Assembly: GCA_023129715.1 (NCBI GenBank)
Contig: JAGMBO010000096.1
Span: 1 to 50,341, forward strand
Reading direction: 5' to 3'
Source: Candidatus Eiseniibacteriota bacterium
Lineage (GTDB): Bacteria > Eisenbacteria > RBG-16-71-46 > CAIMUX01 > WJJG01
Length of the DNA stretch: 50,341 nt
Shown here: piece after piece, positions 1-50,341 of the stretch
Position numbering within the stretch: the stretch's first letter is position 1
Layout of the letters: the number at the start of each line of letters is the position of its first letter
Notes under the pieces: generated by a model
Databases searched by the model: none
What the model was told of the DNA's origin: nothing
What the model saw: the letters and a program-made list of their open reading frames with translations, nothing else
Translations under genes and position numbers: made by a program

Positions 1-1187
1 ATCGCCGCGCCCCCGACCGCCGCGCCGGCCGCGCCGGCGTCGGCCGCGTGACCGTCGCCGAAGAGATCGATCTGCAACTCCCCCGGCGCCTGCAGCGAGC
101 TGAGCTCGACACCCAGATTGCGGATCCCCGCGCGCCGCGTGCGCAGGCTGCGCAGCAACAGGCGCGCACTCGAGAAGAGCTTCTCGGTGACCGCGCCCCC
201 ACCCACCAGGCGCACGCCGCGACTCACCCGATCCCCGTCCGCCCAGCGCAAGTGCACGCGCACCGCTCCCGGCTCGGCGGCCAGGCGCCGCGCCTGGGCC
301 GCCGAGCGCTCGACGAGATAATGGAGCATGCCCTCCAGCGCCACGCGGTCGGTTTGCGGTTCATCGAACGAGGTCTCCCGGCGGATCGAACGCGGCAACT
401 CGCGCGCCTCAAGCACGCGCGTCTCGCGCCCCCGCGCCCGGGCCGCGATCGCCAGCCCCAGCTCCCCGAAGAGGTCGCGCAGCTGGGCGTGGGAGAGCCG
501 GCGCACTTCCGCGCTGCGCTCGATCCCCATCTCGCGCAGCAGCGCCGCGCGGCGCGGCCCCACCCCGGGAAGTTCCTCGACCGCCCGGCGGCCGACGAAG
601 GCGAACTCACCACCGGGGCGCAGCCAGGCGAAGCCGCCCGGTTTCGCCTGGCGCGTGACCATCCTCGCAACCATGCGGTTGGTCGCCAGTCCCAGAGAGA
701 CACTCAGCCCCGTCTCGGTGCGGATGCGCCGCTGGAGGCGCGCCGCGGCCCGGACGAGGTGGCCATGGAGGCGCTCGGTTCCGCTGAGATCGACCAGGGC
801 ATCATCGAGATAGGTTTCGAGATTCGGCGAGAGCTCGGCGGCCAAGGCGAAGACCTGTTCGGCGAAGGCGCGATAGGTCGGCGCGTGTCCGGCGAGCATG
901 ACCAAGTCGGGACAGAGGCGCCGCGCCTCGTGGAGGGGCGTCCCCGCCCGGACGCCGCAGGCGCGCGCCTCGTAGGACGCGCTGGCCACGACGCCGGAAC
1001 CGACGGCCACGGGCCGATTGCCCAGGGCCGGATGGCGAAGCTGCTCGACAGAGGCGAAGAAGGCATCGATATCGAGATGGAGAATCGCGGGGTGATCTCC
1101 CCAGTGCGGTCCGGGACTCAACGGCAGGCGCCGGCGCACGGCGGATCCCGGAGTCCCTCGGAAGCCAGCTCCGCGCGGCGGGCACAT
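1..1187 (-). CDS. dinB: Y-family DNA polymerase (DinB/Pol IV type), 3' end beyond window
   Basis: Translesion polymerase, last gene of the lexA operon; the frame runs off the left edge, so the C-terminus may be incomplete. Visible: palm start HLDIDAFFASVEQ (metal Asp about residue 39, steric-gate Phe about 44), helix-hairpin-helix segment VEELPGVGPRRAALLREMG, little-finger region, and near the edge QIDLF, a canonical beta-clamp binding motif. The usual S-L/I-D-E-A catalytic motif reads YLDDALVDLSG, so the second catalytic carboxylate (E104 in E. coli Pol IV) is Asp (about residue 129). I chose ATG 1187; a GTG at 1139 in the same frame is an alternative and no strong ribosome site decides. SOS control is inferred from the shared operon with lexA. 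DinB rather than inactive ImuB is favoured because the acidic positions and clamp motif are present. Confidence 0.9.
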   Translation of the reverse strand, partial: MCPPRGAGFRGTPGSAVRRRLPLSPGPHWGDHPAILHLDIDAFFASVEQLRHPALGNRPVAVGSGVVASASYEARACGVRAGTPLHEARRLCPDLVMLAGHAPTYRAFAEQVFALAAELSPNLETYLDDALVDLSGTERLHGHLVRAAARLQRRIRTETGLSVSLGLATNRMVARMVTRQAKPGGFAWLRPGGEFAFVGRRAVEELPGVGPRRAALLREMGIERSAEVRRLSHAQLRDLFGELGLAIAARARGRETRVLEARELPRSIRRETSFDEPQTDRVALEGMLHYLVERSAAQARRLAAEPGAVRVHLRWADGDRVSRGVRLVGGGAVTEKLFSSARLLLRSLRTRRAGIRNLGVELSSLQAPGELQIDLFGDGHAADAGAAGAAVGGAA

Positions 1188-1206
1188 CCCGCCGATCCCA
1201 TGCGGT

Positions 1207-1293
1207 CCGTTCGACCCCTGCGCGTCCGAGCTTCGTGCAGAGCCGTTCGCCCCCTGCATACCCGGGATTCGTGCAGAGCCGTTCAGCCCTCGT
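1207..1293. repeat. 36-bp tandem repeat between the small SOS gene and dinB
   Basis: Two full copies (1207-1242, 1243-1278) and a partial third (1279-1293) of a unit that starts CCGTTC and ends TTCGTGCAGAG. The third copy overlaps the last codons of the upstream small gene. The copies differ in the middle but keep both ends. Nothing identifies a function; it may be an mRNA spacer or replication-slippage product. Confidence 0.7.
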
Positions 1294-1537
1294 ACATCAC
1301 ACATTCGGCTTTCCATGTCAGATCTCCGGCATCGAAACAGAGTTGGTAAACGTCACCACTCTCCGCCGTGACCGAGAAGTAGTGGCGCGCCCGCCGCCCT
1401 TCACGATCCATCCAGCGCGTGTTGACCCGCAGGAGGCGAATGCGTTGCTGGCCGCGCTTGAACACCTGCGGTGTGATTTCCCCGCCGCGGAAGTCGGCGC
1501 GCACCGCAACTGGTTCATCGAGTGTTTCCCACTGCAT
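1283..1537 (-). CDS. small DUF6504-like protein of the SOS operon
   Basis: An 84-residue protein between lexA and dinB, same strand, 115 bp and 95 bp from its neighbours. The pattern EPVAVR, then a Phe-x-Arg-Gly stretch, a conserved Trp (RWMD), a FSVTAESGDVYQLCFD strand pair and a late Trp resembles the DUF6504 proteins that accompany Y-family polymerases in actinobacteria. The family name is from memory of the pattern, not a search. No catalytic motif is visible. Its place in the operon suggests an accessory role in SOS mutagenesis, perhaps a polymerase partner. Start ATG 1537 follows a GAGGA-like site. Confidence 0.75.
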   Translation of the reverse strand: MQWETLDEPVAVRADFRGGEITPQVFKRGQQRIRLLRVNTRWMDREGRRARHYFSVTAESGDVYQLCFDAGDLTWKAECVMYEG

Positions 1538-1652
1538 TGCCGCGCATCCTCACGGGCCATGCCCGCGCCCGTCGTTCGGCCGCGGGCCCCTCCGCCACAC
1601 CCCACGCCGACCCAGAACGACTGCACCCACCTTCCCGACTTCCCCGGACGAC

Positions 1653-2252
1653 CTAGAAACGCCGCAAGAGCCCGACGACCTTTCCCGCCAGGCGAAAGAA
1701 GGGATCGTTGTGCGGAATGTGGAGAATCTCGTAGTCGGGATTGGCCGGATGGAGTTCCCACCCGCCGCGCCGGCGCTGGAGGCGCTTGACCGTGACCTCC
1801 TGCTCGGCGCCCAGGTAGGCGATGACGAGATCTCCGCTCGCCGCTGATGCGTCGGGATCGACGATCACGTAGTCCCCATCCAAGATCCCCTCGCCGGTCA
1901 TGCTCGCACCCTTCACCCGGACACTGAACCGCCCCCGGCGAGCCCCCATGAACTCCGGGGTCATGTGTCCTTCGATCTCTTCCCAGGCGATCAGGGGTTG
2001 CCCTGCGGCAACCCGGCCCACGATCGGCACGCCGAGATCGCGGCGGCTGCGCGGGGTGAGCATCCAACGATGCCTCGCGCGACGGAGGAATCCCTTGGCC
2101 GCCAGCGCCTCGAGGTGCTGGAAGATGGTGGCCGGGGAAGCGAGGCGGAGCCGGCGGGCGATCTCCCGGATCGAGGGGAAGCGTCCCTCTGCTTCCACGC
2201 TCTCCAGAATCACGTCGAGAACGGCTTGTTGCCGGGGGGTGAGCCTTTCCAT
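1653..2252 (-). CDS. lexA: LexA SOS repressor
   Basis: SOS repressor and self-cleaving S24 peptidase, 199 residues, the usual LexA length. N-terminal winged helix begins MERLTPRQQAVLDVI and contains PSIREIARRLRLASPATIFQHL. Cleavage site in VGRVAAGQP (Ala-Gly). Catalytic Ser in VKGASMTGEGI and catalytic Lys in EVTVKRL. The frame stays open 73 codons further upstream, but ATG 2252 is preceded by GGAGGTGAAACG and matches the family N-terminus, so I start there. First gene of an operon with the DUF6504-like gene and dinB. Autoregulation is expected because a LexA palindrome lies in its promoter (2421-2449). Confidence 0.97.
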   Translation of the reverse strand: MERLTPRQQAVLDVILESVEAEGRFPSIREIARRLRLASPATIFQHLEALAAKGFLRRARHRWMLTPRSRRDLGVPIVGRVAAGQPLIAWEEIEGHMTPEFMGARRGRFSVRVKGASMTGEGILDGDYVIVDPDASAASGDLVIAYLGAEQEVTVKRLQRRRGGWELHPANPDYEILHIPHNDPFFRLAGKVVGLLRRF

Positions 2253-2420
2253 CGTTTCACCTCCGATCCCGCTTCCCCGGGCCACGGGGGGGGCGGGGGG
2301 CCCCCTCCTCCTCGGGAATGTTGCATGAATCCAGGACCCGCTCCCTCCGGTAGGTGTCCGATCCTTCCGGTGGCAGTCCCCGCACCGGCGGAGCGGGCCC
2401 TGTTCCATGGCAGTGAGCGC

Positions 2421-2449
2421 AGCATACCGAACAATCGTTCGGTATGCAA
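2421..2449 (-). promoter_or_regulatory. lexA promoter with LexA operator filling the spacer
   Basis: On the minus strand -35 TTGCAT (2444-2449), a 17-bp spacer and -10 TATGCT (2421-2426). The spacer and its edges form a perfect inverted repeat, arms GCATACCGAAC (2422-2432) and GTTCGGTATGC (2437-2447) around AATC. The core CGAAC-N4-GTTCG is the Gram-positive/actinobacterial-type LexA box. A bound LexA dimer would cover the whole promoter. The predicted leader to the lexA ATG is about 160 nt. It begins 38 bp after the lipB-lipA stop codon, so this is a separate transcription unit or an internal promoter. Confidence 0.9.
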
Positions 2450-2486
2450 GCATTAAATCGGTGGCGGTCACCGGCAGTCCGAAATA

Positions 2487-4127
2487 TCAGAGGCTCGCCG
2501 CGGCGTGGTAGGAACTGCGCACCATCGGGCCCGACTCGACGTGGACGAAACCGAGTTCCCGGGCCTGGGCGCCGCAGGCGGTGAACTCGGCGGGGGTGTA
2601 GTAGCGTTTCACCGGCACCATGGTCCCCGTCGGCTGCAAGTACTGCCCGATCGTCACCCGCTGGCAGCCAGCGGTGCGTAGGTCGCGCAGCAACTCGCCG
2701 ATCTCGCGGGGCGATTCCCCGAGTCCCACCATGAATCCCGATTTCGTCGCCAGCCCCTGGGCCGCCGCGCGGGCGAGCAAGGTCAGGGAACGCCGGTACC
2801 CGGCGCCCGGGCGCACCTGAGGGTAGAGCCGCGCCACCGTCTCGACATTGTGGTTGAGGATCTCGGGCCGCGCGGCGAAGACTTGGTCCTGGTCGGCTTC
2901 ACGGCCGGCGAAGTCGGGAATCAGCACCTCGACGGTCGCCTGCGGCACCCGCGCGCGCAGCGCCGCGATGGTGCCCACGAAATGTCCGGCGCCTCCGTCG
3001 GGCAGATCGTCACGCGTCACCGAGGTGACGACGACATGACGCAATCCGAGCAAGGCCGCCGCCCGCGCCACCTCGGCCGGTTCGCGCGGATCGGGACCCG
3101 GGAGCGCCGCCCCCCGCTCCACCGCGCAAAACCGGCATCCCCGGGTGCAGGTCGTGCCGAGAATCATGAACGTCGCCGTGCCTGCATTCCAGCATTCGTG
3201 GCAATTCGGACAGCGGGCGCGCTCACAAACCGTCTCCACCTTGCTCCGCCGCAAGACCGCGCGCACCCGTGCATAGCCCGACCCACCCGGCAGCCGCACG
3301 CGCAGCCAAGCCGGCTTGCGCGCCCCGCGCCGGGCCGCGTTGCGCAGCCGACGTAAGAGCTCGGCCCCACTCTGCTCATCAACCACCGCTCCCGCCGCGA
3401 GGCGCTGAAAGTCGATCCGGAAAGCCTCACCGACGTGCCGCTCGAGGCGCGCGGCCACCGCGGCCACCGCCTCGTCGCCGACCTCCGCGGCAGCCCGCGC
3501 GCGGCCCGGAAACCAGGAGCGCGCGGCGTCTCCCCCCCGGGGGTCGACGCCCGCCCCCTCCAGCGAGGTAACCCGCTCCCCGGAAAGGCCGCAGGGGATG
3601 ATTCGCTCAAACCCCGCATGGGCGTGGGCGCGGACATTGAAGGCGAGGCCGTGAAGACTGATCCAGCGCGATACACGAACCCCGATGGCCGCGATCTTGG
3701 CGCTCTGCTGTGCTCCCCCGACCCAGACACCCGTCAGCCCCGGGCGGCGGAATCCCTCGAGGCGATAGTCGCTCAGGGTGCCCAGGACACACTCCTCGAG
3801 CAGCGTGATGTAGCGGCGCACCGTGCAGTCGTGGGCCTTCAGATCCGCCAGCAGATACGCGGTCAGCTGTCCCGGCCCATGGTAGGTCACATCCCCGCCC
3901 CGGTCGGTGCGCACGACCGTGACCCCGTCGGGTTGCAGCACGTGACGCTCGTCGGCGTGGCGTCCGAGGGTGACGACCGGATGGTGTTCGAGCAGCAGAA
4001 GCGTGTCGGGCAATTCGAGGCGCCGGCGCAACTCCCAGATCTGCTGCTGCACGCGCCGCATCGGCTCGTAGGCGCAGTGACCGGCAAGTAGAACGGCGAG
4101 CCCGTGCCAGCGGGAACGCTCAGGCAT
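2487..4127 (-). CDS. fused octanoyltransferase-lipoyl synthase (LipB-LipA)
   Basis: One 546-residue chain carrying both lipoate-assembly steps. LipB part (about 1-245): RGGDVTYHGPGQLTAY, catalytic Lys144 in SAKIAAIG and catalytic Cys179 in IPCGL; it transfers octanoate from ACP to the lipoyl domain. LipA part (about 275-546): auxiliary cluster Cys301/306/312 (C-x4-C-x5-C), radical-SAM CTRGCRFC with Cys327/331/334, and terminal RSSY, which supplies the serine ligand; it inserts two sulfurs at C6 and C8. A roughly 30-residue Ala/Arg-rich linker joins them with no stop or frameshift. It overlaps the end of lpd by 8 bp, so it is translationally coupled to a lipoate-using enzyme. Both domains have all key residues, so both are probably active. 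Confidence 0.95.
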   Translation of the reverse strand: MPERSRWHGLAVLLAGHCAYEPMRRVQQQIWELRRRLELPDTLLLLEHHPVVTLGRHADERHVLQPDGVTVVRTDRGGDVTYHGPGQLTAYLLADLKAHDCTVRRYITLLEECVLGTLSDYRLEGFRRPGLTGVWVGGAQQSAKIAAIGVRVSRWISLHGLAFNVRAHAHAGFERIIPCGLSGERVTSLEGAGVDPRGGDAARSWFPGRARAAAEVGDEAVAAVAARLERHVGEAFRIDFQRLAAGAVVDEQSGAELLRRLRNAARRGARKPAWLRVRLPGGSGYARVRAVLRRSKVETVCERARCPNCHECWNAGTATFMILGTTCTRGCRFCAVERGAALPGPDPREPAEVARAAALLGLRHVVVTSVTRDDLPDGGAGHFVGTIAALRARVPQATVEVLIPDFAGREADQDQVFAARPEILNHNVETVARLYPQVRPGAGYRRSLTLLARAAAQGLATKSGFMVGLGESPREIGELLRDLRTAGCQRVTIGQYLQPTGTMVPVKRYYTPAEFTACGAQARELGFVHVESGPMVRSSYHAAASL

Positions 4128-5628
4128 GCAGCCCTTCTCCGAGTGCCATCCCGATCGCCTCCGGGATCGCCTCGGACAGCGTCGGGTGGGCGTGAACCGT
4201 CTCTAGAACATCCCTCGCCGGAATCCCGCAGCGACCGATCAACGCCAGTTCGGCGATCGACTCGTCCGCCCCCGGCCCCACGATCTGCGCGCCGAGCAGC
4301 CGTTGACTCCGGCGGTCCAAGATCACCTTGACCAGTCCCCGTGTTTCCCCCTCGGCGACCGCCCGACCGCTGGCCCGAAACGGAAAGCGACCGATCGAGA
4401 CCTCCACCCCCTGCGCGCGCGCCTCGGCCTCGGTCAGGCCGACGGACGCCACCGGGGGATGGGTGAAGACTACTCCGGGGATCCAGCGTGCCTTGAGATC
4501 GGCACGCGGCTCTCCGGCCGCATGCTCGGCGGCTTGGAGCCCCTCGGCCGAGGCGGCATGGGCCAGCAGCGGTGGGCCGATCAGGTCCCCGATCGCGTAG
4601 AGCCCCGGGACCCCGGTGCGGCACTGTGTATCCACCGCAAGAAACGGCCCGGGGCTCTCCACGCCGATCGCCTCGAGTCCCAGATCGGTGGTGTTGCCCG
4701 CGACACCGACCGCCACCAAGATGCGATCGACCTCGAGCTCCGCCTCCTTGGACGCCGCGCCTCGGGGCGCGCGCTGCGCAGCGGGGGATCGTCCCCCCGC
4801 GGGGGCCTCCGCCGGCGCCAGCCGGCAGCGCAGTCCACCGTCGCCCGGCGTCACCTCCGCCAGGATCGTCGCCAGGCGCACGCGCACCCGGCGACGCGCC
4901 AGGGCGGTCTTCAGCTCGCCCGCCACCTCCACATCCTGGCCCGGGAGGATCTGCGGCATCATCTCGACCACCGTGACCTCCGCGCCGAAGCTGCGGAAGA
5001 TCTCGGCGAACTCCAGACCGATTGCCCCAGCCCCGACGATCAGGATGCGGCGTGGAACCTCGCGCAGGCCAAGGGCGTCGCGGCTCGAGAGCACGCGCTC
5101 ACCGTCGAATGGCAGATTGGGCAGGGCACGGGCTCGCGCCCCGGTCGCCAGGATCACCTTGCGCGCCAAGACCTGCTCGTCCGAATCCGCGGCGGCGCCT
5201 TCGCGCTCCCGCCCCGCGCCGGCCGTGATGCCGATCCGGAAGCCTTCCTCCCGGCGCGCGATCAGCCGCCCACTGCCCCGGATCAGCGTCACCCGGCCCT
5301 CGCGCAGTAGCACGCTGACGCCCTTGACCAGTCGGTCCACGGCCTGTCGCGAGCGTCGCACCGCCGCGTCATAGTCGGCCGTGACGTCGCCGGTCGCGAT
5401 CCCAAAGGAACGCGCCTCCCCCACCGTTCTCAGAACGTGCGCCGCCCGCAGGAGCGCTTTGGTCGGAATACAGCCCCAATTGAGGCAGACGCCGCCGATC
5501 TCTTCGCGTTCGATCAGCGCCGTGCGCAGTCCACGCCGGGCCGCGCGCAACGCGGCCACGTAGCCGCCCGGGCCGCCGCCGATCACGGCCAGATCAACCT
5601 CTCGCGCCTCGCGCGTCTCGCTCGCCAT
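4120..5628 (-). CDS. lpd: dihydrolipoamide dehydrogenase (E3)
   Basis: FAD/NAD-dependent E3 subunit, 502 residues, re-oxidising lipoyl groups of 2-oxoacid dehydrogenase or glycine-cleavage complexes. FAD motif VIGGGPGGYVAA (about 15-26), redox pair Cys48/Cys53 in GGVCLNWGC, NAD motif IVGAGAIGLEFAE near 200, FAD Asp in YAIGD, and C-terminal base HAHPTLSE. A Pro/Ala-rich insert (PAEAPAGGRSP to ASKEAE) interrupts the NAD domain and is unusual for the family. First gene of an operon with lipB-lipA. Start ATG 5628 sits after GGGAGTAAAGG. The absence of E1/E2 genes here leaves the partner complex unknown. Confidence 0.95.
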   Translation of the reverse strand: MASETREAREVDLAVIGGGPGGYVAALRAARRGLRTALIEREEIGGVCLNWGCIPTKALLRAAHVLRTVGEARSFGIATGDVTADYDAAVRRSRQAVDRLVKGVSVLLREGRVTLIRGSGRLIARREEGFRIGITAGAGREREGAAADSDEQVLARKVILATGARARALPNLPFDGERVLSSRDALGLREVPRRILIVGAGAIGLEFAEIFRSFGAEVTVVEMMPQILPGQDVEVAGELKTALARRRVRVRLATILAEVTPGDGGLRCRLAPAEAPAGGRSPAAQRAPRGAASKEAELEVDRILVAVGVAGNTTDLGLEAIGVESPGPFLAVDTQCRTGVPGLYAIGDLIGPPLLAHAASAEGLQAAEHAAGEPRADLKARWIPGVVFTHPPVASVGLTEAEARAQGVEVSIGRFPFRASGRAVAEGETRGLVKVILDRRSQRLLGAQIVGPGADESIAELALIGRCGIPARDVLETVHAHPTLSEAIPEAIGMALGEGLHA

Positions 5629-5723
5629 CCTTTACTCCCGCCTCGCCACGCACTTACATCGCACGCTAGCATACAGACGGCAACCCAACAAGGCGCCCGC
5701 CCTCATCACGCGGCCCTGACGCT

Positions 5724-5752
5724 TTGACCCGCGGGCACGGGCACTCTAGTAT
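5724..5752 (+). promoter_or_regulatory. candidate sigma70-type promoter of nadE
   Basis: TTGACC (5724-5729), 17-bp spacer, TAGTAT (5747-5752), about 90 bp before the nadE start in the intergenic region divergent from lpd. Confidence 0.55.
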
Positions 5753-5841
5753 CCCTCTCGAGCGCGGGGCGCGGGGCGCGGCGCGCTGCGCCCATCCACC
5801 GGCAGGGAAACGCGTCCGGAGACCGGCAAGGGGAAGGTGCC

Positions 5842-7740
5842 ATGCATGTACGCCACTGCCTGCGCATCGCCTTGGCTCAGATCGACACCACCGTCGGCGA
5901 CCTGACGGGCAACGTCCGTCGCGTCCGTGACGCCTGGGAACGCGCCCTCGAGTCGCACGCCGATCTGGTCGTCTTCCCCGAACTGACTCTCACCGGCTAT
6001 CCACCGGAAGACCTGCTGCTCAAGCCCTCCTTCCTCGAAGACTCCCGCGCCGCACTGGAAGCGCTCGCGCCACAGCTCACCCGAGGGATCGTCTTCGTCG
6101 GTTTCGCCGATCCGGGACCGGCCGGCCCCCACAACGCCGCCGCCGTGATTACCGATGGCCGGGTGCGCGACATCTACCACAAATGCACGCTGCCGAATTA
6201 CGGCGTCTTCGATGAGAGGCGCTACTTCGCCGCCGGTGACCGTTGTCCCGTCTACACCTGCGGGCCCTGGCGGCTGGCGGTCAACATCTGTGAGGATCTC
6301 TGGGTCAGCGGCGGGGTGCCGACCCTACAAGCGAGTGAGGGAAGGGCCAATGTGATCGTCAATCTCTCCGCATCGCCCTATCATGCGCGTAAGGGGCGCC
6401 TGCGTGAGGAACTGATCACGACCCGCGCCCGGCAGCTCGGTCTCGCCGTCCTGCAGACCAACCTGATCGGGGGGCAGGACGAACTCGTCTTCGACGGCCA
6501 GAGCCTCGCCGCCGATGCAACCGGCCGCCTGCTCGGCCGGGCCGCGCAGTTCCGCGAAGACCTGCTGATTGTCGATCTCCCCCTCCAGGCAACCCAGACC
6601 ACTGCCCCCCCCGTGGACGCATCCGCCGCCGATCCCGGGGGCGCATCCGCCGCCGATGCCACGCGGCGCGGCACTCACGTCCCCGCAACGTCTCCGCTGA
6701 GCACGTCGGGCAACCCCGCCGATCCCACCGATGGGGGTCGTTTCGTCGGCCCCCACTTCCGGGGCACCGCGCCGCCCATCGAGAGCCTGCGGCTCGACTG
6801 CCGCCCTCTGGAGGGCTGCGCTCCGACGCCCCATCCCTGCCGGCAGCCCGCGCCGGAAACATCGATCCGCCTCGAATTGGGAGAAGAAGAGGAAGTCTAC
6901 CGGGCGCTGACGCTGGCACTCGCCGACTACGTGCACAAGAACGGCTTCCGGGGTGTCGTCCTGGGCATCAGCGGGGGGATCGACTCGGCGCTGACGGCCG
7001 TCATCGCCGTCGATGCCTTGGGCGCCGGGGCGGTCGTCGGGATCTCGATGCCTTCCCGTTACACCTCCGCGGAAACCCGCGCGGATGCCCGCCGGCTGGC
7101 CGAGAATCTGGGCATCGCCTTCCACGAGGTGCCGGTCGATGATCTCTTCGCCCAGACCTGCCGCCAACTCGACCCGCTCTTCGGCGACCGGCAGCCGGAC
7201 CAGACCGAAGAGAACATCCAGGCCCGCATCCGCGGCATGCTATTGATGGCCTACTCGAACAAGTTCGGGCATCTCGTCCTCGCCACGGGAAACAAGAGCG
7301 AGGTCGCCGTCGGCTACTGCACGCTTTATGGCGACATGGTCGGCGGCTTCGCGGTGCTCAAGGACATCCTCAAGACCCATGTCTACGAATTGGCGCGCTG
7401 GCGCAACACCCAGGCCCCGGAGCCCGCGCCGATTCCACAGGCAACCCTCGAACGCCCCCCGAGCGCCGAACTCCGCGCCGGCCAGAAGGACACCGACTCG
7501 CTCCCGCCCTATGAGACGCTCGATCCGATCGTCAGGGCGTTCGTCGAGGACGACGCCGCCCCGCGCGACCTGCGCGCGGCCGGATTCCCCGCCGCGCTCG
7601 TCGATCGCGTCTTCCGCATGATCCAGGGCAATGAATACAAACGACGGCAGGCGGCCCCCGGCATCAAGATCACCCCGCGCGCCTTCGGGCGCGACCGGCG
7701 CTATCCCCTGACCAATCGCTACGTGCCGGGACAGCGCTGA
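5842..7740 (+). CDS. nadE: glutamine-dependent NAD+ synthetase
   Basis: Last step of NAD synthesis: amidates nicotinic acid adenine dinucleotide using glutamine. The N-terminal nitrilase-fold glutaminase shows the triad Glu47 (FPELTLTGYPPEDLL), Lys114 (YHKCTLPNYGVFDE) and Cys150 (VNICEDLW). The C-terminal ATP-pyrophosphatase domain has GISGGIDSAL (about 373-382), then EENIQARIRG and TGNKSEVAVGYCTLYGDM. Length 632. Between domains (about 246-345) is a Pro/Ala/Thr-rich insert with a 15-bp direct repeat (6619-6633, 6643-6657), unlike the short linker in related enzymes. The ATG follows GGGGAAGGTGCC. Functionally linked to the distant pncA-pncB operon. Confidence 0.96.
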   Translation: MHVRHCLRIALAQIDTTVGDLTGNVRRVRDAWERALESHADLVVFPELTLTGYPPEDLLLKPSFLEDSRAALEALAPQLTRGIVFVGFADPGPAGPHNAAAVITDGRVRDIYHKCTLPNYGVFDERRYFAAGDRCPVYTCGPWRLAVNICEDLWVSGGVPTLQASEGRANVIVNLSASPYHARKGRLREELITTRARQLGLAVLQTNLIGGQDELVFDGQSLAADATGRLLGRAAQFREDLLIVDLPLQATQTTAPPVDASAADPGGASAADATRRGTHVPATSPLSTSGNPADPTDGGRFVGPHFRGTAPPIESLRLDCRPLEGCAPTPHPCRQPAPETSIRLELGEEEEVYRALTLALADYVHKNGFRGVVLGISGGIDSALTAVIAVDALGAGAVVGISMPSRYTSAETRADARRLAENLGIAFHEVPVDDLFAQTCRQLDPLFGDRQPDQTEENIQARIRGMLLMAYSNKFGHLVLATGNKSEVAVGYCTLYGDMVGGFAVLKDILKTHVYELARWRNTQAPEPAPIPQATLERPPSAELRAGQKDTDSLPPYETLDPIVRAFVEDDAAPRDLRAAGFPAALVDRVFRMIQGNEYKRRQAAPGIKITPRAFGRDRRYPLTNRYVPGQR

Positions 7741-7785
7741 CCCGCGGCGCCGGGATCGCGCCGACCCGCCCACAGCGAGGCGCAC

Positions 7786-8520
7786 GTGAAGGCCCGTCTC
7801 GATCACCGCTGGGACCTCTCCCCAAGGGAGGCGGTCGCGTTGCAACACCGCCTCGCGCCCCGCGTGATCGCGCGTGGTGAGCCGCCGCCGTCCCCCTTCC
7901 TCGTCGCCGGATGCGATGCCGCCGGCGGTGGGCGCTGGGCGCGCGGCGACGAGCGGATCACCGCCGCGGTGATTGTCTGGCGCTTCCCCGGCTGGAAGCG
8001 CATCGCCGCCGCCTGGGCCCAAGGCCCCTCGCCGATGCCCTACGTCCCGGGCCTGCTCAGCTTCCGCGAGATCCCGCTCTACCTGCGCGCCTTCGAACAG
8101 CTCCCGATCCGCCCCGACATCCTGCTCTGCGACGGTCAGGGCATCGCCCACCCCCGCGGACTGGGCCTCGCCGCTCACCTCGGCCTGCTCTTCGATCTGC
8201 CCAGCATCGGCGTCGCCAAGTCACGCTTGATCGGCGAGTATCGTCCCCCCGGACGCGCGCGCGGCTGCGCACCGGCGCTCCGTCACCGAGGCCGGCTGCT
8301 CGGTCGGGTGCTGCGCACCCAGCGCGACGTGCGCCCGCTCTTCGTCTCGCCGGGCCACCGCATCGGCGTCGACGCCGCGGCGCGCCTGGTGCTGCGCCTC
8401 GCGCCCTGGCATCGCCTACCCGAAGCGACCCGCCTCGCCGACCAATGGGTCGGGCGTCTGCGCCGGGAAGGCGCCGTGCCGCCGCCGGAAATCCACCCTC
8501 CTCGACGACGGCGCGGGTGA
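7786..8520 (+). CDS. nfi: endonuclease V (deoxyinosine 3' endonuclease)
   Basis: Repair nuclease that nicks one base 3' of deoxyinosine arising from adenine deamination. The 244-residue protein shows the metal Asp in VAGCDAAGGG (about 44), PYVPGLLSFRE with the catalytic Glu, LCDGQGIAHPRGLGLAAHLGL with the second Asp, SIGVAKSRLIGEY, and VSPGHRIG. These are the hallmark motifs of the family. It lies 45 bp after nadE on the same strand and may be co-transcribed. Start GTG 7786, with only a weak GCGAGG site. The C-terminus is Arg/Pro-rich and unconserved. Confidence 0.95.
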   Translation: MKARLDHRWDLSPREAVALQHRLAPRVIARGEPPPSPFLVAGCDAAGGGRWARGDERITAAVIVWRFPGWKRIAAAWAQGPSPMPYVPGLLSFREIPLYLRAFEQLPIRPDILLCDGQGIAHPRGLGLAAHLGLLFDLPSIGVAKSRLIGEYRPPGRARGCAPALRHRGRLLGRVLRTQRDVRPLFVSPGHRIGVDAAARLVLRLAPWHRLPEATRLADQWVGRLRREGAVPPPEIHPPRRRRG

Positions 8521-8560
8521 CCGCCGGCGGGGGGGCTTCTTTCCTTGCCGTTGCCTTGCG

Positions 8561-9145
8561 TTACGGTACAGGAATGGGCTCGTCACCCTTCGGCTCGGGC
8601 GGCAGCGGTTCGAATTCGAGTTCCTTGTCGGAGCCGTAGGCGGAAACGATGCCTGTCGCCGGATCGAAATGCCAACCGTAGATCTGTTCCTGACCGAAGT
8701 GCATCGTGCCGATCGTTCCGAGCTCCGAACCGTTGAGCGGATTGGGCGGTATGTCCGTGCGCAGGTAGGGCCCATAGGACTCACCGGGGGACCCGTCCCG
8801 GGCAGTCGGCAAGGTGAGCTGATCGGCGAAGATCTCCCAGCTCGTCTCTTCCGCCAGCGTGCCGGGATAGGCGCCGTGATTGAGGTAGTAGAGCTCGACG
8901 GCCTTGTTGAGGATCGCCAGGTTCTGATCGATCGCCGCCTGCTTCGCCTCTCTTGAACGATTGCCGAAATGCGGGATGGCAACCGCCGCCAGAAGCGACA
9001 GCACGATGGCGACGATCAGGAGCTCGACAAGGGTGAAACCGCTCGGCCCGCCGCGAGCAGCCGAGCTGCATGGGCGCCGCCGGAGGCGGTGCGCGACGGG
9101 GGGGCGGCATCGCCCGCCGGAGGCAGTTGCCGGGGCAGTCTTCAC
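8561..9145 (-). CDS. prepilin-type pseudopilin (GspG/PilA-like)
   Basis: Predicted type II secretion pseudopilin or type IV pilin-like subunit, 194 residues. It has the prepilin peptidase site and hydrophobic helix SGFTLVELLIVAIVLSLLAAVA with the conserved Glu five residues after the cleavage Gly. A GspG-like region follows (NLAILNKAVELYYLNHGAYPGTL), then a Gly/Pro/Asp-rich C-terminus. The leader before the cleavage site is about 36 residues, much longer than usual and Arg-rich. GTG 9145 has an AGGAGG about 13 bp upstream, rather far, and no later in-frame start is evident. It lies downstream of the C39-like gene; no other pilus genes are nearby. Confidence 0.85.
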   Translation of the reverse strand: MKTAPATASGGRCRPPVAHRLRRRPCSSAARGGPSGFTLVELLIVAIVLSLLAAVAIPHFGNRSREAKQAAIDQNLAILNKAVELYYLNHGAYPGTLAEETSWEIFADQLTLPTARDGSPGESYGPYLRTDIPPNPLNGSELGTIGTMHFGQEQIYGWHFDPATGIVSAYGSDKELEFEPLPPEPKGDEPIPVP

Positions 9146-9250
9146 ATTGTGGTTATCGACCTCCTCCGCGCGATTGTTGATACCCCATCTCAGGGCGTTG
9201 CCGCGCGGCGGGACGCTACCGCGCGGCGCACTCGGCTGGTTCGATCGCCG

Positions 9251-12193
9251 TCAGCGCAACCGCACCAGCTTCTTCGTCACCCAGGGCAGATTCTCGAACT
9301 CCAGCCGGCAGAAGTAGATCCCCGCCGGCGCCATCGCCCCCGATTCCTGTCTGCCCTCCCAGACGATCTCGTGGGTACCGCGGGCCCGCTCTCCAACCGC
9401 AAGCAAGCGCACCACCCTGCCGGCAACATCGCAGATCGAGAGGGTCACCCGCCCAGGCCGGGGCAGTTCGTACTGCAACCGCGTGACACGACCGAAGGGG
9501 TTGGGTCGACTCGGCCGGAGCATGACCGGTGACGCGTAGCTCGGTGAGGCCTCGAGACCGGCGGCCTCGGGAACGTGGACCGCAAGGGTGATCCCCCCCG
9601 TCTGGCGCACCAAACCGCCGCCGGGCAGCTGCAAGAAGCAGTCGACGTGCACGTATCCCAGCGTGTCGTGGGCCGTCGGCGTCACCGTGATCTGAGCCAC
9701 CTGGATCTCGCCGGGACCGAGTGGAATCGCAACGCCCACGGGGAGGCTCAGCTCGGCATCCCAGAAGCGCGCATACTCCTCCTTCTCGATCTCCAGCCGG
9801 ACCTCCATGGCGGTCGGCTCCGGGTTGACCAGCTGGAACTGCAGCCCCAGAGGCTCACCGACGCCGCCCTCGAGATGGAACTCTGCCAGGGTCCCGTAGT
9901 TGTTCTCGGCCTGCGGCCAATCGCTCTCCGGCGGATCGGGCGGATAGTCGATTGCGGTGAAGAGCATGAAGTGGGGTTCGCCGAAGGAATTGATCGGGGG
10001 CAGGGTCACCGGAAGCGGTCCGAGCCGCGCACTCTGGCCGAAACCGAGCACCGGCAGGGTCAACGATCCGAGATAAAGGTCACCGGGCGCATACTCCGCC
10101 ACGCTCGGGTCACCGCAGTAGACATGCACCGGGTCACCGCTCGGCAGGGTGTTCATGCCGAAGTTGCGGACGGTGACATAGACCTCGACCGTGCCGCCAC
10201 CTACATCGTAGGACTCAAGGCTCGATCCGCCTCCGCCGCCACCCCCCCCCTGCCACCAGCGATCGCTGTAGGGCCAGTCGGCATGGCCCGGGTTGTTGAT
10301 GCCCGGCGGCTGGCCCTGAGTGATCTGCTTCTGATCGCTGCGCTCCCCCCCGATCTCATCGGCATAGTCGGCGTAGGAGTGCGACGAGACGGAAGGACTG
10401 AGCGTTCCCCATGCGGTGCCGGCGATCGTTCCCGTCACCGGCGCCCCTTGCCACCCCGGCCCCATCAGATCCCAGGTGCTGAAACCCCAATCGCCAGACT
10501 GGGCAATGCCCGCCACGGCATGGACCTGCTCGCCCCCGTCGAACCCGATCTGCGTCAAGGTCAACTCGGCCTGCACATCGGTCACCGGAAAGAGCCCATT
10601 CAACGGTGCCGGCCCCGTGTAGCTGACCAGCAGCGTGGCGTCGAAGGCAGTGCTGTAATCCCAGGTCGGCGGGCTGAGGAGGATCAGTTCCCAGGGCGCG
10701 ACGAGCACGAAGCGCTTGCTGGTCCAGACCTGGTCCCAGAAGTACTGCATCGGAATCCAGCCCCCCTGGCAGACGGCCGGATCGTGGATCTGAAAGGCGG
10801 GTTGGGCGGAGGTATTCGGGCCGTAGTTCCCATAGTTGTCATAGCCGATGATCAGCACGGCATGTCCCGTAGTCGTTTCCTCTGGGGGGCAGTTCGTGAA
10901 ATCGACCGACTCCGGATCGTAGGCATCTTCGAAGATCTGCTCGCAGTAGTCCTCGGGGGGATTGATGAAGGCGATGACCGGGTAACCCGAACCGAGAAAG
11001 GTCTCGAGCTCCTCCGGCCGATCGGTGCCCGCCTCATCGACTGTATCGGCGGGGGCAACTTCGGTCCAGATCGAGTCGAAGGCCGCATACCCGATGTCGC
11101 GCCAGCTGTAGCCCCAGGCGCCCGGGGCGCGGGCGTAGCCCTGCGGAGGACACCCCTGGCGGATCAGCGTCAGCGCCTGGGTCGCGTGCGAGAAGTGTCC
11201 CGCGCGGCGCAGGTCGTCGACCACCGTCCCGAGCCAGAGGCTGTCGCGACCGTTGACTCGATCGTTCGTATTGGCGCCTGCCTCGATCTCTTCCTGCGGC
11301 CCGGGCGGCGTCACCGCCGGGTTGGGCAGCGCATCGCCGCAGCGGTCGAAGACCATCTGCAGACAGGCAACCGCGCAGCGGCCGTTCTTGCGCGCGGGGC
11401 AGCAGGGCTCGCTCAGCGCGGTTGCGGTCGTGTACTGCCCATGAAAGGGCACCGTCGGCGGGTGTTCCCACGAAGTACAGCCATTTTCGGAATCCCAGTC
11501 CAGCCCGGGAACAGCATAGCTCTGGGGCGGCAGGAAGCCGCGGATCGAGAAGTCGTCGTACCAGGCGGTCATGTGATTGGTGAAGGCGTGGTTGTCCTCG
11601 AACCAGAGATTGGTGCTCGCGGTGACGCCCGCCTGGTAGGTCACCGTCGCCACATGGGCGGCGTCGAGGAAGACGCTATACTCGCGCACCCGCGGCCGGC
11701 AGTGAATGGTCACCCAGCCCCAGGTGTCGGCGGCCAGATACTCCCCGAAGTCGACATCGTTGATCGGTGTGAAGTTGTTGGTTCCCGATGGGTCGTAGCG
11801 CATCGGATAGGCTGGTGTGTCGATCAGCAGGCGAATGTGGCCGAAGATCAAGAAGCGATCCCAGTGAAACGTCTCGTAACGAAAGGCGAACTGAACTGTG
11901 TAGTCGTGGGTCAAGTCGATCGGGATCGTGCGGGAATGGGCGAAGAGCCCCTCGTCCCACAACGCCGATCCGGTCACCTTGAACGAGTTGCTGCCTGTAT
12001 TGGCAATGGTGTTGTCGACGCCGTACGACGCACCGACGACAGCGTCGAACCACCAGCAGCTATGGTTGCCGTCCTCGAACCCATCCGACCAGAGTTCGAT
12101 CGTCGCCCGAGCTGGCGCCGCCCCGCCCAATCCCAACATGACCAAGATGGCGGCGGCCACCGGAAACACAATCGCTCGACTTCTCGCAGTCAT
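9251..12193 (-). CDS. secreted C39-like cysteine peptidase domain protein with FlgD-like C-terminal domain
   Basis: A 980-residue exported protein. Signal peptide MTARSRAIVFPVAAAILVML ending near APARA, then a LamG/concanavalin-like jelly-roll (about 30-220). A papain-like C39-type domain shows Cys in GRCAVACLQMVFD (about 272), His in TGHAVLIIGYD (about 443) and Asp in IHDPAV (about 468). Beta-sandwich regions follow, with a Gly-rich run. The C-terminal FlgD-like/type-A sorting-like domain has RPNPF, GRVTLSICDVAGRVVR and GIYFCRLE. ATG 12193 follows AAGGAGGAGGTG; the open frame continues upstream, but this site and the signal peptide fix the start. Substrate unknown. The C-terminal domain suggests cell-surface delivery as in the FCB group. 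Confidence 0.8.
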   Translation of the reverse strand: MTARSRAIVFPVAAAILVMLGLGGAAPARATIELWSDGFEDGNHSCWWFDAVVGASYGVDNTIANTGSNSFKVTGSALWDEGLFAHSRTIPIDLTHDYTVQFAFRYETFHWDRFLIFGHIRLLIDTPAYPMRYDPSGTNNFTPINDVDFGEYLAADTWGWVTIHCRPRVREYSVFLDAAHVATVTYQAGVTASTNLWFEDNHAFTNHMTAWYDDFSIRGFLPPQSYAVPGLDWDSENGCTSWEHPPTVPFHGQYTTATALSEPCCPARKNGRCAVACLQMVFDRCGDALPNPAVTPPGPQEEIEAGANTNDRVNGRDSLWLGTVVDDLRRAGHFSHATQALTLIRQGCPPQGYARAPGAWGYSWRDIGYAAFDSIWTEVAPADTVDEAGTDRPEELETFLGSGYPVIAFINPPEDYCEQIFEDAYDPESVDFTNCPPEETTTGHAVLIIGYDNYGNYGPNTSAQPAFQIHDPAVCQGGWIPMQYFWDQVWTSKRFVLVAPWELILLSPPTWDYSTAFDATLLVSYTGPAPLNGLFPVTDVQAELTLTQIGFDGGEQVHAVAGIAQSGDWGFSTWDLMGPGWQGAPVTGTIAGTAWGTLSPSVSSHSYADYADEIGGERSDQKQITQGQPPGINNPGHADWPYSDRWWQGGGGGGGGSSLESYDVGGGTVEVYVTVRNFGMNTLPSGDPVHVYCGDPSVAEYAPGDLYLGSLTLPVLGFGQSARLGPLPVTLPPINSFGEPHFMLFTAIDYPPDPPESDWPQAENNYGTLAEFHLEGGVGEPLGLQFQLVNPEPTAMEVRLEIEKEEYARFWDAELSLPVGVAIPLGPGEIQVAQITVTPTAHDTLGYVHVDCFLQLPGGGLVRQTGGITLAVHVPEAAGLEASPSYASPVMLRPSRPNPFGRVTRLQYELPRPGRVTLSICDVAGRVVRLLAVGERARGTHEIVWEGRQESGAMAPAGIYFCRLEFENLPWVTKKLVRLR

Positions 12194-12330
12194 CACCTCC
12201 TCCTTTCGCGACACCCGCCAGTATGCGGCAATCCAGCTCACCCGCCGAAAACTCCCCCGCGGCCCGCATGTCCACCAGAGAGTCACGCTCTTCGCCCGGC
12301 AGGGCGGGCGACCAGCATGGCCGGTTGCCT

Positions 12331-12360
12331 GGAACCGCGAGACTCGGGTACCATTAGTGT
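12331..12360 (+). promoter_or_regulatory. possible ECF-type promoter before the sigma gene
   Basis: GGAACC (12331-12336) matches the -35 preference of many ECF sigma factors and lies about 65 bp before the sigma start. The matching -10 is not clear (ATTAGTGTT is the candidate area), so this is only a suggestion of autoregulation. Confidence 0.25.
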
Positions 12361-12399
12361 TGAGGGCTCACCTTCACTTGGTGGCCGGCGCGGTCTCCC

Positions 12400-13098
12400 G
12401 TGGCTCGTCTCGTTCCAGCAGTTTCTTTTCCGGAGACCCGAATTCCTTGCAGAGATTCGCCCCCGCCGGAGACCCTCTCGCAGCGCTCACGGCCTCCCCA
12501 TCCTGGAGCGTGCAGGATCGCACCGACCGAACCGATACCGGCCATCACCGAACTCCTCGCGCGAGCGCGCGACGGAGACAGGCTTGCGGAAAACACCCTC
12601 TTCGACCATCTGCATGCAAGAATCCTCGCGGTGGCGAAAAGACGGATCTGGGACGAGGAGGCGGCGGCTGATCTCGCCCAGGAGACGATGCGCACGGTCT
12701 GGGAGAAGTACCGTCACGCAGCCCTGGCGCAGGGGCTTCTGCCTTGGGTGTTCACAATCCTGCGCAACAAGGTCGGCAACTACCTGAGACGGCAACGCAC
12801 GGAACGCGCCCACCTCGCCACCGGCGTCGATGTGACCACGCGCGCCGGCGGCGGGCTCGCGCCTGACGGCACGCTGGATGCAATCGAGTTGGCCGCCGCC
12901 CTGACAGAGGCAATCGAGGCAATGCCCGACGAGTGCCGCAAGGTCTTCCGGCTCCTGCTCAGCGGCGCCAATCGCGAGCAGATCCGCGCGGCATTTGCCG
13001 GAACGCCGATGGGAACGATCGACAGCCGAATCTCCCGCTGTCGCCGGCGCCTGCTGGCCCTCCTCGCCGCGGGCCCGGTGGGAGGGGCAAAGCCATGA
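12400..13098 (+). CDS. ECF-family RNA polymerase sigma factor
   Basis: Alternative sigma factor of 232 residues. Region 2 runs from LARARDGDRLAENTLFDHL through AADLAQETMRTVWEKYR to LPWVFTILRNKVGNYLRRQR. Region 4 is EAMPDECRKVFRLLLSGANREQIRAAF followed by MGTIDSRISRCRRRLLALL. The roughly 47 residues before region 2 are Pro/Arg-rich and poorly sigma-like. GTG 12400 is the only usable start I can find in frame and it lacks a good ribosome site, so the true N-terminus is uncertain. Its stop overlaps the anti-sigma start (ATGA), the usual arrangement for a co-regulated pair. Confidence 0.88.
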   Translation: MARLVPAVSFPETRIPCRDSPPPETLSQRSRPPHPGACRIAPTEPIPAITELLARARDGDRLAENTLFDHLHARILAVAKRRIWDEEAAADLAQETMRTVWEKYRHAALAQGLLPWVFTILRNKVGNYLRRQRTERAHLATGVDVTTRAGGGLAPDGTLDAIELAAALTEAIEAMPDECRKVFRLLLSGANREQIRAAFAGTPMGTIDSRISRCRRRLLALLAAGPVGGAKP

Positions 13099-13886
13099 GT
13101 GCACAGTATGATCCGCATAGCCACGCGCAGATCGCGCCCATGCTCGCGCGCTACGAATTCGGTTGTCTCTCCGCCGACGAGCGCCGAGCCTTCGAAACCC
13201 ACCTGCTGGCTTGCGACCGCTGCTTCGCCGAACTCGCGCGCGGCAACGAGGTGCGTGCCGCGATGCAGGCGGCGGCACCCCGTCTGCTGGAGGCGCTCGA
13301 TCGCGAGCCTCGATTGCGCGGCCGACTCAGATGGCGCTTGCCCCGCGGCGCCCGGCTCGACCCGCGTGCCCTCTGGCCGCGAGTCGCCCTCCCGGCCGCC
13401 ATCGCCCTGCTGATCCTGCTCGTGGGGGTCCGCGAGACCCACCAGGGAAGGGATCTTCGGGAGCTGGCGACCTTTCCCCGCCAGGGGATTGCCGAGTCGG
13501 CGCGCCGAGGGGCGGTCGACGGCGATGGGCTGCGCGAGTTACTCATCGCCGGCAGCGGCTATCTCGAGACCGGCCGCTACGAGGAGGCCGAGCAACACCT
13601 CCGTGCGGCCCTCGAGCGCAATCCTGAGTCGGCGACCGCAGCCTACCTGCTGGGACTCTGTCTCGCGCTCGAAGATCGCGCCAATGATGCCCTGCCCCAT
13701 CTGCGCTCCGCGGTTGCGGGGGCCGATGCCTCCCTGCGACCGGCGGCCCTCTGGCTCTTGGGCAACGCCTATCTCAGGGAGGGTCACATGCCGCGGGCGC
13801 GCGAGGCCTTGGAATCCCTCGCGGCTGAAGAGAGCCGCTACCGCACCGCCGCGATCGACCTGTTGCGCTCCCTGGCTGCCGACTAG
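13095..13886 (+). CDS. transmembrane zinc-finger anti-sigma factor with TPR domain
   Basis: A 263-residue membrane protein predicted to hold the adjacent sigma factor inactive. The N-terminal ZAS-type zinc finger has HLLACDRC (H-x3-C-x2-C; His36, Cys40, Cys43) after LARYEFGCLSADERRAFE. One transmembrane helix about 97-112 (VALPAAIALLILLVGV). The C-terminal part (about 140-260) is a set of TPR helices (YLETGRYEEAEQHLRAALERNP, AAYLLGLCLALEDRANDAL, AALWLLGNAYLREG), expected outside the cytoplasm. The ATG overlaps the sigma stop by 4 bp. Followed 185 bp later by the TPR-CHAT gene. The exported TPRs could be the sensing or protease-docking face. Confidence 0.85.
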   Translation: MSAQYDPHSHAQIAPMLARYEFGCLSADERRAFETHLLACDRCFAELARGNEVRAAMQAAAPRLLEALDREPRLRGRLRWRLPRGARLDPRALWPRVALPAAIALLILLVGVRETHQGRDLRELATFPRQGIAESARRGAVDGDGLRELLIAGSGYLETGRYEEAEQHLRAALERNPESATAAYLLGLCLALEDRANDALPHLRSAVAGADASLRPAALWLLGNAYLREGHMPRAREALESLAAEESRYRTAAIDLLRSLAAD

Positions 13887-14071
13887 CCCCTGGCAGAAGT
13901 CAGACCACGTTGAGAACGGGGCTCTTGAGCCAGCCTCCTGCTTGCTGCCGCGATTCGGCACAGCTCCATGCGGCGAGCGGGCCACCCCGCGCAGCCGCGT
14001 GAATGATTGCCTGCCACCCATCGATCCCGCATAGTCTGAAATCGCCACCCATGGCTGACGGAGACCAGGGC

Positions 14072-17000
14072 ATGCTGGCACGCGGAACGATCCGCTCGCG
14101 GCGGCGCCGCCTCTGGGCGAGGGACCATCGATCTCTCCAGCCAGGGCTGCGCCCGCGTCGGGTGGGCATTGCCCTGCTCGGCTGTTGTCTGGCCTCCCTC
14201 CTCACCGCCCCGCAGACCCCCGCCACCACCCCGCGGTCGATCCTGCGCGACCGGCTGTGCGCTCACCTGGCGGCGGGTTCCGTGGACTCGCTGCGCCTGC
14301 TGATGCGCGACGAGCGGCTCGCGAGCCAGAAGGCGATCCGTCGGCTTCTGCTCGACCGGGCGCGTCAATTGCAGCGGAGCAGCGAGGATTCGGCCCAGGC
14401 AACGCTCGCCTGCGCCGGCCGCCTCGCAACGATCTACGCCGAGGAGTTCGGCGATTCATCCTGTCTGACGCTCACCGCCCACCACACCGCGCTCGCCCCT
14501 GGCCTGCTGCCGGCAGTGCTCGAGGGTTGGCAGCGGTACGCTGAAGCCCAGAGCTACTATGGGCGCTCGCTCCCCGACGAGGCCCGCGCGCTACTAGAGG
14601 AGGCCCTCGCCCGGGCTAGCGAGACGGGGGATGCCCATCTGCAGGCCTATGCCCTCTCCCTGGCCGGTTCCTGTCACTGGATGCAGGGCGCCTACGAGGA
14701 GGCACGGGAAACCTACCGGGCGGCCCGCGCGGAGGCACGGCGTGCCCGAGATCCGATTCAGGAAACCCGGCTACTGCGCAACATTGCCCTGACCTACCAG
14801 CTCCAGCACCGCCAGGCAGAGGCCATCGAGACCTTCCACCAGGTCCTCGCCGCCGCGGGCCGCTCCGGGGATCGTCGCCTCCATGCGCAGGCGCACAACG
14901 ACATCGGCATCTATCACCTCCAGCAGGGAGAACTCGAGGCGGCTCTCGAGAAATTCACCTGCGCGCTCACCCTCGCCCGCCAGGAGAGCCTGCCGGACCT
15001 CGAGGGCAATGTCCGCCAGAACCTCGGCATCGCTCGGGGACAACAGGGCCGGTATACAGAGGCACTGGCGAACCTGCAGGCCGCACTCCTCCTAGCGCGT
15101 GACCTGGGCAAGCGCCGCCAGGAGGTCGGCGCGCTGCTCAACATGGCCGGGATTCATGCAGAACTCGAGGATCACGCCCAGGCCCTGATCCTGCTCAAGG
15201 AGGCGTTGCCGATCGCCGAGCAGTTGGGCGCCGCCGATGTCGCCGCGCAGATTCGCAATGAGATCGGCGAGGTCTGTCGCCAGCTGGGCCGTCCGGAAGA
15301 GACGCTGCGCTATTGTCGGCAGGCCCTTCCCCTGCTGCGCAGCAGGGGAATCCTGCGCAGTCAGTCGGTCGCTCTGCACAACATCGGGGCGGCGCTGATC
15401 GCGCTCGGCCGCCTCGAGGAAGCCGAGCGGGCCTTTCGCGAAGCAGAAGCCCTGCTGCAGAGATCGGGAGACCGCATCGGCCGCGTCTCGATCCTCGCCG
15501 ACCTCGCCGAGCTCGAGATGCAGCGCGGTGCGTTCCCGGCCGCTGCCGCCGAGCTCGCCCGCGCCCAGCCTCTCGCCGATAGCCTCGCCCATCCCCTCCT
15601 GCTGGGGGAGCTCGAGTGCCTGCGTGGCCGGCTCCATGCGCGCGCCGGCGAGATGGAGGAAGCCGACAAGCGGTTCCGCCACGCGCTCGCCCACGCCCGC
15701 GCACTGCGCTCCCCGAACCTCCTCTGGCGCGCCCTCGGCAGTCGTGGCCGGTGCCGGCTGGCGGCCGGTGATCCGGCAGCGGCGCGCGAGTACCTTACGG
15801 AAGCGGTGGAACTGGTCGAGTCGCTGCGCGGACAACTCGGTGGCGAGACCTTCCGCCTGGCTTTCCTGACCAACAAACATGAGCTCTATGTCTCGCTCGC
15901 CGACGCCTGTCATTCCCTGGCTCGCCGCACCGATCAGCGGCCGCGACTCTACCGCGAGGCCTTCGACGCGGCCGAACGGGCCCACGCCCGCGTGCTGCTC
16001 GATCTGCTGGCGCGCCCCGCCGCCGGCGCGGAAAAACGCATCGATCCCGCCCTGGCTCGGCACAGCCGCCAAATCCGCGAACGCCTCGCCCAGCTCCAGA
16101 CCCTGCTCGCCGAAACCCTCGCCCGCGACACCTGGGATGGGGCCCGGGTCGACTCGCTCGAGGGCGAGCTGGGGCGCCTCTGCCGAACCTATCGAGAAGT
16201 CCGTGATGAGATCTGTGCCCGCCATCCCAGCCACGGTATGCTCATCGGTCAGCGCCAGCCCCTCTCCGCCGGAGCCGTCCGTCAACGTGTGTTGCTTCCC
16301 GGCCAGGTCCTGCTCGAGTATCTCAGCGGCCGCGAGCAAGGCTTCATCTTCCTCCTCACCGAGGACACGCTCCAAGTGGAACGCCTTCCGGTCGGCGCCG
16401 ATTCGCTGGCGCGCTTGGTCAACCGCTACCGGGCGAACCTGCTCGCCGACCGGCCCACCGCCGCTCCCTCGGCTCCCGAGCCACAGCCAGGCGGCGACGC
16501 GGGCAACGATCTGGTCGCGCTGCTCTGGTCGCCGATTGCCGCCAGCGTCCCGCCGGAGGCACGCCTGCTGATCATTCCCGATGGCCCGCTCTTCGGCCTC
16601 CCCTTCGCCGCCCTGCCGGTCGAGTCCGCGCCTCTCGTCGCCCGGCATGCGATTGCGCTGGCTCCGTCGGCCAGCGTGCTCGACCCGGCGCTCACCGTCT
16701 CCGCCCCACTGGATGCCACGCTGCTGCTGGCCGTCGGCAATCCGGCCACATTCAGGGACCGCGCCCTGCTCGACGACACCCGGCGGCCGGCCGAGGCGTG
16801 GCGCTTCGGAGCCCTGCCCTTCGCGGAGCAAGAGGCCCGGCAGGTCGCCAGCTACTTCCCACAGGCGCGCCTCTTGACTCGCGAGGAGGCGACCGAGGAG
16901 GCGGTCAAGGCACTCGCCCCCCAGTGCACGCACCTTCATTTCGCAACCCATGGCATGCTCGACGAGCAGGAGCCTCTGCTCAGCGGCCTCGTGCTGGCTC

Positions 17001-17494
17001 AGGATGACGATCCCGCAGAAGATGGATTCCTGCAGGTCGACGAGATCCTGGCACTCTCTCTGGCTGCCGATCTCGTCGTGCTCTCCGCCTGTGAAACCGG
17101 GCGGGGACGCATCTCGGGCGGTGAGGGCGTCCTGGGATTGAGCCGCGCATTCCTGCATGCCGGCGCGCGGGCCCTGCTGATCTCTCTTTGGGAGGTCGGC
17201 GATCGTGATTGTGTCGAGCTGATGGATTGCTTCTACACGAATTGCATCGCCGCGGCGCAAGCTCCTGACCTCGCGCTGCGCAGGGCCCAGCTCGCGCTCC
17301 GCCGACAAGGGGTGCCCGCCTCGGTCTGGGCGGCCTTCATCCCCCTGGGCCGCATGGAAACGCCCAGGGCCGCAGGCGCCCGCCCGGCGCGCCTCGGGTG
17401 GTTTCCACTGTCTGCCACGCTGGTGCTGATTCTGGCCGCGGGCCTGGGAATCCGGCAGCATCGCCGGCGCCGCCGAGGTCACTCAACCCGCTAG
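14072..17494 (+). CDS. membrane-tethered TPR-CHAT caspase-like protease
   Basis: An 1140-residue protein. Basic N-terminus and hydrophobic segment VGIALLGCCLASLLTA (about 31-46), which is a signal anchor or, through LLGC, a lipoprotein signal. A long TPR array spans about 90-600 (AQAHNDIGIYHLQQGELEAA, ALHNIGAALIALGRLEEAE). A C-terminal CHAT domain has His960 in HFATHGMLDE and Cys1007 in VVLSACETGRG, the caspase-like dyad. Near the end are a second hydrophobic helix (LSATLVLILAAGLG) and an Arg-rich tail. Both helices predict the TPR and CHAT parts outside the cytoplasm. Start chosen at ATG 14072 after GGAGACCAGGGC; ATG 14003 and 14051 are alternatives. It follows the sigma/anti-sigma pair, suggesting proteolytic control of the anti-sigma. 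The last 12 bp overlap the convergent glycosyltransferase gene. Confidence 0.9.
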   Translation: MLARGTIRSRRRRLWARDHRSLQPGLRPRRVGIALLGCCLASLLTAPQTPATTPRSILRDRLCAHLAAGSVDSLRLLMRDERLASQKAIRRLLLDRARQLQRSSEDSAQATLACAGRLATIYAEEFGDSSCLTLTAHHTALAPGLLPAVLEGWQRYAEAQSYYGRSLPDEARALLEEALARASETGDAHLQAYALSLAGSCHWMQGAYEEARETYRAARAEARRARDPIQETRLLRNIALTYQLQHRQAEAIETFHQVLAAAGRSGDRRLHAQAHNDIGIYHLQQGELEAALEKFTCALTLARQESLPDLEGNVRQNLGIARGQQGRYTEALANLQAALLLARDLGKRRQEVGALLNMAGIHAELEDHAQALILLKEALPIAEQLGAADVAAQIRNEIGEVCRQLGRPEETLRYCRQALPLLRSRGILRSQSVALHNIGAALIALGRLEEAERAFREAEALLQRSGDRIGRVSILADLAELEMQRGAFPAAAAELARAQPLADSLAHPLLLGELECLRGRLHARAGEMEEADKRFRHALAHARALRSPNLLWRALGSRGRCRLAAGDPAAAREYLTEAVELVESLRGQLGGETFRLAFLTNKHELYVSLADACHSLARRTDQRPRLYREAFDAAERAHARVLLDLLARPAAGAEKRIDPALARHSRQIRERLAQLQTLLAETLARDTWDGARVDSLEGELGRLCRTYREVRDEICARHPSHGMLIGQRQPLSAGAVRQRVLLPGQVLLEYLSGREQGFIFLLTEDTLQVERLPVGADSLARLVNRYRANLLADRPTAAPSAPEPQPGGDAGNDLVALLWSPIAASVPPEARLLIIPDGPLFGLPFAALPVESAPLVARHAIALAPSASVLDPALTVSAPLDATLLLAVGNPATFRDRALLDDTRRPAEAWRFGALPFAEQEARQVASYFPQARLLTREEATEEAVKALAPQCTHLHFATHGMLDEQEPLLSGLVLAQDDDPAEDGFLQVDEILALSLAADLVVLSACETGRGRISGGEGVLGLSRAFLHAGARALLISLWEVGDRDCVELMDCFYTNCIAAAQAPDLALRRAQLALRRQGVPASVWAAFIPLGRMETPRAAGARPARLGWFPLSATLVLILAAGLGIRQHRRRRRGHSTR

Positions 17495-18583
17495 CACCTC
17501 GCGGTAGACATCGAGCGTCGCCGCCGCCATCGCCGCGTCGGTGAAGCGCTCTTGGAATCGGGCGTGGGCCGCTTGCGTCATCGCTCGGGCCCGCTGCGGA
17601 TCGGTCAACGCCTCATCCATGACGCTCGCCAAGGAGCCGGCCGAGCCGGGGTCGGCCAGCCAGCCCGTCTCACCCGCTGTGAGCAACTCCGGGATCCCTC
17701 CCGTACGTGTCGCCACCACCGGCACCTCAAGGGCGAAGGCATCCAGAATCGAGCTGCCCAGCCCCTCGGTCAGGCTCGGGAGCACGAAGAGATCGAAGCC
17801 GCCCAGCAGGGTGAGCGCATCTTCGCGCTCACCCAGGAAGGCGACCCTGCTCGCCACGCCGAGTCCTTCGGCTTTTTCGCGCAGGGCGGCTAGCAGAGGC
17901 CCGCTGCCGACGATCACCAGGTGACAGCCGGGATTCGTCGCCAGCAACTCTCGGAAGGCGGTCAACAGCACCGCATGGCCCTTGTGCGGGATCAGTCCCC
18001 CCACGGTGCCGATGACCGGGACACCGGCGCCAAAGCCCAGTTGCGCACGCAACAGCTCCCCGGCCCCCGGCAGGCGCTCTGCGGTCGGAACCCCATCGTG
18101 GACGATCCGGATCCGGTCGGCACCGATGCCACTGTCCTGCAGGACCGCGGCAACTCCTCGGCTGACGCAGATGAAGAGCGCGACGCCCTGCAGCTTCCAC
18201 CGAGACGCAAGTCCCCCCCGGGGAGCAACGTCGATGCGGCGGTGATAGACGACGGGCCTGACCCCCCCAGCTAGGCGCCGCGCCAGCAAAGCCAGGGCGA
18301 GTCCATGGGCCTCGTGGACCGCGATCAGCCCGGGCTGCAGGCGGCGCAACAGCCGGGCGAGATGCAGGATCGCCAGAGGATCCGCTTCACCGGCGACGCG
18401 CAGCGTATGCCGCGGAACCGCAGAGAGCGCCTCAACGCGCTCCAGCGCGCTGCCCCGGCGCACACAGAGTTCGACCCGCTCTCCCGCGGTGGCGAGGCGC
18501 TGGCAGAGCAGCGCGCACTGCCGCTGCCCCCCCCGCCACTGGCGGCCGAGATCGATGTGCAGCATGGGAGAGGCAGCGCTCAT
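17483..18583 (-). CDS. GT4-family glycosyltransferase
   Basis: Predicted GT-B retaining glycosyltransferase of 366 residues, acting on a sugar nucleotide at the cytoplasmic membrane face. The N-terminal acceptor domain opens MLHIDLGRQWRGGQRQCALL. The donor domain shows IGTVGGLIPHKGHAVLLTAF, HLVIVGSGP, FLGEREDALTLLGGFDLFVLPSLTEGLGSSILDAFA (Glu present, second acid of the E-x7-E signature is Asp), and VVATRTGGIPELL. ATG 18583 is chosen because the family N-terminus begins there; the ribosome site is weak and ATG 18565 is possible. Alone among unrelated genes, so acceptor unknown. Confidence 0.9.
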   Translation of the reverse strand: MSAASPMLHIDLGRQWRGGQRQCALLCQRLATAGERVELCVRRGSALERVEALSAVPRHTLRVAGEADPLAILHLARLLRRLQPGLIAVHEAHGLALALLARRLAGGVRPVVYHRRIDVAPRGGLASRWKLQGVALFICVSRGVAAVLQDSGIGADRIRIVHDGVPTAERLPGAGELLRAQLGFGAGVPVIGTVGGLIPHKGHAVLLTAFRELLATNPGCHLVIVGSGPLLAALREKAEGLGVASRVAFLGEREDALTLLGGFDLFVLPSLTEGLGSSILDAFALEVPVVATRTGGIPELLTAGETGWLADPGSAGSLASVMDEALTDPQRARAMTQAAHARFQERFTDAAMAAATLDVYREVLAG

Positions 18584-18697
18584 GGCGCAGCATCTTAGCC
18601 CTCCCCGGCGCCCGATCGCCAGCCGCAATCCCGCTGGTGATCGACGCCACCGACCTGCGCTCCCACAGGGCGCGTGGCCCGCCGGCGGCCCACGTGC

Positions 18698-18703
18698 TAT
18701 CCT
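18698..18703 (+). promoter_or_regulatory. extended -10 element of the CCA-transferase gene
   Basis: TATCCT preceded by TGC (TGn extended -10), only 18 bp before the start codon; no convincing -35. A near-identical CACGTGCTAT stretch occurs before the nitroreductase gene (around 47549). Confidence 0.35.
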
Positions 18704-18720
18704 GCGCGCAAGGAGATGTC

Positions 18721-20148
18721 GTGAAGAAGCCGAACCAGCACGTGCCGGATCTCGATCCCGGGCAGATCGAACGCGCCTTGCCACGCGGCGCAGAGACGAT
18801 CATGCGCCGCATCCGTAACGCGGGCGGATATGCCTGTCTGGTCGGCGGCTCTCTGCGCGACCTACTCCTCGCCCGCCCGGTCAGCGATTGGGACATCGCC
18901 ACCGACCTGACGCCCGAGCAGATCAAGCCGCTCTTTCACCGTGTTCACGAAATCGGGGCCCGCTTCGGCACCCTGCTCATCCCCATCGGCAGCCAGCTCT
19001 ATGAAGTCACCACCTTCCGCACCGAGGCCGGCTACCGCGATGGCCGCCATCCCGACCAGGTCGCCTACACCCGTGATCTGCGGGAGGATCTGCAACGACG
19101 GGACTTCACCGTCAACGCCATGGCCTGGGCCCCCGGAGAAGCACGCATCACCGACCCCTTCGGCGGACTCGCCGATCTGCGACGGCGCCAGATCAGGGCG
19201 GTCGGCGACCCCGCGCAGCGCTTCGCGGAAGACGCCTTGCGTCTGTTGCGCGCCGTTCGCCAGGCGACCGAACTCGGCTTCCAGATCGACCCGCAAACCT
19301 TTGCCGCCATCCGGGAGGCGGCCCCGGGACTGCGGCGCATCTCGGCGGAACGCATCCGCGACGAGCTGAATCGCATTCTGCGGGCGCCCCAGCCTTCCCC
19401 GGGGTTCCTGCTGCTGCACGAGGCGGGACTGCTCGCCGACGTGCTGCCTGAACTCGACGCCTGCTACGGGGTCGCACAGAACCGCTTTCACGCGTTTGAC
19501 GTTTTCCGCCACAGCATCTATGCGGCCGATGCCGCCCCGCGCGAGAACCTGATCGTGCGCATGGCCGCCCTGCTCCACGACATCGGCAAGCCCCAAACGG
19601 CCGCGGAGCGCAATGGCGAGCGCACCTTCTACAGTCACCAACTCCTTGGTGCCCGCCAGGCCCGCCGCCTTCTGCGGCGTCTGCGCTACTCACGGGAAGA
19701 GATTGACCGGGTGACCCACCTGGTACGCCATCACATGTTCTACTATCAGACGGAATGGACCGACAGCGCGGTGCGTCGCTTCGTCCGCACGGTGGGTCTC
19801 GATAACATCCCCGACCTGATCGCCGTGCGCTTGGCCGACATGGCCGGCAACGGCCGGCGCAGCGGTGACCGCACGCCGCTCCAAAATCTGCTGCAGCGCG
19901 TCGACGAGGTGATGACCAGGGATGCCGCGCTAACGGTCAAGGACCTTGCCATCGGGGGAAAGGAACTGATGGGCCTGGGGCTGGCTCCCGGCCCGGGCTT
20001 CGGGCGCATCTTGCGCGCGCTGCTCGAAGAGGTCCTCGATGATCCGGCGGTCAACACGGCCGCGACGCTGGCCGCCCGCGCCGGCGAGCTGATTGCTGAG
20101 GGCATCCATCTGCGGCCCGACCCACGCAAGCATCACGATGACGACTGA
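18721..20148 (+). CDS. cca: CCA-adding/poly(A) polymerase-type tRNA nucleotidyltransferase with HD domain
   Basis: Class II nucleotidyltransferase of 475 residues that builds or repairs the 3' CCA of tRNAs. Head domain: LVGGSLRDLLLARPVSDWDIATD with the catalytic Asp-x-Asp; RRDFTVNAMAW; DPFGGLADLRRRQIRAVG; and RFAEDALRLLRAVR. A C-terminal HD domain has AALLHDIGKPQT and HQLLGARQARRLLRRLRYS, with later HLVRHH. GTG 18721 is chosen because AAGGAGATGTC precedes it; the frame is open further upstream without a site. Both tRNAs in this window already encode CCA, so the role here may be mainly repair, or polyadenylation as in some relatives. Confidence 0.93.
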   Translation: MKKPNQHVPDLDPGQIERALPRGAETIMRRIRNAGGYACLVGGSLRDLLLARPVSDWDIATDLTPEQIKPLFHRVHEIGARFGTLLIPIGSQLYEVTTFRTEAGYRDGRHPDQVAYTRDLREDLQRRDFTVNAMAWAPGEARITDPFGGLADLRRRQIRAVGDPAQRFAEDALRLLRAVRQATELGFQIDPQTFAAIREAAPGLRRISAERIRDELNRILRAPQPSPGFLLLHEAGLLADVLPELDACYGVAQNRFHAFDVFRHSIYAADAAPRENLIVRMAALLHDIGKPQTAAERNGERTFYSHQLLGARQARRLLRRLRYSREEIDRVTHLVRHHMFYYQTEWTDSAVRRFVRTVGLDNIPDLIAVRLADMAGNGRRSGDRTPLQNLLQRVDEVMTRDAALTVKDLAIGGKELMGLGLAPGPGFGRILRALLEEVLDDPAVNTAATLAARAGELIAEGIHLRPDPRKHHDDD

Positions 20149-20226
20149 GTACCCCGATCGAGACGAACCCCGCCATCCGCAAGAGCCCCGCGACGCGCGC
20201 AAACGCCGCGGTCCCCACAAGCGCTG

Positions 20227-22977
20227 CTAGGCGCGTTCGCTCTGGCCGTGCCAGGGACGAGCCGGACCGGGCCGCCCTCCCGGGTAGCCGGAGTTCCGCC
20301 GCTCGGCGCCCGCGGGCCGGCGTTCGGTGAGACGGTTGAGGTTGCGTCGCAGGCGCTTCTCGATCTCCGGCGGCAGGGGTTTGAAGGTGCGCCAGGCCTC
20401 GGCGGGGAAGACCTCCTCCCCATCGGCACGCGAGCGCACGGCGTTCCAGCCGCGGCCTTCCCAGGTGCGCCCCGCCTTCTTGGGCACATAGGGCTCCTTC
20501 TCAAGCAGGTGGTGGAGCAGGATCAGCGCCGCTTCCTTGTCGGGAATGTGACCGCGGCGCGAGCTGTCGGGGTCATTACTCATCTGCGCCAGCACCGGCG
20601 CTCCCACGCAGGAAGGACAGCCCGCCTCGCAGGGGCAACTGGTGACCAGCTCACAGACCGCCGCCATGAGCACCTCGATCATCCCGAAAGCCTTCTGCGC
20701 AAAACCCAGCCCGCCCGGGTAGCGATCGTAGAGGAAAATCGTGGGCATGCCGGTGCCGCGCGAGTCGACGCTGCTGCCGACATCCATCACATCGCACATC
20801 GCATGGAGCGTGATCACGTCCCCCAGCACGTTGGCGATCCCCCAGAGTCCCTCGACCGGTACGCGACCATGGCGCGTCACCGCCGCCATCGCCGCGGGCG
20901 GGGGCGTCACCCAGCAGCCCTCGGTCTCCAGGGTCTCCACCGGCAAGTCGATGGGACCAAAACCGAGCGACTCGCGCGTCTCGAACCGGATTTTCTTGAA
21001 CATGTAGACCTTCTCGCTCACCGCGAGCGGTCCGAAGCCCCTCTCGGCCACGCGCCAAGTCCGCTCCTGCTCGGTCTCCAGAATCCGGATCCGGCTGTCG
21101 GAGATCGACTGGGTGTAGTACTCCAAGTTGACTGGATGCACGTAGGCGACCCGCTCGTTGAGGTCGAGGTGATCGACGAAGTAGCTCAAGCCCTCGTGCA
21201 AGTAGATCCCCTGGGGATGGAGCTGCGCGTAGGCGCTCGCCTCGTCGAGCGTTCCGATCACGCGCCCCCTGGGCGTCGCGCCGCCGCGCAACGCCGGCGC
21301 GTTCGCCCCCCCCGGCGGCGCGCTCGCATCGACGATGAGATAGACGTTGTCACTCGCGTTGCGCAGGCTGACATCGGCGGCCGGATAGGCGTTGGTGCTG
21401 AAGTACCAGCGCCCCTTGATGCCGCGCACCTCCCCCGCCTCCTGGAGGATCTGCAGGATCGCCGGTGCATACTCGCCGAAGAGCCCCTCATCATGGGGCG
21501 TCAACGGCAACTCGTAGGCCGCCGCCCGCAGATGCCCCAGCAAGATGTGCGGGTTCTGCGGATCGATGACCGCATGCTCGGGTGACTGGCGAAAGAAGTA
21601 CTCGGGGTAGCGCATCAGATACTGATCGATCGGCGTGTTGTGGGCGATCAACACGGCCAAGGAGTCCTCGCTGGTGCGCCCCGCGCGCCCCGCCTGCTGC
21701 CACGTGCTGGCAATCGTCCCGGGATACCCGACCAGCAGGGAAACGTCGAGCGAGCCGACGTCGATCCCCAGCTCGAGGGCATTGGTCGAGATGACGCCGG
21801 AGAGCTCGCCGCGGAAGAGCGCCTGCTCGATCTCCCTCCGCTCCTCGGGCAAATAGCCTCCCCGGTAGGATCGCAGGCGCCCCGCCGCGCCCCCGCCATC
21901 TTCCCGCAGTTTCTCCTGACTGTAGCGCAAGAGCACTTCCGCCACCTGGCGCGCGCGCACGAAAGTGATCGTCTGAAACCCCTCGCGCACGAAGCTCGCC
22001 AACAGATCGCGCGCCTCGATGTTCGAGCTGCCCCGGTCCATCGTCGTCGTACTCAACACCGGCGGGTTCCAGAGAACGAAGTGCTTGCGCCCGCGAGGCG
22101 CACCATCCTCGGCGATCAGTCGGAACGGCAGCCCGGTCAATTCCTCGGCCAGTTCCCTGGGGTTGGCGATCGTCGCGCTCGAGGCCACGAAGCGCGGCTC
22201 GCTCCCGTAGCGGCGGCAAATCCGTCGCAATCGCCGCAGCACATTGGCGACATTCGACCCGAAGATGCCCCGGTAGACATGGATCTCGTCGCAGACGACA
22301 TAGCGTAGCTGCGAGAAGAACCGCGCCCAGCGTGCATGATTCGGCAGGATGCCCGAGTGAAGCATATCCGGGTTGGTTAGCAGTATCGCCGCCTCGTCGC
22401 GCAGCCTGCCGCGCAGCCGCGGCGGTGTATCCCCATCGTAGGTTCCGGCGACAAACCCGAGATCGTCGGACGCGCCTTCCTGCAGCGTGAGCAGCGATCT
22501 TAACTGATCCTGGGCCAGCGCCTTTGTCGGGAAGAGCAACAGCGCGGTGGCCTGCGGCTCGGCCAGCCACGCTTCGAGCACCGGCAGCTGATAGCAGAGC
22601 GTCTTGCCGCTGGCCGTCCCGGTGACCACGACACAATGCTCGTTCTGGCGCACGCACTCCACCGCCGCCGCCTGGTGGCAGTAGAGACGTTCGATTCCCG
22701 CCGCGGACAACGCGCTCGACAACGCGGCGGGCAGCGGGTGGCGCAGCTCGCCCCACACCGCATCGCGGGCCGGAATTTCCTCAGCGTGCACCAGGGACTG
22801 CTGGCCCCGGGCGAGATCTTCGAGGTGGGTCAGGAGGTCCCGCTTGCTCCGGTTCCGATCTGCGGCCGGAGCGCCGCGGCCGCGCTTGCGCCCCCGCCCC
22901 TTGCCCCGCCGCGACGCCGCCCTCCGGGGCTTGCTCCCGCGATCGACTCGCGATCCCTGCGCTGGTGTGCGATCCAT
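20227..22977 (-). CDS. mrfA: MrfA/YprA-like DEAD-family helicase with DUF1998-type zinc site
   Basis: Superfamily 2 DNA helicase of about 916 residues. Motif I TGTASGKTLCYQL, motif II DEIH, motif III SSATIANP, motif VI QQAGRAGR. The C-terminal DUF1998-like region carries the four-cysteine CPCEAGCPSC that binds zinc in MrfA. In Bacillus subtilis MrfA works with MrfB in a UvrA-independent repair of mitomycin C damage. The gene for an MrfB-like nuclease is just upstream on the same strand. The basic N-terminus (Arg/Lys-rich, about 60 residues) is unusual. ATG 22977 is the best guess; the frame is open to 23154 with other starts. A 3D-structure or family search should confirm. Confidence 0.88.
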   Translation of the reverse strand: MDRTPAQGSRVDRGSKPRRAASRRGKGRGRKRGRGAPAADRNRSKRDLLTHLEDLARGQQSLVHAEEIPARDAVWGELRHPLPAALSSALSAAGIERLYCHQAAAVECVRQNEHCVVVTGTASGKTLCYQLPVLEAWLAEPQATALLLFPTKALAQDQLRSLLTLQEGASDDLGFVAGTYDGDTPPRLRGRLRDEAAILLTNPDMLHSGILPNHARWARFFSQLRYVVCDEIHVYRGIFGSNVANVLRRLRRICRRYGSEPRFVASSATIANPRELAEELTGLPFRLIAEDGAPRGRKHFVLWNPPVLSTTTMDRGSSNIEARDLLASFVREGFQTITFVRARQVAEVLLRYSQEKLREDGGGAAGRLRSYRGGYLPEERREIEQALFRGELSGVISTNALELGIDVGSLDVSLLVGYPGTIASTWQQAGRAGRTSEDSLAVLIAHNTPIDQYLMRYPEYFFRQSPEHAVIDPQNPHILLGHLRAAAYELPLTPHDEGLFGEYAPAILQILQEAGEVRGIKGRWYFSTNAYPAADVSLRNASDNVYLIVDASAPPGGANAPALRGGATPRGRVIGTLDEASAYAQLHPQGIYLHEGLSYFVDHLDLNERVAYVHPVNLEYYTQSISDSRIRILETEQERTWRVAERGFGPLAVSEKVYMFKKIRFETRESLGFGPIDLPVETLETEGCWVTPPPAAMAAVTRHGRVPVEGLWGIANVLGDVITLHAMCDVMDVGSSVDSRGTGMPTIFLYDRYPGGLGFAQKAFGMIEVLMAAVCELVTSCPCEAGCPSCVGAPVLAQMSNDPDSSRRGHIPDKEAALILLHHLLEKEPYVPKKAGRTWEGRGWNAVRSRADGEEVFPAEAWRTFKPLPPEIEKRLRRNLNRLTERRPAGAERRNSGYPGGRPGPARPWHGQSERA

Positions 22978-23243
22978 GATGTCGATCCTGATCCCGTGGC
23001 TCCGGGTCTCGTCGACGTGCCGCCGTGCCCGCCTGCCGGTGTGGGGCGGGATCCGGACATCGGTCGCACGAAACGCCGCCGCGCCCGAGAATGCCGGGGG
23101 CGAAAGAGAACCCATCCGAGACTGCCATTCTAGAGAGACACCGGATTCGGTCAACGAGCTTCTGCGCGCGCCGGCTCGATGGCCTTGCCGGCGGAGTCTC
23201 GATCACTATCCCGCAACCCGGCGGCGACCGGCGCACCTTCCGG

Positions 23244-23972
23244 CTAGCATTCGAGGTGCTGCCACAGGAACCCGAGGCTGATCAGGTCCTCAACGTTGTG
23301 TCTCAGGATCTGGATGATCTCGTCGGGCTCTCCGGTGCGGACGAAGGCGTGATAGGCATCCGGAATCCGGGCCCCCGGAATGTCCCCCCACCGGCGGCGG
23401 CCGCAGATGTGCGTCTCCAGCGTCTGGAGCCGGCAGTCGGGCAAGCGCGCCCCCCAGCGGCGCCGCGCCAGGGGGAGCAGGTCGATGTGGCGTCCGGGCC
23501 GCGGTGGTCCTAGGCGGTGATAGCTGGCTCGGAGGGCGAGGAAGGGGAGGTCGAAGGTCTGGCCATTGAACGTTACCCAGAGCGGGCAGGCGGCTCCCTC
23601 CGAGAGAAACGCCCGCAGAACGGCCTCCTCCTCCGAGTAGTCCCGTGCCAGGTACTGGACGAGAACCGCGGCTTCCTCGTTGCCGGTCTGCTCGGCTGGT
23701 CCCGGCAGGCGGAGCGCACCGATCAAGAACAGGGGGCGGCCGATGAACCCGAGGCTCTCGATGTCGACGAAGAGTAGAGCCCCCGGCAGCGATTGCGCCG
23801 CTTGGCCGGCAGCGAGACTGCTCCCCACGGGGTGAACCAGACGCCCGTAGCCCTCGGGAGAGACCTCGTAGGTTGCCTGCGGCAGAAACCGCGCGAGTCC
23901 TTGAGCCAAGAGATCGTCGCCCAGGCCTCCCCGCTCCCGGCGCTCCCCGCACATCAGTTCTCTGCCTCCCAT
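23244..23972 (-). CDS. mrfB: MrfB/YprB-like RNase H-fold exonuclease
   Basis: Predicted DEDD-type 3'-5' exonuclease of 242 residues. LLFVDIESLGFIGRPLFLIGAL gives the first Asp/Glu pair, WVTFNGQTFDLPFL the second Asp motif, HIDLLPLARRRWG a later Asp, and HNVEDLISLGFLWQHL the last acid. These correspond to the YprB_RNaseH-like layout. Upstream of mrfA on the same strand, reversed from the B. subtilis yprA-yprB order. ATG 23972 follows AGAAGGCATCGC; ATG 23954 after GGGAGG is equally possible. I see no LexA box before it. Confidence 0.87.
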   Translation of the reverse strand: MGGRELMCGERRERGGLGDDLLAQGLARFLPQATYEVSPEGYGRLVHPVGSSLAAGQAAQSLPGALLFVDIESLGFIGRPLFLIGALRLPGPAEQTGNEEAAVLVQYLARDYSEEEAVLRAFLSEGAACPLWVTFNGQTFDLPFLALRASYHRLGPPRPGRHIDLLPLARRRWGARLPDCRLQTLETHICGRRRWGDIPGARIPDAYHAFVRTGEPDEIIQILRHNVEDLISLGFLWQHLEC

Positions 23973-24184
23973 GCGATGCCTTCTAATCCTCTTCCCGCGA
24001 TCTAGACACAAACCCCGCGACCCCGCAAGCCGAGCATAGCGGAACTGCAGCCAGTTGACTCGGGTTCGACCCCGTGGAAGCATATCCGTTGTGGAATGGG
24101 GATTCGGCGTCCGATCGAACCAAGATGCGCTGCGAACCACCGGTTCCATTGCCCGGGCCGGCACAGAGCCAGGAGGCTGCCAGC

Positions 24185-24457
24185 ATGAAGCAGTTTCACG
24201 CCATCGTCTCGGGGCGTGTCCAGGGTGTCTGCTTCCGCGCCGAGACCGCCGCCGCGGCCCAGCGACTCGGACTCCGCGGCTTCGTGCGCAACCTCGCTGA
24301 CGGAACCGTCGAGGTCCGGGCGGCCGGTCCCGCAGCCGATATCGAGCAGTTCCTGGTCTACCTCCATCGAGGACCGCGAATCGCTCGGGTCGACGATGTG
24401 CGCCTCGATTGGACTGCCCGCCCCCCGCTCCCCGAGGGATTCGAGGTCCGCCGTTGA
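24185..24457 (+). CDS. acyP: acylphosphatase
   Basis: Small enzyme (90 residues, normal size) hydrolysing the carboxyl-phosphate bond of acyl phosphates. Signature GRVQGVCFRAET contains the phosphate-loop Arg, and GFVRNLADGTVEV contains the catalytic Asn. Start ATG 24185 follows a strong AGGAGG. The TGA stop overlaps the TTG start of the M48 protease, implying coupling. Cytoplasmic. Confidence 0.95.
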   Translation: MKQFHAIVSGRVQGVCFRAETAAAAQRLGLRGFVRNLADGTVEVRAAGPAADIEQFLVYLHRGPRIARVDDVRLDWTARPPLPEGFEVRR

Positions 24458-26286
24458 GCCCGGCTCCAGTGCATACGGGGTACTCGATCGCCAGGCTGAC
24501 CGCGCTGCTCGCGGCACTCCTCCTGGTCGTCGCCAGCCCCCCGGGAGTCGGCGCCCAGGGGTTCCCCGATGAGCCGCCTAAGCGCACCTCCTGGCTCCCC
24601 GACGACGTGCAGCTCGGGCTCGAGGTCGCCGTGGCCCTCTCCGAGGGTATCGGCACGGTCGAGGACGAGAGCTGGCACAACCGGCTCGGCCGGATCGGAT
24701 ACCGCGTCGCGGCGATTAGTGACGACCGCGACACCCCCTACAGCTTCGCGATCCTGGATCTTCCCGAACCCAACGCCATGGCGCTACCAGGCGGTTTCAT
24801 CTTCGTCACCCGCGGGATGATGGAGATCGATCTCACCGACGATGAGCTCGCCCACCTCCTGGGGCACGAGATCGCCCATGTCCACCAGCGCCACTTCTCG
24901 CGTGCCTCGCGCCTGGGTTCGATTCTGGCGCTGGCCCGCACCGCGTTACTGGTCGGCATCCTCCTGGGCGTCAGCGAGTCGGGCATCTCGCCGCAGCGCA
25001 TCGATGTCGCCGAAGACCCCGGCCGCCGTGACTGGCAGGTCGGCGTCAGCGGCAAGCAGGCGTTGCTGCAGGCCTCGACGGTCTTCGGCGGCGTGCTCCA
25101 GGCGCTTTTCGAGCGGGGCTACAGCCGCAAGCTGGAGTTCGAGGCCGACGAGTGGGGCAACCGTCTCGCCGTCGCCGCGGGATTCGCTTCCGAGGGGGGA
25201 CCTGGTCTCCTGGAACGGCTGCATGAACGCAGCTATGAAGGCCATCTCTACAGCTACTGGCGCACCCACCCCTATTTCGCCGATCGGATCGTGCGCTGCC
25301 GGGAGCGGGCGGCACGTCTGACACCGCCCCCGGAACCGCCCAACGATGCCCGCTATCGCGAGCGTCTCGCGCTTTTCTTCGCCGAGGCGGCCGACCGGGT
25401 GTCCGATGAGACCCAGGCGCTCGCCCTCTTCCAGCGCGCACTACGCTGCGAACCGAGCGAGCTTGGTTCGCTGGAGAACGCCGTCACCCTGGTGCAATTC
25501 AAGGCGCGCCGCGAGTGGCGGAAACACCGGCTGCTGCGCTGCTGGGGGCCGCTGATCGGAGAATACGACCAGGTCATTGCACGCGCCGCCGAGGCTGAGC
25601 CCCCGTGCCCCGAGCTGACCGCTGCCCGGGGGGAACGTGCCGAACTGGTTGCTGAGCATGAGGAGCTGTTGCCCGAGCAGCTCGAGATCGTCTTCGGCGA
25701 GGCGCCCCCCACCGGCTTTCTCGAGCGGTTCATCAAGAACTATCCCCAGCATCCTCGCGCGACCGAGATCTCCTACCGTCTCGGCACTCAGTACCTGCTG
25801 GGTGGACGACCGCAGAAAGCGGTCGAGCAATTGACCGCTCTCCGGCAACGCGCTCCCGAAACCGCTTGGGCCGACAGCGCGCTGGGGGGGGCACTGCGCA
25901 CGGTACCCTGTCTGGAAGATCTCGCCGTCTGCTATGGGCTCATCGAAGCCCATGGTGAAGCCACCGACGACCCGCTGCGCATGGAAATCGCCTCCGCGGC
26001 GCGCCAGCGAATGGACGAGTTGATCGCCGGAGAGATCTCACTCGAAGACGGCGGGGCCTTCCTCGCCAGCTGGCCCGAGAGCCCCTGGAGCGATGCGATC
26101 CAACGCCAGGTCCACGAGCAGGCGCGGGGAACCTATCGCAATGGCCGTGTCCACGAGGGACTGCGCGACTACCAGCAAGCGTTGGATGCCTACTACGAGG
26201 TGCTGACGCTTGCCCCGGAAGCTCCCGTTGCGCCGATGGCAGAGGATGGCATCGAGCGCATTCGCAGGCTCGAAAGGGAGCTCTGA
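24454..26286 (+). CDS. exported M48-family metalloprotease with helical-repeat C-terminus
   Basis: A 610-residue zinc protease. The N-terminal signal sequence is about 11-33 (IARLTALLAALLLVVASPPG, ending GAQ). The M48 core has LPGGFIFVTRGMM, HEIAHVHQRHF (zinc HExxH) and the third ligand Glu in FEADEWGNRLA. After about residue 290 the chain becomes TPR-like (ALALFQRALRCEPSELGSLENA, ATEISYRLGTQYLLGGRPQKAVEQL, EGLRDYQQALDAYYEVLTLAPE). This layout resembles BepA/YfgC, a periplasmic quality-control protease for outer-membrane proteins, so a similar role is likely. TTG 24454 is chosen: GAGG sits 7 bp before it and it overlaps the acyP stop; GTG 24469 is an alternative. Confidence 0.9.
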   Translation: MSPAPVHTGYSIARLTALLAALLLVVASPPGVGAQGFPDEPPKRTSWLPDDVQLGLEVAVALSEGIGTVEDESWHNRLGRIGYRVAAISDDRDTPYSFAILDLPEPNAMALPGGFIFVTRGMMEIDLTDDELAHLLGHEIAHVHQRHFSRASRLGSILALARTALLVGILLGVSESGISPQRIDVAEDPGRRDWQVGVSGKQALLQASTVFGGVLQALFERGYSRKLEFEADEWGNRLAVAAGFASEGGPGLLERLHERSYEGHLYSYWRTHPYFADRIVRCRERAARLTPPPEPPNDARYRERLALFFAEAADRVSDETQALALFQRALRCEPSELGSLENAVTLVQFKARREWRKHRLLRCWGPLIGEYDQVIARAAEAEPPCPELTAARGERAELVAEHEELLPEQLEIVFGEAPPTGFLERFIKNYPQHPRATEISYRLGTQYLLGGRPQKAVEQLTALRQRAPETAWADSALGGALRTVPCLEDLAVCYGLIEAHGEATDDPLRMEIASAARQRMDELIAGEISLEDGGAFLASWPESPWSDAIQRQVHEQARGTYRNGRVHEGLRDYQQALDAYYEVLTLAPEAPVAPMAEDGIERIRRLEREL

Positions 26287-26382
26287 TCTCCCGATCCGCG
26301 GTACGCGATGCGAAGCACTCCGACGAGTGACGAATTGAGAGTCAGGCGACTCAAGGGAAGTTCATCCGGCGCCCGGCCGGCA

Positions 26383-27141
26383 CTAGCCCTCGTGATTGCA
26401 GACCAGCAACCGGACACCGTCCTGGAAGGAGACCTGGATCTTGCCGTCGCCGACCTCGTGCACGACGATCCCCAGGCCGAATACCTTGTGATTGATGACC
26501 TCGCCCTTGCTGTAGCTCCCGCGCATCACATAGCTGCGGACACCATCCAAGTCGGCCATGGCCATCAGATCTTCCCAATCGCCCCCCGGGGAAACGGCCC
26601 CGCCCACGCGGCCGCGTGCTTTTCTGGTTCGCGAGCGAGGCGCGGCACCCGTCTTGCGCTTCGCCGCCCCCCCCTTGGAACGCGCATCTTTCTGCTTCGA
26701 CGTTGAGGTCTTGGGCGTGGGACTCCCCGCCGCCCTGCCTGCCTTGGCAACCGGCTGCGGGAACTTGGGCGGCTTCTCCCGTTGCCCGGCCTTCTTGCCG
26801 CCGCCCGGAGCAGCCGCCTTTCGCGAGGTTCTCTTGCCAGCCACCGCTGAGCCCGGCGACGGCTTCTTTCTGCTCGGCAATGGGCGCTTGCTAGAAGGGC
26901 TCTTCTTCCCCGCCCGCTTGGTGACCTTCTTCTTGGCGATCCCCGCCCGCTTGGCCACCTTCTTCCTGGCGCTCCCCGCCCGGTTGGTGACCTTCTTCCT
27001 GGCGCTCCCCGCCCGGTTGGTGACCTTCTTCCTGGAGGTCCCCGCCCGCTTGGCGACCTTCTTCTTGGCGGTCCCCGCCCGCTTGGCGGCCTTCTTCCTG
27101 GCCGTCCTCACCGGTCGCTTGGCCCTCTTCGTTGTAGCCAC
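26383..27141 (-). CDS. histone H1-like basic protein with Tudor/SH3-like C-terminal domain
   Basis: A 252-residue protein in two parts. Residues 1 to about 180 are Lys/Arg/Ala-rich, including six tandem 11-residue repeats of the form ARKKVAKRAGT (residues 14-79), like bacterial histone H1 tails, and should bind DNA. The C-terminus (about 205-252) reads YSKGEVINHKVFGLGIVVHEVGDGKIQVSFQDGVRLLV. It resembles the SH3/Tudor-like module at the end of UvrD/PcrA helicases (GDxVxHxxFGxGxV), which contacts RNA polymerase. GTG 27141 follows GGAGGAAGACCG. Function is inferred: a nucleoid- or transcription-linked architectural protein. Confidence 0.8.
   Translation of the reverse strand: MATTKRAKRPVRTARKKAAKRAGTAKKKVAKRAGTSRKKVTNRAGSARKKVTNRAGSARKKVAKRAGIAKKKVTKRAGKKSPSSKRPLPSRKKPSPGSAVAGKRTSRKAAAPGGGKKAGQREKPPKFPQPVAKAGRAAGSPTPKTSTSKQKDARSKGGAAKRKTGAAPRSRTRKARGRVGGAVSPGGDWEDLMAMADLDGVRSYVMRGSYSKGEVINHKVFGLGIVVHEVGDGKIQVSFQDGVRLLVCNHEG
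26905..27102 (-). repeat. six tandem 33-bp repeats encoding the H1-like tail
   Basis: Six 33-bp units in frame, each encoding 11 residues. Units 3 and 4 are almost identical in DNA (both centred on the CGCCCGGTTGGTGACC stretch), pointing to recent slippage or duplication, so repeat number may vary between strains. Confidence 0.85.
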
Positions 27142-27685
27142 CGGTCTTCCTCCAGCGATCGTCTTCGAACGCTTGCAGAGCCGAAAAGGCGTTTCACCTT
27201 GGAACGTCCACCGGGGCGGACCCCCGATCCTCCCTGCTGGCTACCCCCTTCACCTCCAGCGCGACGATCTTTCCAGCGTACCGCAGGCCCCTGGACGATG
27301 ATGACACCAAAGAAGTGGTTTTCCGGAAACGAGGGGGAAGTCCGACAGGGATTGGGACATCGATGTCCGGGACCCACCTGCCATAGGCCTCTCCCCGGGA
27401 CGATCTCTCAACGGGCCTTCACCAAGGGCAAGAACCCGCCGCCAGGAATCTGAACCGATCCTAAGCGAGACCGCTCGAGGGGTCAACCTCAGGTGGCCGG
27501 GTCCTCCGGGGAGACCCCGGAGGTGCCGTCGGAGCTTCCGCCCGGCTGGCCTCGAGACGGATTCCACGAACGCGCTCAAGACCATTCAAGACAATGCGAT
27601 AGGCCGAACAGCCAGCCCGACGCCCCTACCGTCGGAGCAAGGTGCCCCGGGCCCATCGATCGCGGATCTGAGTTCGCGAAAGGCG
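27142..27685. other. gene-free stretch with one hairpin
   Basis: No convincing coding frame on either strand. The one notable element is a perfect 9-bp inverted repeat, CCTCCGGGG / CCCCGGAGG with an AGA loop (27503-27523), downstream of the PLP-lyase gene on its strand but without a T run. The remainder presumably holds the promoter of the H1-like gene; I cannot place it. Confidence 0.5.
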
Positions 27686-28864
27686 CTAGATGCCCGCGAA
27701 CGCCTGGCGCAGGTCGGCGATGATGTCCTCGACATTCTCCAGGCCGACGTGGATCCGCACCATCTCGGGGGTGAGCCCTTGCTGGCGCATAATCGCCTCG
27801 GGCACCGCGGCGTGGGTCATCGAGGCGGGATGCTGGATCAGCGTATCGAGCGTCCCGAGACTCACCGCCAGGGTCATCATCTTGATGCCCGTCAGCAGGG
27901 CCCGGGCCGCATCGAAGCCGTCGCGCATCTCGAATGAGAAGGTCGCCCCATAGCCGCTCATCTCCCGGTCGGCCGCCGCATGGCCCGGATCCTCCGGCAG
28001 GCCATGGAAGTACATCCGCCTCACCTTGGGATGATCACGCACGAACTCCGCCACGACGAGGGCATTGGCGTTGTGACGTTCCATGCGCATCGCCAGGGTT
28101 CGCACGCCGCGTAGGCTCAAGAAGGCATCCATCGGGCTGGGACTCGCCCCCGCATCGGTGCGGAACTTGCGGATCCGCTTCGCCAGCTCGGCGGAAGCCG
28201 AGACGATCCCGCCGACGACATCGCCATGGCCATTGATGAACTTCGTCGTGCTGTGTATCGAGACGTCGGCGCCCCACTCGAGTGGGCGCAGGAAATAGGG
28301 TGTCGCGAAGGTCGCATCCACGACCACCTCGACCCCCACTTCATGCGCCAGCGGGCTGATCGCGCCGATCTCGGTGATCCGGCAGGTCGGATTCGCGGGG
28401 GTCTCGAGGAAGAGAACTCGTGTATTGGGTCGCAGTTCGCGCTTCACCGCCGCCAGATCGGATGTGTCGACGAAGGTGCTCTCGATCCCATAGCGCCCCA
28501 TCAGCTCGCCGATCTGATTGACGGTCGGTCCGTAGAGCGTATCGCCCGAAAGGACATGATCCCCCGCCTTCAACCGGCTCATCAGGGTTGCGAAGATCGC
28601 CGCCAGCCCAGAAGAGAAGGCGACGGCCTCCTCGGCACCCTCCAGGCTCGCCACCACCTGCTCATAGGCCTCGACGGTGGGGTTGCCTATGCGAGTGTAG
28701 ATGTAGCCCTTCTGCTTCCCGGCGAAGAGATCGGCCCCATGCTCGGGGGTGTCGAAGTAGAAGGTCGATGTCTGGAAAATGGGGACGCTGTGCGCGTTCT
28801 TGGGCTTGGTATGTCCCTCTGCGTGAAGGGCTCGCGTCATGAAGCCCGCCTCGTGCGATGCCAT
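27686..28864 (-). CDS. Cys/Met metabolism PLP-dependent lyase (methionine gamma-lyase/cystathionine lyase type)
   Basis: Fold-type I PLP enzyme of 392 residues acting on sulfur amino acids. YTRIGNPT (phosphate/neighbour-subunit contact), FSSGLAAIFATLM, LYGPT, FLETPANPT, VVVDATFATP, and Schiff-base Lys in SIHSTTKFINGHGDV. The usual methionine gamma-lyase Cys after LYG is Pro here, so the reaction (gamma-lyase, gamma-synthase or sulfhydrylase) cannot be settled from sequence. ATG 28864 follows GGGAGGAACCGC. It stands alone; no methionine biosynthesis genes or SAM riboswitch seen nearby. Confidence 0.9.
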   Translation of the reverse strand: MASHEAGFMTRALHAEGHTKPKNAHSVPIFQTSTFYFDTPEHGADLFAGKQKGYIYTRIGNPTVEAYEQVVASLEGAEEAVAFSSGLAAIFATLMSRLKAGDHVLSGDTLYGPTVNQIGELMGRYGIESTFVDTSDLAAVKRELRPNTRVLFLETPANPTCRITEIGAISPLAHEVGVEVVVDATFATPYFLRPLEWGADVSIHSTTKFINGHGDVVGGIVSASAELAKRIRKFRTDAGASPSPMDAFLSLRGVRTLAMRMERHNANALVVAEFVRDHPKVRRMYFHGLPEDPGHAAADREMSGYGATFSFEMRDGFDAARALLTGIKMMTLAVSLGTLDTLIQHPASMTHAAVPEAIMRQQGLTPEMVRIHVGLENVEDIIADLRQAFAGI

Positions 28865-29023
28865 GCGGTTCCTCCCTTGCTGACGATGGGGTTTCGGCCT
28901 TTAGAGGCAACCACGCAACATAGCGTAGCTTCTTGCTCCGATCACGGCTTTTCTGCTTGGCTCATGAATCGAAGATCGGTGAATCCATCATCCTCAAGGT
29001 ACTTCACCCTCCGCTCGCTTCCC

Positions 29024-29052
29024 TCGACAGTCCCCGGTCGCTGCGCTATTCT
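29024..29052 (+). promoter_or_regulatory. candidate promoter of yqeY-trmH
   Basis: TCGACA (29024-29029), 17-bp spacer, TATTCT (29047-29052), leaving an expected leader of about 75 nt before the yqeY start. Confidence 0.55.
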
Positions 29053-29132
29053 CGCCGCCGTGCTGCGGGTGAGTCGCCGGGAGACGCGTGCGCTCGCCTG
29101 CCGCGGGGCCCAAGGCAAGAGGAGGCGATGAG

Positions 29133-29591
29133 ATGAGCGTGGTCCGTGATCTCGACGAGCAGATCAAGACGGCCATGAAGGCCCGCGATGCCCGCACGGT
29201 CAGTGCCTTGCGGATGGCCAAGGCGCATCTGAAACAGCATACTATCGATCAACGCATCACCGCCGAGCTCTCTGATGACGTTGCCAGGCAGGTCATCGCG
29301 GGCTACGTCAAGCAGCTCACGAGGTCTCTGCCCGAATTCGAGAAGGCGGGACCGGCCGGGGCCGAGAAGGTCGCCGCCCTGCGCGAGGAGATCGCCTGCC
29401 TCGAGCCCTTCTTACCGCAGCTGCTCGACGAACCCGCCACCCGCCAGATCGTTACCCGCGTCGGCGGCGAGTTGGAGAAGCCGCCGCTTCAACGCAGCGG
29501 AATGGTCATCGGCCAAATCATGAAATCCCATCGGGGCGAGGTCGATCCGGTGCTCGTACGGCGGCTGGTCGAGGAGGCGCTCAGCGAATGA
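29133..29591 (+). CDS. GatB/YqeY domain protein
   Basis: A 152-residue stand-alone YqeY protein, the usual length, opening MSVVRDLDEQIKTAMKARDARTVSALRMAKAHLK and ending in the helical SGMVIGQIMKSHRGEVDPVLVRRLVEEAL. The domain is the tail of GatB amidotransferase; the free form is thought to interact with tRNA, but its job is not known. ATG 29133 is preceded by GAGGAGGCGATGAG. The stop overlaps the next start by 4 bp (ATGA). Confidence 0.93.
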   Translation: MSVVRDLDEQIKTAMKARDARTVSALRMAKAHLKQHTIDQRITAELSDDVARQVIAGYVKQLTRSLPEFEKAGPAGAEKVAALREEIACLEPFLPQLLDEPATRQIVTRVGGELEKPPLQRSGMVIGQIMKSHRGEVDPVLVRRLVEEALSE

Positions 29592-30433
29592 CGCCACAGG
29601 GGCCAGCAGACCCACGGCCTCCGGTGACCTCTCGACGTCATCCCGACATTGTCCGGATCCGCAAGTACGCCCGGCGGCCGGCTCTCACCCAGCCGGCCGG
29701 CTGCTTCCTCCTCGACGGCATCCATCTGTTCGAGGAGGCCTTGGCAGCGTCCTGCGCCGCCGAGACGGTCCTGTGGAGTCCCCGCCTCGAGCGGCAGGCG
29801 GCCGGTCGTGTTCTGCTCGCCCGCATGCGCGGGGCCGGCTGGCCGCTGCGCGCGGTCACCGACGACCTGCTCGACACGCTTGCCCTGACTCGCTCTCCCC
29901 AGGGGGTCGTCGGGCTCTTCCGCCGCCGACCCGGCCCCCACCCGCTCCCCCGCCCGCTGCCGGCGGCGCCGATGGGGACCGCGGCTCTGGTTCTCGCCGG
30001 GCTGCAGGATCCGGTCAACGTCGGCGTGCTGGGCCGCGCCGCACGGGCCTTCGGTTGCCCCCTGCTGATTGCGCTCGATGACACCGTCGATCCATTCCAC
30101 CCGCGCGCGCTGCGGGCTTCCTCCGGCCTGCTGCTCCACCTCGAGGTCGCCACCGCGATCAGCGAAGCGCAGCTGAGGGCCTGGATCGACGATCAGAAGC
30201 TGCGTGCGGCAGCGCTCGTGCCGCGGGGGGGAGAGCCCCTCGCGGTCGCGGCCACCACCGCGGGCGGCGTCGTTCTCGTCCTGGGGTCGGAGGGTCGCGG
30301 GTTGGCGCCGACGCTCGAGGCCGCCTGCACCCAGCGCTGGTGCATCCCGATGGCCGCAGGAATCGATTCGCTGGGGGTGGCGGCTGCCGGCACGATCGCT
30401 CTCTACGCCCTGGCGCAGGATCGCGTGGGTTAG
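29588..30433 (+). CDS. SpoU/TrmH-family RNA 2'-O-methyltransferase
   Basis: SAM-dependent ribose methylase of tRNA or rRNA, 281 residues. An N-terminal substrate-binding domain includes FLLDGIHLFEEALAA. A trefoil-knot SPOUT domain has LAGLQDPVNVGVLGRAARAFG (motif 1, with Val where Asn-x-Gly-Ala is commoner), VLVLGSEGRGL (motif 2), and IPMAAGIDSLGVAAAGTIALYAL (motif 3). Translationally coupled to yqeY. The last 4 bp overlap the end of the convergent coiled-coil gene. Closest known types are RlmB and TsnR-like enzymes; target not deducible. Confidence 0.92.
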   Translation: MTPQGPADPRPPVTSRRHPDIVRIRKYARRPALTQPAGCFLLDGIHLFEEALAASCAAETVLWSPRLERQAAGRVLLARMRGAGWPLRAVTDDLLDTLALTRSPQGVVGLFRRRPGPHPLPRPLPAAPMGTAALVLAGLQDPVNVGVLGRAARAFGCPLLIALDDTVDPFHPRALRASSGLLLHLEVATAISEAQLRAWIDDQKLRAAALVPRGGEPLAVAATTAGGVVLVLGSEGRGLAPTLEAACTQRWCIPMAAGIDSLGVAAAGTIALYALAQDRVG

Positions 30434-31380
30434 CGGCGGCCGAATCCGAGGCCCAGGCGCAGGCCCAAGTCATCATGACCGTAGCGCGTGCCGGCGAGCA
30501 GGAAGAACCGCTCGCGCTTCATCGGCGCGAATCGTAGGGTCGCCGCTGCAAAGGCATCGGTCTGGTCCTTGTTCTCCTCCCGCGAGGAGAGCTGGCTGAT
30601 CCCGCCCTCGAAGTCGACGGAGGCTCTCCGGGGGGCAAGCACCAGATTGGCGAAGAGCCCGCCTTCCTTCAGGGAGCTTCCCGCCCCCCGGCTCAGGCCC
30701 AGGGATCCGAGCAGACCGACATCGAGGGTGCCGACCCGCATGATCCCGCGAGCCAGGCTGAGCACCACGCGTTCCTCGGGATCGGTGATTTCGACGATCG
30801 AGGCGAGTGAACTGCGTTCGGGAAAACGACTCGGCGGGTTCGCCTCCAACTCCGCCTCGGCCCCTGCAATCCAACTATCCAGCCGCGCCAGCTTGTCGTT
30901 GCGCTCCTCCGCCTGCGCCACAAGGTCACCGATCCGCTCGTCGGCAGCCGTGATCTCGTTCTCCGTCTCGTAGATGTCGGTGTTGTAGGCCATCCGGCGG
31001 TCACGCACCTGTTGGATCTCGAGACGCAGATCGAGCAGTCGGTCGGTGTACTCCTCATCGAGACGTTCGTACTCGACGATCTGCTCCTGTTCCAACTCGA
31101 CCTGATCCGCGAGCCAGGCAACCTGCTCGGCCTTGGCATCGCGCTCGGCCCGGATCTCGGTGAGTTCGTTCTGCACATCGACCAGGTTCCGCCCGGCGCT
31201 GGCGAGATCCTCGGCATTCTGTGCCCGGGCGTTGCGCAGGCCCTCGCGCCCCTCGGCCAGGCGCTCCTTGCCCGCCGTCTGGAACCAGAAGTAGCCCGTC
31301 GCCGCGATCAGGATCAAGGCGATCACGATATCGAACACCGGCATCGTCAGCTTCGGGTTGTATTGGCGATCCGCGGCCAT
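30430..31380 (-). CDS. membrane-anchored coiled-coil protein with beta-rich C-terminus, unknown function
   Basis: A 316-residue protein. One transmembrane helix near the N-terminus (FDIVIALILIAATGYFWF, about 16-33), a long charged coiled coil (about 38-200, heptad-rich EIRAERDAKAEQVAWL, EYTDRLLDLRLEIQQV), then a beta-strand-rich region (GTLDVGLLGSLGLSRG, GGLFANLVLAP, TLRFAPMKRERFFLLAGTRYG) with terminal DDLGLRLGLGFGRR. The end looks like strands of an outer-membrane or periplasmic barrel domain. It starts 3 bp after the other coiled-coil gene, with GGGAGGTAGGCC before the ATG, so the two are probably partners. I do not recognise the family. Confidence 0.75.
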   Translation of the reverse strand: MAADRQYNPKLTMPVFDIVIALILIAATGYFWFQTAGKERLAEGREGLRNARAQNAEDLASAGRNLVDVQNELTEIRAERDAKAEQVAWLADQVELEQEQIVEYERLDEEYTDRLLDLRLEIQQVRDRRMAYNTDIYETENEITAADERIGDLVAQAEERNDKLARLDSWIAGAEAELEANPPSRFPERSSLASIVEITDPEERVVLSLARGIMRVGTLDVGLLGSLGLSRGAGSSLKEGGLFANLVLAPRRASVDFEGGISQLSSREENKDQTDAFAAATLRFAPMKRERFFLLAGTRYGHDDLGLRLGLGFGRR

Positions 31381-31383
31381 GGC

Positions 31384-32058
31384 CTACCTCCCTTTCTCCC
31401 GGGTCGGATTCTCATCCCGGTGCGGGTATTCTCCTGCGCCGGTGATGAGCGCATCCTTGCGGCGAAAGTCCTTGGGATGCTGGACCCGGTAGAGGTAGTC
31501 GGTCTGCATCGTGATCAGTTCGTCCAGCGTCGCGATCGAATCCTGCAGCTCCGCTTGCCAGGTCTGCAAGCTGTCGATGGTCGTCGCGCGCTGGCGGAAG
31601 ACTTCGGCGAGGTGATTGTTCTCGGCCGCGATTCCAGCGTGGACGGTCTGGAGGGAATCGATCCGCTGCTGGGTCGCCGGAACCGTCTCATCGTAGATCA
31701 GGCGAATGCTCTTCAGACTGTCGAAAACGGTCGTGTATCCCGTGATGCGCGGATCATACAGCGTGTCGATCTCGGCCTCGACGGTGACCACCTCGGTCTG
31801 CACCCCGCTGGCCTGGGCCCGTAGATCATCTTGCGCATCGAGCACATCCCTGCGCTCGAGATTGGTGATGTTCTTGACGTCCTCCAATTCGGGGCGCACA
31901 TAGGTGTCATTGGCGCACATGATCCCGATGAAGGGCACCACCAGGTACCAAAAGCGGCTCAGCACCTGGCGCAGGCCGCGGCCCCGCTCGACAAACTGCT
32001 GCCCCTCGCGGACCCAGCGCCCCCCGAATCGCCGAAACTCACCCGGCTTCCTCGCCAT
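31384..32058 (-). CDS. membrane-anchored coiled-coil protein, unknown function
   Basis: A 224-residue protein with a basic N-terminus (MARKPGEFRRFGGRWVREG), one transmembrane helix (FWYLVVPFIGIMC, about 37-50) and a long coiled coil to about residue 195 (LEDVKNITNLERRDVLDAQDD, IDSLQTVHAGIAAENNHLAEV, TIDSLQTWQAELQDSIATL), ending in a charged tail. ATG 32058 follows GGGAGTTGAAC; a TTG two codons upstream is less likely. It is immediately upstream of the second coiled-coil gene. The pair may span the envelope or form a scaffold; no family recognised. Confidence 0.75.
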   Translation of the reverse strand: MARKPGEFRRFGGRWVREGQQFVERGRGLRQVLSRFWYLVVPFIGIMCANDTYVRPELEDVKNITNLERRDVLDAQDDLRAQASGVQTEVVTVEAEIDTLYDPRITGYTTVFDSLKSIRLIYDETVPATQQRIDSLQTVHAGIAAENNHLAEVFRQRATTIDSLQTWQAELQDSIATLDELITMQTDYLYRVQHPKDFRRKDALITGAGEYPHRDENPTREKGR

Positions 32059-32094
32059 GTTCAACTCCCGGCCATTCTCGCTCCTCGAGAAGGC

Positions 32095-32133
32095 AAAAAC
32101 AGCGGGGAGGACGGGATACCGCCCTCCCCCGCC
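32095..32133 (-). terminator. intrinsic terminator after tRNA-Glu
   Basis: On the minus strand a GC-rich hairpin (GGCGGGGGAGGGCGG pairing with CCCGTCCTCCCCGCT, with small mismatches) is followed by TTTTT at 32099-32095. It lies about 10 bp beyond the tRNA-Glu 3' end and should stop the tRNA transcript before the coiled-coil gene. Confidence 0.85.
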
Positions 32134-32143
32134 AGGAATTCTA

Positions 32144-32218
32144 TGGTAGGGCTACGGGGAATCGAACCCCGGTTTGATGGCTGAGAACCACCTGTCCTAA
32201 CCCCTAGACGATAGCCCC
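32144..32218 (-). tRNA. tRNA-Glu (CTC)
   Basis: A 75-nt cloverleaf on the minus strand. Acceptor GGGGCTA pairs with TAGCCCT (one G-U), anticodon stem GGTGG/CCATC (one G-U), loop TTCTCAG with anticodon CTC, T arm GGGGTTCGATTCCCC, discriminator A and an encoded CCA. Confidence 0.95.
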
Positions 32219-32348
32219 ACACAAGAAACTTGGCCGCCCAGGACGGCGAAGGAACTCTATGAGAAGCCTGCCGAAAGCGCAAGGCCTCGCCCAATCGGCG
32301 ACCAGGCGCGGCGCCTCCGCAGGCAGGCCGTCAACACGACATCGTGAC

Positions 32349-32422
32349 TGGCTGGGGAGCAGGGATTCGAACCCCGGTTACATGATCCAGAGTCATGTGT
32401 CCTGCCACTGGACGACTCCCCA
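32349..32422 (-). tRNA. tRNA-Gln (CTG)
   Basis: A 74-nt cloverleaf on the minus strand. Acceptor TGGGGAG pairs with CTCCCCA, anticodon stem CATGA/TCATG, loop CTCTGGA with anticodon CTG, T arm CGGGGTTCGAATCCCTG, discriminator G and encoded CCA. It lies 130 bp upstream of tRNA-Glu and is probably co-transcribed with it. Confidence 0.95.
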
Positions 32423-32511
32423 GCACACATTCCAATCCCCATTAAACTATCGGATGGCCGTTCGGAGGCGCAACGCCTTTTTCCCCTGCGCGCCTCGCCC
32501 CGATCCGCCAA

Positions 32512-35500
32512 TCATCGAATCAACAAGAGCCTACGGGTCTCGCAGCGACCCTCCATATCGAGCCGCACCAGATAGAGGCCCGCAGCGAGCCCACGGCCCC
32601 GATCGTCGCGACCATCCCACTCAGCGAGCTGAGCACCGGGGGCTTGGGGGCCGCTGCGCAGGGCCCGCACCAGGCGCCCCTGGATGTCATGGATGTGAAG
32701 CGAGGCCAGTCGGTCGCTGCCCGCCACACCCGGCAGCCCGTAGGCGATCCGGGCCACGCCCCCCGCCGGTAAGGGCGAGGGGGCGATGCCGTGAATCCCG
32801 AAGCGAACCCCTGCGGTGCCCGGAACCGTTACCCAGCGGGACGGCCCAAGCTCTTGGCCGCCGTCGAGCGCGACCGGGTCGACGCGATAGACGTAGACGC
32901 CCGGCCCGGGCGGTGTGTCCAGGTAGCCGTAGAGCCGCACCCCCACACCATCCCGTCCCGGAACCTCGGCGATCACCTCGGGGGCCGGCATCTCGGAACT
33001 CGAGCGCAGAACGCGGAAGAGCAGCACATCTTGACCACTCGACCAGGCCAGGCGCACCTCGCCCGCCTCGGTCACCTGGGGCGCCTCGAGCACCACAGCA
33101 ACCGCCACCGGCGGCACCATGTTCAACAGACCCGTGTTCAGGGCATCACGGTGCCGCATCGGCCAGGGGTTCTGCCGCAACTGTTCGGTCTCGTCCTCGG
33201 GGAATGGGGCAATGCTCATGTCGAAGACGGCCAGCTTCTGCAGCTTGTCCACCTGGACGACCAGGTTCTGGTACCCGTCGAGATCAATGTCCCAAGCCGC
33301 AAGTGACTGCTGCACGAAATTGCCGCCGAAGTAAATCGGGAATCCCCGGGCAATCTCGCCGTCGAAGCGGTAGGCATGAATGCGCTGCTTGTTGTCGCCG
33401 AAGATGATCTCCGGCTCCGGATCCTCGTCGACATTGGCGAGAATGCAGGAACCATACTTGAGGTCGGCATCGAGTTGCAGCGGGAAGGGGTTCACCATCG
33501 CGCCGGTCGCCCCCTCAATCACCCACAACTTGCCGCCGGCATCCACGACGGCGACATCGATATCGTCATCGCCGTCGATGTCCCCCAGGGCCGCCTCGGG
33601 CAACAGGCCGTAGCTGCGGATATTGAATCCGGCGGAGAAGCCCTGATACCAGAGACGCACCGCACCCTTGGTGACACACCAGAGGCGGTACTCGGTGACG
33701 ATGAAGATCTCCGCCCCCGGCTGGCCATCAACATCGCAGAGGGTCGGCGAAGCCGTCGTATGCGTCGCCTGGCCGAGATCGGAGAAGAGCAACCCCTCCG
33801 GCCCGTCGAAGCCGGGCAGGCGCGTCCCATTCGGACGGATCACCCAGATCGCCCCCTTGGAACCGTCGCTGTGCCGTGTGGCAATCACGATCTCGGGGTC
33901 ATCATCCCCGTCGATGTCCCCCACCGCCGGTGACTGATAGAGATTCGACCCGCCGAGATTCACCAGGCGACCATTCCCATCGGCATAGACCCAAGGATCG
34001 CCGAAGGCGTCGAGCACATAGAGGCTCCCCTGATCGGTCGGCCCGGCGCAGAAGAGGACCTCCAGCTGTCCGTCGCCGTCCAGATCGGCAAGCGTGGGCG
34101 TGGTCCAGGCAATCCCGGCGGGAAACGTGTAGACCCACTCCGGTGTACGGCCGCCCGGCCCCCAACACCAGAGTTCGCCGCGCGCGTCGGGATAGTTCCT
34201 CGGGTCGTTGGTGTGATTGAAGGCCACCGCCAGCACCTCGACGGCACCGTCGGCGTCGATGTCGGCCGCCGCGGCCCGGCCCCAGAACTGGTCGCCCATG
34301 TAGTCGCCCGAGGGAATCGAGAAGGGCCCCCGCGTGCGGTCGGCGAAATCGCCGTTGACGACCTCACTGCCATCCCCATGGAAGGCATAGATTGTCTCCC
34401 CGCCGAAGATGATCTCGCGACCACGCCCGGTGAAACCGTCGAGCTCGCAGATCATCGGCGAGGCCTCGGTGTAGTTCTCGAGGTAGTTGGGCCAGCCGGA
34501 GACGATCCCCGGAGAGGTCGAGGCCGAAACGATCGGCGAAGGATCACCCATGTTGCCGCCCGAATCGACCGCGGCAACGTAGTAGCTGTACTGCTCGAGC
34601 TGGCCGAGATCGGTGTCGGTCATGACCCGGTGGCCTTCCAGAATGCCGGGAAAGACACTGGCAAAGGGACCGCTGGGTGAAGGGCTTCGGTAGATCTTGT
34701 AGCCGTAGATCCCCGTCTCCGCCCGCAGCACCGGTGCCTCCCACTCGACCTGCATCGCCTCGAGCAGGCCGATCAGCGTCGGAGCGGCGGGCGCCGCGGG
34801 CGCCGCGGGACGCAGGCGACGCATGTGCAGCGTGTCGTCGGGCGTCCCTGAGGTGTCGATCACGCAGAAGAGGAGCCCCCCCTCCTCGGACGTGATCGAC
34901 AGCTCGAAGGGGCCGGCCAGGGCCGTGTCCCCCGGCGCCAGATCGTGCACACCCAGGCGCCCGGGGCCGGTCAGCGCGATCGCTCCTGGATCCTCGGTGG
35001 CCAGCGCGGCCTCGAGATGACTCGCCGTGCCCTTCCCCGCATTGGCGACGCCGATCCACATTTGCGTCCCGCCCCCCGCGTCGACGCGGTGGTTCGTCGA
35101 GAGCGTGATCCGTGGACGCGTCACGGTGAGGGTAAGGTGGATCTCGGCCTCGAGCTCCCCCGAGGCCAACAGCAAGCGGAAAGGCACTTCGATCTGGTCG
35201 GCCTCGCCGAACACGCTCTCCGGAGGCGTGGAACTAAAACCCACCAAGAACGCGGACGCGTCGCTCCCCGTGCCGCCTGCATCGATCGTGCCCAACGAGC
35301 TCAGCGAATCGCTGATCACCACAACGCCGGCGGGCGCCGCGGCATCCAGACGCAGCCGGGCGCTCACCTCCGTGGCCGCGGACGAACCGGCATTGCCCAC
35401 CGCGAGCTCGATCCGCACCGTCTCGCCCGTCTCGATCACGCCATTGGCGTTGCCGTCGCTGCCGGCGGCGCCATCGTCGCGCAGCGTGGTACCCTCCGCG

Positions 35501-37791
35501 TAGAGGGCGACATCATCGGCGGTGCCGACGACCGTACCATCCAGCGTCTCCGGAATATGCCCAGCTGAGGTGACCGTCACGGTGAAGGGCCCCGCGGAGC
35601 GGGGGTGGAAGGGAAGCTCGATCTCGACCGCTCCGGCTCCGAGCTGCCCTACGCTGTAGACCTCGCCCTCCTTGTGGAGACAGACCTGCGCGTGAGCCAG
35701 CCCGCCGGCGGCGGCGATCGCTACGCGCACCCGGCTCGTTCCCAGCGGCACTTCGAGCCCCGGGTAGTCGGGCAGACTCACCAGCATCTCGCCGGGCGTC
35801 GCCTGCCAGACGAGCATCCCCGGTTCACCAAGAAGGATCTGCGCGTAGAGCAGGAAGCGCGTCAGGCCCCCCTCTGAATCGATCTGGCTGCCGGTCAACG
35901 CCTGCGCGCCCAGAGAGCCGAAGTAGGCATCCCCGATCGTGCGCCCAGGTGCTTCGAGCAGGAACTGATAGAAGCCATGGACGAACTTGCGCGCAGCGCT
36001 GGGAAAATCTGCATTGGTGCTGCCGAGATAGCAGATCGCTCCGTCACCGGGGAGCATGACCATCTTCTCCCCGAAGGAATCGTAGTCGACCGCCGCCGAA
36101 TGGCAGTTGACCCCGTAGGCAATGAAGTAGTCCCCAGCGGTCCCATTGGTCAGATTGACCAGGTCTCCGGTCAGCAGGCGCCCTTCGCCGACCGCCCAGC
36201 GGTCCCGATCCCCATGCCCCACCTGGTGAACGATGCTGTAGCCCGACGAAATGTAGTCCATCACCGAGGACATGCTCTCAAGCACCGGCAGCGGCGTGAG
36301 CTCGGGCATCGTTTCGCGATAGTACTCCGCCCGCTCGAAGAGCAGGGCGAGTTCATGGGGCGCGTCGACCGAGTCGCGCAAGATCTCGATGACCCCGAGA
36401 CAGTCGTCGGCCCCATCGCTGTAGGCACAGATCGGATTACCGGAGCTATTCAACCGGCAATCCTCGCGCGTGCATTCCTCGAGATGGCAATCGGGCTCGC
36501 CGTTGCGACCGGTCAACTTCCACTGCACGTCGAAGAGAACCTCGCCCAGCATCAAGATGCGGTCGAGGTAGCCGTCCTGGCTAGGCGTCTGCGTATAGGT
36601 GAAATACTTCTCGAGGTAGTCGGCCACTTCCGCCGGTGTGCGAGCGCTCACCCGCCCGACATGGACCTCGGGCGTCGTATCGGCCGAGTCCCCGGGTGCG
36701 CCGAGGTAGGCCGTCTGCCCGAAGATGCCATTGCCATCCGCGTCCCAGTTGCCCTCGAGACAAGCATAGTAGTAGTCGGTGGCGATGTCGGTGTACCCGC
36801 CCGATCCATACGCGCGGCTGCGCCCGTAGCGCACCGGAACATCCGGATGGTCGGCGCCGATCAGGACCCAGCGCAGGTTCCAGTTCGTGTAGGCATCTTG
36901 CAGGAACAAGCGAACCCGCTCGGCCGGATCGGCCCCGTTGGGATAGTGCTCGCCGATCCAATCCAGGGTGACCACGGCAGCCGGATAGCCACAGGTGGTC
37001 TTCCACTCGGCCAACGGCTCCCAAGCCTCTGCCATCGCCGCATCGGGCGCGATGATCACATACTCGACCGGCGATCCCTCGACCGACGGACTCTCGGCTG
37101 GACGGAGGCCGGGCTCGGTCAACAGCACGCGGCTCCAAGCACCCGCTGAAGCCTCCGCCTGCGGCGCGGGAGCCGCAAGCCCCCGCTCGCGCGAAAGCCC
37201 CTCCGCCGGCGCCGGCTCGCGCGATAGCTTCAGAATCAGGCGCCCCTGCTCTACCCAGCGCAACTCCCCGCTCACCGGGTTGTAACGCACTGGATAGACG
37301 CGCACGACCACCCGGCGACTGCCGTCGGAGAAGTCGAGGCTCGTGACCAGGCGCGCCCTCGCGGCGGGCCAGAGGGCATCCCGCCCATAGATCGCCCCGT
37401 CAGGGGCGATCTCGGGCAAGTCGGGCCGCTGGGTAGAGCGCTCTCCGCGATAGGGCGCCAGCGGGGCCTCCAGGGTCACGCCCAACTCACGGTAGACCTC
37501 GAGGTCTGCCGCTATCGCCCGGGCGTCGCCCGGGATCGGAATCACGATCTCGATGCAGGGCGTCATCGGCGCCCCCAGATCGACATCCAGGAAGCTTCCC
37601 GGCAGATCGACCTCCACCCACGCACCTCCTTCGTCGGGGCGCAGGGAGGGCCCTGGGATGGTGAGCTCATGCGTGATCGTCTCGGCGGCTACCGCGGCGC
37701 CGGCGGCCAGCCAGGTGATCAGCAACAGAACGCCCGCCGCGGGGCGATTGCGTCTCCGTCGGGCGGCGGTGCCGGTGCGTGGGAGGTTCAT
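32512..37791 (-). CDS. giant secreted gingipain-like (C25) peptidase with FG-GAP repeats and FlgD-like C-terminal domain
   Basis: A 1759-residue exported protein. Signal peptide about 1-36 (RPAAGVLLLITWLAAGAAVA), then a gingipain propeptide-like region. The C25 catalytic domain (about 240-680) shows VEYVIIAPD, WVLIGADHPDVP, His about 523 in HQVGHGDRD and Cys about 564 in YGVNCHSAAV. Two beta-sandwich regions, a fibronectin-like segment (YKIYRSPSPSGPF), an FG-GAP/VCBS-type propeller (AAADIDADGAVEVLAV, VGDIDGDDDPEIVIA, LGDIDGDDDIDVAVVD) and a C-terminal FlgD-like domain (LHIHDIQGRLVRAL, GLYLVRLDMEG) follow. ATG 37791 follows GAGGAGAGACCG. Surface or released endopeptidase is the likely role; type IX-like sorting is inferred from the last domain only. 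Confidence 0.88.
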   Translation of the reverse strand: MNLPRTGTAARRRRNRPAAGVLLLITWLAAGAAVAAETITHELTIPGPSLRPDEGGAWVEVDLPGSFLDVDLGAPMTPCIEIVIPIPGDARAIAADLEVYRELGVTLEAPLAPYRGERSTQRPDLPEIAPDGAIYGRDALWPAARARLVTSLDFSDGSRRVVVRVYPVRYNPVSGELRWVEQGRLILKLSREPAPAEGLSRERGLAAPAPQAEASAGAWSRVLLTEPGLRPAESPSVEGSPVEYVIIAPDAAMAEAWEPLAEWKTTCGYPAAVVTLDWIGEHYPNGADPAERVRLFLQDAYTNWNLRWVLIGADHPDVPVRYGRSRAYGSGGYTDIATDYYYACLEGNWDADGNGIFGQTAYLGAPGDSADTTPEVHVGRVSARTPAEVADYLEKYFTYTQTPSQDGYLDRILMLGEVLFDVQWKLTGRNGEPDCHLEECTREDCRLNSSGNPICAYSDGADDCLGVIEILRDSVDAPHELALLFERAEYYRETMPELTPLPVLESMSSVMDYISSGYSIVHQVGHGDRDRWAVGEGRLLTGDLVNLTNGTAGDYFIAYGVNCHSAAVDYDSFGEKMVMLPGDGAICYLGSTNADFPSAARKFVHGFYQFLLEAPGRTIGDAYFGSLGAQALTGSQIDSEGGLTRFLLYAQILLGEPGMLVWQATPGEMLVSLPDYPGLEVPLGTSRVRVAIAAAGGLAHAQVCLHKEGEVYSVGQLGAGAVEIELPFHPRSAGPFTVTVTSAGHIPETLDGTVVGTADDVALYAEGTTLRDDGAAGSDGNANGVIETGETVRIELAVGNAGSSAATEVSARLRLDAAAPAGVVVISDSLSSLGTIDAGGTGSDASAFLVGFSSTPPESVFGEADQIEVPFRLLLASGELEAEIHLTLTVTRPRITLSTNHRVDAGGGTQMWIGVANAGKGTASHLEAALATEDPGAIALTGPGRLGVHDLAPGDTALAGPFELSITSEEGGLLFCVIDTSGTPDDTLHMRRLRPAAPAAPAAPTLIGLLEAMQVEWEAPVLRAETGIYGYKIYRSPSPSGPFASVFPGILEGHRVMTDTDLGQLEQYSYYVAAVDSGGNMGDPSPIVSASTSPGIVSGWPNYLENYTEASPMICELDGFTGRGREIIFGGETIYAFHGDGSEVVNGDFADRTRGPFSIPSGDYMGDQFWGRAAAADIDADGAVEVLAVAFNHTNDPRNYPDARGELWCWGPGGRTPEWVYTFPAGIAWTTPTLADLDGDGQLEVLFCAGPTDQGSLYVLDAFGDPWVYADGNGRLVNLGGSNLYQSPAVGDIDGDDDPEIVIATRHSDGSKGAIWVIRPNGTRLPGFDGPEGLLFSDLGQATHTTASPTLCDVDGQPGAEIFIVTEYRLWCVTKGAVRLWYQGFSAGFNIRSYGLLPEAALGDIDGDDDIDVAVVDAGGKLWVIEGATGAMVNPFPLQLDADLKYGSCILANVDEDPEPEIIFGDNKQRIHAYRFDGEIARGFPIYFGGNFVQQSLAAWDIDLDGYQNLVVQVDKLQKLAVFDMSIAPFPEDETEQLRQNPWPMRHRDALNTGLLNMVPPVAVAVVLEAPQVTEAGEVRLAWSSGQDVLLFRVLRSSSEMPAPEVIAEVPGRDGVGVRLYGYLDTPPGPGVYVYRVDPVALDGGQELGPSRWVTVPGTAGVRFGIHGIAPSPLPAGGVARIAYGLPGVAGSDRLASLHIHDIQGRLVRALRSGPQAPGAQLAEWDGRDDRGRGLAAGLYLVRLDMEGRCETRRLLLIR

Positions 37792-37862
37792 CGTCGGTCT
37801 CTCCTCTGCGGTCCCCCGGACGGCCGCTGAATCGACCTCGCCAGCCGGCCGCCGCATGCGCC

Positions 37863-37891
37863 ATGCTAGCGAACCGCTGATGCCCAGTCAA
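37863..37891 (-). promoter_or_regulatory. candidate promoter of the gingipain-like gene
   Basis: Minus strand TTGACT (37886-37891), 17-bp spacer, TAGCAT (37863-37868), about 70 bp before the start codon. Confidence 0.55.
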
Positions 37892-37966
37892 CGCGGGCGC
37901 GAGGTCGCTCGCTTCCGCAGAGGCCCGGCCAGCGCGGGTTTTCTGTTCCCGTCCGCGCTTTTCTCC

Positions 37967-37995
37967 TTGCCAGGATTGTGGACCGCTGCTATGCA
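37967..37995 (+). promoter_or_regulatory. candidate promoter of the HU gene
   Basis: TTGCCA (37967-37972), 17-bp spacer ending in the extended -10 TGC, then TATGCA (37990-37995), about 60 bp before the HU start. It diverges from the gingipain-like gene's promoter. Confidence 0.5.
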
Positions 37996-38054
37996 ATGCA
38001 TCGTCAATTCAGCCCCTGAGCCCTAGTCTCCAAGTTTGAAGGAGGGGAGCCACC

Positions 38055-38369
38055 ATGACGAAGTCCGAGCTGATCAACATGCTGGTGAAGTCCGGCAAGC
38101 TCGAGAAGAAGCAGACCAAGCTCTTCCTCGAGTCGTTGACCGACGTGATCACCAAGGAAATCAAGAAGGGCGGCGAGGTTCCGCTCACCGGCCTTGGCAA
38201 GTTCAAGGTCTCCCGGCGCAAGGCCCGCATGGGACGCAATCCGCAGACGGGCGAGGCCATCGAGATTCCGGCCAAGAAGGTTGTCAAGTTCAGCGTCGCC
38301 AAAACACTGAAGGAAACGATCTCCCCGGCGGGCAAGAAGATCGCCAAGAAGGTCCGCAGGAAGCGCTAG
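38055..38369 (+). CDS. HU/IHF-family DNA-binding protein
   Basis: Nucleoid protein of 104 residues. It begins MTKSELINMLVKSGKLEKKQTKLFLESL (helical dimer core) and has GLGKFKVSRRKARMGRNPQTGEAIEIPAKKVVKFSVAKTLKE, the DNA-clasping beta arm with the conserved RxGRNPxTG. A short Lys/Arg-rich tail (KKIAKKVRRKR) extends past the usual HU end and should strengthen DNA binding. A strong GAAGGAGGGG ribosome site and a perfect terminator hairpin flank a single-gene unit. Confidence 0.96.
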   Translation: MTKSELINMLVKSGKLEKKQTKLFLESLTDVITKEIKKGGEVPLTGLGKFKVSRRKARMGRNPQTGEAIEIPAKKVVKFSVAKTLKETISPAGKKIAKKVRRKR

Positions 38370-38404
38370 CATACTGCGGCGCAAGTTTTCTAGGCTTGGG
38401 GCTG

Positions 38405-38446
38405 TGAAAGAGGGTGACCGGGCGCCGCGCTCAGCACCCTCTTTCA
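38405..38446 (+). terminator. perfect hairpin terminator after HU
   Basis: 12-bp perfect arms TGAAAGAGGGTG (38405-38416) and CACCCTCTTTCA (38435-38446) with an 18-nt loop. It lies between convergent genes. No proper T run follows, so termination may be partial or act from both sides. Confidence 0.65.
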
Positions 38447-38485
38447 GTCTCCTTCGGCGTTTGTCCCCCATCCGGCTCGGGGGCG

Positions 38486-39484
38486 TCATGGTGATGCTTC
38501 CTCAGCTGGTGTCCGCGGTCGCACGAGGTCGTCCAGATCGGGTAGCTCCCCTTCCCCTTCGGCCATCTCGATCTGCATGATGCGATAGAATGGCAAGGGG
38601 ATGGAGAATCGCACCGTATCGGCGCATTCCGCGTTGACCGCCTCGAAGACGTGTCCCCAATGCCGGCAGCGCAGTCGCTCGACGACATTTTCGTAACTCA
38701 CCTCGCCCCCGTAGAGAATCTGCATGCATTCTTCGCTCGGATTGTCCTTCATGCCGATGTGCTGATTGACGAAGCGGAATCCGCGCGCGCCGCATTTCTC
38801 GCTGCGCATCCGCTGTGTCATCCAATCCTCTTGGATGATGCGGCAGAAGTACCTCTCGGCCGGCGTACGGTGCGTCTGCTGATAGAGCTGGCTCAGATTC
38901 CAGAGCCGCCGCAAGTACCCATCCATGACGCCCGCACTGTCCCAGGCGGTTTCCCCGCGATCGATCACCGCCACCGCCGTATCGGCTTGCGCTCCATAGA
39001 GCGCCGCCAGCTCCACGAAATGGAACCCCAAGAAACGCCCTGGGGGCATCGGGAACCTGCTGGTCGCGATCTCGAAGGCCTGGCGGGACCGGTCGAGGAT
39101 CTCCGTGGAATGTCCCGCGACAAAGGCTGCCAGGACATCGTGCAGCCGGGTCGCCACCGTGTCGGCGATCCCGTCACGAATCATCAGCCCGGGGGCGCTC
39201 TCCAGCCGGTAGCGCATCCCGATGCTGTCCTCGGCGAAGGCCTGCTCCCAGACCGAGAGCTGCCGCATCCGGCGGTAGAGGGCCTCCCGATCACCGGTGA
39301 CCTGGAGCATTAGTGCCTGCCGCCGGTCGATCTCCCGGGTTGCCTGTTCAACCAAGTCCTGCCCCCGGCTCAAGTGATCGAGCGGGTGAATCGCCGAAAC
39401 CGGCCCGATCGCCGCGGCCAACGACAACACCACCCCTCCCGCAACCACGAGAGCCCAACGAATCGACCTTTCCGTCCCACTCAT
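38486..39484 (-). CDS. exported protein of unknown function
   Basis: A 332-residue protein with an N-terminal signal or anchor (IRWALVVAGGVVLSLAAAIG, ending VSA). The mature part is helical and charged. It contains Cys-bearing motifs in the second half (RYFCRIIQEDWM, SEKCGARGFRFVNQHIG, EECMQILYGGEVSYENV, RLRCRHWGHVFEAVNAECAD), which could form disulfides outside the cytoplasm. No family recognised. ATG 39484 follows GGAAGGAG at a slightly long distance. It lies 204 bp downstream of the AlkP-type membrane gene on the same strand, which may mean a shared transcript. Confidence 0.75.
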   Translation of the reverse strand: MSGTERSIRWALVVAGGVVLSLAAAIGPVSAIHPLDHLSRGQDLVEQATREIDRRQALMLQVTGDREALYRRMRQLSVWEQAFAEDSIGMRYRLESAPGLMIRDGIADTVATRLHDVLAAFVAGHSTEILDRSRQAFEIATSRFPMPPGRFLGFHFVELAALYGAQADTAVAVIDRGETAWDSAGVMDGYLRRLWNLSQLYQQTHRTPAERYFCRIIQEDWMTQRMRSEKCGARGFRFVNQHIGMKDNPSEECMQILYGGEVSYENVVERLRCRHWGHVFEAVNAECADTVRFSIPLPFYRIMQIEMAEGEGELPDLDDLVRPRTPAEEASP

Positions 39485-39688
39485 CCTGGTCCGACTCCTT
39501 CCCGTCTCGCAGGGTCTCACCTGCTCACTGCAACCGCCGGGCCAACCCCCGGCCGCACCCGCTCACTCGCGCGGGCGCAAGTTCTGATCTCACTACAAGT
39601 AACCGCCCGACCTGCCCGGGTTCCCGGCGCCTGGCGGGCAGATCCCCAAGGGGGTTCCCCAGGGCGAATCCCGGCGCTTCCCGATAGT

Positions 39689-41653
39689 CTATTCCACATA
39701 GCCCAGCGAACGTAGCCGCTCGAGATCTTCGTCCGAGAGCGAGGGCAAATCCTCCCCCGGCTCGAAAAGCCGTTCCCCCTCCTCATCCGCAATCAGCAGC
39801 CGCACCGGGTGGCGCTGCATCCAGGCAGGATCGAACGCCTCGCTCAGGACGCGCCCTGGAAACTCCGAAGAGATCGGGAATCCCATGACATGGAGCAGCG
39901 TCGGTGTCAGATCGTAGATCATGGCCCCGTCGAGCCGGGCCCCCGGCCGCACGCCCCCCCCCGCCATCACGATCATCGCCGGCGGACCGAAGCGATGCCC
40001 ACTGCCGTCGAGATCGTGACCATGGTCGGAACAGACGACGATCAACTCCTCTTCAGTCGCGCTGGCGGTGAGTTCACCCAGCAGGCTGTCGAAGACCGCA
40101 TGGACCCGCGTGAGGGTCGGGCCGAAGAGGGCCAGCTGCTCCTCACTCGTGAAGCGGCGGTAGTAGTCGGTCAGCGGTTCAGGATCGTCGGCGCCCCCGA
40201 GAACGTGTTCGAGCATGAAGCGGTGTTCGAGAGCATCCACACTGGTCAAACCCACGGCGGCGAAATCGGGCTGCAACGAGTCGATCAGCATCTTGCCGAT
40301 GGTGGCGAAGCGCAGATCTCGGCCGACGTGGAGACGAATGCGTTCGAGCCGAGGCGCCATCGGCCCGAGCGCCTCCGGCGACAGCGCGGCGATGCGCGGC
40401 CCCACGATCCGCCGCACGCACGCCTCGGTCGCCTCGGCGACATCGACCGGCAGCCTGGCGGCGAGCTCCGCCGGATAGACGGTCGCGCCCGACCGCTCCC
40501 GCTCCCCGAACCTCTCGCTGACCATCACCCCCGCGAGGGCCGTCGCCGGATAGGAGTAGCGCCACCCGACAACGCAGGCGCGCCGCCCGGCGGCGCTCAC
40601 GTAGTCCCAGAGTTCCGGGACCCGCTTCTGTCTGCTCGAGGCACCCGGCGTGCGACCGATGCCCCGACGGGCCAGCGTGATCGCCAGGCGCCGAAAGAGC
40701 AGTTCCTTGCTCGTGTCCCCGGCGCCCGGGTAGCGGGTCACGAGCGCGCGGCCGCCGGGCACGCGGTAGCCGAAAAAGTCGCACAGGCCATGAATCTCAT
40801 CGCCGAAACCAGTCGAGAGACTCGTCCACATGAAGGGAGAAATACAGGGGAAGCCGACGCCCAACTCGCCGGTGGCGCCGCGGGCGATCAGGGCCTCGAG
40901 ATGCGGCATCTCTCCAGCAGCCACCAGGGGCCCCACCAACCGCCAATCGGCGCCATCGATCACGATCAGCCGCACTCGGGAGGTCTCGGCGCGAAGCATC
41001 TCGGGCGCATACTGCGGTGGATGGACGCGGGGTACCGGTTTCAGCCACGCGATTCCCACGAGTACGACGGCTGCGGCCCCCAGCAGTCCCCCGACTGCCA
41101 GGAAACGGCGCGGCCGCTGCCCTCCGGAGGAGGCCCAGCGAAGCGTCACACCGGCGGCCAACCCGATGCCGGCGCCGATCACCAGCGAGCGGAGCGCGAC
41201 GAAGAGCAGGTTGACCAGGCTCTCTCCCGGGCTGATCGTCAGGCTCGGCCAGTTGTCCCGGAACCACTGATGGCAGTCGTAGCAGCGCGCCCAGCCGTCG
41301 AAGAAGAGGAAGAGCCAGGAGACCAGGCCGACCGTCAGACCGCAGAGGCCCGCTCCGGCACCGGGACGCAACCGCCGCGGTGCCAGCAGGGTCGCCAGGG
41401 CCAGCAGCGTGCCGAGCCCGACACCGATCGCGAGATAGAACCCGGGGAAGAAGATGAGCACGCTGACCCGATCGCGCAGCCCATGGATGCTCGGATTCTG
41501 CATCAGGACCTGGGCCGCCAGGATCAGTCCTGCCACCCCCCCCACGAGAGCGCCGGCGCATGCCCCAACCAGCGCCCGCCGCAGCGGGCGCGCGGCCGCC
41601 TGTAAAAGCCTATGGCCCGGCCGCCCGGCTTCGTGGCCCGACGTGCTGTTCAT
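39689..41653 (-). CDS. membrane-anchored AlkP-superfamily phosphodiesterase/phosphotransferase
   Basis: A 654-residue protein with an N-terminal block of about five transmembrane helices (ALVGACAGALVGGVAGLILA, FFPGFYLAIGVGLGTLLAL, LCGLTVGLVSWLFLFF, then two more). A large alkaline-phosphatase-fold domain follows: metal Asp in LIVIDGADWRL, nucleophile Thr in SPFMWTSLSTG, SVDALEHRF, and CSDHGHDLDGSGH with the zinc His/Asp set. It is closest to type I phosphodiesterase/nucleotide pyrophosphatases; an enzyme adding or removing phospho-groups on an envelope glycan is possible. C-terminal LERLRSLGYVE is typical of the family. ATG 41653 follows GGGGGAGAGG; ATG 41668 is an alternative. Confidence 0.87.
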   Translation of the reverse strand: MNSTSGHEAGRPGHRLLQAAARPLRRALVGACAGALVGGVAGLILAAQVLMQNPSIHGLRDRVSVLIFFPGFYLAIGVGLGTLLALATLLAPRRLRPGAGAGLCGLTVGLVSWLFLFFDGWARCYDCHQWFRDNWPSLTISPGESLVNLLFVALRSLVIGAGIGLAAGVTLRWASSGGQRPRRFLAVGGLLGAAAVVLVGIAWLKPVPRVHPPQYAPEMLRAETSRVRLIVIDGADWRLVGPLVAAGEMPHLEALIARGATGELGVGFPCISPFMWTSLSTGFGDEIHGLCDFFGYRVPGGRALVTRYPGAGDTSKELLFRRLAITLARRGIGRTPGASSRQKRVPELWDYVSAAGRRACVVGWRYSYPATALAGVMVSERFGERERSGATVYPAELAARLPVDVAEATEACVRRIVGPRIAALSPEALGPMAPRLERIRLHVGRDLRFATIGKMLIDSLQPDFAAVGLTSVDALEHRFMLEHVLGGADDPEPLTDYYRRFTSEEQLALFGPTLTRVHAVFDSLLGELTASATEEELIVVCSDHGHDLDGSGHRFGPPAMIVMAGGGVRPGARLDGAMIYDLTPTLLHVMGFPISSEFPGRVLSEAFDPAWMQRHPVRLLIADEEGERLFEPGEDLPSLSDEDLERLRSLGYVE

Positions 41654-41698
41654 CGACCTCTCCCCCATCTGCGCCTTCTCTCCCAAGCACCGCTGCGC

Positions 41699-41820
41699 AA
41701 GAGCCTAGAGGCTATCCCCCCCTATAAGAACGTAGAGACGGCCCCTCCGGAAGAGCATGCAGTCCACCCCCCTGGAAGAGCCTAGAGGCTGCCCCTCCGC
41801 AAGAGCCTAGAGGCTAGGCT
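41699..41820. repeat. 25-bp degenerate tandem repeat array
   Basis: Five copies: 41699-41725 (27 bp), 41726-41750, 41751-41775, 41776-41800 and 41801-41820 (partial). The consensus starts AAGAGCCTAGAGGCT and ends CCCCTCC. The AGCCT-AG-AGGCT core is a short inverted repeat kept in copies 1, 4 and 5. It lies in the 317-bp region between the divergent AlkP-type and MDR genes. Confidence 0.85.
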
Positions 41821-41910
41821 TCGGATGCGTCAAGCCAGCCCCACCCACCAGATTTCCCACACCCCCACGAAGCCCCGCCGCTCGCGAACCCCCTCACCCA
41901 TCCGGTCGCA

Positions 41911-41940
41911 TTGACCAGAGCAACTCCCACAGGCTACCTT
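41911..41940 (+). promoter_or_regulatory. candidate promoter of the MDR-GT-C operon
   Basis: TTGACC (41911-41916), 18-bp spacer, TACCTT (41935-41940), about 30 bp before the start codon and just beyond the 25-bp repeat array. The -10 match is weak. Confidence 0.35.
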
Positions 41941-41970
41941 TCGGAAGATCTCTTGCCATGGAGGAGCGGG

Positions 41971-43008
41971 ATGCAGGCCTATGTCATCGCCGAACACGGC
42001 GGCCCAGAGGTCTTGCGCGTCGAGGAGCGGCCGGCGCCCGAGCCGGGCCCCCGAGAGGTGCGGCTGCGCATCTTGGCCGCCGGACTCAATCACCTCGACC
42101 TCTGGGTGCGACGAGGCGTTCCGGGACATCGCTTTCCCCTCCCCCTGATCCCCGGCTCTGATGGGTGCGGCCGCGTCGAGGCGCTCGGCACGGACGTTCG
42201 CGGCATCGCTGAGGGTGAGTGCTATCTCCTCTCGCCCGGCTTCGGCTGCGGCGAGTGCGCCGAGTGCCTCCGAGGCGAGGAACCGCTCTGCCGCCACTAT
42301 GTCATCCTCGGGGAGTCGCGGGATGGCACCTGCGCCGAGACGATCACCGTCCCCGCCGCCACCTTGGTTCCGTTGCCGGCAGGGCTGGCGCCGGAGGAGG
42401 CCGTTGCCCTGCCGCTGGTCCTGATGACGACCTGGCGGATGCTCATCCGCCGAGCCCATCTGCGGGTCGGCGAAACCGTCCTGGTTCAAGCGGGCGGCAG
42501 CGGAATCGGGTCGATGGCGATTCAGATCGCCGCCGCCTTCGCCTGCCGGGTCATCACCACCGTCGGCAGCCCCGAGAAGGCCCGGCGCGCCAAGGAGCTG
42601 GGCGCCGAGGAGGTGATCCTCTACCGCGAGCAGGATGTCCCCGCCGCCGTGCGGAGTTGGACCCGAAAGCGAGGCGTCGATGTCGTCGTCGAGCATACCG
42701 GCGAGGAAACCTGGGAAGGCAGCGTGCGCTGCCTGGCGCGCGGCGGCCGGCTGGTGACCTGCGGGGCGACGACCGGCGCGGCCGCCTCAATCGATCTGCG
42801 GGTGCTGTTCTTCAAGCAACTCAGTCTGCTCGGTTCAACGATGGGCGCCCGCAGCGATCTTCGTGAGGCCCTGCACCTGGTCGCCCAGGGCCGGATCCGC
42901 CCGCTCGTCGACCGCACCTTTCCCCTGGACGACCTTGCCGCCGCGCATCGCACGCTGGAAGAGCGGCGCGTCTTCGGGAAAGTGACGTTGCGCGGATGGG
43001 AGTGTTGA
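41971..43008 (+). CDS. zinc-type medium-chain alcohol dehydrogenase/quinone oxidoreductase
   Basis: NAD(P)-dependent MDR enzyme of 345 residues. It begins MQAYVIAEHGGPEVLRVEE, then RILAAGLNHLDLWVRRG (Asn-His-Leu-Asp where zinc alcohol dehydrogenases have the catalytic Cys), GSDGCGRVEALG, structural-zinc cysteines CGECAECLRGEEPLC, and a Rossmann segment VLVQAGGSGIGSMAIQIA. It therefore has the structural zinc but not the classic catalytic-zinc cysteine. ATG 41971 follows GGAGGAGCGGG. The stop overlaps the GT-C gene start by one base, so the two are translated together. Substrate unknown. Confidence 0.92.
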   Translation: MQAYVIAEHGGPEVLRVEERPAPEPGPREVRLRILAAGLNHLDLWVRRGVPGHRFPLPLIPGSDGCGRVEALGTDVRGIAEGECYLLSPGFGCGECAECLRGEEPLCRHYVILGESRDGTCAETITVPAATLVPLPAGLAPEEAVALPLVLMTTWRMLIRRAHLRVGETVLVQAGGSGIGSMAIQIAAAFACRVITTVGSPEKARRAKELGAEEVILYREQDVPAAVRSWTRKRGVDVVVEHTGEETWEGSVRCLARGGRLVTCGATTGAAASIDLRVLFFKQLSLLGSTMGARSDLREALHLVAQGRIRPLVDRTFPLDDLAAAHRTLEERRVFGKVTLRGWEC

Positions 43009-45122
43009 TGGCCGCGCCCAGGCGACGGTCACCGGATCCCGCGCGATCCGCTACGAGCGCGGGCGCGCAGCCCCCAGACGCCACCACGCCCCCCTGGTGG
43101 CCGCTGCTGCTCTTCGCCGGCAGTCTTCTCCTGCGCTTGCTTTACCTGATGCAAGTCCGCGACAACCCGACCTTTCTCTTCCCGACCGCCGACCCGCTCA
43201 CCTACCATCAACGCGCGCTCGAGATCCTGGCAGGCGACCTGCTCGGCCGCGAGGTCTTCTTCCATTCGAGTCCACTCTATCCCTACTTCCTGGCGTTCAA
43301 TTACCTGATCAACGGCCAGAGCATCTTCTGGACATATGCCGTTCAGGCCCTGATCGACGCCCTCGGTGTTGTTCTGATCTGGGCTCTGGCACGTCGGCTT
43401 GCGGGATTCCTGCCGGGGATCCTTGCCGCGCTCCTGGCCATGGGATATCAGGCCTTCATCTTCTTCACCGGAGAGATGCTCGAGATCAGCCTGGTGCTCA
43501 CATCACTCACCGCCGCGCTCTGGCTTCTCACCGTCGCCGCGGATCGCACGGTCCCCGCGGATCGCGGTATCGCTGCGGATCGCACAGTCCCCGCGGATCG
43601 CGCTGTCGCCGCGCATCGCACCGGCATCCCCCGCCGCGCGAGGCGTCGTGGCGGAGGCCTGCTCTTCCTGGCAGGCGCGGCGCTGGGACTCGCCTCGCTC
43701 GGGAAGCCGAACCTGCTCGCCACGATTCCTTTTCTTCTGTGGGGTTGGAAGATCCAGACGCACCGATCCTGGCGCCGCCTGCTGACTCCAGCGCTGCTGT
43801 GCCTCCTGGGAACCGCACTAGTGATCGCCCCCGTGACACTGCGCAACCGCATCGTCGGGGGTGATTGGGTCCTGACGACATCGAATGCGGGCATCAACTT
43901 CTATATCGGCAATAACGCCGAGGCCGACGGAACGTTTCATGTCCACCCCGGGATGCAGGACGACCTCGGCCCCGCCTCGGCGCAGGCAGCCGAGCTCGCC
44001 GCCGGACACCCCCTCGCACCCAGCGAGGTCTCGCGCCACTGGTTTGCGCGCGGTCTCGAGTTCGTCGGCCGGCATCCGCTAGCCGAGATCCGCCTGCTCG
44101 GCCGCAAGCTGCTCCTTCTGCTCAATGCCTACGAAATCCCCAATCACTTCGACCTGAACTTCTTCCAGCGCTACTCATCCCTGCTGCGCTCGACCCCGGC
44201 GCGTTTCGGCACCGTCGCGCCGTTTGCCTTGGCGGGACTGGTTCTCGCCTGGCGCCGCCGACGCCGTCTGGCCATGCTCTATGCCTTTCTGGCGAGCTAT
44301 GCGGCGACGATCCTGGCCTTCTTCGTGACTGCCCGCTACCGGCTCCCGGCCGTTCCCGTCCTGCTCGTCTTCGCCGGGATCACTCTGGCAACGATCCTCT
44401 ACCGCCTGCCATGGATCGCGCGACGCCTGCCCCCTCCGGATGGGCCGCGTCTCGATCGTCGGTCGGCACCGGCTCTCGCCGCGATTCTGATCGCCGCCCT
44501 GGTGCTGGTGCATTGGCCCCTTCATGAGCCGGAGGATTTCTACGCGCACCAGCATGGAGCGATCGCCTCGGTCTACAAGCAACAGGGCCGCTTTCGCGAA
44601 GCGGCCGACGAGTACCGCCGCGCGCTGGAGCTGGCCCCGGGGAGCGTGCTCATGCACAACAGCCTCGGGGTGGCCCTCCTGGAGCTAGGGGATACCGAGG
44701 GGGGAGAAGCCATGGTCCGCGCCGCCCTCGCCCGTGACCCCTCGTATGCTCCCGCTTGGCGCAATCTTGGTCGGCTGCAGGAAATGCATGGGGACACCCT
44801 GAAGGCAATCGACTCCTTCCGCCGGGCGTTCGACGAGGACCCCTACTTCGCATCAGCCGGCATCGATCTGGCGCGATTGCTTTATGCGCGGAGGGCCGAC
44901 GAGGAATCGGCGCGGGTGCTGCGCCGCGTCCTGGCGCGCACGCCCGATCAGCCCGACGCACTCTGGAATCTTGCCGTCCTTTGCGGTACGCGCCTTGGTC
45001 AACGCCCCGCGGCGATCGATCTGCTCGACCGTCTGCTCCGCTTGGTCCCCGATCACCCGCAAGCCGCCCGCCTGCACGCCTACCTGCGCTCCCAGGAAGC
45101 CGCGGGAGGAGCCTCCCGCTAG
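43008..45122 (+). CDS. GT-C membrane glycosyltransferase (PMT/GT39-like) with C-terminal TPRs
   Basis: A 704-residue integral membrane protein. About ten transmembrane helices (WWPLLLFAGSLLLRLLYLM; LIDALGVVLIWALARRL; LLTPALLCLLGTALVIAPVTL; and so on). An early loop with an acidic motif TADPLTYHQRALEI suits a lipid-phosphate-sugar-dependent GT-C enzyme. A C-terminal TPR segment (about 515-690) has AIASVYKQQGRFREAADEYRRALELAP, LMHNSLGVALLELGD and AWRNLGRLQEMHGD. One loop holds five 18-bp repeats. ATG 43008 follows GGGAGTGTTG and overlaps the MDR stop. It may glycosylate proteins or envelope glycans outside the membrane. Confidence 0.87.
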   Translation: MAAPRRRSPDPARSATSAGAQPPDATTPPWWPLLLFAGSLLLRLLYLMQVRDNPTFLFPTADPLTYHQRALEILAGDLLGREVFFHSSPLYPYFLAFNYLINGQSIFWTYAVQALIDALGVVLIWALARRLAGFLPGILAALLAMGYQAFIFFTGEMLEISLVLTSLTAALWLLTVAADRTVPADRGIAADRTVPADRAVAAHRTGIPRRARRRGGGLLFLAGAALGLASLGKPNLLATIPFLLWGWKIQTHRSWRRLLTPALLCLLGTALVIAPVTLRNRIVGGDWVLTTSNAGINFYIGNNAEADGTFHVHPGMQDDLGPASAQAAELAAGHPLAPSEVSRHWFARGLEFVGRHPLAEIRLLGRKLLLLLNAYEIPNHFDLNFFQRYSSLLRSTPARFGTVAPFALAGLVLAWRRRRRLAMLYAFLASYAATILAFFVTARYRLPAVPVLLVFAGITLATILYRLPWIARRLPPPDGPRLDRRSAPALAAILIAALVLVHWPLHEPEDFYAHQHGAIASVYKQQGRFREAADEYRRALELAPGSVLMHNSLGVALLELGDTEGGEAMVRAALARDPSYAPAWRNLGRLQEMHGDTLKAIDSFRRAFDEDPYFASAGIDLARLLYARRADEESARVLRRVLARTPDQPDALWNLAVLCGTRLGQRPAAIDLLDRLLRLVPDHPQAARLHAYLRSQEAAGGASR
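43539..43628 (+). repeat. five in-frame 18-bp repeats in a loop of the GT-C protein
   Basis: Units of 18 bp built on GCGGATCGCAC/GGTCCCC, encoding alternating ADRTVP and ADRGIA-like hexapeptides in a loop between transmembrane helices. The last copy is degenerate (GCGCATCGC). Copies 1 and 3 differ at one base. Confidence 0.85.
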
Positions 45123-45146
45123 CGCAGCGGATTGCCGCCGGAAACC

Positions 45147-46673
45147 CTAGCGCTCGGGAGCCGCCCCCCAGCGCCGACGCAGTTCCTGACGCATGCGCAA
45201 CGTCCGCTCGGTGAGACTCACCTTATAGATGTGGGCGTTGAGCAGGCGGCGCGAGGTAGGGTGGAGCTGGGCGAGTTGCGCCCGCGTGCGGCGGCGGATC
45301 TCCTCCAGGGAAGGCTGGACACCAACCAGCTCCCCGCCTCGCATGACGGGCACCAACAGAGGCTCGACCGCCTGGATGTCGGTGTATCGCTTGGATTCAT
45401 ATTCGATCAGCGGGTGGAATCCGATCCACTCCCCATCGGCAACCGAGAGCGACTCATCCTCCTGGCCGATCAGGTCTGCTTCCCACCAGCTCTGGGCCCC
45501 CTGCAGCCGCCAGACCTGTTTGAGCCCTGGAATCGTCGACTTGGTGCCCCGTTCGGCGATCTTCAGCCGCGGGCTCCAGTGGCCATCCTCCTCGATGGCG
45601 GCGAGCTTGTACACTCCGGTCAAGGCGGGCTCGCCGTGCGAGGTCACCAACCGCGTCCCCACGCCCCAGGTGTCGATGCGCGCCCCCTGGACGTTGAGGT
45701 CGTGAATGATCCACTCATCGAGATCACCGGAAGCGACGATCTTTGTCTCGTGCAGATCGGCCTGGTCGAGCATCTCACGGGCGCGAATCGAGAGATAGGC
45801 GAGGTCGCCCGAGTCGAGCCGGATCCCTTGGAGGCGATACCCTCGCTGGGCCAGCTCGTGTCCGACCCGGATCGCATTGGGAATCCCGCTCTCGAGCGTA
45901 TCGTAGGTGTCGACCAACAGAATGCTCGACTCGGGATAGCTCTCCGCGTAGGCGCGAAACGCGCTCAGCTCGTCCTCGAAAGCCATGATCCAGCTGTGCG
46001 CCTGGGTCCCGCGCACGGGAATCCCCAATCGGTGCCCAGCCTCGGTGTTTGAGGTCGCCGCGACACCTCCGACATAGGCGGCCCGGGTCGCTGAGAGGGC
46101 CCCGTCGACACCGTGCGCGCGGCGCATGCCGAATTCGATCACGTTGTTCTCGCCCGCCTCTTGGCAAACCCGCGCCGCCTTGGTCGCGATGAGCGTCTCG
46201 AAGTTGATCGCATTGAGCAGCGCGCTCTCGACGAACTGCGCCTCGAAGAGCGTCCCCTGAACCCGCAGGATCGGTTCCAGTGGAAAGACCAGGGTCCCTT
46301 CGGGGAAAGCCAACAGGTCGCCCCGGAACCGGAAGTCGCGCAGGCGCTCGAGGAACGCCTCGCAAAAGAGTTCCTGTTCGCGCAGGTAGGCGATCTCCGC
46401 GGGAGAAAAACGCGCTTCGCGCAGGAACTCAACGGCCGCCTCCAGGCCGGCGGCGATACAGTAGCCTCCCCGCTCGGGAATACTCCGCACGAAGAGGTCG
46501 AAGGCTCCGCGGCGGTCGGCGATCCCCGCCTGCAGGTAGCCGTTCATCATCGTCAGTTCATAGAAATCGGTGCGCAGACCGGGAACTCCGCAGCCGGTCC
46601 GGCCGTCACGCCGGCTGCCGATGGCGCGGCTCTCCTCGATGGGACCGCCAGATCCGCCCGATTCGGTTCGCAT
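45147..46673 (-). CDS. pncB: nicotinate phosphoribosyltransferase
   Basis: NAD salvage enzyme of 508 residues joining nicotinate to PRPP. TDFYELTMMNGYLQAG near the N-terminus, VFPLEPILRVQGTLFEAQFVES, phosphorylated-His-region TSNTEAGHRLGIPVRGTQAHSW, VDTYDT, and GIRLDSGDLAYLS then KIVASGDLDEW, all conserved. A Cys/Gly-rich N-terminal extension of about 30 residues precedes the core. ATG 46673 follows AAAGGAGGCGAGC. It is 21 bp downstream of pncA in the same operon. Together with NadE (at 5842) it covers the nicotinamide-to-NAD route except NadD. Confidence 0.96.
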   Translation of the reverse strand: MRTESGGSGGPIEESRAIGSRRDGRTGCGVPGLRTDFYELTMMNGYLQAGIADRRGAFDLFVRSIPERGGYCIAAGLEAAVEFLREARFSPAEIAYLREQELFCEAFLERLRDFRFRGDLLAFPEGTLVFPLEPILRVQGTLFEAQFVESALLNAINFETLIATKAARVCQEAGENNVIEFGMRRAHGVDGALSATRAAYVGGVAATSNTEAGHRLGIPVRGTQAHSWIMAFEDELSAFRAYAESYPESSILLVDTYDTLESGIPNAIRVGHELAQRGYRLQGIRLDSGDLAYLSIRAREMLDQADLHETKIVASGDLDEWIIHDLNVQGARIDTWGVGTRLVTSHGEPALTGVYKLAAIEEDGHWSPRLKIAERGTKSTIPGLKQVWRLQGAQSWWEADLIGQEDESLSVADGEWIGFHPLIEYESKRYTDIQAVEPLLVPVMRGGELVGVQPSLEEIRRRTRAQLAQLHPTSRRLLNAHIYKVSLTERTLRMRQELRRRWGAAPER

Positions 46674-46694
46674 GCTCGCCTCCTTTCCCGTCGC

Positions 46695-47333
46695 TCAGCC
46701 GACGGAGGCAGCGCCGGCGATCAGGACTCCGGCCGACCGCATCTCCGCGATCGCATCCTCCAGCGAACCCCCGATATCGATCCCGCGGCAGGCGTCTTCT
46801 ACAAGCACGACGTCGAAACCGAGCTTGCGCGCATCGCGCACCGAGTAGAGCACGCAGACGTCGGTGGCGAGGCCCGCGACGAAGAGACGGCGGATGCCGA
46901 GTTCTTCCAACGCCCCCCCCAGCCCCGTAGGCGTCTGCTGGTCGTTCTCGAGGAAGGCCGAGTAGGAGTCGAGCTCACGGCGGGTTCCCTTGCGCACGAT
47001 CATGGTTGCCGCATCGGTGTGCAAGTCGGAGTGGAAAGCGGCCCCGCGCGTGCCCTGCACGCAGTGATCGGGCCAGAGGGTCTGCTCACCATAGGCCAAC
47101 TCGATCGTCTCACGCGGTTGGCGGCCGGCATGCGCCGAGGCAAAGGAATGATGGCCGGGCGGGTGCCAGTCCTGGGTCAGGATGACATGGCGGAAGTGGG
47201 ACATCAGCTCGTTGACTGGGAGAACCACCTCTTCTCCACCGCGGATCTCCAGATTGCCCCCGCTGCAGAAATCGTTCTGGATGTCGATGGCCAGCAGGGC
47301 ATCTCGCTGTGGATCGACCCTCAGCGTGGCCAT
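46695..47333 (-). CDS. pncA: nicotinamidase
   Basis: Deamidates nicotinamide to nicotinate. 212 residues of the isochorismatase-like fold: AIDIQNDFCSGGNL (catalytic Asp), QDWHPPGHHSFA (metal His/Asp), VRKGT (catalytic Lys), and GLATDVCVLYSVRDA (catalytic Cys). WPDHCVQGT is the typical PncA stretch. ATG 47333 follows GGGAGGCAAG. First gene of the pncA-pncB operon, divergent from the nitroreductase gene. Confidence 0.97.
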   Translation of the reverse strand: MATLRVDPQRDALLAIDIQNDFCSGGNLEIRGGEEVVLPVNELMSHFRHVILTQDWHPPGHHSFASAHAGRQPRETIELAYGEQTLWPDHCVQGTRGAAFHSDLHTDAATMIVRKGTRRELDSYSAFLENDQQTPTGLGGALEELGIRRLFVAGLATDVCVLYSVRDARKLGFDVVLVEDACRGIDIGGSLEDAIAEMRSAGVLIAGAASVG

Positions 47334-47458
47334 CTTGCCTCCCTTGATGATGCGGCCTCACGGAGACGCTACCGATTCCCGGCGCAACGCCTACGGGCCG
47401 GCACCCTCTGTCTCCCCGCTCGTCACCGTCACGGAGCGCGGTACCCGCGTCCTGCCCG

Positions 47459-47488
47459 GGTATACCGCATGTTTCCCCTCAAGGTCAA
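47459..47488 (-). promoter_or_regulatory. candidate promoter of pncA-pncB
   Basis: Minus strand TTGACC (47483-47488), 18-bp spacer, TATACC (47459-47464), with an expected leader of about 120 nt to the pncA start. Confidence 0.5.
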
Positions 47489-47531
47489 AGCCGCCGGCGC
47501 GGCATCCCGCTCCGCGTCCCGCCGCGCCGCC

Positions 47532-47561
47532 TTGGACCCCTCCCATCCCACGTGCTATTCT
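47532..47561 (+). promoter_or_regulatory. candidate extended -10 promoter of the nitroreductase gene
   Basis: TTGGAC (47532-47537), 18 bp, TATTCT (47556-47561) preceded by TGC. The CACGTGCTAT core is shared with the promoter before the CCA-transferase gene. Confidence 0.45.
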
Positions 47562-47622
47562 GGCGCCACCCGATGCGGGTCCCCACCGCGGCCGCCGCCA
47601 ACGAGCAGGAAGGGAAAAGCCG

Positions 47623-48141
47623 ATGGAGTTCTACGAGGTCATTCGCACCCGCCACAGCGTGCGCCGGTTCTCCCACCGTCCGGTCGAGGAGGAGAAGCTG
47701 CAACGCATTCTCAACGCTGCCCGCTTGGCCCCTTCTGCGCGCAACGCCCAGGAGTGGCGGTTCATCGTCGTCCGCGATTCCGGCCGGCGGGCCGCCTTGA
47801 TGGAGGCCGCCCGCGGGCAAGCCCATGTCGCAGAGGCCCCACTCATCATCACCGCCTGCGCCGAGCACGATGGTCGCACGATGACCTGTGGCCAGCTCGC
47901 CTACCCCGTCGATGTCGCCATCGCCGTCGACCATCTCACCCTCGCCGCTCGGGCCGAGGGTCTCGGGAGCTGCTGGATCTGCCGCTTCGACGAGAGGCGC
48001 GCCAAGGAAGCGCTCAACGTGCCGCGCGGCGACCAGGTTCGCATCGTCACCCTCGTCCCGATCGGTTATCCAGCGGCCGCGGCCGTGCCGGAGAAGCTGC
48101 GCCTGCCGCTGGAATCGATCGTGCGCTCCGAGCACTGGTAG
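47623..48141 (+). CDS. nitroreductase-family FMN oxidoreductase
   Basis: A 172-residue flavoprotein of the compact nitroreductase type. MEFYEVIRTRHSVRRFSHRPVEEEKLQRIL, with the Arg-rich FMN phosphate contact RTRHSVRRF; ARLAPSARNAQEWRFIVV; AIAVDHLTLAARAEGLGSCWI; and VTLVPIGYPA. Physiological substrate (nitro compound, quinone or a degradation intermediate) cannot be told. ATG 47623 follows AGGAAGGGAAAAGCCG. It lies 9 bp before the MenG/UbiE start, so the two are probably one transcript, which hints at quinone-linked redox. Confidence 0.92.
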   Translation: MEFYEVIRTRHSVRRFSHRPVEEEKLQRILNAARLAPSARNAQEWRFIVVRDSGRRAALMEAARGQAHVAEAPLIITACAEHDGRTMTCGQLAYPVDVAIAVDHLTLAARAEGLGSCWICRFDERRAKEALNVPRGDQVRIVTLVPIGYPAAAAVPEKLRLPLESIVRSEHW

Positions 48142-48150
48142 GTGGGCACG

Positions 48151-48867
48151 ATGTCGCTCGGCAGCCCGGGACGCGGCGCGCTGCGCCGCATCTACCAGGA
48201 AGTCGCTCCACGCTACGAGCTGGTCAACCATCTACTCACCCTCGGCCTCGACATTCGTTGGCGCCGCCGCGCAGCGCGGGTGGCGGTCGCATCGGAGGGG
48301 GGCTCCTGGCTCGACGTCTGTTCCGGAACCGGCGAGATGGCCGCGGAACTCCACCGCGCTGCGAATCGCGCCATCACGGTCGCGGCCTTCGATCTCAGCG
48401 TACCGATGCTCGTCCGCGCCCGCGGCAAGCGCCGCCTGCGCCCTGACGCCTTCGCCTCGGGTGACGTCGCCCACCTTCCTTTCCGGAACGGCACCTTCAC
48501 GGGCGTCACGATCGCCTTCGCCGCCCGCAACCTTAACACGAGCCGCAGACATCTGGAGATCCGTCTCCGCGAATGCTTTCGTGTGCTGATCCCGGGAGGC
48601 AGGCTGATCAATCTCGAGACGAGCCAGCCTGAATCCCGCCTGTGGCGCCGGCTCTTCCACCACTACGCCGCCTTGACCGTCCGGCCTCTGGCGCGGACCG
48701 TCTCGGGATCACGCAGCGGATACGCCTATCTCGCGCACACGATCCCCAGGTTCTACAGCGCTGCGGAACTCGACGAGATGCTCTTCGCCGCAGGCGCCGC
48801 GCGGGTGACCCACATCCGTCTGTGGGGAGGAATCGCGGCGCTGCATATCGCGGAGAAGGCGCGCTGA
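48151..48867 (+). CDS. menG: demethylmenaquinone/ubiquinone C-methyltransferase
   Basis: SAM-dependent methylase of 238 residues, the MenG/UbiE type. YQEVAPRYELVNHLLTLGLDIRWRR, then WLDVCSGTGEMAAEL (SAM motif I), AFDLSVPMLVRARGK, GDVAHLPFRNGTFTGVTIAFAARNL (UbiE-type post-motif), and FRVLIPGGRLINLETSQP. The organism lineage makes menaquinone the likelier product. ATG 48151 is chosen because AGGTGG lies 5 bp before it; a GTG at 48142 directly follows the nitroreductase stop. The surrounding genes do not include other menaquinone enzymes. Confidence 0.9.
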   Translation: MSLGSPGRGALRRIYQEVAPRYELVNHLLTLGLDIRWRRRAARVAVASEGGSWLDVCSGTGEMAAELHRAANRAITVAAFDLSVPMLVRARGKRRLRPDAFASGDVAHLPFRNGTFTGVTIAFAARNLNTSRRHLEIRLRECFRVLIPGGRLINLETSQPESRLWRRLFHHYAALTVRPLARTVSGSRSGYAYLAHTIPRFYSAAELDEMLFAAGAARVTHIRLWGGIAALHIAEKAR

Positions 48868-48899
48868 TCCGACCGGCCCTCGCGGAGAAACCGCATCGG

Positions 48900-50341
48900 T
48901 CAGACCTGCCGTCCCGCTCGCGGCTCCTCCCCGGCGGTGTTCGCTTCTCCGTCCGACTGGAGTTGACGGTAGAGACGGTAGGCATGACTGCGCGAGAGCC
49001 CCAGAATCTTGGCCGCCTCGGCGACGCGTCCGCCGGCGCGCTCCAAGACCTCGGTGAGTTCGCCCGCATCCCAATCGCCGCGTCGGCGGCGCGAGGGCGC
49101 CGGAACCGCCGCCGGCGGCGGCGGTGTACCCGGCGCGGCGGCCCCGTGGGACAGAGCGGCAACCCAGGCAATCAACTGCTCACCGGCGGCGGCCTCTCCA
49201 TGCGTGCGCGCGTAGAGCATCCCCCGCTGGACGGCATGGCGCAGCTCCCGGACATTCCCGGGCCAATGCCATTCACGCAACGCAGCCAGCACGCGTTCAT
49301 CGAAGATCTCCTCGCTCTCCCCCACTCCCCCCTCGCGAGCCCAGATCGCCCCAATGATCGGCGCCAGGTCTTCGAGACGTTCGCGCAGCGGCGGCATGCG
49401 CACCACCAGCCCCGCTAGACGGCCATAGAGGTCGGGGCGGAAGCGCCCCTCGGCGACCAGGGCGGCGAGGTCGGCACAGGTCGCTGCGACGATCCGCGTC
49501 GCCACCTGCCGGCTGCGCGTGGCGCCGATCGGACGGACTTCTCCGGAATCGAGGAAGCGCAGCAGGAATCCCTGCGCCTCCAGCTCCAAGTCGGCGATCT
49601 CGTCGAAGAAGAGCGTCCCCCCTTCGGCCGCGACGGCAAGTCCGTCGCGGTTCTCCGTGGCACCGGTGTAGGCGCCGCGCCGAGCCCCGAAGAGCTCGAC
49701 GGCAAAGAGGTCCTTGCGCGCCGCGGCGCAGTTGACCGCAACGTAGCGCCCCGGCTGACCACTGAGGGCATGGACTCCCTGGGCGATGAGATCCTTGCCC
49801 GTCCCGCTCTCTCCCAGGATCAGCGCGGGCAGCGGGCTCGGCGCGTAGGTCTCGACGAGATGGAGCACCTGGTGAACCGCCCGCGAGCGGGAGACGAACC
49901 CGATGCTGCCCCAGATAGGATGCGGAGTGGAGCGGGTGGCACCCGGCAGGTTGGATGCGCTGGGAACCGGGCGCGCACCACGCTCCACTTGACTGGCTTG
50001 TGCATCGGAAAATCGTGCTTCCCTCGCGTAGGGCCCGAGCAAGGGGTGTTCGAGCCAGAAGCGTAGCGCGCGAGCGCCGCTGCCCCGCCCGAGGTCTTCA
50101 GCGCCCGGCGATCCATGGGGCCCGGCGGCTGACGGGGATGCCAAGACCCGCAGCCAGGCCGCGGTCACCCGCCGCTCGAGCAGCTCCCCCATCTCCGCCA
50201 GCCCGGTCTGGGCACGACCAAACGCCCGCGCCGCCCCGCGGGCGCGTCCGGCACGCGCCAGGGCGGTGCCGATCAGACGCCACGCCTGCGCCGCTTCCCA
50301 ACGGGCTCCGGCGCTGGCCGCCCTGCGGCGCGCCCTCCAGG
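48900..50341 (-). CDS. sigma54-dependent transcriptional activator with N-terminal TPR-like region, 5' end beyond window
   Basis: Bacterial enhancer-binding protein; the frame is open through the right edge, so the N-terminus is missing. The visible N-terminal part (WEAAQAWRLIGTALARAGRA, RAFGRAQTGLAEMGELLERR) is TPR-like and carries no receiver signature. AAA+ core: Walker A LILGESGTGKD, GAYTGATENRDG (the sigma54-contacting GAFTGA loop with Phe replaced by Tyr, a substitution known to be tolerated), Walker B LFFDEIADL, and FRPDLYGRLAGLVVRMPPLRER (arginine-finger region). A Fis-type HTH near the end (AKILGLSRSHAYRLYRQLQ). A TPR-fused activator lacking a receiver is probably driven by protein or ligand binding. 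Target genes unknown. Confidence 0.93.
   Translation of the reverse strand, partial: WRARRRAASAGARWEAAQAWRLIGTALARAGRARGAARAFGRAQTGLAEMGELLERRVTAAWLRVLASPSAAGPHGSPGAEDLGRGSGARALRFWLEHPLLGPYAREARFSDAQASQVERGARPVPSASNLPGATRSTPHPIWGSIGFVSRSRAVHQVLHLVETYAPSPLPALILGESGTGKDLIAQGVHALSGQPGRYVAVNCAAARKDLFAVELFGARRGAYTGATENRDGLAVAAEGGTLFFDEIADLELEAQGFLLRFLDSGEVRPIGATRSRQVATRIVAATCADLAALVAEGRFRPDLYGRLAGLVVRMPPLRERLEDLAPIIGAIWAREGGVGESEEIFDERVLAALREWHWPGNVRELRHAVQRGMLYARTHGEAAAGEQLIAWVAALSHGAAAPGTPPPPAAVPAPSRRRRGDWDAGELTEVLERAGGRVAEAAKILGLSRSHAYRLYRQLQSDGEANTAGEEPRAGRQV

Follow-up and report, generated by a model that had tools for sequence, protein, structure and literature searches.

A CRISPR-free partnership of ECF sigma factor, transmembrane anti-sigma and predicted exported TPR-CHAT protein in Candidatus Eisenbacteria

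Introduction

In regulated intramembrane proteolysis of the RseA/DegS and RsiW type, the first cut of a single-pass anti-sigma is extracytoplasmic. The TPR-CHAT protein Csx29 cleaves the sigma inhibitor Csx30 in Craspase (PMC10028731), and an ECF sigma is freed when the protease CalpL cuts its anti-sigma, CalpT (PMC11417357). In Myxococcus xanthus, DdvS, whose anti-sigma DdvA is coupled to a TPR-CHAT region, controls a CBASS/CRISPR island (PMC12288465). With DdvS-DdvA and Craspase, the theme of sigma control by TPR-CHAT is partly known already. The locus described here consists of three co-directional genes, encoding an ECF sigma, an anti-sigma and a TPR-CHAT protein, at 12400-17494 (+) of a window of Candidatus Eisenbacteria, the window being the whole stretch of DNA analysed (50,341 nucleotides). 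In the literature searched, where CHAT and ECF sigma meet only in Craspase, this form of the module appears to be undescribed; the ECF reclassification and the DdvA structure work lie outside that scope.

Results

The sigma/anti-sigma pair

The following features were assigned to the first two genes and their divergent neighbour.

9251..12286, minus strand: divergent neighbour, a secreted protein with C39-peptidase-like and FlgD-Ig domains (Pfam); candidate regulon member, outside the core
12400..13098, plus strand: ECF sigma factor (Sigma70_r2 5.4e-10; TIGR02937, NCBIfam sigma70-ECF, above cut-off), starting at GTG 12400 or at a later non-ATG start
13095..13886, plus strand: transmembrane anti-sigma with zf-HC2, one TM helix and extracytoplasmic TPRs (Pfam zf-HC2 and TPR; AF2 model; Foldseek TPR matches)
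13131..13223, plus strand: zf-HC2 domain with H-x3-C-x2-C (PF13490; zf-HC2 E 4e-5)
13368..13433, plus strand: anti-sigma TM helix, about residues 92-112 (hydropathy 2.14 at residue 92)
13530..13826, plus strand: anti-sigma extracytoplasmic TPR repeats (TPR_16 and related families 3e-10; pLDDT >90, AF2)

The sigma ORF contains no in-frame ATG and its earliest start is the GTG at 12400; the start at 12331 given in an earlier sequence-only reading of the locus found no support, a trivial difference. ECF sigmas of the PDB match the product at 2e-11, and its region 4 is matched only weakly, at 16.7 bits with a cut-off of 25.7. The pair has the make-up of an ECF sigma with a zf-HC2 transmembrane anti-sigma, namely a sigma that has regions 2 and 4 but lacks a large region 3, next to an anti-sigma with a zinc-binding domain and a TM helix. 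The overlap of the sigma TGA with the anti-sigma ATG as ATGA, the anti-sigma starting at 13095, and the position of the CHAT gene on the same strand, 116 bases beyond the anti-sigma, were confirmed in the sequence. The finger, single membrane helix and exported TPRs that the sequence-only reading had attributed to the anti-sigma were recovered in the predictions listed above, and H36, C40 and C43 of the H36-x3-C40-x2-C43 finger are invariant in an alignment of 13 anti-sigmas. The zinc-finger domain is predicted to be cytoplasmic and of the sigma-holding kind, with the TPRs outside the membrane. A sigma-70 promoter scan and an Rfam scan gave nothing useful.

The TPR-CHAT protein

The third gene carries the features below.

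14003..17494, plus strand: exported TPR-CHAT protein, 1163 aa from ATG 14003, with 14051 and 14072 as other possible starts (CHAT 3.4e-65; TPR_12 8e-43; AF2 pLDDT 82, pTM 0.75)
14162..14230, plus strand: putative export signal, a hydrophobic segment after an Arg-rich stretch, about residues 54-70 (hydropathy 2.27)
14498..15982, plus strand: TPR superhelix (Pfam TPR stretches; helix pairs in the AF2 model)
16499..17350, plus strand: CHAT (caspase/separase-like) protease domain (PF12770, 224.6 bits)
16949..16951, plus strand: predicted catalytic His983, in LHFATHG (His in 100/100 CHAT genes having that column)
17090..17092, plus strand: predicted catalytic Cys1030, in VVLSACETG (Cys in 101/101 CHAT genes)
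17396..17491, plus strand: C-terminal TM helix and Arg-rich tail, predicted cytoplasmic (hydropathy and sequence; architecture common to 13 CHAT proteins)

The C-terminal helix spans about residues 1132-1152 and is followed by RQHRRRRRGHSTR. Hydropathy and sequence bear out the N-terminal hydrophobic segment, C-terminal helix and Arg-rich tail noted earlier, and since the protein carries all three, its TPR and CHAT parts are predicted to lie beyond the inner membrane, where the anti-sigma TPRs are also placed. The His/Cys dyad is intact as claimed, the residues numbered 960 and 1007 from ATG 14072 being H983 and C1030 when counted from ATG 14003. With CHAT domain, His/Cys dyad and TPR arm, the protein has the marks of a TPR-CHAT protease of the caspase/separase clan, and its intact conserved dyad makes it a candidate peptidase.

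Linkage of CHAT and ECF sigma genes

The source genome (186 contigs, 4.83 Mb) is multi-copy for both families, with 8 CHAT genes and 29 sigma-70 region 2 matches, so that the two could have become neighbours by chance, the genes being unrelated. An ECF sigma was nevertheless found within 2.5 kb of five of the eight CHAT genes, with about 0.25 expected (binomial 1.5e-6). The neighbourhood search was extended to 101 CHAT genes sampled across the phylum, where 59 have an ECF sigma within 2.5 kb and the other 42 have none nearby; among those with at least 2.5 kb of flank on both sides the count is 36/54. Around the 101 genes, sigma density falls from 151/Mb within 2.5 kb to 14/Mb at 2.5-6 kb, a 10-fold local enrichment. 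Pairwise distances of the linked sigmas and of their CHAT proteins correlate (r 0.59, reached in 0/5000 permutations, shared species descent contributing), which suggests that the pairs travel together. The anchored architecture of the window protein was found in 13 CHAT proteins, 12 of them sigma-linked, in two gene orders and with genes often overlapping.

The closest relative (G003) carries a CHAT orthologue that is 43% identical over the whole protein and 55% over the CHAT domain, and a sigma orthologue that is 54% identical. Both are on one 6.6 kb contig in a changed order, with a gene between them that we take, by eye, to be DUF2061-like, which indicates that the linkage was kept through rearrangement. 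No anti-sigma is present on this contig; the orthologue of the anti-sigma (50%) runs off the end of a different contig, near an orthologue of the C39/FlgD-Ig gene of the window (50% over 971 residues). Joining of the two contigs was considered and found no support in shared end sequence. The outcome named beforehand as speaking against a joint function, a relative that keeps the sigma/anti-sigma pair and loses the CHAT gene, is absent in G003, where sigma and CHAT are together and the anti-sigma lies elsewhere. A chance neighbourhood is refuted by the neighbourhood statistics and, with linkage also surviving rearrangement, we regard it as highly improbable.

Beyond the phylum, 7 of 79 CHAT loci have a nearby sigma, in a scan whose four-row CHAT alignment favoured close CHAT relatives, with many cyanobacteria among them. 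The same trio is found there in Cyclobacteriaceae (L160), Litorilinea (L195) and Myxococcaceae (L203). The partnership of sigma, anti-sigma and TPR-CHAT recurs across the phylum without CRISPR.

Regulators and compartments

A scan of the gene that follows the sigma, in 54 linked loci, distinguished three types of regulator. The first comprises membrane anti-sigmas with an outer TPR domain, as in the window, a short FN3-like domain (recognised by eye) or DUF4384; the second, membrane kinases, which make up 12 of the 54 sigma neighbours and of which a tested one has DUF4384 beyond its TM helix; and the third, soluble zinc-finger anti-sigmas. All three occur in the source genome (membrane anti-sigmas in the window, C125 and C127, a soluble one in C159 and a kinase in C177). 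When signals and TM helices were called from hydropathy and inspection, several starts being chosen by inspection when the type of regulator was already known, CHAT was exported in 43/44 loci whose regulator is membrane-bound and cytoplasmic in 10/11 whose regulator is soluble (Fisher 4e-9, descent ignored). The compartments of CHAT and regulator agree in 53/55 loci overall and in all 46 co-directional loci, both mismatches (L071 and L088) being divergent pairs; the CHAT tree contains only 2-3 independent compartment switches, all in the expected direction or unchanged, and the match is not significant after correction for descent. The three loci outside the phylum also agree, Litorilinea having a soluble regulator and a CHAT protein without signal, and the other two a TM regulator and a CHAT protein with signal.

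In the strongest competing account, which would also explain the compartment match, CHAT is an output of the sigma rather than part of its control: sigma freed by general site-1/site-2 proteases would turn on the neighbouring CHAT gene, for an envelope effector or a housekeeping protease with other substrates, and an envelope stress regulator would then make an envelope protease and a cytoplasmic regulator a cytoplasmic one. An autoregulated ECF sigma commonly has target genes next to it, secreted FlgD-Ig proteins lie near several modules, and the sigma linkage of CHAT holds whatever the regulator, kinases included. CHAT was also found on either side of the sigma and in either orientation, the sigma being upstream on the same strand in 31 cases, downstream on the same strand in 17, divergent in 6 and convergent in 5. 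The co-directional array with sigma upstream is, however, equally expected if CHAT is regulatory, and the joining of TPR-CHAT to the anti-sigma itself in DdvA and the targeting of a sigma inhibitor by Csx29 point away from a mere product, which we consider unlikely to be the role of CHAT.

Alternatively, CHAT could serve as a sensor or co-receptor, its TPR arm docking to the outer TPR, FN3-like or DUF4384 domain of the regulator and holding or releasing it by shape, with the protease site acting on CHAT itself or on a third protein. DdvA has its CHAT region within the anti-sigma chain, and DUF4384 is present in both kinase and anti-sigma partners of the sigma-CHAT loci, and elsewhere co-occurs with kinases and orthocaspases (PMC6426788). 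Conservation of the dyad without exception fits catalysis better than scaffolding alone, and a purely sensory role seems to us distinctly improbable.

Discussion

The most likely role of CHAT, judged by analogy with DdvA, Csx29/Csx30 and CalpL/CalpT, is to act on the sensory domain of the regulator, most simply by a first cut. The sequence-only reading had proposed that CHAT cuts or binds the exported part of the anti-sigma to release the sigma. The recurrent module, the shared predicted compartment, the conserved dyad and the kinship with DdvA and Csx29 argue for this proposal, which is nonetheless too narrow: given kinase regulators and a branch in which both CHAT and anti-sigma are soluble, the role of CHAT should be broader than cutting an exported anti-sigma. 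Cleavage of an anti-sigma cannot be the job of CHAT in the kinase modules, which indicate that the shared element is sigma with CHAT and not anti-sigma with CHAT. They weaken the literal claim of an anti-sigma protease and leave a role on the outer domain of the regulator intact.

We give about an even chance to the window locus being a self-contained ECF sigma signalling module, in which an outside signal lets CHAT bind, cut or reshape the outer domain of the anti-sigma and so releases the sigma. The signal, outside the membrane, might be a ligand, or an envelope protein that is misfolded or damaged and is captured by the TPRs. The CHAT protein would bind the outer domain and then either make a site-1-like cut or change the shape of the anti-sigma; the trimmed anti-sigma would be destroyed by housekeeping proteases, and the freed sigma would switch on its own genes, possibly including genes for secreted proteins, of which the divergent C39/FlgD-Ig gene is an example. 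CHAT family members of sister modules may act on the outer domain of a kinase or on a soluble anti-sigma within the cytoplasm.

If this is correct, a caspase-fold enzyme joins the proteases that start anti-sigma destruction, and TPR-CHAT proteins, of which there are eight in the source genome and up to 15 in a relative, gain their first general role outside CRISPR. Because the partnership recurs across the phylum without CRISPR, cutting or sensing of an inhibitor by a protease may be a general route of gene activation. The module is directly testable with three genes, one predicted catalytic cysteine and one reporter.

Among the known systems, the site-1 proteases of RseA and RsiW are DegS or PrsW, which are not caspase-fold, and neither partner has TPRs, unlike the window module. 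CalpL-CalpT-CalpS likewise has a protease that cuts an anti-sigma, but one of Lon type with a SAVED domain, activated by cA4, and no TPR-CHAT. EcfK-PknS, an ECF sigma with a transmembrane Hanks kinase, resembles the sister kinase modules, and its abstract mentions no CHAT partner (PMC13147305).

Craspase, or CASP (Csx29, Csx30, CASP-sigma), has the same functional set of TPR-CHAT protease, ECF sigma inhibitor and ECF sigma (PMC10028731). It works, however, in the cytoplasm and is switched on by Cas7-11 once this has bound its target RNA, whereas the window CHAT is predicted to be exported and scores 16.3 bits against the Csx29 family (cut-off 300), a cut-off exceeded by no CHAT protein of the source genome. 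The claim that the parts occur here without CRISPR was upheld: there is no CRISPR-like array in the window, and of seven proteins scanned in the surroundings of the module none matches Cas7-11. A profile of the soluble anti-sigmas, run against every PDB chain including Csx30, matched only RsiW, weakly (E 0.02), and gave no match to Csx30.

DdvS-DdvA (PDB 8rot, 8rw5) resembles the window module in having an ECF sigma held by a transmembrane anti-sigma and a coupled TPR-CHAT region. In DdvA the CHAT region is inside the anti-sigma chain, whereas in the window it forms a distinct protein, exported and anchored at the C-terminus, beside an anti-sigma with TPRs of its own; a search of the N-terminal 350 residues of all 101 CHAT proteins for an H-x3-C-x2-C finger that would indicate such a fusion found none. 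Unlike the DdvS island, the window module has no adjoining defence genes, and a reading of the window as a defence island was rejected, the PADLOC matches being generic TPR, HD-domain and helicase cross-hits.

In a Foldseek search the window CHAT model found DdvA first (8rw5, E 2.8e-17, TMt 0.55), then separases and Csx29, and the CHAT profile of the anchored branch ranked DdvA (9.5e-12) above Csx29 (1.5e-7) in the PDB. The profile of the cytoplasmic branch matched the Craspase TPR-CHAT at 2.5e-14 and gave no DdvA match, and the cytoplasmic modules score 45-55 bits against Csx29, three members of that branch matching NCBIfam Csx29 at 45-51 bits, below the cut-off of 300. The membrane branch thus scores best with DdvA and the cytoplasmic branch with Csx29, so that each compartment branch has its look-alike among the published systems. 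As a tentative extension, possible but somewhat doubtful, there may be a widespread CRISPR-free family of ECF sigmas in which a caspase-fold TPR-CHAT protein, residing in the compartment of the regulator's sensory domain, cuts the regulator, with DdvA and Craspase as specialised offshoots; if so, these two separately described systems would join one family of protease-gated sigma switches.

Modules beyond the window

The genome of the window carries four more modules of an ECF sigma gene, its regulator gene and a TPR-CHAT gene, on contigs C125, C127, C159 and C177 (loci L039, L042, L044 and L041), and between them and the window all three regulator kinds are represented: membrane anti-sigma, soluble anti-sigma and membrane kinase. 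Kinase-type modules, in which a membrane Hanks kinase adjoins the ECF sigma gene together with a predicted exported TPR-CHAT gene, were found at L103, L104, L106, L114, L116, L120, L125, L136 and other loci. Some of these kinases contain a predicted extracytoplasmic DUF4384 domain, which is also present in the outer domains of some anti-sigmas.

Since a lipobox-like signal (e.g. LAGC, LSGC) was found on the sigma-linked CHAT proteins of L101, L115 and L118, these proteins are probably lipoproteins. A Cyclobacteriaceae locus has two CHAT genes:

L160:158-7939, sigma, then a TM anti-sigma-like protein, then two tandem TPR-CHAT genes (predicted exported)

The tail of this anti-sigma-like protein was TPR-like by eye and had no Pfam match.

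A secreted, C39-peptidase-like FlgD-Ig protein beside the anti-sigma is conserved in two genera:

window 9251-12286
L217:2772-5741

FlgD-Ig proteins also occur, as raw observations, near modules L042, L069 and L128.

Other elements of the window

26383-27141, Lys/Ala-rich gene, histone H1-like
26874-27137, 33-base repeat in six copies, inside that gene
41688-41823, intergenic, AAGAGCCTAGAGGCT three times, inverted-repeat-like element
20227-23154, DEAD-box type helicase with a cysteine cluster at its C-terminal end

In PADLOC the helicase gave cross-hits to the BrxHI and Dru helicases, which appear generic.
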